Shown here one piece after another: positions 1 to 45,360 of a stretch of DNA of 45,360 bases. Position 1 is the first letter of the stretch; each line of letters begins with the position of its first letter. Source of the DNA: Clostridia bacterium. Lineage in GTDB: Bacteria > Bacillota > Clostridia > Oscillospirales > CAG-272. The stretch lies in the NCBI GenBank assembly GCA_017532425.1, contig JAFXJH010000125.1:1-45360 (forward strand), in the 5' to 3' direction. Below the pieces are notes generated by a model. That model saw nothing but the letters and a program-made list of their open reading frames with translations, did no database searches and was not told the DNA's origin. A program made the translations under genes and the position numbers.

Positions 1-598
1 TACTCAACATATCAATGTTCATTGCTGCAACGTCAATAGCAACATGTCCCACCGCTTGAACAGCGTCAGTATGGAATAAGACATTTCGTTCTCGACAAAG
101 CTTACCGATTTCAGCGATTGGTTGAATTGTACCAATCTCATTATTCGCAAACATCACAGTAACCAAACAGGTATCATCTCGCAACGCATTTTTAATATCA
201 GCTAACTTAACAATCCCATCTTCACAGACGGGCAAATAAGTAACTTCAAATCCTTGTTTTTCTAATTTTTTTAAGGTGTGTAAAATTGCATGATGTTCAA
301 AAACAGTTGAAATAATGTGTTTCTTGTTTTGACGCAAGCCAACCTGTGTTGCCATCATCAAAGCCCAATTATCACTTTCGCTACCACCAGAAGTAAAATA
401 AATTTCGTTCGGTTGAGCGTTCAAACAGCGAGCCACGATACCACGAGCATCTTCAAGTTTTTCTTTGGCACGTTGACCAAACGCATACAAACTGGAAGCA
501 TTACCATAAATTTCATCAAAGAATGGCAACATCGCTTGTTTAACACTTTCACTAACCTTAGTCGTACCAGCATTATCCAAATAAATCATCGGCTGCAT
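1..598 (-). CDS. Cysteine desulfurase (NifS/IscS family), N-terminal part, cut by window edge
   Basis: PLP enzyme that takes sulfur from L-cysteine for Fe-S cluster or tRNA thiolation. About 199 N-terminal residues are visible, beginning [13 protein letters not shown], the usual NifS start. They include the [12 protein letters not shown]-like segment (here [12 protein letters not shown]), the EHHA motif with the cofactor-stacking His, and [10 protein letters not shown] with the PLP-contacting Asp. The Schiff-base Lys and active-site Cys lie beyond base 1. The ATG at 598 has AGGTAGG just upstream. It follows the Rrf2 gene on the same strand, the classic Rrf2-desulfurase pair. Codon use and base composition are AT-richer than the rest of the window, which fits a different source genome. 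Family is certain; the exact paralogue (iscS or nifS) is not. Confidence 0.88.
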
Positions 599-666
599 TT
601 TATTTCCTACCTTTTTACTATGATATAGTATAACTAAACCAATTATGCTTGTAAAGAGTTTTATAA

Positions 667-1062
667 TCAATTAGCTAACAATTCTGCCAAAGAAATGTTT
701 TGCAAATAATCGTCAATCAATCCGTTTAACTTATCCCAACACTTACGCACACGACAATGACAATTACCACCGCAAGAATTTTGTTCCATACAAGTAACCA
801 CCGACAAACTACCTTCCGTTGCGTTTAAGATTGATGCTACGGTAATTTCAGCAGGACGCTTAGCCAACTTGTAGCCACCATTTGCACCACGGAAACTTGT
901 TAACAACTCCGCTTTTACTAATTTTTGCACAATTTGTTCTAAATACTTCAAAGATATTTGGTGCAAATCCGCAACCGACTTCAAAGACAAAATTTCATCG
1001 GCATGATCAGCAAACTCTACCATTACCTGCAAAGCATAACGTCCTTTCGTCGAAATTTTCAT
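667..1062 (-). CDS. Rrf2 family transcriptional regulator (IscR/CymR-like)
   Basis: A 131-residue Rrf2 regulator starting [12 protein letters not shown], the family signature. The winged helix covers roughly residues 1-80, with the recognition part around [12 protein letters not shown] and the wing [12 protein letters not shown] cysteine cluster near residues 92-108 (C-x5-C-x3-C-x-C-x4-C) could bind an Fe-S cluster as in IscR. It precedes the cysteine desulfurase, so feedback control of Fe-S assembly is the natural role. An extended TATAAT lies only about 15 nt upstream of the ATG and no Shine-Dalgarno is visible, so the mRNA may be nearly leaderless. It belongs to the AT-rich segment that seems not to come from the same genome as the ribosomal operon. 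Confidence 0.9.
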
Positions 1063-1177
1063 AATACAAGTCTATTATATCATAGCATGCCAACCTTGAC
1101 TAATTGATAATTTATTTCCGAGAAAGTAAATTACGTTTTCGAAAATAACATCGGCAATGTATACTAACTTTATGGAT

Positions 1178-1426
1178 CATTCCCTGACGGAGCTTGAAGT
1201 TAGATACCGACTTACGTGCGTATGTCGGAACTGCCTTCTGTCCTGTAATGAGGGAAATCTCTTCGATGATAGTATCAATTACCTTTGCGTTTTCTTTTGC
1301 ATCGCCCGCGCCAACGTTAACTACAACCTTGTCGAGCTTAGGGATCTGCATTACGCTCTTGTACTCGAATTTCTTCATAAGAGCAGGAGCAATTTCGTTC
1401 TTATAAGTTTCCTTAAGTCTTGCCAT
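1178..1426 (-). pseudogene. rplE: Ribosomal protein L5 (rplE), truncated at an abrupt junction
   Basis: The first 83 residues are normal L5, from [16 protein letters not shown] to the conserved FKLRQGM. Then homology stops and the frame runs on through about 21 unrelated residues to a stop at 1112. L5 normally has about 180 residues, and the next residues should resemble PIGCKVTLRG. The ATG at 1426 has GAGGAGGAG upstream and sits just after rplX, as expected. The break coincides with the change to AT-rich DNA carrying the Rrf2 gene. As L5 is essential, a chimeric join or misassembly near 1175-1180 is more likely than a real mutation. Confidence 0.9.
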
Positions 1427-1442
1427 TGTTTACTCCTCCTCC

Positions 1443-1832
1443 TCAGTCAAACTGATGTCCGCAAGGTGTTCCGTCAGCCTTCTTACCGGAGCATACGCGT
1501 ACTTTCTTTCCGTCGATTACTTCGATATGAGTTCTAACGCCCTTGTCGCACTTAGGGCAGTAAAGCTGTACCTTGCAAGCGTATACAGGAGCATCTACCT
1601 TAACGATCGCAGACTGTTCGCCCTGTCTTCTTGCCTTTACGTGCTTACTTGCCTTGTTCACGTTTTCAACGATAACCTTTCCTTCTTCAGGAGAAACTGC
1701 GATAACCTTTGCGGTCTTGCGTTCCTTCTTGGTTTCGTTGCCTTCTTTGTCTTCGCTGGTCTTCCACTTATCCTTGTAATCGCCCACGCGTACTACTACG
1801 ATATCACCTGTTTTTACATGCATTCTTGCCAT
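1443..1832 (-). CDS. rplX: Ribosomal protein L24, with insertion in the KOW loop
   Basis: Large-subunit assembly initiator L24. It begins MARMHVKTGDIVVV and has the family block GKVIVENVNKASKHVK. At 129 residues it is longer than the usual 100-105. About 16 extra charged residues (DYKDKWKTSEDKEGNETKK) sit where the KOW motif normally reads GKDKGK, removing its invariant glycine. The C-terminus carries a CPKC pair and a second cysteine pair spread over CSGKKADGTPC, a zinc-ribbon-like end seen in part of the family. Order L14-L24-L5 is standard for the spc operon. Confidence 0.95.
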   Translation of the reverse strand: MARMHVKTGDIVVVRVGDYKDKWKTSEDKEGNETKKERKTAKVIAVSPEEGKVIVENVNKASKHVKARRQGEQSAIVKVDAPVYACKVQLYCPKCDKGVRTHIEVIDGKKVRVCSGKKADGTPCGHQFD

Positions 1833-1847
1833 CTTGACGATACCTCC

Positions 1848-2216
1848 TTAAAGTACTTCGGGAGCGAGAGAAAGAATCTTAAGATAATCCTTCTCACGAA
1901 GCTCTCTTGCCACAGGCCCAAATATACGGGTTCCTCTGGGGTTTTTATCTTCTCTGATGATAACCGCTGCGTTATCATCGAAACGAACGTAGCTGCCATC
2001 GGCGCGCTTTACGCCCTTGACTGTTCTTACTATAACAGCCTTAACAACTTCGCCCTTCTTTACCTGTCCACCGGGAGTTACCTTTTTAACGGTTGCTACT
2101 ACGACGTCTCCGATGCCGGCGTATCTTCTGCCGGTACCACCGAGTACTCGTATACACATAAGCTCCTTCGCACCGGTGTTGTCAGCGACTTTCATATATG
2201 ACTGCTGTTGTATCAC
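1848..2216 (-). CDS. rplN: Ribosomal protein L14
   Basis: Full-length 122-residue L14, a beta-barrel protein of the large subunit at the subunit interface. It has the hallmark [20 protein letters not shown] start, the block [17 protein letters not shown] and the end [13 protein letters not shown]. It lies between rpsQ and rplX with short gaps, in the usual order. Confidence 0.98.
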
Positions 2217-2265
2217 TGTGCGTTTTCCTCCTTATTCAATACAATCTTGGTTGTATCTACTGTGT

Positions 2266-2532
2266 TTACTTAACCTTTTCAATTATTTCAACGAGACGCC
2301 ATCTCTTTGTTGCGGAAAGCGGTCTTGTTTCCATAATGAGTACCTTATCACCGACATCGCACTGATTGTTTTCGTCGTGTGCGTGTACCTTAAGTGTGTG
2401 CTTTATAATTTTTCCATATTTAGGATGCTTTACGTTGTCCTCAATTGCAACTACGATTGTCTTGTTCATTGCGTTGCTTACAACTTTTCCTACTCTGGTC
2501 TTGCGCAGATTGCGCGCTGTTGCTTCCATCAC
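2266..2532 (-). CDS. rpsQ: Ribosomal protein S17
   Basis: 88-residue S17, an OB-fold protein that binds the 5' domain of 16S rRNA early in assembly. The conserved stretch [18 protein letters not shown] is near residues 13-31, and [12 protein letters not shown] is at the C-terminus. Length and position after rpmC are standard. Confidence 0.98.
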
Positions 2533-2551
2533 GACTGTATCTCCTTCCTGC

Positions 2552-2743
2552 TCACTGTGCCTTCATTTCATGAAGAATAGTCATAACGCGAGCAATATCC
2601 TTCCTGACATCAGCTATCTTGTGGGGATTGTCGAGTTGGTTTATAGCGTGCTTAAAGCGCAGGTTAAACAGTTCTTCCTTGAGTCCTGCAAGCTCTTTTT
2701 CGAGCTCTTCAACGCTCATCTTTCTGATTTCACTTGCCTTCAC
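2552..2743 (-). CDS. rpmC: Ribosomal protein L29
   Basis: 63-residue L29, a helical hairpin protein near the exit tunnel. It shows the family pattern [20 protein letters not shown] followed by [15 protein letters not shown] and an IARV segment. It is normal in length and lies 2 nt after the rplP stop, suggesting translational coupling. Confidence 0.98.
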
Positions 2744-2745
2744 GT

Positions 2746-3177
2746 TTATCCCTCCTCAACAACATCGTTTGTTTCTTTCATAACAAACTTACACTTAATC
2801 GGCAGCTTGTGAGATGCGAGACGCATTGCTTCCTTTGCGATTTCAGGAGCAACTCCGTCCATCTCGAACATTACTCTACCGGGCTTAACAACTGCTACCC
2901 AGTATTCAGGTGAACCCTTACCGGAACCCATACGAGTTTCAGCGGGCTTCTCTGTGATAGGCTTGTCGGGGAAAATCTTGATCCAGACCTTACCGCCACG
3001 GCGGATATATCTGGTCATTGCTATACGGGCTGCTTCGATCTGATTGCTTGTGATCCATGCGGGTTCAAGAGCAACAAGACCGTAGTTTCCGTATGTCAGT
3101 GTATTTCCGCGCGATGCTTTTCCCTTAAGTCTGCCGCGCTGTACACGTCTGTACTTAACTCTCTTCGGCATTAACAT
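2746..3177 (-). CDS. rplP: Ribosomal protein L16
   Basis: 143-residue L16, which contacts the A-site finger and tRNA elbow. It begins [15 protein letters not shown] and has the conserved [22 protein letters not shown] block and the [18 protein letters not shown] block. The ATG overlaps the rpsC stop in a TAATG arrangement, which is translational coupling. An alternative start two codons later is possible, but MLMPKR is the usual form. Confidence 0.98.
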
Positions 3178-4010
3178 TATTTGTTGCCCCCTTCTTTACC
3201 AGCATTGTTTCTATTTCCCTGAAATGCGGGACGGTTTCCCTGTCCACGATTCTGTCCACGGTTCTGCGGGCGACGGTCACCGTCACGGCGCTCTCCGCGG
3301 CGTTCGCCGGGCTTGCGATCACGGCGGTCAGGTCTTGCAGGGTTCATATCTGTGCGGATTGTTGTGAACTTCTTCTTAACATCCGGAAGAACTTCTCCCT
3401 TAAAGATCCATACCTTGATACCGATCTTACCATAAGTTGTGTGTGCTTCTGCAAAGCCGTATTCGATATCAGCTCTGAGAGTCTGAAGCGGAATAGTACC
3501 TTCATGATACTGTTCACTTCTTGCGATTTCTGCACCGCCAAGACGACCCGAGCACATGATCTTAATTCCCTTTGCGCCGAGACGCATAGTTTTTGCGATA
3601 GACTGCTTCATTGCACGACGGAATCCGATTCTGCGTTCGATCTGTGCAGCGATAGATTCAGCAACGAGCTGTGCATTAAGGTCGGGCTGTCTTACTTCGA
3701 TTACGTTTACCGAAGCGGGCTTGCCTGCCATCTTTTCGATGGTAGCCTTGATCTTTTCGATTTCTGTGCCGCCCTTACCGATTACGGTACCGGGCTTTGC
3801 GCAGTAAATAAACACTCTGATTCTGGAAGCATCGCGTTCGATTTCTACCTTCGGTACGCCGCTTTCCTTGAATTTCTCCAGAATGTACTTTCTGATGTTA
3901 TAGTCGGATACGAGTGTATCGCCGAACTTTTCATCTTTTTCGTACCATCTGGAATCCCAGTTCTTTATAACACCGACACGAAGACCGTGCGGATTAACTT
4001 TCTGACCCAT
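3177..4010 (-). CDS. rpsC: Ribosomal protein S3, with Arg/Gly/Asn-rich tail
   Basis: 277-residue S3 of the small subunit mRNA entry site. The N-terminal domain starts [20 protein letters not shown], a KH domain carries its GKGG loop at residues 78-81, and the C-terminal S3 domain follows. From about residue 225 there is a tail of roughly 50 residues made of R, G, D, N, Q and K repeats (for example [12 protein letters not shown]). Such basic disordered tails occur in some Clostridia; the function is unknown. Confidence 0.98.
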
Positions 4011-4030
4011 TCAGCATTAACCTCCTTTGA

Positions 4031-4372
4031 TTATTTCTCTTTTACAGCGATGGTAACATGGCTGGTTCTCTTGAGAAGACGGTCATATCCGCCTCTACCT
4101 CTTGCCTGACCTCTCTTAAGTGTAGGTCCGGGGCATACGAAGCACTGAGATACGTACAGGTTATCTGTATTCATCTGGAAATTGTGCTCTGCGTTTGCCA
4201 TTGCGCTCTTAAGGAGCTTTGCAACCAGCGGCGATGCGCCTCTCTGTGTGTGATTAAGGATAGCCATTGCTTCCTTGGCATTCTTTCCACGAATAAGGTC
4301 GAGAACGATCTGAACCTTACGGGGAGTAATTCTCACAAATTTGAGATATGCTTTTGCTTCATTAACTTCCAT
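4031..4372 (-). CDS. rplV: Ribosomal protein L22
   Basis: 113-residue L22, whose beta hairpin lines the exit tunnel. Conserved blocks are RITPRKVQIVLDLIRGK and the C-terminal hairpin with GPTLKRGQARGRG, ending with an SHVTIAV strand. Position between rpsS and rpsC is standard. Confidence 0.98.
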   Translation of the reverse strand: MEVNEAKAYLKFVRITPRKVQIVLDLIRGKNAKEAMAILNHTQRGASPLVAKLLKSAMANAEHNFQMNTDNLYVSQCFVCPGPTLKRGQARGRGGYDRLLKRTSHVTIAVKEK

Positions 4373-4394
4373 TGTTCAAATTTCCTCCCTTCAA

Positions 4395-4670
4395 TTATTT
4401 CTTAGTGGTCTTGGAGCCGGCGTGACCCTTGAAGGTTCTTGTCGGAGCGAACTCACCAAGCTTGTGTCCTACCATATCTTCGATAATATATACCGGGATA
4501 TGTTTTCTGCCGTCGTGTACGGCGATTGTATGTCCGACGAAGTCGGGGTAAATTGTGGAGGCTCTCGACCATGTCTTGAGAACTTTCTTATCGCCGCTCT
4601 CATTCATAGCTACAATGCGCTTATAAAGCTTTGCCTCTACATAAGGGCTCTTTTTCAGGCTTCTGCTCAT
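4395..4670 (-). CDS. rpsS: Ribosomal protein S19
   Basis: 91-residue S19 of the 30S head, which contacts S13. It begins [15 protein letters not shown] and has [21 protein letters not shown] and the basic end [12 protein letters not shown]. Normal length and order. Confidence 0.98.
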
Positions 4671-4687
4671 TTATTTATGCCTCCTTC

Positions 4688-5518
4688 TTATTTGCCGTTC
4701 TTGTGTTTAACAATGAACTTCTCAGTTCTTGCCTTCTTGTTTCTCGTCTTATATCCGAGAGCAGGCTTGCCCCAAGGTGTTACAGGACCGGGACGACCGA
4801 TAGGCGAACGTCCTTCACCACCACCGTGAGGGTGATCGCAGGGGTTCATTACCGAACCGCGTACTGTAGGACGGATGCCCATATGACGCTTTCTACCTGC
4901 TTTACCGATCTTAACTGTATCGTGTTCAATGTTACCTACCTGACCGATCGTTGCCTTACAGTCAAGTCTGATAAGTCTTACTTCACCGGAGGGAAGTCTG
5001 ACCTGTGCCATTCCGTTTTCTTTTGCCATGAGCTGTGCAGCTGCGCCCGCGCTACGAACGAGCTGACCGCCCTTTCCGGGATAGATCTCGATGTTGTGGA
5101 TGAAGATACCAACGGGAATGTTAGCTATCGGAAGAGTGTTACCGGGTTTGATATCGGCTTCTGCACCGCTTTCGATCACGTCGCCGTCTGTAAGACCTGC
5201 GGGAGCGATGATGTAGCTCTTCTTATTATCTTCATACTCAACGAGAGCGATATAAGATGTTCTGTTAGGATCGTACTCTACGCCGATAACCTTTGCCTGA
5301 GCTTCGGTATCACGCTTGAAGTCGATAATTCTGTACTTCTGTCTGTTTCCGCCGCCCTTGTGACGAACTGTGATTCTACCGTAGCTGTTACGTCCGGCAT
5401 GCTTCTTCTGTACGTCAAGCAGGCTCTTTTCCGGAGTCTTCTTAGTAACCTCATCAAATGAGGGAACAGACATCTGTCTGCGGCCCGGAGTAGTAGGCTT
5501 ATAAATTTTTGCTGCCAT
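4688..5518 (-). CDS. rplB: Ribosomal protein L2
   Basis: 276-residue L2, needed for subunit association and the peptidyl transferase centre. It has the N-terminal [13 protein letters not shown] block, the [13 protein letters not shown] block and the hallmark C-terminal [16 protein letters not shown] containing the functionally important histidine. Full length, in the expected place between rplW and rpsS. Confidence 0.98.
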
Positions 5519-5532
5519 TTCTTTACTCCTCC

Positions 5533-5826
5533 TTAAATCATGCCATCGAAGAACTCAATGGTCTTGGAATCTGCTGTCAGAGTAACGATAGCTTTCTTCC
5601 ATTCGGATGTATAACCGGAGTGAACACCGAGTCTCTTGGGCTTTTTCTTCATATTGATGGTATTAACGCTTGCAACCTTTACCTTGAAGATTTCTTCAAC
5701 CGCATTTGCGATCTCAGGCTTTGTTGCATCCTTCTTTACCTTGAAGGTATACTTTTTCTTTTCAATTCCGTCCATACTTGCTTCTGTAACGATAGGAGCA
5801 AGAATGATATCATAAACTGTCTTCAT
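5533..5826 (-). CDS. rplW: Ribosomal protein L23
   Basis: 97-residue L23 at the tunnel exit, a docking site for trigger factor and SRP. It has the [12 protein letters not shown] start and the [18 protein letters not shown] segment. The ATG overlaps the rplD stop (TAATG), giving translational coupling. Confidence 0.97.
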
Positions 5827-6449
5827 TATGCATATACCTCCTCGATAGTTTTGATTGCGGTCTGATCTGCAACTACTGTATCGCAGTTAACGAGGTCATA
5901 CACGCTGATGATTGTGGAAGGCGTTGTCTTTACGCCGGGGATGTTGTCAAAGGACTTTACTACAAACTTGTTGTTCTCGGAGAGAATAACGAGAGACTTC
6001 TTTCCTGCGCCAACTGCTGTGAGCATATTTACCATTGTCTTGGTCTTATATTCTTCAGCTATGATCTTGTCCACAATAATCATTTCGTTTGCTGCAACCT
6101 TAGCGGAAAGTGCGCTTATCATTGCAACACGCTTTGTCTTCTTATTCATATCTACGCGATATGTTCTGGGCTTCGGTCCAAGAGCGATACCACCGTGTGT
6201 CCACTGAGGAGAACGTGTGGATCCCTGTCTTGCTCTACCGCTACCCTTCTGGCGCCAAGGCTTCTTACCGCCGCCCGAAACCTCGGAACGAGTCTTTGTG
6301 GACTGTGTTCCCTGTCTCTGGTTGAGAAGGTAGCCTCTTACTGCTGCATGAAGAACTGCTGCATTAGGTTCTGCTGCAAATACTTCATCAGAAAGTTCAA
6401 TTGTTCCGACTTCTTTGCCGGTCATATCAACTATTTTCAAATTTGGCAT
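5826..6449 (-). CDS. rplD: Ribosomal protein L4
   Basis: 207-residue L4. The long tunnel loop is recognisable by GGGKKPWRQKGSGRARQGS and the following SPQWTHGGIALGPKPR. L4 is the autoregulator of this operon in gammaproteobacteria; whether it acts here is not shown, although the operon does have a long structured leader. Confidence 0.98.
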   Translation of the reverse strand: MPNLKIVDMTGKEVGTIELSDEVFAAEPNAAVLHAAVRGYLLNQRQGTQSTKTRSEVSGGGKKPWRQKGSGRARQGSTRSPQWTHGGIALGPKPRTYRVDMNKKTKRVAMISALSAKVAANEMIIVDKIIAEEYKTKTMVNMLTAVGAGKKSLVILSENNKFVVKSFDNIPGVKTTPSTIISVYDLVNCDTVVADQTAIKTIEEVYA

Positions 6450-6468
6450 CGTAATTTCCTCCCTTTCG

Positions 6469-7113
6469 TTAAGATTTAACCGTATTACGAATGAATACGA
6501 TACCGCCGCGTGCTCCGGGAACTGCGCCCTTTACCGCGATTATATTCTTTTCGGCGTCGATCTTTGCTACGTCGAGGTTAAGAACAGTTACCTGCTCGTT
6601 ACCGTACTGACCTGCCATCTTCTTGTTCTTGAAGATTCTCGCAGGGTCGATAACACCCATAGAACCCGACTGACGGTGAACAGGTCCGACACCGTGAGTC
6701 ATTCTCAGCTTGTGGAGATTCCATCTCTTGATTGCACCTGTGTATCCGTGACCCTTTGTGATACCGGTAACGTCGACCTTTTCACCTGCTGCAAAAATAT
6801 CAGCGGTGACGGTATCGCCTATTTTATATCCGGAGATATCATCAAGGCGGAATTCCTTAAGGTGCTTCTTGGGCTGGAGATCATTCTTCTTGAAGTGTCC
6901 GAGTGCGGGCTTGCTTGCCTTGTACTCACCCTTCTTTGTCTGTGCTACGGCTTCAAATCCGAGCTGGATAGCTTCGTATCCGTCGGTCTCAACCGTCTTG
7001 ACCTGCGATACTACGCAAGGTCCTGCTTCGATTACTGTAACCGGAATAACATTTCCCTTTTCATCAAAGATCTGTGTCATACCGATCTTCTTGCCTATAA
7101 TGGCCTTTTTCAT
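6469..7113 (-). CDS. rplC: Ribosomal protein L3
   Basis: 214-residue L3, an early assembly protein near the peptidyl transferase centre. It has MKKAIIGKKIGMTQIFDEKG at the start and the conserved SKGHGY-like block (TKGHGYTGAIKRWN) with GPVHRQSGSMG. It lies 82 bp after rpsJ. That gap holds a short hairpin (GTTGAC/GTCAAC) near 7142-7162. Confidence 0.98.
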   Translation of the reverse strand: MKKAIIGKKIGMTQIFDEKGNVIPVTVIEAGPCVVSQVKTVETDGYEAIQLGFEAVAQTKKGEYKASKPALGHFKKNDLQPKKHLKEFRLDDISGYKIGDTVTADIFAAGEKVDVTGITKGHGYTGAIKRWNLHKLRMTHGVGPVHRQSGSMGVIDPARIFKNKKMAGQYGNEQVTVLNLDVAKIDAEKNIIAVKGAVPGARGGIVFIRNTVKS

Positions 7114-7195
7114 TTGTTTTTTTCCTCCTGTTTTAGTTATTGGTTGACTTTCCGGGTCAACATGACATAAAACTTTCGAGAGGTTTCAAAATCGA

Positions 7196-7507
7196 TTAGA
7201 GCTTAATTTCGATTTCTACGCCTGCGGGAAGTTCAAGACTCGTAAGCGCCGCAACTACCTTCTGCGAGGGCTTGATTATGTCAATGAGTCTCTTGTGAGT
7301 TCTTGTCTCAAACTGTTCACGGCTGTCTTTATATTTATGCACAGCGCGAAGAATTGTAACGATTTCCTTATCGGTAGGAAGCGGAACGGGTCCGGAAACT
7401 TCCGAGCCGTTTCTCTTAGCGGTCTCAACTATCTTTTCAGCCGCCTGATCGATAAGAGCATGGTCATAACTCTTAAGTTTGATTCTGATCTTCTCTTTAA
7501 CTGCCAC
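7196..7507 (-). CDS. rpsJ: Ribosomal protein S10 (NusE), GTG start
   Basis: 103-residue S10, a 30S head protein that is also the NusE antitermination partner. It has [21 protein letters not shown], then [10 protein letters not shown] and the end [11 protein letters not shown]. Translation starts at a GTG (7507) with AAGGAGG 9 nt upstream. It is the first gene of the S10 operon here. Confidence 0.97.
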
Positions 7508-7762
7508 TTGCTTTTTTCCTCCTTATTTAATGTTAAGCAGGGCGGACTTCGTAACACTCTGCCGTGTGTTTCCAAACCTTCCTTGCATTAATCCGACTCA
7601 ATGCGTGCAACTCTTTCGCATAAAATTCGGAAATCAAGCAAAAATAAGATTTGTAAACCCGCTTCAGATGCCCCAAAGTGCCGTTTCGCCCGATTGATAC
7701 GGACATACTCCGACAGAATTACCCGCGTTCTCGCGGCAACCTCTGTCATCAGCGCATCAAGC
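7508..7762 (-). promoter_or_regulatory. Long structured 5' leader of the S10 operon
   Basis: Non-coding leader between the promoter and rpsJ. Its 5' part folds into an extended hairpin at 7712-7747. On the minus strand GACAGA pairs with TCTGTC, and inside it TTGCCGCG pairs with CGCGGGTAA around an AGAA tetraloop. No ORF with a ribosome binding site is seen. By analogy with other r-protein operons it may bind a ribosomal protein; no known leader class was recognised. Confidence 0.5.
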
Positions 7763-7768
7763 TTGGAT

Positions 7769-7798
7769 ATTATATCATACGCACCCCATATTTGTCAA
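7769..7798 (-). promoter_or_regulatory. Promoter of the S10 ribosomal operon
   Basis: Reading the minus strand there is a perfect -35 TTGACA (7793-7798), an 18-nt spacer and a perfect -10 TATAAT (7769-7774). Start of transcription would be near 7762, giving a leader of about 255 nt before rpsJ. Confidence 0.9.
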
Positions 7799-8016
7799 TA
7801 TTTTCACACGATTTTTTTGCAAAAAAGCGCCCCTGTTCACAGAATATTTACATTTTTTAGGCACTTTACAATAAAATTTTCGATTTTTTTGTGCGTTATG
7901 GAAAATTTTCCGTGTTTATCTACAAATTTAAGCGTTTTATTTGTAAATGGTTATGACTTAAAATAACCAATTTAAGCATATTTTTACTTTTTTTGACATT
8001 TTTATCAAAAAAAGTA

Positions 8017-8045
8017 TTGACAAAAAGTGGCATATATGTTATATT
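8017..8045 (+). promoter_or_regulatory. Promoter of the AbrB-like gene
   Basis: TTGACA at 8017-8022, 17-nt spacer, TATATT at 8040-8045. The gene follows 36 nt later with AAAGGAGG before its ATG. Confidence 0.88.
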
Positions 8046-8081
8046 ATCTTTGTAATTCGAGCATCGAAAGGAGGTTAAGTA

Positions 8082-8324
8082 ATGAAAGCAACCGGAATTG
8101 TTCGTAAAATCGACTCGCTCGGAAGAATCGTCCTGCCCGTTGAGATAAGAGAAACACTTGGAATCGAGGAAAAAGATCCGCTCGAAATATTTGTTGACGG
8201 AGAAAATATAGTTTTCAAGAAATATTCGCCGACCTGCATTTTCTGTGATGCTACAGAACATCTTACCCTTTTCAAGGACAAGAGAATCTGTCCGAAATGC
8301 ATGGAAGAGCTCACCAAGCAATAA
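8082..8324 (+). CDS. AbrB/SpoVT-type transition-state regulator with C-terminal zinc ribbon
   Basis: 80-residue DNA-binding protein. Residues 1-48 form the swapped-hairpin AbrB domain (MKATGIVRKIDSLGRIVLPVEIRETLGI, here described by its first and conserved LGRIVLP core). The C-terminal part has CIFC and CPKC pairs, a small zinc ribbon typical of clostridial AbrB homologues. In Bacillus AbrB represses post-exponential and sporulation genes; a similar global role here is inferred. The gene has its own strong promoter, an AAAGGAGG ribosome binding site and a terminator, so it is monocistronic. Confidence 0.9.
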   Translation: MKATGIVRKIDSLGRIVLPVEIRETLGIEEKDPLEIFVDGENIVFKKYSPTCIFCDATEHLTLFKDKRICPKCMEELTKQ

Positions 8325-8336
8325 TCTAAAAAAAGT

Positions 8337-8371
8337 ATCGGCAGATGCGCAAGGTCAAAGCATCTGCCGAT
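8337..8371. terminator. Bidirectional terminator between the AbrB-like gene and the pseudo-ATPase gene
   Basis: A perfect 12-bp stem (ATCGGCAGATGC, 8337-8348, with its complement at 8360-8371) and an 11-nt loop. It is flanked by an A run on the left and a T-rich stretch on the right. It lies between convergent genes and can serve both. Confidence 0.85.
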
Positions 8372-8402
8372 ATTTATTATTATATAATATATAGGAAGCT
8401 TT

Positions 8403-10556
8403 CTACACAAAAAGCATCGTGAGTATCCACACAAGTGCCGACCAGAACAGATGGTATAGCGTTATATGCAGAGAAGTGACTCCTGCGAGCGCATCAAGCG
8501 ACGCAAGCAGAAATACAGAAGCAAGTCCGACCACGAAAGCAATTACCTCAAGCAGCAGTCCCGATTTGATAACCGCGCCTGCCCTATCGCATCTGTACAG
8601 CGTTTCGAGAAGCGGTCTTGTTTTACTCTTTGATACTATACCGCCGTCCGCGATCTCACGAACGACCGTCATTTCTTTTTCTGTCTTATATTTGAGCACC
8701 TTTATCGGGAAACGTCCCGTTCCTATTATAGACTCAAGCATAGATATATTTATATTAGGATCACTCGTACGTATAACTATACCCATACCGCTTTTATAAA
8801 GATTCTGAAGTATCTTTTCAAAATCCTTATCGATACTGTAAACGAGTCTTATCTTCAGAGCGATCACGTTACCTATCTCAACGTACATTATTCTGTAATT
8901 CTTATCGCTCTCATCGTCAAGCATATATCCATATTTTGCAAAGTAAGATGCTTGGCCTACTCGAACTCTTTCTCTGTTTACAACAGCTTCAAGTCCGTCA
9001 TCGGATATATCCACGTATTCTACATTTTCATCGGTAACGTTATAATCAGCCGCTCCCGAAAGGATCTTATTAAGCGGTCCGCTTATCGGCTCGAATATTA
9101 CCGACGCGTACGCAAGACCCTTTGAAAAGCTCTCGCTATCCTTCATCGATATTTCATCGAGCCAGACGTTATTTTCGGTAAAGACGTCGGTATCGTTAAA
9201 GGTAACGAAGGCAGGTGCAGAATACTCCATAGTAGCTGTTTCGCCTATTATAGCGGTGCCGCTGCGCGATGCGCGCTTTGAGACCTTATATAGCGGGAAG
9301 GAAAACACGGTATACAGCGAAAAGGGAGTAACGAACATCGCCACAGAGAAAGCTATTCTGAAGCTTTCCGCAAAGCTGTCCGCATTTCGTGTCAAAACAA
9401 GCGTGACCATAACTGCAAGTAGCACAGCGACTATGAAAACACCCGAAAGGCGTTTATAAAGCATTCTGTCAGACGCTCGGAGGCTATATCCCGCGACCTT
9501 TTTAGAGCGAACGACTCTTATATACTTCGCATCCTCGGAAAGATCCATTATTCCCGACGTCGCTTCCCTTTCGGGTGCGGATTCGGTCTTTTTCATTCGT
9601 ACGAGCGAATATTTCACAGACTTCGACGAAACTATCTTAAGTGCGTGCAGCTTGCGCGTAAGGTCAACCCATTTTGAAACAAGGCACATAAGCGAAACCG
9701 CAAACAGCACGAAATTAAAGGGGACAAAATCATCAGCTCCGCCAAAAAGCGAAACCATCTGATATATAATAAGAAAAATCGAGAAAAACGGCAAGAAGCT
9801 TTCGGGTTGTGCCTTAAATCGCACAAGTGAAACAAAGCCGTATTTCATTTCTCTGAACATTATCACTATCGCGAATATCGTGATCTGCAATCCCGCAAGT
9901 GCCGATATACGCACGTCCGAGCTTATGCGAAGAAAAACTTCGTTATTTATTCCAAGCAGAGTAGAATTTTCAAACCAAAATGTAAGTGCCGCAAAAATCA
10001 AGCAGAAAATAATTTTAGGGACGCAAGCAAAAAATTCTTTTTTCAGAGCGAGAAATTCTTTAGTCGAATCAAAATCATTTATCAGCGTTTTATCATCGCT
10101 TTCGATTTCCGATTCTTCATCGCTCTCCTCCATTTCGGGGATTCCGAAGACCTCTCGTATATCGTAGCCGTCATCCTTAGGTTTTTCTTCGAGTGGCTCC
10201 TGCGGAAGCGCAACTTCGTTTTCTTCTTCCTCTGCCGCCGTACTCACAAGCGCGCGCGAATTATCAACCGTACTGTTGATTCCTTTTTCAGCATCATCTA
10301 TCAGCTTAGAGTTTTCACGCATCTGCGAAATAACGCTTGCATTACGAGCAGGTCTTCTGACCGGAGCTTCGTCAAATAAATCTATTTTTTCAGATCTCGT
10401 AGGTATTTCGGGTTTAGTCACACGCTCTGCATAGCTGTGTGGGCGCAACTTCTCCAAAAGCTCATCGCCCGTTTTTTTACTGACAAACGGGCTTGGCGGA
10501 GCGTCATTACTTCCGAGACCGCCAACGTCCTGACGATTCTTTTCATCGTCATTCAT
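8403..10556 (-). CDS. Membrane protein: degenerate, apparently catalytically dead P1B-type ATPase homologue
   Basis: 717 residues. Residues 1-170 are charged, disordered and acidic. Hydrophobic segments lie near 177-197, 217-235, 254-271, 276-296, 371-390, 398-420, 665-685 and 695-717. From 400 on, the order matches a P1B ATPase. TPFSL at 410-414 sits where the CPC metal motif should be, followed by the usual basic stretch SKRASRSGTAIIG. TFNDTDVFT at 452-460 sits where FDKTGTLT should be, with Asn454 in place of the phosphorylated Asp. SGPL at 492-495 replaces the SEHPL nucleotide-binding motif, and RTSDPN near 596 replaces LTGDN. The TGE loop and GDGxND hinge are not found. Pump activity is therefore unlikely; a regulatory or scaffold role is inferred. 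It is the last gene of the rlmB-containing block. The ATG has GGGAGG 8 nt upstream. Confidence 0.72.
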   Translation of the reverse strand: MNDDEKNRQDVGGLGSNDAPPSPFVSKKTGDELLEKLRPHSYAERVTKPEIPTRSEKIDLFDEAPVRRPARNASVISQMRENSKLIDDAEKGINSTVDNSRALVSTAAEEEENEVALPQEPLEEKPKDDGYDIREVFGIPEMEESDEESEIESDDKTLINDFDSTKEFLALKKEFFACVPKIIFCLIFAALTFWFENSTLLGINNEVFLRISSDVRISALAGLQITIFAIVIMFREMKYGFVSLVRFKAQPESFLPFFSIFLIIYQMVSLFGGADDFVPFNFVLFAVSLMCLVSKWVDLTRKLHALKIVSSKSVKYSLVRMKKTESAPEREATSGIMDLSEDAKYIRVVRSKKVAGYSLRASDRMLYKRLSGVFIVAVLLAVMVTLVLTRNADSFAESFRIAFSVAMFVTPFSLYTVFSFPLYKVSKRASRSGTAIIGETATMEYSAPAFVTFNDTDVFTENNVWLDEISMKDSESFSKGLAYASVIFEPISGPLNKILSGAADYNVTDENVEYVDISDDGLEAVVNRERVRVGQASYFAKYGYMLDDESDKNYRIMYVEIGNVIALKIRLVYSIDKDFEKILQNLYKSGMGIVIRTSDPNINISMLESIIGTGRFPIKVLKYKTEKEMTVVREIADGGIVSKSKTRPLLETLYRCDRAGAVIKSGLLLEVIAFVVGLASVFLLASLDALAGVTSLHITLYHLFWSALVWILTMLFV

Positions 10557-10602
10557 TTTGCTTACCTCCCTTCCTTGAATTATAGTCTTTTTTAATTAAG
10601 TA

Positions 10603-11451
10603 TTATTTTTTCATTTCGCGCTGTCTTGCCGCCTCGCAAAGAACGACCGCAGATGCGCATGAGACGTTAAGCGAGTTTACCTGACCGTGCATCGGTATTG
10701 AAATTATATGATCGCATTTTTCTGTAACGAGGTGTGATATTCCGTTTCCTTCGCTGCCGAAAACGAATGCCGCAGCTCCCGTCATATCTGTATCATAAAC
10801 AGAAGTACCGCCTGCCTCCGCGCCGTATACCCACACGCCGCGTTTTTTAAGAGAATCTATCGTCATCGCAATATTTGCAACCTTCGCGATCGCCAGATGC
10901 TCTACAGCACCCGCCGACGACTTAACCGTTACTGCCGTAACCGCCGCATTTCGACGTTTCGGAATTATAAGTCCGTCCGCACCTGCCGCATCCGCGCATC
11001 TGATAAGTGCTCCGAGATTATGCGGATCCTCTATTCCGTCGGCTATAACTATAAACGGCGCGTGTCCTCTTTCTTCAGCTACTGCGAAAATATCGTCAAC
11101 GTCCACGTATTCAACAGCCGACGCGAACGCCGCAACTCCCTGATGCACTCCGCCGTTTGCAAGTCTGTCAAGCTTTTCCTTCGGAGCATCAATAACCGGG
11201 ATACCGCGTTCTCTTGCCTTTGATTCAATAAGCTTTACCGACCCCTCGCGCTCACCTGCAAGTATAAATATCTTATCTATTTCGCGGTCGGTCTTGAGAA
11301 GCTCAAGTATCGCGTTTCGTCCGTATATCGCTTCTCCGAGTTCTTCCCTGTTATCTCTGTTATCTTTGTAGTTATCTCTGAAATCTCCGCGTTCTCTTTT
11401 AAATCCTTTGGAGTCGTTTCTGTAATATTTTCTTTTTTCGTTATTTCTCAT
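10603..11451 (-). CDS. rlmB: 23S rRNA 2'-O-ribose methyltransferase RlmB (TrmH/SpoU family)
   Basis: 282-residue SAM-dependent SPOUT methyltransferase, expected to methylate a guanosine of 23S rRNA (G2251 in E. coli). After a basic N-terminal tail of about 35 residues comes the substrate-binding domain (YGRNAILELLKTD). The SPOUT knot follows with its three motifs: ADGIEDPHNLGALIRCADA, VFGSEGNGIS and IPMHGQVNSLNVSCASAV. The ATG at 11451 has GAAGG 8 nt upstream; a TTG six codons earlier is in frame but lacks a ribosome binding site. In Bacillus rlmB lies near sigH, and a SigH-like gene is close upstream here too. Confidence 0.93.
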   Translation of the reverse strand: MRNNEKRKYYRNDSKGFKRERGDFRDNYKDNRDNREELGEAIYGRNAILELLKTDREIDKIFILAGEREGSVKLIESKARERGIPVIDAPKEKLDRLANGGVHQGVAAFASAVEYVDVDDIFAVAEERGHAPFIVIADGIEDPHNLGALIRCADAAGADGLIIPKRRNAAVTAVTVKSSAGAVEHLAIAKVANIAMTIDSLKKRGVWVYGAEAGGTSVYDTDMTGAAAFVFGSEGNGISHLVTEKCDHIISIPMHGQVNSLNVSCASAVVLCEAARQREMKK

Positions 11452-11557
11452 TTTCAAACCTTCGATCAAATATTTACTCTATGTATTATATCACATTAAA
11501 ATTATTTTGTATAGTATTAAGGTGAAAAAGTTATTAATATTTTTATTTTAAAAACCG

Positions 11558-11585
11558 AAAAGACACATCGTACGATGTGTCTTTT
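11558..11585. terminator. Perfect palindrome terminator after the zinc-ribbon gene
   Basis: A 28-bp perfect palindrome with arms AAAAGACACATCGT and their complement. On the minus strand it is followed by CGGTTTTTAAAAT. It would end transcription from the sigma factor/zinc-ribbon unit upstream of rlmB. Confidence 0.75.
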
Positions 11586-11622
11586 AAAAGGCAATATTAC
11601 CATCGGTATTGCTTAAACGAAA

Positions 11623-11901
11623 TTACTGCTCAGCTCTTCTTGCTGCAAAGCATTCGCTGCAATATACGGGTCTGTCACTTGTGGGCTGGAACGGAATCTT
11701 AGCTACCTTTCCGCACTCTGCGCAAACAGCCTCAAACATTTCTCTCTGGGGCTTTGTTGCATTCTTTCTTGCGTCGCGGCAAGCTTTGCATCTCTGGGGC
11801 TTATTCTTGAAGCCCTTCTCTGCATAGAATTCCTGTTCTCCTGCTGTGAACACGAATTCTGCTCCGCATTCCGCACACTTAAGTGTAATGTCCTGATACA
11901 T
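11623..11901 (-). CDS. Small protein with two zinc ribbons
   Basis: 92 residues with four CxxC-type pairs. CAEC (residues 9-12) pairs with CKAC in the first half, and CAEC pairs with CSEC in the second half. The first half matches the short zinc-ribbon family annotated as probable zinc-binding domain (zf-trcl), common in Clostridia (QEFYAEKGFKNKPQRC). The second half looks like the CxxC zinc-ribbon (VYCSECF) often found with it. Function is not established; nucleic acid binding is a guess. The ATG has AAAAGGA directly upstream. It lies between the SigH-like gene and rlmB on the same strand. Confidence 0.85.
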   Translation of the reverse strand: MYQDITLKCAECGAEFVFTAGEQEFYAEKGFKNKPQRCKACRDARKNATKPQREMFEAVCAECGKVAKIPFQPTSDRPVYCSECFAARRAEQ

Positions 11902-11936
11902 TCCTTTTTACCTCGCTTTAAATTATATATTATGTG

Positions 11937-12006
11937 TTCCCAAGGCGGACTCAAACCGCCACCTTTGCAATGTTAGCTACAACGCTCTATCTGAGCGAGT
12001 CGGGCA
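11937..12006 (-). tRNA. Degenerate tRNA-like element (probable pseudo-tRNA)
   Basis: On the minus strand a 70-nt cloverleaf-like sequence can be drawn. The acceptor TGCCCGA pairs with TTGGGAA at six of seven positions, counting one G-U. The D stem is CGCTC/GAGCG, the anticodon stem TTGTA/TGCAA, and the T arm GGCGG-TTTGAGT-CCGCC. Defects are a 5-nt D loop without GG, an 8-nt anticodon loop (GCTAACAT), a T loop lacking the normal C, and no CCA end. The anticodon cannot be assigned. It lies between the SigH-like and zinc-ribbon genes, so it may be a tRNA relic or a structured intercistronic element. Confidence 0.4.
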
Positions 12007-12044
12007 CCCATACAGAATTAGAACAGTCGATTTGCCACGAATCT

Positions 12045-12578
12045 TCAAATCAGCTGTTTAAGCTTACTTTTAATTCTATATAAGGCGTTGTCAACCGATT
12101 TCTCGCTTTTATTAAGAGCTGACCCGATATCCCGATAGGAATGTCCTTCAAGGTAAAGAAGAAGTACCGACTTTTCATAGGACGAAAGTTGCGACATTAC
12201 TTTTTCATTTTCTTCGAGCTTTTCGCGAGATGCTCTTCTGCCCGTTTCACGCAGTTCATCTTCCGCAATGACGTACGAAGCAGATTTTTTCTTATTCTTT
12301 TTTTCCTTGCGCTTTATGGATATGAGACGGTTTCTTATGCATATCTTCGCATAAAGACCGAACGTGACCTTGTCCTGCGACGTATCAAAGGTAGACGCCG
12401 CATCGTACAACGCCATCGCCGCATCCTGAAGTCTATCATCGAACTCGGACGGAGAATCTCCAAACAGCTTAGTAACCTGTGATTTCATAAGCGGAGAAAA
12501 ATCCGCACAGAGCTCGGAGAACGCAGAATCGTCACCATTTTTAGTCTCATCTATAAGCTTTGCAAGTCTTTTTTCCAA
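12045..12578 (-). CDS. Sigma-70 family sigma factor, SigH-like
   Basis: 177 residues with sigma region 2 around residues 20-95 (DDRLQDAAMALYDAASTFD, then FGLYAKICIRNRLISIKR) and region 4 at 130-177. Region 4 closely resembles SigH, which controls entry into sporulation and competence: LYLEGHSYRDIG and NKSEKSVDNALYRIKSKL. It is shorter than Bacillus SigH (about 218 residues). The start is a TTG at 12578 with GGAGG 10 nt upstream. Transcription comes from a perfect sigma-A promoter, with a hairpin in the leader. Nearness of rlmB supports sigH, since the two are neighbours in Bacillus. It could instead be another small sigma-70 paralogue. Confidence 0.72.
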   Translation of the reverse strand: MEKRLAKLIDETKNGDDSAFSELCADFSPLMKSQVTKLFGDSPSEFDDRLQDAAMALYDAASTFDTSQDKVTFGLYAKICIRNRLISIKRKEKKNKKKSASYVIAEDELRETGRRASREKLEENEKVMSQLSSYEKSVLLLYLEGHSYRDIGSALNKSEKSVDNALYRIKSKLKQLI

Positions 12579-12599
12579 ATTAAAAGAACCTCCGAGTGC

Positions 12600-12632
12600 G
12601 CGAAAAGGTGATTTTCAGCACGATCACTTTTC
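12600..12632 (-). promoter_or_regulatory. Leader hairpin upstream of the SigH-like gene
   Basis: AAAAGTGAT pairs with ATCACCTTTT (one bulged base) around a loop of about 10 nt, between the promoter and the ribosome binding site. A regulatory role is only possible. Confidence 0.3.
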
Positions 12633-12661
12633 CGAGCCCTCTAATATCATTCTACTTTCGT

Positions 12662-12690
12662 ATTATACCAATCGTTTAATATTTTGTCAA
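12662..12690 (-). promoter_or_regulatory. Promoter of the SigH-like gene
   Basis: Minus strand TTGACA (12685-12690), 17-nt spacer, TATAAT (12662-12667): full consensus. Confidence 0.9.
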
Positions 12691-12775
12691 TACTTTTTTA
12701 ATATTTCTTTTACTGTTTTTTTCGTTTTTGTGAAATTACACCTAAACGGAGAGGTGATTTTTGTGCATTTAGACA

Positions 12776-13333
12776 TTAGTCGTCGAGAAGATAATCAATT
12801 TCGCCCGTAAGCAGAGCCAAAACACCTCTATAAACCACCTCGGGACGGTCATCAAAGGTATGTCTCATAAGCTCAAGCTGATTCACGTTATCCGCAACGA
12901 GCTTGATCTCGAGCGAAAGCTGTCTTTCATCGATTATCTGACAACAGAGATCGTATTTCCCGTCTGATCTTATCGAAAAGCTCGTTTTTATCTCCGAGCC
13001 TCTCTCTTTGAACGAGATAAATCTGAGCGCACTTTTCAGGCTTCTCGTTCTGATATATCCAAGTATTTCACCCTGCAGATTCTCAGCGATATGGCGTCCG
13101 CGCTCTGTTATGAGATAGAATATTTTATTTTCGTCGTGTATCTCTTTTATATTTCCCGAATCAAGGAGCTCTGCAAAGCACTCTGCAAAATCTATTCCGC
13201 CAACCACGCCGTCTTGCATAACGATCGCATTTATATCCTCGAATTCGAGAGGCTTATTAAGATTGTGCAGCAGATAGAGTATAAATATCTTTATATCATC
13301 TTTTTTCTTAAGAGGCGCAATCATCATAATCAT
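12776..13333 (-). CDS. DUF4364 family protein (winged-helix type)
   Basis: 185 residues from the ATG at 13333. It matches the DUF4364 family of Firmicutes: an N-terminal winged helix (KIFILYLLHNLNKPLEFEDINAI, core LLHNLNKPLEF), then LITERGRHIAENL, then a C-terminal beta domain ending in an acidic tail. Function is unknown and a transcriptional role is inferred from the fold. A TTG at 13378 extends the frame, but the extension (MNTTKGSNRSFSAV) looks non-native. The AAAGGAAG site at 13357-13364 is separated from the ATG by a hairpin, CCGCA/TGCGG, that would bring the two close. Confidence 0.85.
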   Translation of the reverse strand: MIMMIAPLKKKDDIKIFILYLLHNLNKPLEFEDINAIVMQDGVVGGIDFAECFAELLDSGNIKEIHDENKIFYLITERGRHIAENLQGEILGYIRTRSLKSALRFISFKERGSEIKTSFSIRSDGKYDLCCQIIDERQLSLEIKLVADNVNQLELMRHTFDDRPEVVYRGVLALLTGEIDYLLDD

Positions 13334-13385
13334 AAATACCGCACTAAAGCTGCGGTTACTTCCTTTCGTAGTATTCAATAGGCAA

Positions 13386-13415
13386 ATAATCGGGTGAGAA
13401 ACCTCACCCGATTAT
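13386..13415. terminator. Terminator after the peptide-binding lipoprotein gene
   Basis: Perfect 13-bp stem (ATAATCGGGTGAG, 13386-13398, complement 13403-13415) with an AAAC loop. A T run follows on the plus side and TTATTT on the minus side. It separates the lipoprotein gene from the DUF4364 gene. Confidence 0.8.
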
Positions 13416-13442
13416 ATTTTTTATTATATTAGCAAGATATAA

Positions 13443-15326
13443 TTATGCAGCAGGAGTTTCGTTTTCCTTGCCTGTGCTCGGTGCGGGGGCTTCCTCTACG
13501 GTAGGAACGTAGTTCTTATCCTTTGCCTTTGTCCAAACAACGTGTCCTGCGAAGTTGTTATCGAGCTTCTTAATATTGTCGTTAACAAGGTAAGCTGTTC
13601 TTCCGAAGTAAAGCGGAACTACTACACAGTCATCTGCAACGAGGAGCTTTTCAGCTTCGTGGAGCTTCTTTGCTCTTTCCTCAGGAGTCTTAGCGTTGTA
13701 AGCTGCGTCGATAAGAGCCGCATATGCTTCGCTGTTATATCCGCTTGTGTGAGGAATGAGAGGCCATTCTGTTTCCGAAGCCGAGAAATCGTAAGCACCG
13801 CCCGAATACTTGGGGGCAAACGGTGCAAGTACTGCGAAAGCATCTGTGGAAAGCATATTGTAGTTTACTGCTATAATATCGAATTCATATACTTCCGGTT
13901 TGCCATCTTTGTTAAGCTTTTCGAATGTGCCTGTGTTATAAGCATCTCTGAGCTTATCGCCGCAAACGTCCTCGTAAATGGTTTCCATTTCGATAACCTT
14001 ATCGCCGGAAGAATTTGTCTTGATTACTTCTTCCTTGTAGTCATATCCGTAGTACGAAAGAATCTCATAGCTTGCATTTACACCGAGCTGCTTCCATACG
14101 CCCACGCAGTATTCCGCAACAGCAATATCAACCGCTTCATTAGCTATAACGAGTGTGATCGACTTACCCTTGAGTCCTGCTTCGCTCGCAAGCTTCTTAG
14201 CCTCTTCGAGCTTAGCGGATGTGCTGATCACGCCCTTATGGAAGGACGTTCCCTTTGTTGTCTCGTAAACGAGCTCGGAGACAAGAGAATCTGCCGCCTC
14301 AGCATAAACAACGATGTCCTGGATCGCCTTTCTGTCGATTGCAAGAGAGAGTGCCTGTCTTGCCTTAGGGTCGGCAACGGTCTCGGAATTCATATTGAAC
14401 ATATAGGAATATGTAAACATATTGTCGAGCATAGTTACTTCTTCAAGAAGCTTCTTACGCTCTGCGAGCGGAATATCGGATGTGAACGCGTATTCGCCGC
14501 TCTTATACTTTTCGTACGCCTCTTCTGCTGTTACGTAGTGAACGCAGATTCTGTAAGGCGTTACGTACTTTTTAATGCTTACGTCCGTATCAGGCTCACG
14601 TCTGTAGTACTGGTTACGCTCAAGTGTGATCGACTGAGGATCATTCTGGCTGTCTGTAATCATTTCAAAGCTCTTTACGTAGAAAGGACCGTTAGAAACA
14701 AGAACTGCCGAAAGAGAAGCCCAGTTCTCATCCTTAACACTTCTTACAACCTCTTTACGGAGAGGATAGAGTGCAACGCTGGTGAGGTTACTAAGGAATG
14801 TTTCCGCATCTACTCCAACGTTAAGATCGATCGTGATCTCGTAAGTACCCGAGGAATAGAATCCGATGTCATCTCTTCTTACGTCGCCGTTCTTAACCTC
14901 AACGGCATTCTTTACCGGGAAAAGAAGCGCTGCTGCCTCGCACTTGAACTCGGGGTCCATTATACGGTTCCAAGCATATACGAAGTCTGCTGCGTCAACT
15001 CTGATACCGTCACTCCAGTAGGATTCGCCAAGGCTGATAACGAGAGTTTCGGATCCGTCTTCGTTCTCTGTAATCTTATACTTCTTGCAAAGACCCTTTT
15101 TAATCTTTCCCTTTTCATTCATGTAGAAAAGTCCCTCATACGTAAGAGAAAGGAATTCAGCCGATCCGACGTCATTATAACAGAGTGCCGGGTCGAAGCC
15201 GAAGGTCTCGTCCATATAAATATCAATAGTTGCACCCTTGTCTTCTTCCTCTTCGCCGTTTGTACAAGCGACGAAACCTACAAGCAAGGTTGCAAGACAC
15301 AAAAGTATTGCTAAAAATCTTTTCAA
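13443..15326 (-). CDS. Extracellular oligopeptide-binding lipoprotein (OppA-type, SBP_bac_5)
   Basis: 627-residue solute-binding protein of a peptide ABC importer. The signal peptide has a lipobox ending FVAC, with the lipidated Cys at residue 21, followed by a short acidic linker. The mature part follows the family pattern: ETFGFDPALCYNDVGS near the start, then SLTYEGLFYMNEKG, SYWSDGIRVDAADFVYAWNR and ARQALSLAIDRKAI. No permease or ATPase gene is adjacent, so it is an orphan or partners with a system elsewhere. It has its own promoter (15412-15440) and terminator. Peptide or dipeptide ligand is inferred; other ligands occur in the family. Confidence 0.92.
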   Translation of the reverse strand: MKRFLAILLCLATLLVGFVACTNGEEEEDKGATIDIYMDETFGFDPALCYNDVGSAEFLSLTYEGLFYMNEKGKIKKGLCKKYKITENEDGSETLVISLGESYWSDGIRVDAADFVYAWNRIMDPEFKCEAAALLFPVKNAVEVKNGDVRRDDIGFYSSGTYEITIDLNVGVDAETFLSNLTSVALYPLRKEVVRSVKDENWASLSAVLVSNGPFYVKSFEMITDSQNDPQSITLERNQYYRREPDTDVSIKKYVTPYRICVHYVTAEEAYEKYKSGEYAFTSDIPLAERKKLLEEVTMLDNMFTYSYMFNMNSETVADPKARQALSLAIDRKAIQDIVVYAEAADSLVSELVYETTKGTSFHKGVISTSAKLEEAKKLASEAGLKGKSITLVIANEAVDIAVAEYCVGVWKQLGVNASYEILSYYGYDYKEEVIKTNSSGDKVIEMETIYEDVCGDKLRDAYNTGTFEKLNKDGKPEVYEFDIIAVNYNMLSTDAFAVLAPFAPKYSGGAYDFSASETEWPLIPHTSGYNSEAYAALIDAAYNAKTPEERAKKLHEAEKLLVADDCVVVPLYFGRTAYLVNDNIKKLDNNFAGHVVWTKAKDKNYVPTVEEAPAPSTGKENETPAA

Positions 15327-15411
15327 AATATATTCCTCCTAACCTGCTGCTGCCTCTGCTGTACAGAAGTTTTCCGATACATACAGCAACGGACAATAAC
15401 ATTTCCTTGAT

Positions 15412-15440
15412 ATTATAACATCTGATCTCGAATTTATCAA
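15412..15440 (-). promoter_or_regulatory. Promoter of the peptide-binding lipoprotein gene
   Basis: Minus strand TTGATA (15435-15440), 17-nt spacer, TATAAT (15412-15417). The 305-bp intergenic stretch 15327-15631 otherwise holds only AT-rich sequence. No clear promoter for gpr could be assigned, although GATAATA at 15593-15599 could be part of a forespore-type -10. Confidence 0.85.
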
Positions 15441-15631
15441 GTGGGTAAATTAAACTTATTTTTTTCTTTTGCGAATTTGGATATTTGCACAATTAATGGC
15501 CTTACTTTTCGTTAATTTTAACAAAGCGAATTTACCAAAAATATACAATTTTCATCTTTGAGGTCTGCCTAAGCGGATAAAAAAGCGGGAATGATAATAT
15601 TACCGACAAAATTCACACACAGGAGAGTCAG

Positions 15632-16546
15632 ATGAAAAATTTAAAAGACAAATATCTTCACACAGACCTTGCCTCCGAAGGAAGCAAATTTCCCGACTCA
15701 TCCCTTCGCGGAGCGACCTACGAAGAGAAAAGTGTAAACGGAAACACTGTAGCGCGGCTTCACATAACCGACAGCGAAGGTGCCGAATCGCTCGGAAAGC
15801 CCATCGGAAGATATATCACCGTAGGATTCACAAAGTGCGACGAGCTTTGTGAAAAGGATCGCGTTTCGCTTATCGAAACCGTTTCCGACGAGATACGCAC
15901 GCTTGCAAAAAGCATGTGTCCCGACGGTATAAGCGGCATCCTCGTTGCCGGACTCGGAAACCGAAGCATAACCTCCGATTCGCTCGGACCGATATGCACA
16001 GACAACATAAACATCACGCGCCATTTAAACTTAAGCGAAAGCGACAAAAAATATCTGCCCGAGATATCGGCTATTGCGCCCGGAGTGCTCGCACAGACGG
16101 GTATAGAGACAGTTGAGCTTATCCGCGGTGCGGCTCAAAGCTGTCAGCCCTCACTCATAATCGTCATTGACGCTCTGGCATCCCGGTCTGTCGGACGTCT
16201 TGCTTCCACCGTGCAGCTATCCGACACAGGGATATCTCCCGGCTCGGGTATCGGAAACCACCGGAAAACGATAAACTCGGAAACCGTCGGATTTCCAGTA
16301 ATGGCGATCGGAGTCCCTACTGTCGTTGACAGCGCAACTCTCGTGCTTGACGCGCTTGAGCGTGCGGGGATAGAAGAATATCCCGACAGCCTTATTCCCG
16401 TGCTTGAGGAAGGAATGAGCTTCTTCGTCACTTTAAAGGACAGCGATATTGCCGTAAGCGAGCTTTCAAGCATACTTTTCGAGGCATTGAATCTCTTTTT
16501 TTCTTCCATCGGCAATACAAACGGAATTAAAGGCGATTGCGGGTAA
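15632..16546 (+). CDS. gpr: Germination protease GPR (spore endopeptidase)
   Basis: 304-residue peptidase of family A25 that degrades small acid-soluble spore proteins when spores germinate. It is made as a zymogen in the forespore. The N-terminal propeptide region (KYLHTDLASEG) precedes the core blocks VAGLGNRSITSDSLGP, APGVLAQTGIET, IVIDALASRS and SPGSGIGNHRK, which carry the conserved aspartates of the family. It then has GVPTVVDSATLVLDAL. Length is slightly below the usual 325-370. The ATG has AGGAGAG upstream. This is the strongest single sign that the organism forms endospores. It appears to be followed by a small membrane protein in the same transcript. Confidence 0.96.
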   Translation: MKNLKDKYLHTDLASEGSKFPDSSLRGATYEEKSVNGNTVARLHITDSEGAESLGKPIGRYITVGFTKCDELCEKDRVSLIETVSDEIRTLAKSMCPDGISGILVAGLGNRSITSDSLGPICTDNINITRHLNLSESDKKYLPEISAIAPGVLAQTGIETVELIRGAAQSCQPSLIIVIDALASRSVGRLASTVQLSDTGISPGSGIGNHRKTINSETVGFPVMAIGVPTVVDSATLVLDALERAGIEEYPDSLIPVLEEGMSFFVTLKDSDIAVSELSSILFEALNLFFSSIGNTNGIKGDCG

Positions 16547-16584
16547 TAGATATAGTACAAAAGCATTTCGCAAGGGAGTATTAT

Positions 16585-16797
16585 ATGTTCAAAAACGAAA
16601 CGGTATTTGTACGCGCATCCGAAAACGAGCGGCGATTCAGAATGATGATATGCTTTCTCGGTCTTGCCGTAGTTTTATATACGGTGGCATCATTTTCAGC
16701 CGATATTCTTTCTCTTGAGCAGGTAGAGAGCTTCATTATACGAAGCGGATTTATGACAAGCTCTCTTCCCGAAAAAATATTCGGATTTACCGAATAA
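16585..16797 (+). CDS. Small single-pass membrane protein after gpr
   Basis: 70 residues from the ATG at 16585, which has AAGGGAG 7-8 nt upstream; the frame is open earlier but overlaps gpr and lacks a ribosome binding site. A basic N-terminus (RASENERRFR) is followed by one hydrophobic helix (MICFLGLAVVLYTVASFSA) and a short outer tail. It was not recognised. Its position 38 bp after gpr, and before a terminator, suggests forespore expression. In Bacillus the gene after gpr is spoIIP, but this is far too short and shows no SpoIIP motif. Confidence 0.7.
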   Translation: MFKNETVFVRASENERRFRMMICFLGLAVVLYTVASFSADILSLEQVESFIIRSGFMTSSLPEKIFGFTE

Positions 16798-16800
16798 TCA

Positions 16801-16837
16801 AAGCATCCACAGCACTGCCTTGAGCGCTGTGGAGCTT
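16801..16837. terminator. Terminator after the gpr unit
   Basis: Stem TCCACAGC (16806-16813) with GCTGTGGA (16826-16833), extended by AAGC/GCTT with one bulge, then a run of T on the plus strand. Confidence 0.8.
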
Positions 16838-16857
16838 TTTTATAAAGTTAACAACCT

Positions 16858-17628
16858 TTACGCGGGAAGCTCAAAAGAAAATATCTTTTTGAAAAGTGCC
16901 GTATGACCCTTATATATCTCGTCGTAATCTCTTCCGCCTCCGACCGCGACCTTTTGTCTTATGCAAATAATGGTATCGTCGGGCAGCAGCTCGAATGCAC
17001 TTTCAAAATATTTTCCGAAATCGGTATCCTTGAGATAAACGCTGTATTCATCTCTTGCAAATTCGGGAGTATATCCCAAAACCTCCTCGAGAGTGGCAAA
17101 AGCGTTATTATTGCGAAGAATATCGTAATTATATTTATCCATAAGACAAATTATCGCCTCTCCGGTAGCAACGAGCGTATTCGTGTTATTCAGCGCGTTA
17201 TTTCGGTCTTCAGCCGTATAGAGAAAAACGTATTCTGTATTTTCTGCTATACTCTGCTTTTTCGCCTCTGCTTCAAGCTCCTTCTGCTGCTCGGGAGAGA
17301 GGAGATATTCGCCGTAGGTTATTGCATTTATTTTGCCGTCGCCGTTTATGTCATCCGAAAGCAGCTCGGAGAAAGCATCCGATATTTTTTCAAGCTCTCC
17401 GCCGTCAAGCTGTGCGGGACCCGAATATATCGCCTTGATGTCGTATTTTTCCTTCGTTACCATCTGCGTTACGAGAACAGCGCCTATAATGATGATAAAC
17501 AGCGCTACTATCGTATGCCACTTATAGTGATACCAGTAATTTTCCACCCATGCTCTAAACGAGGTCGGACGCTTTATTTCATCGGGATCAACGTAAGGTC
17601 TGCTTTCGTTATTTTCAAGCTTTTCCAT
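16858..17628 (-). CDS. Single-pass membrane protein with EF-hand-like loop, function unknown
   Basis: 256 residues. Residues 1-37 are cytoplasmic and end in an aromatic/basic stretch (WVENYWYHYKWH). One transmembrane helix lies at about 38-57, and the remaining 200 residues face outside. Residues 92-101 read DDINGDGKIN, which has the spacing of an EF-hand or dockerin calcium loop and suggests calcium or metal binding. No enzyme motif was recognised. It converges on the gpr unit. Similar small proteins of unknown function with a tryptophan-rich juxtamembrane region are common in Clostridia. Confidence 0.7.
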   Translation of the reverse strand: MEKLENNESRPYVDPDEIKRPTSFRAWVENYWYHYKWHTIVALFIIIIGAVLVTQMVTKEKYDIKAIYSGPAQLDGGELEKISDAFSELLSDDINGDGKINAITYGEYLLSPEQQKELEAEAKKQSIAENTEYVFLYTAEDRNNALNNTNTLVATGEAIICLMDKYNYDILRNNNAFATLEEVLGYTPEFARDEYSVYLKDTDFGKYFESAFELLPDDTIICIRQKVAVGGGRDYDEIYKGHTALFKKIFSFELPA

Positions 17629-17745
17629 ATTACGGTCAACCTTTCAGTCTTTTTACAGTTATTTTTCATATTATATCACGGCTTATGCAAAGTTTCAAGG
17701 CGCATTTTTTAAATCATCGTAAACTAATTATAAATATAAATCGAC

Positions 17746-17777
17746 ACACCCATTGCGCAAAAAGGCAACGGGTGTGC
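17746..17777. terminator. Hairpin downstream of the AraC gene and gene remnant
   Basis: CACACCC pairs with GGGTGTG, and inside it TTGC pairs with GCAA after one mismatch. On the minus strand it is followed by TCGATTTATATTT. This is a weak rho-independent terminator. Confidence 0.5.
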
Positions 17778-17787
17778 AAAACCAGAT

Positions 17788-17868
17788 TTAAATTTTTTTG
17801 ACCTTAAGTATCACCGTACCGTTTGCCGGAACACTTTCAAATTTGCCGTACAGCATTTCGTAGGTCAT
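17788..17868 (-). pseudogene. Short gene remnant, C-terminal end of a lost sugar-related protein
   Basis: A 26-codon reading frame on the minus strand encodes MTYEMLYGKFESVPANGTVI followed by LKVKKI and a stop. The pattern resembles the last beta strands of a glycoside hydrolase C-terminal domain (a phrase such as VPANGTVILKV is typical there). No ribosome binding site precedes it and it begins 16 bp after the AraC stop. It is probably the 3' scar of a deleted gene, but it is short enough to be chance. Confidence 0.35.
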
Positions 17869-17884
17869 AACTTTTGATGTTTAT

Positions 17885-18664
17885 TTATATTTTTCTTATT
17901 TCCCCGCCCGATACCATTGACGGAGGGATACCTTTTATTTTTTTATATGCCTTTGAAAAATGATAAACGTCGCAGTATCCGAGCTCAAGCGCTATCTCGG
18001 TTATCGTGAAATTTTTGCTCTTCAGCATTTCTTCTGCGTTTTCCATTCTCAGATTATCACGGTATCCGGTAAGCGTCATACCCGTTTGCTTCAAAAACTT
18101 ACTGCGCAGATGTGACAGAGATATCGAGCAGTATTCTGCTATTTCTTCTCCCGAAAAATTCTTTTTGAAATTCTCGTGGATATATTTTATAGCCTTGTTT
18201 ATATCCTTGTCGGTTTTCGATGAGGATATCTGCGTATTCATAATTTCAAGATAAAAATCAAGCAGGATAATACGGCTTCTCGTGTACGAATCCCAGGTTT
18301 TCGACTGCCATATATCGACAAGAGAGGAAAGAGTGTCTATCTGTTTTTTCGTACCCACGATTATTTTTGGAAGCTCTGCCGGAAAATTAGCATCAAAATC
18401 CAAAGAAAGCTGATAGAGGCTCGTTACGTAGGAAGAGCCCTTTTCAAGAAAGATATAATAGCGCTGATTTTTTCTGAGTACAACGATATCTCCCTCTTTT
18501 ATGGGACAAACGTTGTTTTTATCATCCTTGAAATAACCTTTTCCCGAGCAGACGGCAACAAAGCCATCCCCTTCTCTGTCGGGATTATAAAAATCGAGGT
18601 CTTCCTTTTCGGTTTTTCTGACTATCGTATATATTTCGTTTACATCTATACCGCGAAAGCTCAT
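17885..18664 (-). CDS. AraC family transcriptional regulator
   Basis: 259 residues. The N-terminal half is a cupin-like sensor (GFVAVCSGKGYFKDDKN, then EGDIVVLRKNQRYYIF). The C-terminal 100 residues carry two helix-turn-helix motifs: FSGEEIAEYCSISLSHLRSKF and FTITEIALELGYCDVYHFSKA with the family end KKIKGIPPS. It is divergent from the DUF5107 and glycoside hydrolase genes and shares a 154-bp intergenic region with them. The obvious inference is that it activates that operon in response to a sugar. It has its own promoter at 18684-18713. Confidence 0.93.
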   Translation of the reverse strand: MSFRGIDVNEIYTIVRKTEKEDLDFYNPDREGDGFVAVCSGKGYFKDDKNNVCPIKEGDIVVLRKNQRYYIFLEKGSSYVTSLYQLSLDFDANFPAELPKIIVGTKKQIDTLSSLVDIWQSKTWDSYTRSRIILLDFYLEIMNTQISSSKTDKDINKAIKYIHENFKKNFSGEEIAEYCSISLSHLRSKFLKQTGMTLTGYRDNLRMENAEEMLKSKNFTITEIALELGYCDVYHFSKAYKKIKGIPPSMVSGGEIRKI

Positions 18665-18683
18665 TCAAATTCACCTCAGTATT

Positions 18684-18713
18684 ATTATACATCAAATAAG
18701 TTCAAAAAAGCAA
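18684..18713 (-). promoter_or_regulatory. Promoter of the AraC gene (divergent region)
   Basis: Minus strand TTGCTT (18708-18713), 18-nt spacer, TATAAT (18684-18689). The plus-strand genes opposite have only a weak candidate, TTGTAC and TATACA near 18736-18763, as expected for an AraC-activated promoter. Confidence 0.7.
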
Positions 18714-18818
18714 TAGAATAGTCTTTTTTTAATTCTTTTGTACAAAAATAAAATACAATTATACATTTATTAATTCACACAAAAATTATAAGATATATTA
18801 AAAAGGAGGAAAGTGTAT

Positions 18819-20801
18819 ATGATAAAAGTTGAGAAGATAATAATTCCATCCGCATCACTCGGAAAATCGAGTCCCATGCCCGATATAAAAAATATAAGCT
18901 ACATACACGCAGGGTACGAGGTTACCGACAGAATCGAGGAAGATGAAAAGACCTATATCGGTAAGGGGATGATATCCACTATGCTCCCTTACACTATCCA
19001 GGATCGGTATGACAGAGAAAAGAAAAACAAGGCTTACTCAGCCTGTGTGCTTGAAAACGAGTATTTACGCGCTGTTTTCATTCCCGAGCTCGGCGGCCGC
19101 CTGTGGTCTCTCTACGACAAGGAAAAATGCACTGATCTTTTATACGTAAATCCCGTTTTTCAGCCTGCCAATCTCGGACTCAGAAACGCGTGGTTCAGCG
19201 GCGGCGTTGAATTCAACGTAGGTATAAAGGGGCACAGTCCGCTAAGCTGCTCTCCTCTTTGGGCGCGAATAGACAAATATGAGGGCGGCGATATCCTAAG
19301 ACTTTACGAGTTTGAAAGAATACGCGGTGTCGTTTACAGTATAAACGCTTATCTACCCGAAAATTCGCCCGTACTGTATATAAAATGTATAATTGAAAAC
19401 AGAGACCGTCAGGAGAAAAGCATGTACTGGTGGTCAAATATTGCCGTTCCCGAGACCAAGGGAACGAGAATAATCGTACCTACCGACACGTCATTTCTTT
19501 GCTTATACAACTACGACCACTACGTAGTAGACAAGGCGTCCATCCCGATTCACGATGGTATAGACGTAACCTATCCCGACAATATTTCCGCTTCCAAGGA
19601 TTTCTTTTACAAAATACCGAAGGACTCTTACAAATGGATAGCATCCGCAAACAAATACGGAAACGGTCTTCTCCACTGTTCGACAAGAGAGCTTAAAGGC
19701 AGAAAGCTTTTCGTGTGGGGGCAAGGTCAGGGCGGAAGGCACTGGAACGAGTGGCTCTCGGAAGAAAATTCGTCATACATAGAAATACAGGCAGGTCTTG
19801 CATCGACTCAGCTTGAGCACATTCCCATGAAGGGACAAAGCACGTGGGAATGGACAGAGGCATACACAGCGCTCAGCTGCAACGCTTCTGACATCCACTC
19901 GGATTATGGGAAAGCTATTTCGACTATAGAAAATTATATGCTTGACCGAATAGGTGACCCCGACAAGCTTACTATCCCCGATCTGAATGCTCTTATTTCA
20001 TCTGAAATCGTTTACCGCGGCTCCGAATGGGGTGCGCTTGAAGAAGAAATACGCGGTGAAAAAATCAGCCGCTATTTCGATTTTGAAAGAACGTTTGCAC
20101 CCGAAAGCAGTATGTGGTTTGATTTGGCTGAAAAAGGCAGGTTCCCCGTGCCTGATATCACGTGCGAGCCGGAAAGCTACGTGGTCGGCTCTTTTTGGGC
20201 AGAAAAGCTTGAAAAACTAAAGGAAGTCAACTGGTACAGTCTATTACATCTCGGAGTTGTAAAATACGCTTCGGGTGACCTTGACGGTGCAAGGCGAGCT
20301 TTCGAAGGCTCGCTTGAGCTTAAGCCCTCGCCGTGGGCTTATCGCAATCTTTCTATGTTATACAGAAACGAATTTTCCGATTGTGAGAAAGCAAGAGAAT
20401 ATATTCTCAAAGCATTCGGGCTCAAAAAGGATTCGCCTTACCTTTGTAAGGAGGTAGCAATACAGCTTACCGAAGACGGCGGTGATGAAATATGGCTTGA
20501 AATCTTCGAGAGTCTTCCGAATGAGCTTAAAAGCATAGGAAGGCTACGCTTATACAAGGCTATAGCTCTTATAAACCTTGGAAGATACCGAGAGGCTACA
20601 GAGATAGTAAACAAGGATTTTATAATGAGCGACATCAAAGAAGGCGAGCTTTCTATATCATCGCTCTGGTTCAGACTATATCGCAGGATATATGCAGAGG
20701 AAAACGGCGTAGATTTCAGCGAAAGCGACCACGATCTTATAAGGCTTGCCGACAGCAAATATCCTCTTCCCAAAAGCCTTGATTTCAGAATGCACGATTA
20801 A
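18819..20801 (+). CDS. DUF5107 domain protein with C-terminal TPR repeats
   Basis: 660 residues from the ATG at 18819; AGGAGG lies 9 nt upstream, while the in-frame GTG at 18813 is only 3 nt from it. Residues about 30-350 match the DUF5107 beta-sandwich, which resembles galactose mutarotase-like domains: LENEYLRAVFIPELGGRLWS, then FSGGVEFNVGIKGHS and MYWWSNIAVPE. From about residue 470 there are tetratricopeptide-like helices (LHLGVVKYASGDLDGARRAF, WAYRNLSMLYRN). Such proteins are found in polysaccharide and sugar loci, and carbohydrate binding or mutarotation is inferred. It is shorter than many family members of about 1000 residues. It forms an operon with the next gene (24-bp gap). Confidence 0.83.
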   Translation: MIKVEKIIIPSASLGKSSPMPDIKNISYIHAGYEVTDRIEEDEKTYIGKGMISTMLPYTIQDRYDREKKNKAYSACVLENEYLRAVFIPELGGRLWSLYDKEKCTDLLYVNPVFQPANLGLRNAWFSGGVEFNVGIKGHSPLSCSPLWARIDKYEGGDILRLYEFERIRGVVYSINAYLPENSPVLYIKCIIENRDRQEKSMYWWSNIAVPETKGTRIIVPTDTSFLCLYNYDHYVVDKASIPIHDGIDVTYPDNISASKDFFYKIPKDSYKWIASANKYGNGLLHCSTRELKGRKLFVWGQGQGGRHWNEWLSEENSSYIEIQAGLASTQLEHIPMKGQSTWEWTEAYTALSCNASDIHSDYGKAISTIENYMLDRIGDPDKLTIPDLNALISSEIVYRGSEWGALEEEIRGEKISRYFDFERTFAPESSMWFDLAEKGRFPVPDITCEPESYVVGSFWAEKLEKLKEVNWYSLLHLGVVKYASGDLDGARRAFEGSLELKPSPWAYRNLSMLYRNEFSDCEKAREYILKAFGLKKDSPYLCKEVAIQLTEDGGDEIWLEIFESLPNELKSIGRLRLYKAIALINLGRYREATEIVNKDFIMSDIKEGELSISSLWFRLYRRIYAEENGVDFSESDHDLIRLADSKYPLPKSLDFRMHD

Positions 20802-20825
20802 AACGTATCAAAAAGGAGAAAAAAT

Positions 20826-22856
20826 ATGAAAATACCATCACCTTTTATTCCTTTAAGAATAAGCACAAGCGGACTTGAACACACTGTAGAGATCGTCGGA
20901 AGAAAGTACGTTTTCGGTGCCGATGCTATGATAAGCTCTATCGTCACGCAAGGCAAGGAAATTCTTGCAGGACCCATGCGTATCGTTTCGCAGGAAGACG
21001 GTGAAGCCGCTATCTTTGATGAAGCTTATCCCGAAAACGAAAGTGAAAGCTTTATACAGAGCCGCTCTGACGAGGAAGCTGTCATCTGCGGATGCAAGCA
21101 GACTCAAAGATTCATCGTTGATTTCTGCAACACTATACATTTCGACGGAAATATCGACATTGATTTCAAGCTTATGACAAAAGGTCACACTGTTGCGCAG
21201 GTCTTCGGTATGAGCGGTATAAAGCCGCTTCGCTACAAGCTTGATTACTTATGGCTTGAGATACCTCTGAAAAAGGAGCTTTTTACTCTCTATCATATGT
21301 TTCCAAACAGCTCAATGATAGCAGATAACGGAAAAGTATATACCGAGAATACGACATCTACAAGCGGTGCTATTCCGCGTGAAAGCGTTGCACTTCCCTT
21401 CCGACCGCTTTTGTGGCTTGGAAACGAAGAGCTCGGTATAGGATTTTTCGCGGAAAACAATCGCTACTGGCAGAATAGTGACGAAAAAAAAGCTATCGAA
21501 ATAATTCAGAAGGAAAAAGAAACCGTTCTTCGCATCCGTCTTCTCGACTCTCATCCGTATTCGTGGAAGGGTGATTTTGAAAAAGGTGCAGGTCTTTACA
21601 CGCCTATTGATTTCCACTTTGGATTTCACGTTACGCCCGTAAAGCCCTTCCCCGAAAATCCCTACCTTCACAGAGCTCTTCATCTCGACTGCGGCACGAA
21701 GATAAAGGGAAATTATATGGATTATCTCAGCTGTGAAAACCGCTTCGACCTGCTTAAGGAAAAGGGAGTCACCACTCTCATTCTTCACGAAAAGTGGAAC
21801 AAATCGCAAAACTGGTTTTCGCTTTCCGAATACACCGCAAATCAGTTAAAATACATAGTAGACGAGTGCCACAAACGAGATATAAAGGTAATGCCCTACT
21901 TCGGGTATGAGCTGTCTGCTATGTCGCCGGTATGGAGCGATATTCACGACAAGGTACTTACAAAATATTCAAACGGCAGACTTGACGGCGGTTGGTGGCG
22001 TGTTCCTTTCCAGCGGGATTACTGCGTATGCTACAACTCCGATTACGCCGACTACTTCGTTGAGGGCATAAAAAAGATAATGGACGAATACAACATAGAC
22101 GGAGTTTATCTTGACGGAAGTGCGCGCCCGACCTTCTGCTCCAACACAGAGCACGGCTGCGGATGGTATGACGAAAACGGTGCTCTACACGGAAGCTATT
22201 CGATAAAAGCAATAAGAAGGCTCTTTCAGAAGCTTCACAAGGTAGTGAAGGAAAGAGGCGGTCACATAAACGTTCATACATTTGCAGCTGTCAATTTCAC
22301 CGCTCTTCCTTATATCGATCAAAACTGGTTCGGAGAAAATCTTCAGTTTGATCTTATGAAGGGAAGCTCGAAGGACGTAGACCTTGACTATTTCCGTGCA
22401 GAATACAGCGGCAGAAATATGGGTGTGCCCGTTGAATTTATAGTATACGAAAACAGACCTCTGTGGCAGTTTGAAAACGCACTTGCGATATCTCTTCTGC
22501 ACGGAATATTGCCCCGCCCCAATCATATCGGGCATCCGCTCGAGGTTATGAGCAAGGTATGGGATATCATCGAAAAATTTCCTGTAGAAAAATCCGAATG
22601 GCTGCCATACTGGAAAAACAATGCAAAAACATCGAATCCCAAAATCAAGGTAAGCTACTACAAATACACCGACGTTTCGGGAGATGCTTCTCTGCTTGTA
22701 TTTATATCGAACGTTTCACCCGAAGAAATTTCTTCTGTCAAGATACAGCTCGAAGAAGAAATTTCTTATATAAAAGATCTGACAAGCAACACAACAATCT
22801 CTGAGCTCTCGTTTGATATAAAGGGACACGATTACAAGATGCTTTTTATCAAATAA
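20826..22856 (+). CDS. Putative glycoside hydrolase (beta-sandwich plus TIM barrel, DUF6067/GH123-like)
   Basis: 676 residues without a signal peptide, so intracellular. An N-terminal beta-sandwich covers about 1-280 (DFHFGFHVTPVKPFP at its end). A TIM barrel follows (VTTLILHEKWNK, KVMPYFGYELSAMSP) with DGVYLDGS at 425-432, whose aspartates are placed like acid residues of retaining barrels. A C-terminal beta domain ends DYKMLFIK. The layout is like proteins annotated DUF6067 or GH123-like; the substrate is unknown. It is in one operon with the DUF5107-TPR gene and controlled, by inference, by the divergent AraC protein. AAAAGGAG precedes the ATG. Confidence 0.75.
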   Translation: MKIPSPFIPLRISTSGLEHTVEIVGRKYVFGADAMISSIVTQGKEILAGPMRIVSQEDGEAAIFDEAYPENESESFIQSRSDEEAVICGCKQTQRFIVDFCNTIHFDGNIDIDFKLMTKGHTVAQVFGMSGIKPLRYKLDYLWLEIPLKKELFTLYHMFPNSSMIADNGKVYTENTTSTSGAIPRESVALPFRPLLWLGNEELGIGFFAENNRYWQNSDEKKAIEIIQKEKETVLRIRLLDSHPYSWKGDFEKGAGLYTPIDFHFGFHVTPVKPFPENPYLHRALHLDCGTKIKGNYMDYLSCENRFDLLKEKGVTTLILHEKWNKSQNWFSLSEYTANQLKYIVDECHKRDIKVMPYFGYELSAMSPVWSDIHDKVLTKYSNGRLDGGWWRVPFQRDYCVCYNSDYADYFVEGIKKIMDEYNIDGVYLDGSARPTFCSNTEHGCGWYDENGALHGSYSIKAIRRLFQKLHKVVKERGGHINVHTFAAVNFTALPYIDQNWFGENLQFDLMKGSSKDVDLDYFRAEYSGRNMGVPVEFIVYENRPLWQFENALAISLLHGILPRPNHIGHPLEVMSKVWDIIEKFPVEKSEWLPYWKNNAKTSNPKIKVSYYKYTDVSGDASLLVFISNVSPEEISSVKIQLEEEISYIKDLTSNTTISELSFDIKGHDYKMLFIK

Positions 22857-22879
22857 GCACAATTTACCGTAAAAACAAA

Positions 22880-22915
22880 TTAACCGATGAGATCTTTGAA
22901 TTTCTCATCGGTTAA
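22880..22915. terminator. Bidirectional terminator between the glycosidase operon and the HAD gene
   Basis: Perfect 13-bp stem (TTAACCGATGAGA, 22880-22892, complement 22903-22915) with a 10-nt loop and TTTTA following. It lies between convergent genes. Confidence 0.85.
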
Positions 22916-22927
22916 TTTTATGTATTT

Positions 22928-23824
22928 TTAATTAATCGGCGTTTCACGCAGTATCTCACGCTCTGCCTTGAGAGCCTCTCTTGTGGCTATCTCGTCGATT
23001 ATCTGCTCCATTATTTCGGCAAGTCTTGCCGAGCGAGAATAGTCTGCGGGAGCGTAAAAATTGATTCTATCGTCTTTGAAAAGTCGATGCACGCGCTCTA
23101 CGTTATTTTTCTCGGGATCATATACTCCTATCGAGAATCCGCCCTTGCTTTTTACAAGGCGCATACACGGTATATCCGTAGCACTGTCGCCTATGTAAAC
23201 GATATTTTCGTAGGGAATACGCAGCATACTTTCGGGCATACTGTCATTTACCCTTTCGTCATACTCCTCGAGAAATCCCTTTGCTATTCGAAAAATATAC
23301 TGCGTTTTGCTCGTATAGTTTATCGCCTGCGCAGGCCATTCTGCCACTTTGTCCGCTGTATAAAGATAGGACGAAGCGTATATTCTTTTAAAATGATGTG
23401 CTATCTCGCTGCCTTCTATGATCTCCTTGAGTCCAGAGGAGATTATATAGTGCTCAATATCGATACCGCGCCTGCATGCATACTCATTCATCATATCAAA
23501 CCAGTCAGTAACCCCGGTATAAAGCTTTACGTCAGCACCTATCTCCTTGAAATATTCACGCTTAAGCGATTTGTTTTTAAAGCGCGAATATTTTATGAGC
23601 TGGTACATCCAGGCAAGATTTGTATCCATACGGTTAGCTTCTGCAAGCTCGTCCGAATCCCTCCAGAATTCATCCTTGTCGATTCCGAACGACGGTATCA
23701 GCGTAAATGTCTGCATATCGTCGGGCGAGAGCGTTTTATCAAAATCATAGCATATAGCCATTTTCGGGCGCTTGGCTCTGATCTCGGTTTCTTTGTCGCA
23801 GAATGTCCTTTCAGCTCTGTCCAT
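22928..23824 (-). CDS. HAD superfamily phosphatase (phosphoserine phosphatase-like)
   Basis: 298 residues from the ATG at 23824, which has GAGAGG 9 nt upstream; an ATG at 23845 lacks one. HAD motif I is DFDKTL near residue 30, with nucleophile and acid aspartates. A helical cap follows, then motif II in the ISSGL segment, a conserved Lys (YTSKTQ), and motif IV YIGDSATDIP. It is a cytosolic Mg-dependent phosphatase of the HAD-IB type; the substrate is not predictable. Next on the strand upstream is the sugar isomerase-like gene, 65 bp away. Confidence 0.88.
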   Translation of the reverse strand: MDRAERTFCDKETEIRAKRPKMAICYDFDKTLSPDDMQTFTLIPSFGIDKDEFWRDSDELAEANRMDTNLAWMYQLIKYSRFKNKSLKREYFKEIGADVKLYTGVTDWFDMMNEYACRRGIDIEHYIISSGLKEIIEGSEIAHHFKRIYASSYLYTADKVAEWPAQAINYTSKTQYIFRIAKGFLEEYDERVNDSMPESMLRIPYENIVYIGDSATDIPCMRLVKSKGGFSIGVYDPEKNNVERVHRLFKDDRINFYAPADYSRSARLAEIMEQIIDEIATREALKAEREILRETPIN

Positions 23825-23889
23825 ATTAAATTTCCTCTCGAACATTACTTATATTATACGTCTGATAAAAAGTCTGATTTTTATCTGTT

Positions 23890-24675
23890 TTATATTGCTT
23901 TGAATATCTCAAGACAGGGTCTTGTCAGCGCAAGTGCGGTTTCAATATCGGGCGACCATCCACACTCAAGGCTTACACGCTTAACGTTAGGGCATTTTTT
24001 CAGAGCCTCTGCGCATATTTTAAGATGCTCCATATCCCCTTCCTCGGGCACTCTTCTGTCAAGAGGGCGCGCATAGTGTGCATGCCAGAGTCTATCGGAA
24101 TATTCGGGCATAGACTCAAGAGAATCGTTGTTTCGTGCGTGATGGAAAAAGTCTACCATTACTCCCACCGACTTATTTCCCGAAAGCCGCGCAAGTGATG
24201 CACCCTCGCCCACCGTATGGATATAGTTACACTCGTTTGCCGAAAGAGGCTCTACGGTCACAACCATACCGTATTTATCGGCGACCTCACCGCAAACGTT
24301 AAGCACGCGCGCAAACTGTCTGTCAGTCTCCTCGCGTGTCATACCTTCCTTGATGGCGCGCACGCCTCCGCTTCCGATAACAGCGACCTTGCCTCCCCAA
24401 GCGGAGATACGCGCAAAGCCCTTATCCGCATATTCGGCGACCTCTTTTAATATCTCATCCTGATTCTGATCGGGTGCATACAGCTTCATACCACCCTTGA
24501 AGAAAAGATTGCACGCCTCTGCGGCTATCGCATACTTTTCCACGATCGCGCTTTGCTTACTGAATTCAGAATCATCAAGTGACGCAAGCCAGCTGAAGCT
24601 CGCTTCAAAATAATCATATCCCAGACCCGAAAGCAGCTGAAGCTTATCGGGGGAGGTGCATACACCAATCTTCAT
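23890..24675 (-). CDS. TIM-barrel sugar phosphate isomerase/epimerase-like protein
   Basis: 261 residues from MKIGVCTSPDKL at 24675; the longer frame upstream runs across its own promoter and is not native. The fold is xylose isomerase-like (AP endonuclease family 2). Metal-site segments are VTVEPLSANECNY with Glu, GVMVDFFHHARN with Asp and His, LWHAHYARP with His, and VSLECGW with Glu. It is probably a cytosolic isomerase or epimerase of sugars, sugar phosphates or hydroxypyruvate type. A strong promoter precedes it (24724-24752). It may be co-transcribed with the HAD phosphatase. Confidence 0.85.
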   Translation of the reverse strand: MKIGVCTSPDKLQLLSGLGYDYFEASFSWLASLDDSEFSKQSAIVEKYAIAAEACNLFFKGGMKLYAPDQNQDEILKEVAEYADKGFARISAWGGKVAVIGSGGVRAIKEGMTREETDRQFARVLNVCGEVADKYGMVVTVEPLSANECNYIHTVGEGASLARLSGNKSVGVMVDFFHHARNNDSLESMPEYSDRLWHAHYARPLDRRVPEEGDMEHLKICAEALKKCPNVKRVSLECGWSPDIETALALTRPCLEIFKAI

Positions 24676-24723
24676 TTTTATGACCGTACCTTTCTTTGCA
24701 TTTTGCCTTATTTGTACGATTAC

Positions 24724-24752
24724 ATTATAACACCAAAATTTACGTTTGCCAA
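24724..24752 (-). promoter_or_regulatory. Promoter of the isomerase-like gene
   Basis: Minus strand TTGGCA (24747-24752), 17-nt spacer, TATAAT (24724-24729). Its position shows that the in-frame extension to 24798 is not translated. Confidence 0.85.
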
Positions 24753-24784
24753 TAGCTTTTTTATCTTTTAGTGGAAATTTTATC

Positions 24785-25279
24785 TTAATTCCGGTCATCC
24801 GACGGTTTTACCGGGTAAATCAAGATATCTCTGCTCATTTTAAGAGCATAATCAAGTGCGACCTTCGTGCCGCTTTTGCGCTTTGTCGGAGCGTTTTGTT
24901 CGTCGTAATAGACGATGCAGTATTTACTTTTATCTATCATTTCACGGTTGCGCTCGACGTATGCGGCTCTGCCTGAACCGTGAAGCTTTTCGGGGTAATA
25001 AGTATCCTCGTACGATTCAAGCAGATACGCTTTATACTCGTCGCTTATGAACGGAAATTCAGCCCGCACGTAAACACGTTTTACGTGTGGATATTTTTCT
25101 TTTAGTTTGGTCACGAGCTCGAGGCAAAGGCTGTCGAAGTCCGATTTACTGCCGAACAGAAAGGTGTCCACGTTTTCGTCGGTAATCAGTTTTTCAACGG
25201 CTTCGGTTATTTTGGTTCTCAGTTCATTTGTTTCGTTAATGGTTCTGTGTCCGAAGAAGCAGCAGGTGTTATTCTCCAT
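24785..25279 (-). CDS. SLOG family protein (YpsA/DUF1273-like)
   Basis: 164 residues with a Rossmann-like SLOG fold. The N-terminus CCFFGHRTINE matches the nucleotide-binding start of the YpsA-like group, followed by DTFLFGSKSDFDSLCLELV, then RNREMIDKSKYCIVYYDE and SGTKVALDYAL. YpsA in Bacillus affects cell division and stress; SLOG proteins in general sense or process nucleotide-derived ligands. The promoter at 25314-25342 lies inside a 29-bp perfect palindrome shared with the divergent XRE gene, so repression by that small regulator is a natural hypothesis. Confidence 0.87.
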   Translation of the reverse strand: MENNTCCFFGHRTINETNELRTKITEAVEKLITDENVDTFLFGSKSDFDSLCLELVTKLKEKYPHVKRVYVRAEFPFISDEYKAYLLESYEDTYYPEKLHGSGRAAYVERNREMIDKSKYCIVYYDEQNAPTKRKSGTKVALDYALKMSRDILIYPVKPSDDRN

Positions 25280-25313
25280 TTTTCTTTCACTCCAAGTAAA
25301 TATTTCATCATCT

Positions 25314-25342
25314 ATTATATATGATTATTGACTTAAAGTCAA
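25314..25342 (-). promoter_or_regulatory. Promoter of the SLOG gene
   Basis: Minus strand TTGACT (25337-25342), 17-nt spacer, TATAAT (25314-25319). The -35 box and most of the spacer lie within the palindrome 25321-25349. Confidence 0.85.
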
Positions 25343-25349
25343 TAATCAT
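25321..25349. promoter_or_regulatory. 29-bp perfect palindrome, probable operator
   Basis: Arms ATGATTATTGACTT and AAGTCAATAATCAT around a single central A. Outer inverted repeats CAAGTAAAT (25293-25301) and ATTTACTTG (25348-25356) frame it. It covers the -35 of the SLOG promoter and lies 69 bp before the XRE regulator gene, the usual place for an autoregulatory operator. Confidence 0.75.
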
Positions 25350-25417
25350 TTACTTGTAGGAAGTTATAATTCATATCGTTTCCTTGTAAACTATTAATAT
25401 ACCGAGGAGGCGAAACA

Positions 25418-25648
25418 ATGAAAACAGAGTTTGCAGAAAAATATATTACTTTAGGTTTAAAGATTGCCTATTATAGAAAAAAAGCCGGATATACACAAGA
25501 AACGTTCGCTGAACTCATTGATAAAAGTGTAAATTTTGTCGGTCAAGTCGAAGGCCCGGGAACTGTGCGTGGTGTTTCTCTTGAAACCTTGTTCAAGATA
25601 GCGCAGGTTCTCAAGGTATCGCCGTCAAAATTACTCGAGGAAGACTGA
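25418..25648 (+). CDS. Small XRE family helix-turn-helix regulator
   Basis: 76 residues, almost entirely one HTH domain of the Cro/CI type: LGLKIAYYRKKAGYTQETFAE, then the recognition helix around SVNFVGQVEG and VSLETLFKIAQVLKVSPSKL. It is normal for stand-alone XRE proteins of Clostridia. The GAGGAGG site lies 8 nt before the ATG. It is divergent from the SLOG gene, with the palindrome between them. A clear promoter of its own was not found. Confidence 0.92.
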   Translation: MKTEFAEKYITLGLKIAYYRKKAGYTQETFAELIDKSVNFVGQVEGPGTVRGVSLETLFKIAQVLKVSPSKLLEED

Positions 25649-25659
25649 ATCATAACGCA

Positions 25660-25692
25660 AAAACGGACTATGGAGATTCCATAGTCCGTTTT
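25660..25692. terminator. Bidirectional terminator between the XRE gene and lysS
   Basis: Perfect 14-bp stem (AAAACGGACTATGG, 25660-25673, complement 25679-25692) with a 5-nt loop and T-rich flank. Confidence 0.88.
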
Positions 25693-25699
25693 GGTTTTA

Positions 25700-27199
25700 T
25701 TAGTCAAGGGGTTTCATTGTGGGGAACAGAAGCACGTCTCTTATCGACGCGGAGTCGGTAAGGAGCATAACGAGTCTATCCACACCGAATCCGAGTCCGC
25801 CTGTGGGAGGAAGTCCGTATTCGAGTGCTGTGATATAGTCGTAGTCTACCTGTGCCTTGCTTTCGGGATCGAGTGCAAGTCTGTCTGCAACCTGCTTCTC
25901 GAAGCGCTGCTTCTGGTCTATCGGATCGTTAAGCTCGGAGAATGCGTTTCCGAATTCTGTTGCGTTGATGAAGTATTCAAAACGCTCTGTGAATGCGGGA
26001 TCGTCGGGCTTACGCTTTGCAAGCGGGCTGTTTTCAACCGGATAATCATATATGAAGGTCGGCTGAATGAGGTTTTCTTCAACGAACGCATCGAAGAATT
26101 CTACGAGAATTGCGCCCTTTGTGGGAATTTCGGGAAGCTCTACGTGCTTTTCCTTTGCAATCGCGATTGCTTCTTCATCTGTTGTGATAGCTCCGAAATC
26201 AACGCCCGAATACTTCTTGACAGCTTCGATCATCGTCATTCTTTCCCAGTGGCCAAGGTCGATATCTTTACCCTGATAGTTTATCTGAAGTGTTCCGCAA
26301 ACCTTCATAGCAACAGTCTTCATCATCTCTTCAACGAGATCCATCATACCGTGGAAATCGGTATACGCCTGATAAAGCTCGATAGACGTGAATTCGGGGT
26401 TATGCTTTGTATCCATACCCTCGTTACGGAAGATACGTCCTACCTCATATACCTTATTCATACCGCCTACTACAAGACGCTTGAGATAAAGCTCTGTTTC
26501 GATACGGAGAACCATATCCATATCAAGAGTATTATGATGCGTATAGAAGGGGCGAGCCGATGCGCCTATTTCAAAGGGTGTGAGGATAGGTGTATCAACC
26601 TCAAGGAAGCCCTTGCCGTCAAGGAAGCCGCGGAGCTCGCGAAGGATCTGACTGCGCTTTACGAAGGTATCCTTTACTTCGGGATTTACGATAAGGTCAA
26701 CGTAGCGCTGACGGTATCTTGTATCTCTGTCTGTAAGTCCGTGGAACTTTTCGGGAAGCGGAAGGAGAGATTTTGCAAGAAGCGTGATCTTCTGCGCGTG
26801 TACCGAGATCTCGCCCGTCTTTGTTCTGAAAACAAAGCCTTCAACTCCGATAATATCGCCTATATCCCACTTTTTGAAGTCTGCATATTCTGCTTCGCCT
26901 ACGTCATCGCGGCGGAAATATACCTGAACTGTGCCCTCGCCGTCATCAATATGACCGAAGGAAGCCTTACCCATAATACGGCGGCTCATAAGTCTGCCCG
27001 CTATCGAAACCTTCATCTCTGTTTCGTCAACGAACTCGCTCTTTATTTTTGTGCTTGACGTTGTAACGTCATATTTTGTAAGTACAAAGGGGTCCTTGCC
27101 CGCGTTCTGAAGCTCGGTGAGCTTATCGCGTCTTATCTGAAGTATTTCACTCAGATTTTCGACCTCCTGTTGTACGTTTTCGTTTCTGTTTTCTTCCAT
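25700..27199 (-). CDS. lysS: Lysyl-tRNA synthetase, class II
   Basis: 499-residue class II synthetase. The N-terminal OB fold binds the anticodon (VSIAGRLMSRRIMGKASFGH). Class II motif 1 is near DTFVKRSQILRELRGFLDGKGFLEVDTP. Motif 2 is VYEVGRIFRNEGMDTKHNPEFT and motif 3 is GLPPTGGLGFGVDRLVML. Full length and intact. It follows greA by 24 bp, a pairing usual in Clostridia and Bacillus, so the two are one transcript. No T-box leader is seen. Confidence 0.98.
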   Translation of the reverse strand: MEENRNENVQQEVENLSEILQIRRDKLTELQNAGKDPFVLTKYDVTTSSTKIKSEFVDETEMKVSIAGRLMSRRIMGKASFGHIDDGEGTVQVYFRRDDVGEAEYADFKKWDIGDIIGVEGFVFRTKTGEISVHAQKITLLAKSLLPLPEKFHGLTDRDTRYRQRYVDLIVNPEVKDTFVKRSQILRELRGFLDGKGFLEVDTPILTPFEIGASARPFYTHHNTLDMDMVLRIETELYLKRLVVGGMNKVYEVGRIFRNEGMDTKHNPEFTSIELYQAYTDFHGMMDLVEEMMKTVAMKVCGTLQINYQGKDIDLGHWERMTMIEAVKKYSGVDFGAITTDEEAIAIAKEKHVELPEIPTKGAILVEFFDAFVEENLIQPTFIYDYPVENSPLAKRKPDDPAFTERFEYFINATEFGNAFSELNDPIDQKQRFEKQVADRLALDPESKAQVDYDYITALEYGLPPTGGLGFGVDRLVMLLTDSASIRDVLLFPTMKPLD

Positions 27200-27223
27200 T
27201 TTACGTCCGGACCTTTCAAAAAT

Positions 27224-27697
27224 TTACTTTGCTATGCTGAGTATTTCGAGTGAATTTTCTCCTGCAGGTGTGGTAACCTTAACTGTTTCACCAACCTTAT
27301 GTCCTATAAGGGCCTTACCGATAGGAGAAAGATCGGATATTTTATGCTGAAGGGGTGCTGCTTCTGTAGAACCAACTATGGTATATTCTACCTCTGTGTT
27401 CTTTGTCGTATTGAATACAACTACCTTTGCACCGATATTTACTGTGTCTGTGCTTATCTGATCGTCAGAGATTACTTTTACGTTTTTGAGCATCTCTTCG
27501 AGCTCCTGAATACGGCCCTCTACCTTAGCCTGCTGTGTTTTTGCTTCGTCGTATTCACTGTTTTCCGAAAGGTCGCCGAAGGAAAGTGCGATTCTTATGC
27601 TCTCAACGATCTCCTTACGTCTGTCATTTTTAAGAAATTCCAGTTCGTTCTGAAGTTTTTCAAGACCTTCTTTAGTAAGTGTGAGTTGCTGTGCCAT
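27224..27697 (-). CDS. greA: Transcription elongation factor GreA
   Basis: 157 residues that rescue backtracked RNA polymerase by stimulating transcript cleavage. The N-terminal coiled coil has its acidic tip at SFGDLSENSEYDEAK (residues about 39-53), with the catalytic acids. The C-terminal FKBP-like domain ends LIGHKVGETVKVTTPAGE. The AGGAGAAAACAGCA spacing before the ATG is good. First gene of the greA-lysS pair. Confidence 0.98.
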   Translation of the reverse strand: MAQQLTLTKEGLEKLQNELEFLKNDRRKEIVESIRIALSFGDLSENSEYDEAKTQQAKVEGRIQELEEMLKNVKVISDDQISTDTVNIGAKVVVFNTTKNTEVEYTIVGSTEAAPLQHKISDLSPIGKALIGHKVGETVKVTTPAGENSLEILSIAK

Positions 27698-27756
27698 TGC
27701 TGTTTTCTCCTATTACAATATATATAATTTTTAATAATAAACTTGTTTTATTAGGA

Positions 27757-29229
27757 TTACTCTACCTTTTCGCCGTAGAGTACCTTGAGTGCCTTCCGAA
27801 GCTGATCGTCCTCTTCCTCTGTCAGAGAGAGCAGATTTTTCGATGCCGCTTCCTCGCTGAGCTTCTGCTCAACGTCGGGAGTAAGTCCCACTCCGTCGTA
27901 ATTTTCAACGCCGGGTGCCGTATATGTGCGGTAAGTCAGCTTTAATGCTCCGCCATTGGGAAGTGCGAACGATCTTTGCATAGTTCCCTTACCGTAAGTT
28001 TTTGTGCCTACTGTAATTATATCGTCGCTATATTCGTGCATACAAGCTGTGAAAAGCTCGCCCGCGCTTGCCGTATTTCCGTTTGTGAGAATGACCGTCT
28101 TTCCGCTATGCTTGAAACTACTGTCTACGCTTCCTGCGTATCCGTCGTGGCAGTACGTTCCTCTGTTACTGTTTTCGACATAGGAATCTCCGTTTTTATC
28201 CGAAATTTCTATAAGCGGAACGTTATCTCCGACAAGGAAGGAGAGCACTCCCATCACGCTGTCAAGCGCACCGCCCGGATTATCTCTTACGTCGAATATG
28301 AAATGCTCTGCACCCTGATCCTTCAGCTCGAGATATGCCTTTGCAAACTGCTCTGTAGTCGTGCCGTCAAACTGCAGAAGTCTTATATATCCGGTCTTAT
28401 TATCGGAAAGCATTTTCGAGAGCACCGATATCGTTGTGAACTCCTTACGTGTCGCCGTAAGATTCTTCGTTTCTCCGTTTGTTTTAACGACGCCTATGGT
28501 AACTGTCGTTCCGACCTCGCCTCTTATTTTATTTACTGCGTTATCGTAGCCGATATCCGCGATTTTTTCATTGCCGATTGAAACGATAAGGTCACCCGGC
28601 TCAAGTCCTGCCGCCTCGGCGGGAGAATCGGGATAAACGAAAAGAACGTTTATTGCTCCCTTATCCTCAAGATAGTTTACGAGCACTCCGATGCCCACAC
28701 CCTCGCCGTTAAGCTCTTTTACGTAGTCCTCGTATTCCTGTTTATTCCAGTAATAAGCGTAATCGTCGCCTGTCATCGAAATATACATCTTTATGAGAGC
28801 GTCCATTATCTCGTCATTACTGAGCTTTGAAACGTCTCCGAGATAATAATTCTCAAAGAGCATTTTTACGTACTCGAGAGTATAATAATTATCACCGGTA
28901 ATTACTTCTATAAACTTATTCTGCTCTGCTTTATATTTCGTATCGAGGATCGTAAACGTTGCCATAAAGGTGATTATCACCGCAAGAAGAATGGCAATTA
29001 TCGCTGTAAAAAGCTTTATTTTTTTAGGCTCGGAGGATTTTTTTAATATCTTTTTTGTTTTTTTCTCTCCTGCCGGTATTTTATCTTCTTTTACTTCTTC
29101 TGCCTGCTCTGTGCCCTCTGACACTTCTTTTATTTCCGTTTCCGCGTCCTTTGTTATCTCATCGGACTCGTTTACGTTTGTTTCTTCCGGTTCGTTTAAA
29201 TTTTCGTAGTTATTATCCTTATTTTCCAT
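27757..29229 (-). CDS. S41 family C-terminal processing protease (CtpA-like)
   Basis: 490 residues from the ATG at 29229, which has GGGAG just upstream. An acidic N-terminal cytoplasmic stretch of about 70 residues is followed by a signal-anchor helix (LFTAIIAILLAVIITFMATF). Then come a PDZ domain (GVGIGVLVNYLEDKGAINVL, PGDLIVSIGN) and the S41 domain. NTASAGE carries the catalytic Ser and GTKTYGKG the catalytic Lys. It is an outer-face serine protease. It ends the ftsE-ftsX-LytM block, so processing of cell-wall proteins is likely; in Bacillus related CtpB cleaves a sporulation signalling protein. Confidence 0.95.
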   Translation of the reverse strand: MENKDNNYENLNEPEETNVNESDEITKDAETEIKEVSEGTEQAEEVKEDKIPAGEKKTKKILKKSSEPKKIKLFTAIIAILLAVIITFMATFTILDTKYKAEQNKFIEVITGDNYYTLEYVKMLFENYYLGDVSKLSNDEIMDALIKMYISMTGDDYAYYWNKQEYEDYVKELNGEGVGIGVLVNYLEDKGAINVLFVYPDSPAEAAGLEPGDLIVSIGNEKIADIGYDNAVNKIRGEVGTTVTIGVVKTNGETKNLTATRKEFTTISVLSKMLSDNKTGYIRLLQFDGTTTEQFAKAYLELKDQGAEHFIFDVRDNPGGALDSVMGVLSFLVGDNVPLIEISDKNGDSYVENSNRGTYCHDGYAGSVDSSFKHSGKTVILTNGNTASAGELFTACMHEYSDDIITVGTKTYGKGTMQRSFALPNGGALKLTYRTYTAPGVENYDGVGLTPDVEQKLSEEAASKNLLSLTEEEDDQLRKALKVLYGEKVE

Positions 29230-29264
29230 TTGATCTCCCATAAAATCTCGCCGTTAAGCCCAAA

Positions 29265-30626
29265 TCAGTTTCCCGAAAGAGATACGTCGGGCAGTTCTAT
29301 ATAATCCGCGGGATCGACAAACTCGCCCTTTACGAACACTTCAAGGTTCACCATAGTCGAATCTGCGTCTCCGCTTATTCCCGACAGCGCGATGCTTTCG
29401 CCCGCCTTGACCGTGCTTCCGAGCTCCGCGTTCAGCTTACTGCAGTGCGAATATACCGTAACGACACCCTTTGCGTGCAAAACTGCCACGGTATAGCCCT
29501 TTACAGTGCAGTAATCCGAATAAATTACCACTCCGTCTGCCGAGGCAAGAACGTCCGTAATGCTTCCTGCGGTATAAATATCTATTCCGCTATGAGTTAT
29601 ATTTATATATTTACCGAGCAGCGAGCTCCATTCATATCTGCTTTCATGTCCTTTTCCGAGGTAGTCTGTGTAGAAAAACTCCGAGCTCAGCGGCAAAAGA
29701 TATTCTTCTACCTTTCCCGAAACGAGGGAGGAATACTTTTTGCTGTTTTCCTCAATCAGCTTTGCTATTCTCTGCTGACTTTCTGCTGTTGCGTTCAGGT
29801 AATAGTTATACATATCTTTATCCGAATATATATCGTTAAGATATTTTTTTGCATCCTCTGAAGCGACCTTGAATTCTTCATACGCCGCCGCCGAGACTTG
29901 AGAATATCCGTCTGCCTTTGTGAGGTAATATTTAACCACACCTAGACCGTCTGCCACTACTGCGTAAAGCTCCTCGACCTTAACGCGAAGTGCTTCTTCA
30001 TATATCTTTATCTCCTCAAGCATAGCCTGACCGGTTATAAAGTCTATAATATTATCTGACGTACTGAATATCTCGCTCTTATCGGGCGAGCCCACCTCGT
30101 AGTTCACAGAAAGGCGTTCCTTATAGGCTGCCAGATATTTTTCATATTCCGCTATCGAATCGGAAAGGAGTGCTCTTGTCTCCTCCGACCATTCTACGCA
30201 GATTGAGGAATACTGCTCACACATCTCGTATTTATCGAGTATTAATTTTATTTTGCTGTCATAAAGCTTTTCTGCGTAAAGCTTATCCTCCGGTGTACCG
30301 GCACTGTTTGATATTTGCTCGTCTATTTCTTTGATAAGAGCATCTTTTTCACTTATATTGTTATCAAACTCCTCAAGCGCGAGCTTTATTTCTTCCGATA
30401 TTTCGATATTAAGCGCGATATCCTCCGTTGACTGACCGACCTTATTATCATCCTCATTTTCTGCAGCATCTACTGCTTTAGCAAAGGAAATAATGCTTCC
30501 GCACAGAAGCGCGATCAGCGCAAGAAGTGTCGCCGCAAGCAGCAGTATGGATTTCAAGCCTTTCTTTTCCGAAGCCGCTTCACGGTCGGACGAAATGAAA
30601 TATTTATTTTTCTTGATCTTTTTCAT
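29265..30626 (-). CDS. EnvC-like murein hydrolase activator with degenerate LytM (M23) domain
   Basis: 453 residues. A basic N-terminus and one transmembrane helix (LLLAATLLALIALLCGSIISF) are followed by a long helical, coiled-coil-rich region to about residue 310. A C-terminal LytM fold follows. The first zinc motif survives as HSGID (His345, Asp349) and the middle His as His394 in VYSHCSK. The essential HxH is replaced by Met425-Val-Asn427, so it should not cut peptidoglycan itself. This is the pattern of EnvC-type regulators, which are switched by FtsEX and in turn activate an amidase or hydrolase. It directly follows ftsX. GGAG lies 6 nt before the ATG. Confidence 0.85.
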   Translation of the reverse strand: MKKIKKNKYFISSDREAASEKKGLKSILLLAATLLALIALLCGSIISFAKAVDAAENEDDNKVGQSTEDIALNIEISEEIKLALEEFDNNISEKDALIKEIDEQISNSAGTPEDKLYAEKLYDSKIKLILDKYEMCEQYSSICVEWSEETRALLSDSIAEYEKYLAAYKERLSVNYEVGSPDKSEIFSTSDNIIDFITGQAMLEEIKIYEEALRVKVEELYAVVADGLGVVKYYLTKADGYSQVSAAAYEEFKVASEDAKKYLNDIYSDKDMYNYYLNATAESQQRIAKLIEENSKKYSSLVSGKVEEYLLPLSSEFFYTDYLGKGHESRYEWSSLLGKYINITHSGIDIYTAGSITDVLASADGVVIYSDYCTVKGYTVAVLHAKGVVTVYSHCSKLNAELGSTVKAGESIALSGISGDADSTMVNLEVFVKGEFVDPADYIELPDVSLSGN

Positions 30627-30711
30627 CTTATACTCCGAGCGTAATAAAAATTATAATTTTTACTTCCTGCTTCGCTTTTTCTGTTCCGCTTGCTTTTTCG
30701 AATTTTAAAAA

Positions 30712-31647
30712 TCAATCCTTACGTATATATCTTGACGTTGCGATAAGGCTTCCCGCAACGCCCGAGAGTATTCCGAACACAAAGCATATCGTGCTCACTC
30801 CTATGGCTATTTCCGAGAAATCAAGCGGCGTGAAAAGCTTAATACCCTCTGCGATTTTAGAAATTATGCCGTTATACATAAGTCGCACGGCAACTATTGC
30901 TCCCACAGCGGACATAAGACCGATAAGAAGTCCTTCAAAAACAAACTGTGTGGAAATATATTTATGCGTAGTACCTATAAGACGCATAAGGGCTATTTCT
31001 TCTCTCTTATCGAATATTCCCATACGGACTACCGCCGATATGAGAACTATACAAACGAGCAGAGTTATCGGTATAAGAACGCCGAGAACACCTACGATAT
31101 TATCGCCGAGATCTTCTATTTCTGTTATTGCTTCTCCGTCATCATAGACGCTGTATATCGGATCGTACGACAGAGTATTTCCCTCCTCGTCCGTTTTTTC
31201 AAACGTGAGATCCTTTACCGCTTTTCTGACCTTTGAATATCCGTATTCATCGACCACGCTTACCGTATAGCTTGCCTTGAACGGGCTGTTATCTGCCGTA
31301 AACGAAGCAAACAGCTTTGAATATTCGGGATATCTTTCCTTTTGCTCCTCAAGAGCCTCGCTTTTTGAAACGTAGTCAACGTAATCGACCACGCCATCAT
31401 CTGTAAGCGTACCCAGTATATCGCGTATTGCCGATATCGCGCTTTCGTCACACTCGTCCGAAAGGAAGATACAGACGTTCCCTTCGTTCTCGCTTATGGA
31501 ATCTATATTATGTGTCACCGCAAACGTAAAGGCAAACACAACAAGCGTACTTGCCAGAAGGCAAAGCGACGCGACCGACATTATAAAATTCTTAAAAAAG
31601 ACCTTGAAGCAACCCGACAAAGAGTATTTTATGCTGATTTTTTTCAT
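30712..31647 (-). CDS. ftsX: Cell division protein FtsX
   Basis: 311 residues, four transmembrane helices. After the first helix (near residues 21-45) there is an extracellular loop of about 140 residues that would contact the LytM partner. Then come helices near 185-207, 233-257 and 280-302, with the conserved cytoplasmic EEIALMRLIGTTHKYI coupling segment between helices 2 and 3. FtsX transmits ATP-driven movement of FtsE to extracellular hydrolase regulators. The gene lies 50 bp after ftsE and before the EnvC-like gene. Confidence 0.95.
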   Translation of the reverse strand: MKKISIKYSLSGCFKVFFKNFIMSVASLCLLASTLVVFAFTFAVTHNIDSISENEGNVCIFLSDECDESAISAIRDILGTLTDDGVVDYVDYVSKSEALEEQKERYPEYSKLFASFTADNSPFKASYTVSVVDEYGYSKVRKAVKDLTFEKTDEEGNTLSYDPIYSVYDDGEAITEIEDLGDNIVGVLGVLIPITLLVCIVLISAVVRMGIFDKREEIALMRLIGTTHKYISTQFVFEGLLIGLMSAVGAIVAVRLMYNGIISKIAEGIKLFTPLDFSEIAIGVSTICFVFGILSGVAGSLIATSRYIRKD

Positions 31648-31697
31648 TTTTTTATCACACTCCTTGCGTAGTTACTTTGTCTTCCGAACCCGTCGTA

Positions 31698-32465
31698 TTA
31701 TTTTTCGGATCCGTCGACGTCATCTTTCGTTTCTTCTGACGGCTCATTTTCCGTATTATATTCGGTCTCGCTATTTTCGGTTTCCTCTTTTTCAGATACC
31801 GTGGGAGCAGTGTCGCTTACCACCTCACCGAAATCGAGCGTTATCATTCTTTTTCCGAACTGCTGTGACAGCTCTTCATCCTTGGTAAATATTATTACCG
31901 TTTTACCCTCGGAATTAAGCTTCATAAGCATTCCGAGTATTTCGAGTCCGCCCTTCGTATCAAGAGAAGCGGTCGGCTCGTCCGCAATTATTATCTTCGG
32001 GTCTGTAGCAAGTGCTCTTGCTATCTCCGCGCGCTGTCTTTCCGTAGGAGTCAGCATCTCGGGATATTTTTTACGCTCCTCCCAAAGTCCCGCAAGCTCA
32101 AGAAGCTTACGTGCGCGCTCCTTTAACGCTTTGCCTCTGTAGTCAACGGCTCTAAGCACGAAAATAAGATTATCATACAGAGTTTTATGTACGAACAGGC
32201 GAGATTCACGGAAAACAACGCCGATCTTTCTGCGATGGCGGTATATCTTTCCGGTGCGTATTCTGCTTATCGGAATATCATCGAAATATATATCTCCCGA
32301 GGTTACCCTTTCTTCAAGGAGCATAAGCTTTCTGAGAGTAGTCTTACCCGAGTCTGTCTTTCCGTGTATAAAGACGACCTCGCCGTCATCAACACTGAAG
32401 CTGAGCTCATTTATGGCGACAGTACCGTTCGGATATTTTTTAACGACGTTTACAAATTCTATCAT
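31698..32465 (-). CDS. ftsE: FtsE-like ABC ATPase with lost Q-loop, signature and H-loop residues
   Basis: 255 residues from MIEFVNVVKKYPNG at 32465; GAGGAG lies 7 nt upstream, while the longer frame has no ribosome binding site. Walker A is GKTDSGKTT at 35-43 and Walker B IIIADE at 158-163, with D-loop SLD, all intact. However, the Q-loop reads FRE (Arg86 instead of Gln), the signature LSGGE reads LTPTE at 138-142, and the H-loop reads FTKD (Lys195 instead of His). A C-terminal acidic tail of about 40 residues is extra. It is placed next to ftsX, so it should be FtsE, but with an unusual ATP cycle. A hairpin (TCAGCTTG, 32498-32505, with 32525-32532) lies between it and the regulator gene. 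Confidence 0.9.
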   Translation of the reverse strand: MIEFVNVVKKYPNGTVAINELSFSVDDGEVVFIHGKTDSGKTTLRKLMLLEERVTSGDIYFDDIPISRIRTGKIYRHRRKIGVVFRESRLFVHKTLYDNLIFVLRAVDYRGKALKERARKLLELAGLWEERKKYPEMLTPTERQRAEIARALATDPKIIIADEPTASLDTKGGLEILGMLMKLNSEGKTVIIFTKDEELSQQFGKRMITLDFGEVVSDTAPTVSEKEETENSETEYNTENEPSEETKDDVDGSEK

Positions 32466-32558
32466 CTGAATTCTCCTCTCAGCACCGAGAACAAATCTCA
32501 GCTTGCACACCGATCATGATAGCACAAGCTGAAATTAAGTGTTTTATATATAGTCAGA

Positions 32559-33644
32559 TTAGTATTTTGCGGGCTTGGACATAAGATATTTCTTGACCAT
32601 AAGAGCCACCTTGAAGGTTATAGCATGCTCAAATTCTCTGAGGTCAAGGCCCGTAAGCTTACGTATCTTTTCAAGACGGTAAACAAGTGTGTTTCTGTGT
32701 ACGAAAAGTCTTCTCGATGTTTCGGACACGTTAAGGTTATTTTCAAAGAATGCCTGAATTGTGAGAAGTGTTTCTCTGTCGAGCGATTCAAGCGGTCCTT
32801 TTTTGAAGACTTCCTGAAGGAACATTTCGCAAAGTGTTGTAGGAAGCTGATAGATAAGACGACCGATTCCAAGATCCTCGTAGCTTATTATCGTCTTTTC
32901 GGTATCGAATACCTTACCTACCTCAAGTGCGATCTGTGCTTCCTTATAGGAGCGTGCAAGATCCTTGAGATTATCAACGACCGTACCTATACCTATAGAC
33001 ACCTTCGTATAGAATTCTGCAGATATCGTATCGGCAATAGAGCGTGCTACCTTTTCTATTTCCTTTACGTCGTCATAAGGCTTGACCTCTTTAACAAGAA
33101 CGGTATCGTTCTCACCGACGCTTATAACAAAATCCTTTGTCTTTCCGGGGAAAAGATTCTGCATTATATCGTAAGGAATGATCTCGTTTTTAGCTCCGAA
33201 TTTAATAAGGAAAACCACTCTTGTAATATCGTTTGCAAAATGAAGCTCCTTGGATTTAAGATATATATCGCTCGGAAGTATATTGTCAAGAATAATATTT
33301 TTTATGAAAGAGCTCTTATCGTGCTTTTCATCGTAGAAGTTTTTGATATTGCTGAGTGATATAGCAAGCATCATCGAAAGCTGTTCAGCGCTTCTGTCCT
33401 CACCCTCAACGAAAACTATATAATCGCTTTTGGTAGTCGTGCTGAGCGAACGGTATGTATATCCGCCGATAACTACGACGTCAGAAGTATACGACATTTC
33501 CTCGCGAACGCCCTGTCTGATCTCTCCGATCTTAACAAGCTCGCTGCAGCAAGTAACCACGCCGGTCTCGTCGATAACGCCGATCACGCGATCAACCGCA
33601 TCCTTCATCTGATAAATAATTCCCTGAAACAGCCTATTTGACAT
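32559..33644 (-). CDS. PucR/CdaR-like transcriptional regulator
   Basis: 361 residues. The middle part is a GGDEF-like fold of the CdaR type (VSIGIGTVVDNLKDLARSYKEAQIAL). The C-terminal helix-turn-helix is the family hallmark: FFENNLNVSETSRRLFVHRN then TLVYRLEKIRKLTGLDLR. The N-terminal 130 residues resemble a sensory domain. Family members respond to small organic acids, purines or metabolites; the ligand here is unknown. It lies 93 bp upstream of ftsE on the same strand and may be part of the division module or simply precede it. GGAGG lies 7 nt before the ATG. Confidence 0.87.
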   Translation of the reverse strand: MSNRLFQGIIYQMKDAVDRVIGVIDETGVVTCCSELVKIGEIRQGVREEMSYTSDVVVIGGYTYRSLSTTTKSDYIVFVEGEDRSAEQLSMMLAISLSNIKNFYDEKHDKSSFIKNIILDNILPSDIYLKSKELHFANDITRVVFLIKFGAKNEIIPYDIMQNLFPGKTKDFVISVGENDTVLVKEVKPYDDVKEIEKVARSIADTISAEFYTKVSIGIGTVVDNLKDLARSYKEAQIALEVGKVFDTEKTIISYEDLGIGRLIYQLPTTLCEMFLQEVFKKGPLESLDRETLLTIQAFFENNLNVSETSRRLFVHRNTLVYRLEKIRKLTGLDLREFEHAITFKVALMVKKYLMSKPAKY

Positions 33645-33964
33645 TTTAACCTCCGTGCCGCATCATACGGCTCAACATAATAAATTTGTTTTGTAAAATT
33701 TGCACCAATTGAGCAAAAATGATAAAAAATATCCTTAACGAAGCCAAAATCGCAGTTTTACACCCCGTTTACAAAAGCAGTCGGGGCAAAATTTCTAGCT
33801 GATTTATCTTCACGCTTTGTATATTGCTACAACATTTTACACTATTTTTTGTGAAATTTCAATAGGCTTTTGAATATTTTTTTTATTTTTTTCAAATTTC
33901 CTCGAAATTAATTGTGCATTTTTGTTATAAGCGCTGTCAAAATGCCCGATAAATCGAAGAAATT
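33645..33964. other. AT-rich intergenic stretch between rsmE and the PucR-like gene
   Basis: No gene is seen. It includes an imperfect hairpin CCCCG/CGGGG near 33760-33800 that could end the rsmE transcript. No confident promoter for the PucR-like gene could be placed. Confidence 0.4.
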
Positions 33965-34696
33965 TCATATCTCGTAGTAAAAAGATAACGAAGAAAGAAC
34001 GTATGCAGACGCCGTTTCGGTGCGCAGGATCCTCTTACCGAGACCCGCAAGCTTAACTTTGCGTTCAAGCGCGGCTTCCACCTCCTGCTTTGAAAAGCCT
34101 CCCTCAGGACCTATCATAAATCCTATCTCGGTTGGTCTTTCATCCGGCAGAAGAGCCTTCAGCGCAAGAGTGTTCTCTCCCTCGTAGCACATAAAAGCAA
34201 GCTCCATACGGCTCAGTCTGTCAAGAGCCTCCTTAAAGGACACTGTCGCGCTTACCTCGGGGATCCTTCCTCTGCCGCACTGACCTGCCGCATCCGATGC
34301 GATTTTTCGTCTGCGCTCGGTTTTGGACAGATCTCCCTTTTTATCGCTTTTTGCTATACATCTTTCGCTTTCAAACGGAACTATCTCGCAAACGCCGAGC
34401 TCTGTCGATTTTTGCACAATATAGTCCATTTTTTCGCCTTTAGCGAGTGCCTGAAACAAAATTATGCGGTACGGCGGCTCTCCCGGTGCTTTACAGGACG
34501 AGAGTATCTTGACCGTCACGCTATCCTGCGTAAAGGAATCGATCACGCAGTCGTATTCGTTTCCATCCATATCGCAGAGTGTAAGGCTGTCCCCTTTTGC
34601 CATTCTGAGTGAATATGCAATATGGCGCGCACTTTGACCCGTTACCACGGCAGAGTCCTCGCAGAATGATTCATTGGGTAGAAAAAACTTTGGCAT
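33965..34696 (-). CDS. rsmE: 16S rRNA m3U1498 methyltransferase RsmE
   Basis: 243-residue SPOUT methyltransferase. N-terminal PUA-like domain (ARHIAYSLRMAKGDSLTLCD) and C-terminal trefoil knot with FMIGPEGGFSKQEVEAA and the final ILRTETASAYVLS. AKGEKMDYIVQKSTELGV is also diagnostic. It is preceded by a leader of about 185 nt that contains what looks like a small inserted element. AAAGGA lies 9 nt before the ATG. Confidence 0.96.
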   Translation of the reverse strand: MPKFFLPNESFCEDSAVVTGQSARHIAYSLRMAKGDSLTLCDMDGNEYDCVIDSFTQDSVTVKILSSCKAPGEPPYRIILFQALAKGEKMDYIVQKSTELGVCEIVPFESERCIAKSDKKGDLSKTERRRKIASDAAGQCGRGRIPEVSATVSFKEALDRLSRMELAFMCYEGENTLALKALLPDERPTEIGFMIGPEGGFSKQEVEAALERKVKLAGLGKRILRTETASAYVLSSLSFYYEI

Positions 34697-34723
34697 TTAT
34701 ATATTCCTTTCGATTTTTTTAAG

Positions 34724-34892
34724 CAAGCTATACGTTTATTAAAAAGCTCCAAACGGCAGTTTATTTGAGGGAAGGAAAAACCATCTCATACGCCGAAGTT
34801 TTTCCCTTCACTCAAGCTCCCAACCCATTCCTTGGCTGTTCGATTTTTAAAGGTGTCGGGACTTGCGTTTGAAACAAGCTATACGTTTATTA
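34724..34892. repeat. 133-bp insertion-like element flanked by 18-bp direct repeats
   Basis: CAAGCTATACGTTTATTA occurs at 34724-34741 and again at 34875-34892. The 133 bp between them begin near TCCAAACGGCAGT and end with the imperfect inverted match TTCAAACGCAAGT. They contain a long near-perfect hairpin (TTGAGGGAAGGAAAAAC against GTTTTTCCCTTCACTCAA). This looks like a MITE-sized insertion with duplicated target, lying in the rsmE leader. The left copy of the repeat adjoins the gene and the right copy adjoins the promoter -10. Confidence 0.5.
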
Positions 34893-34917
34893 TAATATCT
34901 ACACCTATCTTTGTCAA
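34889..34917 (-). promoter_or_regulatory. Promoter of rsmE
   Basis: Minus strand TTGACA (34912-34917), 17-nt spacer, TATAAT (34889-34894): full consensus. Confidence 0.88.
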
Positions 34918-35027
34918 CCAAAACAGTACATTTTATTTTGACCTTTTTCGACATCCGCAGGTTATTGGGCGTACAGAGTCAAACTCTCGGACCCGATCTC
35001 AAATATGCCTTTTATCAAAATATATCG

Positions 35028-35056
35028 TTGACATTTTCTGTGCGCTGTGGTATCAT
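35028..35056 (+). promoter_or_regulatory. Promoter of the orphan glycosidase-like gene
   Basis: TTGACA (35028-35033), 17-nt spacer, TATCAT (35051-35056), 31 bp before the ATG. Confidence 0.82.
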
Positions 35057-35087
35057 TATTTTAAATTCAACATACGGAGGTAATATT

Positions 35088-36578
35088 ATGCTTAATACAG
35101 ACGGCCGCTGGAGTATGGTTGTCGGAAATTATTCGGGGATGGAAGCGCTTTCCGCAGACAAGATATACGATCTTATATCCGAATACACAGATTATCTCGT
35201 CGAGATACACACATCGGATAATGCAGACAGCGACTTTATTGCCCAAAGAAACGTAGTAATTATCGGTACTCCCGACTCAAACAAATATATAAAAGAGCTT
35301 ACTGAAAGCGGGATAATCCCCGCAGCCGACGGTGACGAGGGATATTTCATCTCTGTCGGAAAGAATCCGAAAAATGAGGATTATCAGGCTATAATAATTT
35401 CGGCAAACACAGACAAAGGAATATTTTACGGAGCGTCCGATCTTGCAAACAACTACTTTGCAAACGATGTTTACCAAAGAAGTGATTTCAATAAGCTTCG
35501 CACACCGAAGATATTTTCCGCGCCCTTCAATGAAAAGCTGCCCGAGTATTCACGTCTTACCTCTCCCGCAGTAAAAAAACGCGCCATTTGGACCTGGGGA
35601 CACTGCATATACGATTACAAGCGCTTTTTCGACAATATGGCAGAACTTCGTCTTAACGAGATAGTTATCTGGAACGATTTTTGTCCGCTGAACGCCAAAG
35701 ATGTAATAGAATACGCTCATTCGCGCGGTATCGGAGTTATATGGGGATACGCGTGGGGCTGGGACGACAAGGATATGACTCCCGTTGATCTCGTTACCCG
35801 AAGCAACTGGGAAGCGCTTGCCGATCAAATACTTAAAATATACGAGGACTCCTATCTTCCCACGTGTGCAGACGGAATATATTTTCAGTCCTTTACCGAG
35901 ACCGGCAGACGCATACGTGACGGTGTCGTTATTGCCGAAGCGGTCGTTGATTGGGTCAATTTCGTGGCTCGCAAATTCTATGAAAAATATCCCGAGCTTC
36001 ATATTCAGTTCGGTCTGCACGCAACGTCGGTAAAGAACGACCTCGAATATATCGCAAAGGTCGATCCGAAAATTCAGATAGTCTGGGAAAACTGCGGTGC
36101 TTTCCCCTACTGCTACAATCCGTCCAACACGCACGACTTTGACCTCACCTGCGATTTCAGCAGAAAAATAGCAAATCTGCGCGGAAAAGATGATAATTTC
36201 GGAGTAGTCATAAAGGGAATGACCACTCTTTCCTGGGCAGAATTCGAGCATCACAGCGGTCCGTATCTGCTTGGTGTCAGAAGTGCCGACTACACGGCTC
36301 GACATGATGAACAAAAGAGCCGTTACTGGCGTCTTATTCAGTCGAAATGGATAAAAAACGCGAAATATCCTTACGAAACAATAAAGCTTCTCGCAGAAGA
36401 GAAAAACGGCGATCTCGATATGCAGCTTCTTATCGAAGACGGTACCTTTGAGGAAAATCTCTATTTTCCCGTTCTTCTCTCCGCCGAGCTGCTTTGGGGA
36501 GCCGACGAACCGCTTGACGATATCATCGAACGCGTTATGATGAGCAGACACCTGAAATTTGCCGAGTTTGAATATTAA
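35088..36578 (+). CDS. Putative intracellular glycosidase (hexosaminidase-like N-domain plus TIM barrel)
   Basis: 496 residues from the ATG at 35088, which has GGAGG 7 nt upstream; the frame is open further 5' but crosses the promoter. The first 120 residues have a pattern like the small alpha/beta domain ahead of GH20/GH67/GH84 barrels (VVIIGTPDSNKYI, then KGIFYGASDLANNYF). A barrel follows: KKRAIWTWGHCIYDYKRFFD, GIGVIWGYAWGWDD, CADGIYFQSFTETG with an acid near residue 270, then IQIVWENCGAF. No signal peptide. Exact GH family and substrate were not recognised. It stands alone between rsmE and a DUF975 gene. Confidence 0.7.
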   Translation: MLNTDGRWSMVVGNYSGMEALSADKIYDLISEYTDYLVEIHTSDNADSDFIAQRNVVIIGTPDSNKYIKELTESGIIPAADGDEGYFISVGKNPKNEDYQAIIISANTDKGIFYGASDLANNYFANDVYQRSDFNKLRTPKIFSAPFNEKLPEYSRLTSPAVKKRAIWTWGHCIYDYKRFFDNMAELRLNEIVIWNDFCPLNAKDVIEYAHSRGIGVIWGYAWGWDDKDMTPVDLVTRSNWEALADQILKIYEDSYLPTCADGIYFQSFTETGRRIRDGVVIAEAVVDWVNFVARKFYEKYPELHIQFGLHATSVKNDLEYIAKVDPKIQIVWENCGAFPYCYNPSNTHDFDLTCDFSRKIANLRGKDDNFGVVIKGMTTLSWAEFEHHSGPYLLGVRSADYTARHDEQKSRYWRLIQSKWIKNAKYPYETIKLLAEEKNGDLDMQLLIEDGTFEENLYFPVLLSAELLWGADEPLDDIIERVMMSRHLKFAEFEY

Positions 36579-36588
36579 AAAATCAAAT

Positions 36589-36625
36589 AAAAAACGTTCG
36601 CTGTTAAAAACAGCGAACGTTTTTT
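36589..36625. terminator. Bidirectional terminator between the glycosidase-like gene and DUF975 gene
   Basis: Perfect 16-bp stem (AAAAAACGTTCGCTGT, 36589-36604, complement 36610-36625) with a TAAAA loop. Strong in both directions. Confidence 0.92.
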
Positions 36626-36638
36626 ATTTGCATAATTA

Positions 36639-37265
36639 TTATTCGGCAACTGTATCCTCTGCAACTTCAGCTGTTTCTTCAACAACCTCGGGCGCAGGCT
36701 TGATCTTGTTATAGAAGTTAACCATTGTTGCATTAACGTAAGGTCCAACGTAGATAGCTGCGATACCAAAGGTTATACCAACAAGGAAGAACCAAAGGAT
36801 AAACGAAAGACCGAGAACGAATGCCTCCATCTTGTGACCGTCCATCATCTTTCTGGAGAGTGTGATAGCTTCGTTAGCTCCCATATTGGGGTTCTCTGCG
36901 ATTATGTACTGAGCCATAGAGTAAGAGAACATCTTTACATAACCGGGAATCACGAAAAGGAGAGACCAAAGGAATACGTAGAGTCCGGTAAGGAATGTTA
37001 CCTTGAAAGCAAGCCAAAAATCCTTAAAGCCACAGAACACGTCGCCTACTTCAGGCTTTTTTCCGCCAACGAGCGCGATATAGATTCTTGTTGTTCCGAG
37101 TGCGAGTGCAGGAGCTACTACGATAACGGAAACCAAGGATCCGACAATCGGAATGCAGTTGGGCACAAGAGAGATGAGATAAACAACGATTGAAATAACG
37201 AACAAAATACCAATATTTCCTTTAATTTGGGATTTTGCCGCTGTTTTGAGTTCTTTTCTGTTCAT
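36639..37265 (-). CDS. DUF975 family integral membrane protein
   Basis: 208 residues. It opens with the family signature MNRKELKTAAKSQIKGN, then about five hydrophobic helices, among them ILFVISIVVYLISLVP, FLTGLYVFLWSLLFVIPGYV and VLGLSFILWFFLVGITFG. The conserved block EAITLSRKMMDGHKMEAF lies between the last two. The tail is acidic and Val/Glu-rich. Function is unknown; these proteins sit in the cytoplasmic membrane. It has its own promoter (37319-37347) and terminator. Confidence 0.92.
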   Translation of the reverse strand: MNRKELKTAAKSQIKGNIGILFVISIVVYLISLVPNCIPIVGSLVSVIVVAPALALGTTRIYIALVGGKKPEVGDVFCGFKDFWLAFKVTFLTGLYVFLWSLLFVIPGYVKMFSYSMAQYIIAENPNMGANEAITLSRKMMDGHKMEAFVLGLSFILWFFLVGITFGIAAIYVGPYVNATMVNFYNKIKPAPEVVEETAEVAEDTVAE

Positions 37266-37318
37266 AAATTTTCCTCCAACTATAAAAATATAAATCAGAC
37301 AACTTAAATGTCGAGAAA

Positions 37319-37347
37319 ATTATAACACATATATTTGTTTTTGTAAA
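37319..37347 (-). promoter_or_regulatory. Promoter of the DUF975 gene
   Basis: Minus strand TTTACA (37342-37347), 17-nt spacer, TATAAT (37319-37324). Confidence 0.83.
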
Positions 37348-37404
37348 TACTTTTTAACAAAATAATCACAAAAAACAAACAATTAATTCATCACATCAAG
37401 CATT

Positions 37405-39399
37405 TCATTCAAATTCAAGCTCGATCTCAACCCCATCAATAAGCAACTTGCTTCCCCTTGTAGCCAAAGCGAATTTATCCTTACGGTATGCAAGGAGACC
37501 GGTATGTATGCCCTTGTAATTCACACCGTCGATATTAAGATCAAACTCTGTCGGCTCACCTGATAGAATACTCATATTCACAAGCGAAAAGCTTCCGTCC
37601 TCGTAAACGCATCCACCGGCAAAGCGATTCTTCTCAACACCCATTTTTTCGAGCACAGAAAGATCGTAAGTGTCGTACTTCGGAATACTCAGCTCGATTT
37701 CGTTTCCGTCAAAATCAATACCGCTTTTTCCTATCGATGCGATATTTACTCCGTTTTCATATGCTCTGTTCAAGAATTCGTACGTACTCTTTTTTGCGTA
37801 TTTGGGGTAAAGAAATAGGCAATTTTTAAATTTATGGCCGTTAAATGACACTTTATCGCCGTCAAGCGTTATTCTGCCGTCCTCTATCGCGTAGTCGGGT
37901 GCAAGCGCGCTGACATATCCCGCGTTCCATATTTCGCGGCATCTCGGAACTATCTGAAGAGTACCGTCTATATCAAATACGCTTCTCGCGCTGTAATCGG
38001 GGTACCAGTTATTCTGCGCCGCCGCTCCGAAGACGATAAGCAGGTCTGTTTTCGGAAATTCTGTCTGAAAAGGATCAAGCCGGGCTATCTGATCGTCTAT
38101 TTTTTTGATATCTTTTAAGAAATCGGGCTCTGTGAAGCTGCTTCCCCACGTGAAATCCCTGTACGAATGATGCCATTCTCTTGTTCCGAAGGGCGCACCC
38201 TCTATCATATGCGTATAATGCTTCTCGCTGACCTTGTTATAGTACATATCTATGTCTATAGGGCTCCTGCAAGCCATCATTATACCGAGTCTTACCGGAT
38301 AAGGAATATTTTCGTCGATATGTGCTATATCGCGCGGGATATCCCACCAGTTAGCCGCTGTGCGCCATACCTCATCGCTGTCAAGCACGTTATGGAAAGT
38401 ATTATGGCAGGAAACGTAGGCATCCTCACCGAAGACCTCTTTGGTATAATCGTACACCTTTTTTTCTACCTCAAGCGGAAAAACGCGAAGCTTTTCAAAA
38501 TAGGTATTGATTGCCTTTATCCGCACGCTTTCGTCGCTTTCGGGCGCATATCGCATATCAAAAAGAAGTCTGTCGAGATCAATATTCCATCTTTCGGAAT
38601 ATTTTTTCTTCATACCCATAGAATATATTCTTCCTCTGAAGGGCGCATCCTGTCCGCGTGTGATCGGACCTGTATTCAGAAGAATATATCCGTATTCGTC
38701 CATTATAACGCCGTCGAGAGGAATGTCGCTGTAATCGTCGATAATACGCTTATGCTTTTCCCAGTCATCTGTAACTGCCGTGATATTATAAAACCAGGCA
38801 AGAAGCACGAAAACGTTCTTTCCTGCGTTTTCCTTGCCGAGATTCAACGTAAAGCTAGTTTTATACGTTCTCCAATCGGTGATATTCACTTCGTCCGTAA
38901 CGTCAACGAGCGTTCCGTCCTTATAGAAGCCCTCGGCCGTCTTTTCAAAGGCATATGCCTTCAAGACCTGCGAATAGATAGGCATAAACTTTTTACGTGC
39001 TCCGACTGCCGTATGTGTACACTGCACGAAGCCGTTTTCGTCGGCAACAAGCTCTATGTCGTTTACTATAGCCTCTGCCTTATCAGGCTCGGGTATCGGG
39101 AACATTTCAAGGCGGTCGACCGGATCCTCGGAAAATACCGAGCAGTTATAAAATCCCGTCTCTACTACAAGTCTGAGACAGACCTTGATACCAAGGCTGT
39201 GCGCATATTCTGTCAGCTCCTTCAAGGCCTTATGGCACTGCTGTTTGTTCTGAAGCGATATTCCGGCACCCACACCAATGCCGAGATGGGTGATACTCAT
39301 ATGCTTTTTTATAAAATCAAGCTCTTTTATATAGCCTCTGTTTACAAGGTCTTCATTTCGCAAGCCGAAATAAAGGCTTATCGGTATTTCTCTTTTCAC
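37405..39399 (-). CDS. Putative glycosidase of unknown family, partner of a glycyl radical enzyme
   Basis: 664 residues from the GTG at 39399, with GAGG 8 nt upstream; the frame is open further but overlaps the upstream gene. A TIM barrel is suggested by ITHLGIGVGAGIS, GIKVCLRLVVETGF and LDGVIMDEYGY at 228-238, where Asp234 and Glu235 could be catalytic. A beta-rich insertion (DWRTYKTSFTLNLG) interrupts the barrel. A Rossmann-like segment (KTDLLIVFGAA) follows, then C-terminal strands ending in KLLIDGVEIELEFE. No signal peptide. The layout recalls intracellular barrel glycosidases with a trimerisation-like domain. It lies 26 bp after the glycyl radical enzyme gene and is surely co-transcribed with it. 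Confidence 0.65.
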   Translation of the reverse strand: MKREIPISLYFGLRNEDLVNRGYIKELDFIKKHMSITHLGIGVGAGISLQNKQQCHKALKELTEYAHSLGIKVCLRLVVETGFYNCSVFSEDPVDRLEMFPIPEPDKAEAIVNDIELVADENGFVQCTHTAVGARKKFMPIYSQVLKAYAFEKTAEGFYKDGTLVDVTDEVNITDWRTYKTSFTLNLGKENAGKNVFVLLAWFYNITAVTDDWEKHKRIIDDYSDIPLDGVIMDEYGYILLNTGPITRGQDAPFRGRIYSMGMKKKYSERWNIDLDRLLFDMRYAPESDESVRIKAINTYFEKLRVFPLEVEKKVYDYTKEVFGEDAYVSCHNTFHNVLDSDEVWRTAANWWDIPRDIAHIDENIPYPVRLGIMMACRSPIDIDMYYNKVSEKHYTHMIEGAPFGTREWHHSYRDFTWGSSFTEPDFLKDIKKIDDQIARLDPFQTEFPKTDLLIVFGAAAQNNWYPDYSARSVFDIDGTLQIVPRCREIWNAGYVSALAPDYAIEDGRITLDGDKVSFNGHKFKNCLFLYPKYAKKSTYEFLNRAYENGVNIASIGKSGIDFDGNEIELSIPKYDTYDLSVLEKMGVEKNRFAGGCVYEDGSFSLVNMSILSGEPTEFDLNIDGVNYKGIHTGLLAYRKDKFALATRGSKLLIDGVEIELEFE

Positions 39400-39425
39400 G
39401 GTAATTACCTCACAATAATTTGGTT

Positions 39426-41642
39426 TCAGCAAAGGCTTTCTGCCTGCTTTATAAATGCATCCTGCTCTACCTTGCTTATATTGTTCCAGAGCACGTTCCA
39501 TCCGCAGACTCTTATCTGCAGATCGCGGTATTTTTCGGGATTTGCCTGCGCGTCGCGAAGGAGATCCGCGTCGAAAACATTCATATGAAGCGCGTGACCG
39601 CCGCGCTTTACGAAGGTCATAAGCAGTCCGTACATAGCTTCAAGCCCGTCATCCCCCTTGACCGCCGACGGCAGAAGTCCGACATCTATCGCCGCATCGC
39701 AGGTAAATGTCGAAGCGTCTATCTTTGTTGCCGAGAGAATTGCGGCTGTCGCGCCCTCTCTGTTTTGTCCCATCGAAGCCGAAACGTTTTTCGATAGCTC
39801 TTCTCCGATAAGGCGTCCGTTTGGTGAGGATGCCGTCTTATCGGCGAAGATATACGACATTCTTGCAACGTGGAAGCCGCAGTTCCATTTACCGCCGCGC
39901 GAATTTTCTCTTCCGCAGAGATTTGTTGTAATAAAGTTCACGATATCAACGGCAAGATCATCGGGGCGATCCTTATTATTGCCGTATTTTTCACGGTCAG
40001 CGAGCAGCTTCTGACGGAATTTTTCATGTCCTTCATAATTTTTGCCAAGAATATCGACAAATTCCTCGAGCGTGAGCTCCTTTTTATCGTAAACGTACTT
40101 GCGTATCATATTAAGCGAATCCGCGATATCCGCAAGAAATCCGAAGAGCACAACCGAATTGTTACTGCTTCCTCCGCCCGCTATCGCATCCTTCTTCTTT
40201 TCAAGACAGCTCGGGAAGGTTGCAGACAGCATAGACAGCGGATTTATATACGAGAGATATCCCTCAAATGCGTTTACCGTTTCTACGGTAACGTCTATTC
40301 CGCGGAGAAGTTGTCTTTTATATTCGCTGTAAAGACTGTCGAAGGTTTTGTATTCCGAAAGATCGGGGCTCAAGTTGCCCGAGAAAACACCTGTCACGCC
40401 GTCGTATCCCTTATGCAGAGCATATTCGAGCGATTTTAGCATATTAAGATAGTTCATTCCCGCGTGGAATGAGCCCTTAGGGGAATATTCATAGCATCCC
40501 GTTATATTACAAAGGCGGGCATCCTCCTCGGAAATTCCTGTTCTTTCAAGCGCGCGGCGAATCGTCGAATCTGAAACGAAAACAATAGAGTTGTGTCCTC
40601 TGCGAATCATATCCAGTGCCTTAAGAGCGAGAGTTTTAGGTGTACTTTCGCTCAGCTTTATCTGTATTTTCGGGCAGTACAGACCCATTTTATCGTAAAC
40701 GTCAAGCAGCATATAAGAAAGCTCGTTTATTACGCTTGTGCCGTCCCCATTCTCACCGCCTATATACAGCGGCTGATTCCAGTAGTTCCCTATAGAGTCA
40801 AACTGAAGGAAATAATATGCAAGCTCTGTGCGAAGCTCTTTCTCGCTTATGCCGTTTGCAAGATCATTTTTATAGAATTCATAGAAGGTCTGATCAAATC
40901 CCGAAAGCGAGCGTACCTGCAGGCCGTCAACGTGTTCGCTTATGATAAAATAAATATAGGACATAAGAAGTGCTTCGTAGAAGCTTTTTGGCGGATTGTG
41001 TGCTATATTTTTGAGTGCCTTCGCCATTTTTTCAGAGCCATCGGTCTTTTCGGCAAGAGCTGCAAGGCGCTCTGCAAGCGTAATTATAGCTTCGTAAGTA
41101 ATCTTTATTCCCTCGAAAAAGATTTCTTCTTCATCCGTCATATTCTGCAAGCGGCGCACCTTCTCGCTTTCCTCGAGAATACCCGAAAATCCGAGGCTGA
41201 AAAGTCTTTCCCAAACGGGAACGCTGTGGTCATAGTCCGGCCAAATGGTCACTATACCGTCTTTTTCAAGCTGTGTTCTCTTTTTTCCGACCTCGGGAAT
41301 TATATTTCCGAAGACCTCTGCCTTCCACTTATTTATCAGTGTCTGATTGATCGGACGGTCGGTCATATTCAGTGCGGGAAAAATATCTCTGCTATCGCAA
41401 GATATTCTTGTATTTTTCAGTACAAATTCAAATGCTTTTGCCTTACGTATCGGATGCGGAAGGTCCTTGATTTTTTCATCCTCGCTGATTATCGTATCAA
41501 TTATGATCTTGGGGGCAAGTCCGCTGTCAGGCGAAAAAATTTCGTCACGGCGGATAAATCTTGCATGACCGTCAAATGGTTTTGAGCTATCGTGGTATTT
41601 ATTTATTATATACTCATAATCGTTCTGTCTGATATATTCCAT
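39426..41642 (-). CDS. Glycyl radical enzyme of the PFL-like family, substrate unknown
   Basis: 738 residues. The PFL-like domain includes GNYWNQPLYIGG, TGCYEYSPKG with thiyl Cys383 and base Glu385 (the GCxE pattern of diol, glycerol and hydroxyproline dehydratases and choline lyase, not the CC of pyruvate formate-lyase), GGGSSNNSV, and GGHALHMNVFDADLL. The C-terminal glycyl radical loop is RVCGWNVLW, with Gly714; RVSGYSVxF is usual, so Cys713, Trp715 and Asn716 are unusual. An oxygen-sensitive dehydratase or lyase is inferred. No radical SAM activase is in the window. Divergent AraC gene upstream, glycosidase-like gene downstream. GGAGG lies 7 nt before the ATG. Confidence 0.88.
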   Translation of the reverse strand: MEYIRQNDYEYIINKYHDSSKPFDGHARFIRRDEIFSPDSGLAPKIIIDTIISEDEKIKDLPHPIRKAKAFEFVLKNTRISCDSRDIFPALNMTDRPINQTLINKWKAEVFGNIIPEVGKKRTQLEKDGIVTIWPDYDHSVPVWERLFSLGFSGILEESEKVRRLQNMTDEEEIFFEGIKITYEAIITLAERLAALAEKTDGSEKMAKALKNIAHNPPKSFYEALLMSYIYFIISEHVDGLQVRSLSGFDQTFYEFYKNDLANGISEKELRTELAYYFLQFDSIGNYWNQPLYIGGENGDGTSVINELSYMLLDVYDKMGLYCPKIQIKLSESTPKTLALKALDMIRRGHNSIVFVSDSTIRRALERTGISEEDARLCNITGCYEYSPKGSFHAGMNYLNMLKSLEYALHKGYDGVTGVFSGNLSPDLSEYKTFDSLYSEYKRQLLRGIDVTVETVNAFEGYLSYINPLSMLSATFPSCLEKKKDAIAGGGSSNNSVVLFGFLADIADSLNMIRKYVYDKKELTLEEFVDILGKNYEGHEKFRQKLLADREKYGNNKDRPDDLAVDIVNFITTNLCGRENSRGGKWNCGFHVARMSYIFADKTASSPNGRLIGEELSKNVSASMGQNREGATAAILSATKIDASTFTCDAAIDVGLLPSAVKGDDGLEAMYGLLMTFVKRGGHALHMNVFDADLLRDAQANPEKYRDLQIRVCGWNVLWNNISKVEQDAFIKQAESLC

Positions 41643-41671
41643 AATGAAACCTCCAACAAATCTGTAGTTTA

Positions 41672-41701
41672 ATTATATATCACGTTCCTATTTTTTGTAA
41701 A
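41672..41701 (-). promoter_or_regulatory. Promoter of the glycyl radical enzyme operon
   Basis: Minus strand TTTACA (41696-41701), 18-nt spacer, TATAAT (41672-41677). Back to back with the AraC promoter, their -35 boxes only 18 bp apart. Confidence 0.8.
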
Positions 41702-41718
41702 TAAACAAATCACAACAC

Positions 41719-41747
41719 TTGACGAAATCGATACAATATTATATAAT
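41719..41747 (+). promoter_or_regulatory. Promoter of the second AraC gene
   Basis: TTGACG (41719-41724), 17-nt spacer, TATAAT (41742-41747). The expected transcript start near 41754 makes the GTG codons at 41756-41761 unlikely starts and favours the TTG at 41768. Confidence 0.85.
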
Positions 41748-41767
41748 ATTATCGGGTGGTGATAACA

Positions 41768-42544
41768 TTGTTCGAAAATATAAACGATATCGTGATATCA
41801 AAAGTATCGCTTGCCGTCTACGTTGAAAGCGGAACCGGGCAAAGCGTGCACACCGACCGTAAGTTTCACGGTCTTGTATTAAACGACGATACATCCGTAA
41901 AGGATTATTGCTTCTCTGACGGAAGTGTGCTTCACACGTTTGAAAACTCGATCTTTTATCTTCCCAAGGGCTCGTCATACGTTGTAAAGGACGTCTGCCG
42001 CGGTTCGTGCTATGCGATAAATTTCGACGCAAATATAGACTCGGCTCCCTTTTGCATCAAGCCGCGCAGCAAGGAAGGATTTCTGAAGCTTTTCCGCGAT
42101 GCCGAAAAGAAATGGAAGCGCCCTGACACGGGAAACTTATACGTTATGCGCACGCTTTACGATATTCTGCTTGAAATTCATAGCGATCAGCAAAAGTCGT
42201 ATATGCCCGATTCGAATTTTGAAATCATATCTCCCGCGCTGAAAAAAATATCCTCTGATTTTACCGACAATTCCCTTTCGGTTGCAGAGCTTGCAAGGCT
42301 TTGTAATATCAGCGAGGCATATTTCCGACGCATATTTATAAACAAATTCGGAGTTTCACCCAAGGAATACATAATATCCATGCGAATAAACTACGCCGAG
42401 CGTCTTCTGCGCTCCGGACAGATCTCAGTTTCCGAGGTAGCCTCTCTCTGCGGATATTTCGAAGCCTGCTATTTCTCACGTGATTTTAGACGGCGTGTCG
42501 GAGCATCTCCGAGCGAATATCAAAAACAGCATTCGGCAAAATAA
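41768..42544 (+). CDS. AraC family transcriptional regulator of the glycyl radical enzyme locus
   Basis: 258 residues from a TTG at 41768 (MFENINDIVIS), with GGTGGTGAT 7 nt upstream; a GTG four codons earlier is the alternative. N-terminal cupin sensor (LPKGSSYVVKDVCRGSCYAI) and C-terminal double helix-turn-helix: LSVAELARLCNISEAYFRRIF and ISVSEVASLCGYFEACYFSRD, ending GASPSEYQ. It is divergent from the enzyme and glycosidase genes with back-to-back promoters, so it very probably controls them. Its stop codon lies inside the terminator. Confidence 0.92.
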   Translation: MFENINDIVISKVSLAVYVESGTGQSVHTDRKFHGLVLNDDTSVKDYCFSDGSVLHTFENSIFYLPKGSSYVVKDVCRGSCYAINFDANIDSAPFCIKPRSKEGFLKLFRDAEKKWKRPDTGNLYVMRTLYDILLEIHSDQQKSYMPDSNFEIISPALKKISSDFTDNSLSVAELARLCNISEAYFRRIFINKFGVSPKEYIISMRINYAERLLRSGQISVSEVASLCGYFEACYFSRDFRRRVGASPSEYQKQHSAK

Positions 42545-42560
42545 GCCAAATGCTGTTTTT
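42522..42560. terminator. Bidirectional terminator between the AraC gene and the aminotransferase gene
   Basis: AAAAACAGCATT (42522-42533) pairs with AATGCTGTTTTT (42549-42560); GGC/GCC pairs inside. The AraC stop codon is in the loop. Confidence 0.85.
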
Positions 42561-42569
42561 TCATACTTT

Positions 42570-43739
42570 TTATTTTGTTCCGAAGGCTTTTTTCATTCTT
42601 TCAAGTGCTTCTGCGATATCCTCGTATTTCGAGGCGTAGCATATGCGGATATACCCTTCTCCGTCCGGTCCGAACGCGCTTCCCGGAGAGGTCACGACAT
42701 GCGTCTTTTCGAGAATATATTCGGCTGTTTCGACAGACGACATTCCGAATCCCGTAATATTCGGGAAAACGTAGAATGCTCCCTTCGGACAGCAGCAGGA
42801 AAAGCCTTTTATCGAGTTAAGTCCGTCCACGATAAGGTGTCTGTTTCTATCGTAATACTCTATCATTTCCTTAACGTCGTTTTCTCCGTTATATATAGCC
42901 TCGATAGCCGCCATCTGCATCGGCTCGGGAATGCTTGCTATCATATTCTCGTGAAGCTTTATCAGATTCTGAATTATATTCTTATTTGCGCATATATATC
43001 CTACTCTGAAGCCTGTCATCGCAAAGGTCTTCGAAAGGCTGTTTATCGTAAGGATATATTCGTCAAGGTCGTCAAGCGCGGCAAGACTCTTCTGTGTGAA
43101 TCCGTCGTACACGAGCTTTTCATACGGCTCGTCGGATATAACGAAGACCTTATATTTTTTCACAAGCTTTGCGATCTCACGAAGGTCATCCTCGTCAAGC
43201 ACGCCTCCCGTCGGGTTTGACGGCGAATTTATTATTATGAGCTTTGTGCGCTCTGTAATAAGCGGCTCTATTATATCTGCCGTCATCTTGAAGCCGTTAC
43301 TCTCGTCCACCTTTGCATATACTGCTTTAGCGTTAACCATATCTATCTGACCTCTGTAATCGGGCCAGTTCGGTCCCTGAAGTATGACTTCATCGCCCGG
43401 ATTTACAAGTGCGACCATCGCAAGCATAAGTGCCTGCGTAGCACCTGCGGTTACGATGAGATTTTCGTCCGGGTCGCAATCTATGGAGTTTTCCGTTTTC
43501 AGCTTCCACGATATCGCGTCGCGCAGAGGCTTTATGCCCGCATTCGGGGTATACTTCGTTTTTCCTTCCTGCAGACCCTTTATTCCCGCTTCGATAATAT
43601 GCTTTGGTGTAACGAATCCCGGCTCTCCGAGCGTAAGATTTATCGAATCGTCATATTTTTTCGCAAGCTCGAACATTCTGCGTACTCCCGACGGAAGCGC
43701 ATTCTGTGCGGCTGTGCTGAGCTGTAATATCTTGTTCAT
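42570..43739 (-). CDS. PLP-dependent aminotransferase, class I/II
   Basis: 389 residues of fold type I. NLTLGEPGFVTPKHI at the N-terminus, INSPSNPTGGVLDE with the pocket Asn, VISDEPYEKLVYDG with Asp and Tyr contacting PLP, and SLSKTFAMTGFRVGY with the Schiff-base Lys. The C-terminal YIRICYASKYEDIAEALERM has the carboxylate-binding Arg. It resembles aspartate/aromatic aminotransferases and PatA, N-acetyl-L,L-diaminopimelate aminotransferase. Just 11 bp separate it from an upstream M20 amidohydrolase gene on the same strand. That pair is what an acetylated diaminopimelate/lysine pathway would need, but this is inference. Confidence 0.92.
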   Translation of the reverse strand: MNKILQLSTAAQNALPSGVRRMFELAKKYDDSINLTLGEPGFVTPKHIIEAGIKGLQEGKTKYTPNAGIKPLRDAISWKLKTENSIDCDPDENLIVTAGATQALMLAMVALVNPGDEVILQGPNWPDYRGQIDMVNAKAVYAKVDESNGFKMTADIIEPLITERTKLIIINSPSNPTGGVLDEDDLREIAKLVKKYKVFVISDEPYEKLVYDGFTQKSLAALDDLDEYILTINSLSKTFAMTGFRVGYICANKNIIQNLIKLHENMIASIPEPMQMAAIEAIYNGENDVKEMIEYYDRNRHLIVDGLNSIKGFSCCCPKGAFYVFPNITGFGMSSVETAEYILEKTHVVTSPGSAFGPDGEGYIRICYASKYEDIAEALERMKKAFGTK

Positions 43740-43750
43740 TTCATCTTACC

Positions 43751-44893
43751 TCACGATCTGAAAACGTATGAGCAGAATGCTTTTATCGCAGTTTTCATTC
43801 CATCCTCATCTATCATAAAATCACTTCTGTGTGCAAGCGCGGTGCATCCCTTTTCTTCACTGCGCGTACCGAATCGAAATATCATACCCGGTGTTTTTTC
43901 GAGAAACCACGCAAAGTCCTCCGAGCTCTTTTTCTGCGGCATAAATGCTACGGGAATACCGCTGTCTCTCACGCACTTTTCAAATTTGGCGGTAACATTT
44001 TCATCGTTATGTATCGCACCCGTGCTCATTATCCACGAAAGCTCGTATTTTCCGCAGTATTTATTTGAAACGGCTTCGCATATTTCCCGCACTCTGTTTT
44101 CTACGCGGGATGCAAACTCTTTATTATAGAATCTGAAAGAGATGTACATTTCACAGCTGTCGGGGACAATATTGTGCACCGTACCGCCCGAGAAATGTCC
44201 GACGTTCCAGATATACTTATCTTCGCCCGCCTCGGCAGCGACCATTTCCTTCATCTGCGTATAAGCCTCAACAGCCATCGCCACCGCATCGATTCCTGCC
44301 TCCGGAATTGCCGCGTGCGAAGCCTTTCCGATAAAGCGAAGAGTCGCAGGAACGCACGCCGCCATATAGTCGCCGTAGCATATACCCACGTTTCCCGAAT
44401 CAAGGCCGTTTTCGCAGTGTGTGCAAATGACCTCGTCAACTCCGTCCATAACACCGTTATCGACCATCATTTTTGCTCCGCTTATAGCGCCCTCCTCGCT
44501 CGGCTGAAAAACAAGACGCACCTTACACGGAAGCTCGCTTTCGTGTTCCTTAAGATATTTTGCAACTCCGAGAAGCACCGCCGCATGCGAATCGTGACCG
44601 CACGCGTGCATTTTTCCCGCGTGTGTCGACGCAAACGGAAGTCCCGTTTTTTCTTCTATGGGGAGAGCATCTATATCCGCTCTTATCGCAAGGGTCTTTT
44701 CGCCGCTTCCGAGTTCTGCGACAAGACTGCATTTGCCGTATTTATCGGTAAAGCTGATACCGAGCCTATGCAACTCCTCTCCTATGATAGCCACCGTTTT
44801 CGGGAGCTCAAATCCGACCTCGGGGTACATATGGAGCTTTCTTCTTATCGAAAGCGAATAACTAAAAATATCGTTTATCTGCTGCTCATTCAT
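43751..44893 (-). CDS. M20 family amidohydrolase (peptidase M20D)
   Basis: 380 residues. Metal ligands are in MHACGHDSHAAVLLG and the general-base region FQPSEEGAISGAKMM, then THCENG and a C-terminal His in ALAHRSDFM. A dimerisation domain lies between about 180 and 290 (GKASHAAIPEAGIDA). The group cleaves N-acyl amino acids: N-acetyl-diaminopimelate, hippurate or indole-acetyl conjugates. The following aminotransferase gene hints at N-acetyl-diaminopimelate deacetylase (dapL-type), though amino acid salvage is as plausible. AAGGAAAAT lies upstream of the ATG. Confidence 0.92.
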   Translation of the reverse strand: MNEQQINDIFSYSLSIRRKLHMYPEVGFELPKTVAIIGEELHRLGISFTDKYGKCSLVAELGSGEKTLAIRADIDALPIEEKTGLPFASTHAGKMHACGHDSHAAVLLGVAKYLKEHESELPCKVRLVFQPSEEGAISGAKMMVDNGVMDGVDEVICTHCENGLDSGNVGICYGDYMAACVPATLRFIGKASHAAIPEAGIDAVAMAVEAYTQMKEMVAAEAGEDKYIWNVGHFSGGTVHNIVPDSCEMYISFRFYNKEFASRVENRVREICEAVSNKYCGKYELSWIMSTGAIHNDENVTAKFEKCVRDSGIPVAFMPQKKSSEDFAWFLEKTPGMIFRFGTRSEEKGCTALAHRSDFMIDEDGMKTAIKAFCSYVFRS

Positions 44894-45103
44894 TTTTTAT
44901 TTTCCTTATCTGAAAATTACTACCGCACTTTATTATAAACTTATTATTTCAAAATAGCAATAGAAAAATTGAATTTTAATGCAAAAAGCCTATCAAAGTA
45001 AAAGCAAAAGCCTTTACTTCTCCTCTGCATTCTTAGCGGAGAAAACACGAACACCACCAAGGAATTTTCTTTGGTGGTGTTTTTCTGTTGGCAGGAACTT
45101 ATG
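44894..45103. other. Intergenic stretch upstream of the M20 gene with an orphan hairpin
   Basis: AT-rich and without a supported gene. AACACCACCAA (45050-45060) pairs with TTGGTGGTGTT (45071-45081) and is followed by TTT on the plus strand, a terminator shape with no plus-strand gene in front of it. A smaller pair TTCTCC/GGAGAA precedes it. Confidence 0.5.
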
Positions 45104-45247
45104 AAAGGCTCCCTCCGGGAGGGAGCTGGGTTTTGCGCAGCAAAAGACTGAGGGAGAGCGCGTGACAATAAAATTCGCGTAAGCTGAAAGTCACGCGGGC
45201 TCCTTCCACCACTTCGTGGTCCCCCTTCCTCCCGGAGGAAGGCTTTT
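45104..45247. repeat. MITE-like repeat element with terminal inverted repeats
   Basis: About 144 bp. The left end AAAGGCTCCCTCCGGGAGGG and the reverse complement of the right end (AAAAGCCTTCCTCCGGGAGG) match with few differences. Each end is itself a small hairpin (CCTCCGGGAGG). Inside are paired GTGAC/GTCAC and CCACCACTTCGTGG. The look is that of the abundant short non-coding repeats of gut Oscillospirales. It encodes nothing; short frames through it are chance. Confidence 0.6.
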
Positions 45248-45360
45248 GTGTGCCGTTTCTCTGCGTATAGTGGGTTCGGGCTTCTGCCCGACTGTGCGCG
45301 GACTGCCACACGCTATGCTTGCCCCAGACGCGAGCGTCGGGAAAGCGGAAAAGCTCGAAA
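45248..45360. other. Window end without recognised feature
   Basis: GC-richer stretch with a small hairpin (GGGC/GCCC around TTCT, near 45277-45290). No gene was recognised; it may belong to a feature beyond the edge. Confidence 0.4.

Follow-up and report, generated by a model that had tools for sequence, protein, structure and literature searches.

A native FtsEX-M23 cell wall module in a genus of uncultured rumen and gut Clostridia appears to have had its power stroke and its cutting activity switched off together, with its scaffold retained. The probability we give to this reading is about one half. The module lies in a window of 45,360 nucleotides, which is one entire contig of a MAG (completeness 85%, contamination 5.9%). 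One of the new observations is that loss of the HxH pair in the M23 protein accompanies loss of three motifs in FtsE, in the same four species of the genus. Judged from their residues, FtsE is probably inactive as an ATPase and the M23 protein as a peptidase. A broader view falls somewhat short of even odds: that the FtsEX axis is a retained pseudoenzyme pair whose catalysis was lost jointly and in parallel, once in each of two sister genera, with the physical link between the two proteins under selection.

FtsE keeps Walker A and Walker B and has lost three other elements

The ftsE gene is translated without frameshifts or stops (Table 1). A sequence-only reading of this DNA had claimed that the Q-loop Gln, the LSGGE signature and the H-loop His were lost and that Walker A and Walker B were kept. 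The translation and a comparison with the family bear this out. The Q-loop Gln, LSGGQ/E signature and switch His of the ABC catalytic set are replaced by R86, LTPTE and K195, whereas K41, D162 and E163 are present in all four species. The A-loop Tyr11 is likewise retained when compared with canonical FtsE of the same family. The acidic tail, put at about 40 residues by that reading, measures 36, of which 14 are Asp or Glu. Further substitutions that it had not listed are Gly38 to Asp in Walker A, D87E, A147E and N167S. Across 78 canonical FtsE proteins of the family, 67 alignment columns reach 95% conservation or more, and all four members of the genus depart from 14 of them.

Table 1. Coordinates of the module genes, their motifs and their neighbours in the window.
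Feature	Position	Strand	Remark
S41 (CtpA-like) peptidase, operon neighbour	27757..29241	minus	catalytic Ser and Lys motifs intact
M23 (LytM-type) coiled-coil protein, presumed FtsX partner	29265..30626	minus	catalytically degenerate
M425-V426-N427	29346..29354	minus	at the HxH site of relatives' M23
ftsX	30712..31647	minus	cytoplasmic coupling loop conserved; ~17-residue extracellular-domain insertion
ftsE	31698..32465	minus	255 aa; degenerate Q-loop, signature and switch His
Acidic tail of FtsE, residues 220-255	31701..31808	minus	14 D/E in 36; disordered in model
Switch position 195	31881..31883	minus	Lys instead of His (FTKD vs THD/E)
Walker B IIIADEP, residues 158-164	31974..31994	minus	Asp162 and Glu163 present; ADEP is 161-164
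Signature LTPTE, residues 138-142	32040..32054	minus	stands for LSGGE
Q-loop position 86	32208..32210	minus	Arg instead of Gln (FRE vs FQD)
Walker A GKTDSGKTT, residues 35-43	32337..32363	minus	Lys41 intact, Gly38 to Asp
PucR-type regulator	32559..33644	minus	conserved upstream neighbour; synteny and rate marker

The NCBIfam FtsE model TIGR02673 gives this protein 181 bits, which is under its curated cut-off of 264.85 yet the top score of all families; canonical FtsE proteins of the same family reach up to 288 bits. The AlphaFold model shows an ordinary NBD fold (pLDDT 84.2), with tail residues 225-255 below 50. Its nearest structure is Streptococcus pneumoniae FtsE (6z4w; Z 31.1, 1.6 A over 222 residues, 33% identity), with which it shares synteny with ftsX, the NBD fold, the A-loop Tyr, the Walker A Lys and the Walker B Asp-Glu. 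According to the pneumococcal structure (PMC7468199), Q88 makes contact with the transmembrane domain, the LSGGE signature holds ATP in place and in orientation, and the transition state of hydrolysis is stabilised by H197. These correspond to R86, LTPTE and K195 here, and the Gly38 to Asp change and the acidic tail are further differences between the two proteins.

The M23 partner has lost its HxH pair

Both His residues of the M23 HxH motif are missing in all four members of the genus (MVN here). In M23 enzymes, the first His is the proposed water activator and the second is a zinc ligand (PMC9662197). The Hx3D motif is present (H345-D349), with the Asp changed to Glu in one member. HxH is retained, and all five M23 residues are intact, in all 75 other family genomes in which both genes are readable. 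The S41 peptidase encoded next to the M23 gene keeps its Ser and Lys motifs, and the losses are therefore specific to the FtsEX-M23 pair.

FtsX scores over the gathering score for both of its Pfam domains, with 49 bits against 23.5 for PF18075 (FtsX_ECD) and 44 against 25.5 for PF02687 (permease), and it preserves the cytoplasmic loop through which it should contact FtsE. The M23 protein presumably binds FtsX, with which it shares an operon. Its structural model is of lower confidence (pLDDT 68, pTM 0.43) and consists of a coiled coil and a LytM domain. The best-matching structure is EnvC from the FtsEX-EnvC complex of V. cholerae, at Z 14.6 and rmsd 9.1 A across 294 residues, and several M23 domains score equally well; the EnvC chains 8tzl_E and 6tpi_A are matched over ~300 residues. 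Like the LytM regulators EnvC and DipM, the protein combines a coiled coil with a LytM domain whose zinc and catalytic residues are incomplete, and as expected of an EnvC-type protein it is encoded with FtsX. However, EnvC has W320, V324 and Y401 at its zinc positions (PMC11627006), whereas here Hx3D is kept and HxH is lost. The score against the EnvC equivalog model NF008644 is 42.7 bits, below the cut-off of 270. The protein may thus work like EnvC, though it is not classed as EnvC. By orthology and fold the module consists of FtsE, FtsX and an M23 protein, but its residues fall short of both the ABC catalytic set and that of an active M23 enzyme.

Besides this protein, the genome carries further M23 genes whose products retain HLH, and each genome has two Amidase_3 proteins. 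The Amidase_3 domains are just 178-185 residues long, and an EnvC-type regulatory insertion has no obvious room in them.

The FtsE changes are fixed in the genus

The sequence-only reading had proposed an alignment of related FtsE proteins, and this places the changes as fixed in a clade: every one of the genus's four sequenced species carries R86, T139 and K195. The other three species match the records Oscillospiraceae bacterium SIG672, SIG665 and Clostridia bacterium RGIG4151 (roe-deer colon). Gln86 and His195 are kept in the FtsE of all 75 other family members in which both genes are readable. This split of 75/75 against 4/4 is far above chance expectation. The ancestral locus order rsmE-pucR-ftsE-ftsX-M23-S41-greA, with ftsE adjacent to ftsX, is common to the genus and to canonical family members; the gene is therefore the ftsE orthologue, and a paralogue is ruled out.

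Could the changes be an artefact, that is, a sequencing error, a frameshift, a chimeric contig, or a paralogue with the true FtsE elsewhere? The incompleteness and contamination of the MAG would allow for it. However, the reading frame is intact and identical changes occur at the same locus in four species from separate assemblies. Furthermore, none of the four genus genomes, including two with completeness of 94% and 96%, yielded a second FtsE above the TIGR02673 cut-off. The other strong matches considered as a second canonical FtsE were ordinary ABC ATPases, several of them in longer frames. The two objections that the earlier reading had raised against itself, an error in the sequence and a canonical second copy, were not borne out in these genomes, and the artefact explanation, refuted by the orthologues, has a negligible probability. 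The FtsX_ECD gene is single in three of the four genus genomes.

When this FtsE was searched against 394 genomes of the order, no similar FtsE turned up elsewhere, although an independently altered FtsE would escape such a search. The best match outside (G140, E 3.5e-62) has a canonical FtsE. One otherwise canonical family member (G138, L121) carries LAGGE, in which the signature Ser is replaced by Ala, and keeps the Gln, the His and the M23 residues.

A sister genus shows graded states

Among the FtsX proteins compared, the ~17-residue extracellular insertion occurs only in this genus and a sister genus. The five genomes of the sister genus comprise two with canonical proteins (G061, G163) and three intermediates (G121, G170, G171). 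The FtsE of the intermediates has Arg86 and a signature of LSGVE, LTGCE or LSGLE, with the His kept, and their M23 protein has GxH in place of HxH. Their FtsE tails (L193 in G171, L194 in G170, L195 in G121) are rich in Glu and Asp, partly repetitive, and 215-293 residues long.

Were FtsE and the M23 protein altered once or twice? A tree of PucR, GreA and RsmE, whose genes are outside the pathway, places the intermediates with the canonical G061 and G163 (support 99/97). The sister genus is thus united, which implies two parallel joint losses. A tree of FtsX and S41 instead clusters the intermediates with this genus (support 81/83), a grouping that may be caused by long branches. On the combined tree two events fare better, and a single event is not rejected (AU p 0.142). 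The joint FtsE and M23 losses thus represent two independent events at most, and the count of 7 against 75 is not to be read as 82 independent trials.

Many of the family's genera, a close relative among them, lack the whole block of ftsE, ftsX and the M23 gene. The FtsX_ECD gene was detected in 82 of 146 sampled family genomes and in 56 of the 103 good ones; in other words, more than 40% of the good family genomes lack it. In all 14 good FtsX-less genomes in which the locus was inspected (e.g. L198-L211, 14 genomes between G005 and G073), pucR is followed by S41 without the three genes between them. One block-less genome, G009, groups with this genus and its sister in a clade with support 100/98, within which the tree does not fix its exact branch. 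Its placement together with the graded series means that canonical, intermediate, catalytically degenerate and absent states all occur among close relatives.

Selection on the module is relaxed and still purifying

The dN/dS of ftsE is 0.14-0.19 across the four species (NG86), with 0.14 at dS 0.80 for the closest pair and the rest near saturation. The corresponding values are 0.09-0.22 for ftsX, where computable, and 0.19-0.38 for the M23 gene. The reading frames of all three genes are unbroken in the four species of the genus and in the three sister-genus intermediates. The codons for Arg86, Glu87, Thr139 and Lys195 show synonymous differences among the four species while the residue stays constant, indicating that the new FtsE residues themselves are held. 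Signature position 141, in contrast, varies freely (T, V, A or L). The replaced columns as a group show no extra constraint: 8 of the 14 are uniform in the four species, compared with 118 of 225 overall. Measured against pucR and greA, the rates of ftsE, ftsX and most of all the M23 gene are several-fold higher in this genus than between other genera. Selection on the FtsEX-M23 module is thus relaxed but present, and purifying.

These rates bear on the second-ranked explanation, a slow decay in which FtsEX-M23 is dispensable in the clade, its sites are lost under relaxed selection, and the block is heading for deletion. The raised dN of all three genes, the graded states of the sister genus and the absence of the block from all 14 FtsX-less genomes inspected, including one from the supported clade of the two genera, are what decay predicts. 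What argues against it is that the reading frames are whole in four plus three species at a dN/dS far under 1, that Arg86 and Lys195 stay constant despite synonymous codon changes, and that Walker A, Walker B and the FtsX loop are retained. Decay is a serious contender and, on balance, somewhat unlikely.

A proposed scaffold with both ends switched off

How could the module work without firing and cutting? In the preferred explanation, a retained scaffold, FtsE would have kept its nucleotide-binding core, possibly still binding ATP, and would have lost the parts that close the sandwich and fire it, namely the Q-loop Gln, the signature Ser and Gly, and the switch His. FtsE is expected to be a homodimer, and both ATP sites would therefore be disabled. 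The M23 partner, lacking the HxH pair, would have turned into a pseudo-peptidase similar to EnvC. The working mode would most likely be independent of hydrolysis: FtsE, nucleotide-bound or not, would dock on FtsX via the conserved cytoplasmic loop, and FtsX would then anchor the coiled-coil pseudo-peptidase as a scaffold or localised activator. Cutting would be left to other enzymes, with the M23 proteins that have HLH or the Amidase_3 proteins as candidates.

ABC proteins that have naturally lost NBD motifs and kept their function are known. Asymmetric proteins of the CFTR, SUR and TAP type have one degenerate ATP site. However, they contain two different NBDs and one consensus site, whereas both sites of the expected FtsE homodimer are hit here. 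No report of a naturally degenerate FtsE, or of an ABC homodimer without all three elements, was found in the open-access literature. The module resembles FtsEX-PcsB and FtsEX-RipC, which couple FtsEX to a hydrolase in Gram-positive bacteria and mycobacteria, in that FtsX has a coiled-coil partner whose C-terminal domain is of the wall-hydrolase type (M23 here). PcsB and RipC, however, work as CHAP or NlpC/P60 enzymes, and ATP hydrolysis is required to activate RipC (PMC10694151), whereas both sites are degenerate here. E. coli EnvC differs as well, being driven by an active FtsE.

The sequence-only reading had suggested that this FtsEX binds ATP and either has an altered cycle or serves as a static or allosteric switch. 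The suggestion is partly supported: it survived the tests it had set for itself, with the changes fixed and under purifying selection, but it covered only half of the change. A working but exotic ATPase cycle is disfavoured, because the M23 HxH loss, the graded sister lineage and the block-less genera together favour loss of the whole line from FtsEX to hydrolase, with the scaffold retained or slowly decaying. A version of such a cycle is a re-engineered ATPase in which Arg86 and Lys195 contact the gamma-phosphate with altered kinetics, the M23 change being a separate event. The replacement residues are indeed basic and fixed, and the catalytic Glu163 and both Walker motifs are retained. However, the signature loop is gone and position 141 is free. 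Furthermore, these species have also lost M23 catalysis, as has in part the lineage whose FtsE is partly degenerate, and this pattern points to a lost output. A re-engineered ATPase is therefore improbable.

Even less probable is a purely cytoplasmic role, in which FtsEX would signal inwards only, for recruitment or for control of septal synthesis via FtsA/FtsZ and perhaps through the acidic tail, with the M23 protein as a passenger. FtsA is acted on by E. coli FtsEX (PMC7343993), and acidic FtsE tails are present in this genus and are much longer in the intermediates. On the other hand, neither the M23 protein nor the extracellular domain of FtsX has been lost, and their dN/dS stays under 0.4.

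We judge the scaffold most likely, slow decay next and a re-engineered ATPase less likely. Purifying selection, intact reading frames, the fixed R86, T139 and K195, the conserved FtsX loop and the NBD and LytM-type folds retained in the models support the scaffold, as do the accompanying M23 losses in this genus and in the sister lineage, the EnvC match of the M23 model and the presence of other M23 proteins and of Amidase_3 proteins. Against it stand the faster evolution of ftsE, ftsX and the M23 gene and the frequent absence of the block, both expected of decay, as well as the free position 141 and the short Amidase_3 domains. In other FtsEX systems, moreover, division is blocked by an ATPase-dead FtsE (PMC7343993), or the hydrolase is activated only when ATP is hydrolysed (PMC10694151).

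If the broader view of a retained pseudoenzyme pair is true, FtsEX would have a useful function without ATP hydrolysis or hydrolase activity. The case bears on whether FtsEX works without ATP hydrolysis. In E. coli ATPase mutants septation is blocked, and when the block is bypassed, EnvC recruitment still supports separation (PMC7343993). A lineage with joint loss of ATPase and hydrolase residues, with intermediates and absences nearby, amounts to a ready-made evolutionary experiment; its proteins would allow tests of a hydrolysis-free scaffold and reveal which parts are kept longest. The co-loss in FtsE and the M23 protein also provides independent evidence that the FtsE ATPase cycle and the M23 enzyme form one functional unit in these Clostridia.

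The upstream PucR-type regulator

The PucR-type regulator has a GGDEF-like domain and is 93-98% identical across the genus, far above its neighbours. Its gene immediately precedes the ftsEX module, and in genomes without the module it immediately precedes S41.

Follow-up and report, generated by a model that had tools for sequence, protein, structure and literature searches.

We found, in an uncultured gut bacterium of the Clostridia (its named relatives are hindgut MAGs from goats, sheep and deer), a locus that we read, with a probability of about one half, as an AraC-induced radical eliminase unit for a polyol or sugar derivative originating from plant carbohydrate. The locus is real and orderly: a gene for an oxygen-sensitive glycyl radical enzyme (GRE) is followed by a downstream gene and faces a divergent AraC-family gene across back-to-back promoters. 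It lies in the window, by which we mean the whole stretch of DNA analysed (45,360 nucleotides).

Layout of the locus

The features referred to below are as follows.

34911..36578 (also taken from 35088), plus strand: ORF convergent to the operon, weakly similar to the GH67 N-terminal domain (Pfam and PDB matches)
37405..39396, minus strand: downstream partner protein, 663 aa, without known family (start from relatives and an upstream GAGG)
39426..41642, minus strand: GRE, 738 aa (Pfam, NCBIfam and PDB searches; motif columns; AlphaFold model)
41672..41701, minus strand: GRE promoter, TTTACA-18-TATAAT (both hexamers kept in relatives)
41692..41740, minus strand: conserved inter-promoter block, a probable operator for AraC (footprint, 16 relatives)
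41719..41747, plus strand: AraC-gene promoter, TTGACG-17-TATAAT (kept in relatives)
41756..42544, plus strand: AraC-family regulator (HTH_18, E 1.5e-21)
45278..45352, plus strand: repeat copy, common to the start of contig C107 (91% over 75 bp)

The AraC and GRE genes are separated by 113 bp, which hold both promoters. The true start of the AraC gene may be the TTG at 41768. The partner likely starts at the GTG at 39396, rather than at the ATG at 39501, because its relatives begin there and a GAGG stands just 5' of it; a start at this GTG leaves a gap of 29 nt after the GRE gene, with no overlap.

The convergent ORF matched Glyco_hydro_67N (E 0.025) and Glyco_hydro_20b (E 0.03) weakly in Pfam and the GH67 alpha-glucuronidase structures 1h41/1gqi (E 0.043) in the PDB. 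Homologues of it also occur near GREs of the same clade as the window GRE (see below) in loci L038 and L014. It is a possible accessory, which we did not assign to the operon. Between the convergent genes lies a bidirectional terminator-like hairpin with a perfect 20-bp stem (36584-36630).

Identity of the glycyl radical enzyme

Both GRE domains scored above their Pfam cut-offs (PFL-like, E 6e-91, 306.4 bits against 24.3; Gly_radical, E 4e-19, 69.6 bits against 22.2), and the catalytic residues could be located: the thiyl Cys383 in GCYE, Glu385, His139 and the radical Gly714 in RVCGWNVLW. With Cys383 and Gly714 kept, the sequence places the protein in the GRE superfamily. The top-ranking NCBIfam models were a PFL2-3 subfamily (310.9 bits, cut-off 678) and HypD, which was the best-scoring equivalog model yet stayed below its cut-off (298.5 bits against 1100); HypD also gave the best PDB profile match (362.6 bits). 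The models for PFL, CutC, HpsG/HpfG, PflD, HPAD and indoleacetate decarboxylase reached 76-232 bits against cut-offs of 994-1150, and PflD identity was rejected at 223.8 bits against 1109. Judged by sequence, the enzyme belongs to the eliminase branch and falls outside every characterised group. An earlier note on this DNA had described it as a GRE with the GCYE site of that branch and no assigned substrate, a description borne out by the Pfam domains, by Cys383, Glu385 and Gly714, and by the structural matches given below.

A tree of 85 sequences, with relatives drawn from neighbouring genomes of the same bacterial family, placed the window GRE within a 60-member clade (SH-aLRT 99). In a second tree, nine references (HypD, glycerol dehydratase, archaeal PFL2, N-methyl-hydroxyproline dehydratase, YbiW, a Klebsiella YbiW homologue, PflD, a Citrobacter pdu-linked GRE and a Peptoclostridium GRE) grouped together (SH-aLRT 97), outside the clade (99). 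Clustering inside a characterised group, which the earlier note had named as speaking against its reading, was therefore not seen, nor was the loss of Gly714 in homologues that it had named beside it: Cys383, His139 and Gly714 are each present in 60/60 members, and Glu385 in 58/60. Asp136, Arg244, Pro291, Lys325, Asp653 and Trp715 are diagnostic of the clade at 60/60 each, as are Lys618 (59/60), Asn716 (56/60) and Tyr384 (55/60). The RVCGWNVLW loop, previously taken as non-standard, turned out to be the normal loop of this clade. In two members (L101:3964-6201, minus strand, and L116:8387-10642, plus strand) Asn takes the place of the catalytic Glu that follows the thiyl Cys (GCNNF and GCYNF), a replacement that suggests changed chemistry.

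A sample of the phylum with 397 further genomes gave no match at 1e-85, so that the clade looks largely confined to its bacterial family; a Lentisphaeria MAG contig (L016) carries one fragment, 45% identical. Our literature search, in which subscription journals were thinly covered, found no paper on the GCYE/RVCGWN clade.

Gene neighbourhoods and the substrate

All 12 lipoproteins resembling solute-binding proteins (SBPs) that lie within 5 kb of any GRE adjoin a clade member in same-strand orientation (their assignment as SBP-like depends on weak Pfam scores, 1.5e-5 at best), and the SMP-30-type lactonases (3) and GDSL esterases (4) are likewise found beside clade GREs on the same strand. An EamA transporter and a SASA esterase occur in L010/L012. 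Because SBPs, lactonases and esterases adjoin clade GREs, a carbohydrate-derived substrate is favoured. We identified no pathway enzyme in the window operon that would take on an aldehyde or ketone product, and next to the operon no aldehyde dehydrogenase or microcompartment gene. The proposal that the locus uncaps a sugar conjugate and then dehydrates the product is not supported as stated; what speaks for it, as a hypothesis, is the carbohydrate flavour of these neighbourhoods.

The enzyme could instead be a dehydratase of the hydroxyproline type, acting on a cyclic amino acid, with a partner that could deglycosylate glycosylated hydroxyproline from plant cell-wall glycoproteins. HypD, an amino-acid enzyme, and the N-methyl-hydroxyproline dehydratases are the closest known enzymes by sequence, HypD heading both the PDB profile and the equivalog models; it shares with the window protein the GRE fold and the catalytic Cys, Glu and Gly, and both are without the Asp of the 'WHD' segment of glycerol dehydratase. 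However, HypD is only ~24% identical to the window GRE, has neither the GCYE nor the RVCGWN motif, lies with the references outside the clade, and has a cut-off that the window GRE does not approach, while the neighbours of the clade are the SBPs, lactonases and esterases just described. We consider this alternative unlikely.

The partner protein

The partner gave no Pfam, NCBIfam or PDB match at any threshold tried, PDB profile searches with five and six partner sequences returned nothing, and no homologue was found in viral contigs. It had been presented as a glycosidase-like barrel of no recognised family. The absence of a recognised family stands; the barrel is no more than a conjecture, as there is no family match and the AlphaFold model, built from a two-sequence alignment, is unusable (pLDDT 44). 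The glycosidase likeness is equally conjectural, since no family matched and the hhalign comparison with GHL6 and GH42 was negative (with a shallow partner profile; the GHL6 versus GH42 control gave 98%). The Asp-Glu of 'MDEYG' is invariant in six partner homologues, and the Glu of 'IEGAPF' is retained only in the four that are GRE-linked.

The partner is rare, occurring in 4 of 295 genomes of the bacterial family. The possibility that it is a passenger or an unrelated enzyme, and that the GRE alone acts on an imported small molecule, is in keeping with the few clade loci that carry it (most consist of a GRE and then an activase) and with the more distant homologues located away from GREs (L040, L125). 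Against this, homologues with at least 50% identity stand directly behind a clade GRE in 4/4 genomes, in one case behind a clade GRE only 34% identical to that of the window, and in two of these four loci (L013 and L039) the gene order is GRE-partner-activase. The constant adjacency, kept even with the 34%-identical GRE, argues for a functional rather than accidental link to this candidate partner, though a rare one, and we regard the passenger explanation as doubtful.

Structure model and comparison with known enzymes

The AlphaFold model of the GRE (pLDDT 81, pTM 0.85) resembled propanediol dehydratase most (5i2g, Foldseek TM 0.82; 5i2g/5i2a, VIA-align Z 33.9 over 677 residues), with HypD at Z 33.1. 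The top matches were propanediol, hydroxyproline and glycerol dehydratases at Z 32-34; YbiW/PflD-type structures (8id7, 8id0) were also among the matches. Rows at most one Z unit apart were counted as tied, so the model indicates an eliminase-type GRE and nothing finer.

Glycerol dehydratase has a hydroxyl-binding Ser282 and the Asp of 'WHD'. In the window GRE, Val243 occupies the Ser282 column and is followed by the clade-invariant Arg244, and the segment aligned with 'WHD' contains no Asp. A diverged 1,2-diol (propanediol or glycerol) dehydratase is thus very improbable: although 5i2a/5i2g and 1r8w are the best Foldseek and VIA-align matches and the catalytic Cys, Glu and His are retained, both of these positions are replaced, the references that group outside the clade include glycerol dehydratase and the pdu-linked GRE, and the window locus shows no microcompartment context or adjoining aldehyde dehydrogenase gene.

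YbiW and PflD (8id7, 8yjo) are GREs that act on a sugar-derived polyol, opening 1,5-anhydrohexitol 6-phosphates (PMC12441222), and the post-Cys segment 'GMxxxN' and the Gln of 'xQxxxxGG' of YbiW are similar in the window GRE. They differ in that their substrates are phosphosugars from PTS uptake (PMC12441222) and in that both group with the other references in the tree, outside the clade.

Regulation

The C-terminal HTH_18 of the regulator (76.9 bits against a cut-off of 33.6) identifies an AraC-family HTH, and the two divergent promoters are sigma-70-like, with 11/12 matches each. The back-to-back promoters stated in the earlier note are thereby confirmed, and AraC control from them is probable. 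In the upstream regions of 16 relatives, a conserved block with the consensus TTGTTTCGATTTCGTCAAGTGTTTTGATTT..TCATTTACA spans from the -35 of the AraC gene to the -35 of the GRE gene, and the sequence flanking it is not conserved. The window holds a single match (41716-41733, 1 mismatch) against 0.07 expected, and a weak 18-bp direct repeat lies inside the block. This footprint makes the block at 41692..41740 a probable AraC operator. The same core is found in L026, the region of contig C39 that encodes a GRE paralogue 71% identical to the window GRE. Of 55 clade loci that could be tested, at least 33 have a divergent AraC gene beside the GRE, a lower bound from simple ORF calls.

The arrangement resembles AraC/RhaS/MelR-type sugar operons in its divergent regulator gene and in a conserved block that abuts the -35 box. 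It differs from them in that the regulator scores far below every named AraC-type NCBIfam model and in that the internal 18-bp repeat is weak.

Probable activation in trans

No activase gene was found within the 45 kb window. The absence of a nearby activase, reported before, therefore holds, but it is partly an effect of the contig end, which lies 3.7 kb upstream of the GRE start. The repeat at 45278..45352 also stands at the start of C107, where it is followed by genes for an activase and an AraC-HTH::GRE fusion, and in the same-genus genome G107 the regions matching the window end and C107 are contiguous; a further GRE-activase pair thus probably lies just past the end of the window. The radical loop of the C107 GRE (RVSGFSQKF) differs from that of the window GRE. 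The repeat belongs to a family that matched about 20 times across many contigs, frequently close to their ends, and that probably broke the assembly at the window end.

Among the relatives, at least 37 of the 56 clade loci that could be tested (again a lower bound) have a same-strand activase close to the GRE, and the AraC-GRE-activase cassette is common. A check of the relatives, as had been advised, thus shows a cognate activase in the operon of most; the window operon is without one, and both here and in G107 the partner occupies the usual activase position. Several activase homologues are encoded elsewhere in the genome. The two that come closest to the cognate L013 activase are those of contigs C91 and C39, and the GREs of both contigs have a radical loop identical to that of the window GRE; the C39 paralogue retains its own activase. 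Because the window has no activase, and because of the similarity to the L013 activase, the identical loops and the common operator, the GRE is most likely activated in trans by the activase of C39, perhaps by that of C91. The suggestion of activation in trans in the earlier note is likely to be right.

Proposed mechanism

We return to the reading as an AraC-induced eliminase unit. An effector-bound AraC protein would bind the conserved block that immediately precedes the -35 box and turn on the GRE and its partner, and a radical-SAM activase, most likely that of C39 given the identical loop and the same promoter block, would charge the GRE in trans. As in the GRE eliminase branch, the Gly714 radical would generate a thiyl at Cys383, which would abstract hydrogen from a substrate carbon, and Glu385 and His139 would help to eliminate an adjacent hydroxyl or ether group. 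The substrate would most likely be a small polyhydroxylated compound from plant carbohydrate. In what we see as the weakest step, the partner probably supplies or processes this substrate.

More tentatively, and with odds that we put well below those of the eliminase unit itself, the clade might be a functionally new GRE branch, with enzymes that cleave C-O bonds in unphosphorylated plant sugars or their glycosides and might even attack the glycosidic or ether bond directly in a radical elimination; in this family of Clostridia from herbivore hindguts it would have diversified into many paralogues, each under its own regulation.

GRE repertoire and significance

The genome of the window (2.38 Mb) contains 19 Gly_radical loci, with 18 full-length GREs. 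A curated cut-off is reached by just one of them, the pyruvate formate-lyase on C136; the other 17 are below every NCBIfam cut-off. Genomes G056 and G107 have 20 and 18 GREs, and most genomes of the family only a few.

Two GREs of this collection carry an AraC-type HTH fused in frame to the N-terminus (L029:1241-3859, minus strand, on contig C107, and L038:564-3164, plus strand), with domain matches to HTH_18 (1e-19) and PFL-like (1e-123). The fusion is covered at near full length, HTH included, in five genomes, one copy containing a TAG, and three more distant relatives are without the HTH part. It may be an enzyme that itself regulates genes; the literature search, with its thin coverage of subscription journals, found no paper on it. 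Other GREs have a GCNW active-site motif: a tandem pair (L023:6084-8279 and 8333-10507, plus strand) and a single gene (L025:7839-10121, minus strand). These form a long separate branch, and no NCBIfam GRE model scores them above 215 bits.

For many of the GREs abundant in the gut, no function is known (PMC11574389). The clade is a large, uncharacterised GRE branch, probably switched on by a sugar-type regulator, and the window locus offers a compact entry to it, with a defined clade, diagnostic residues, a probable operator, a candidate trans activase and a candidate partner. Finding out what this clade does would probably reveal a new anaerobic route by which plant-derived carbohydrate is used in ruminant guts.
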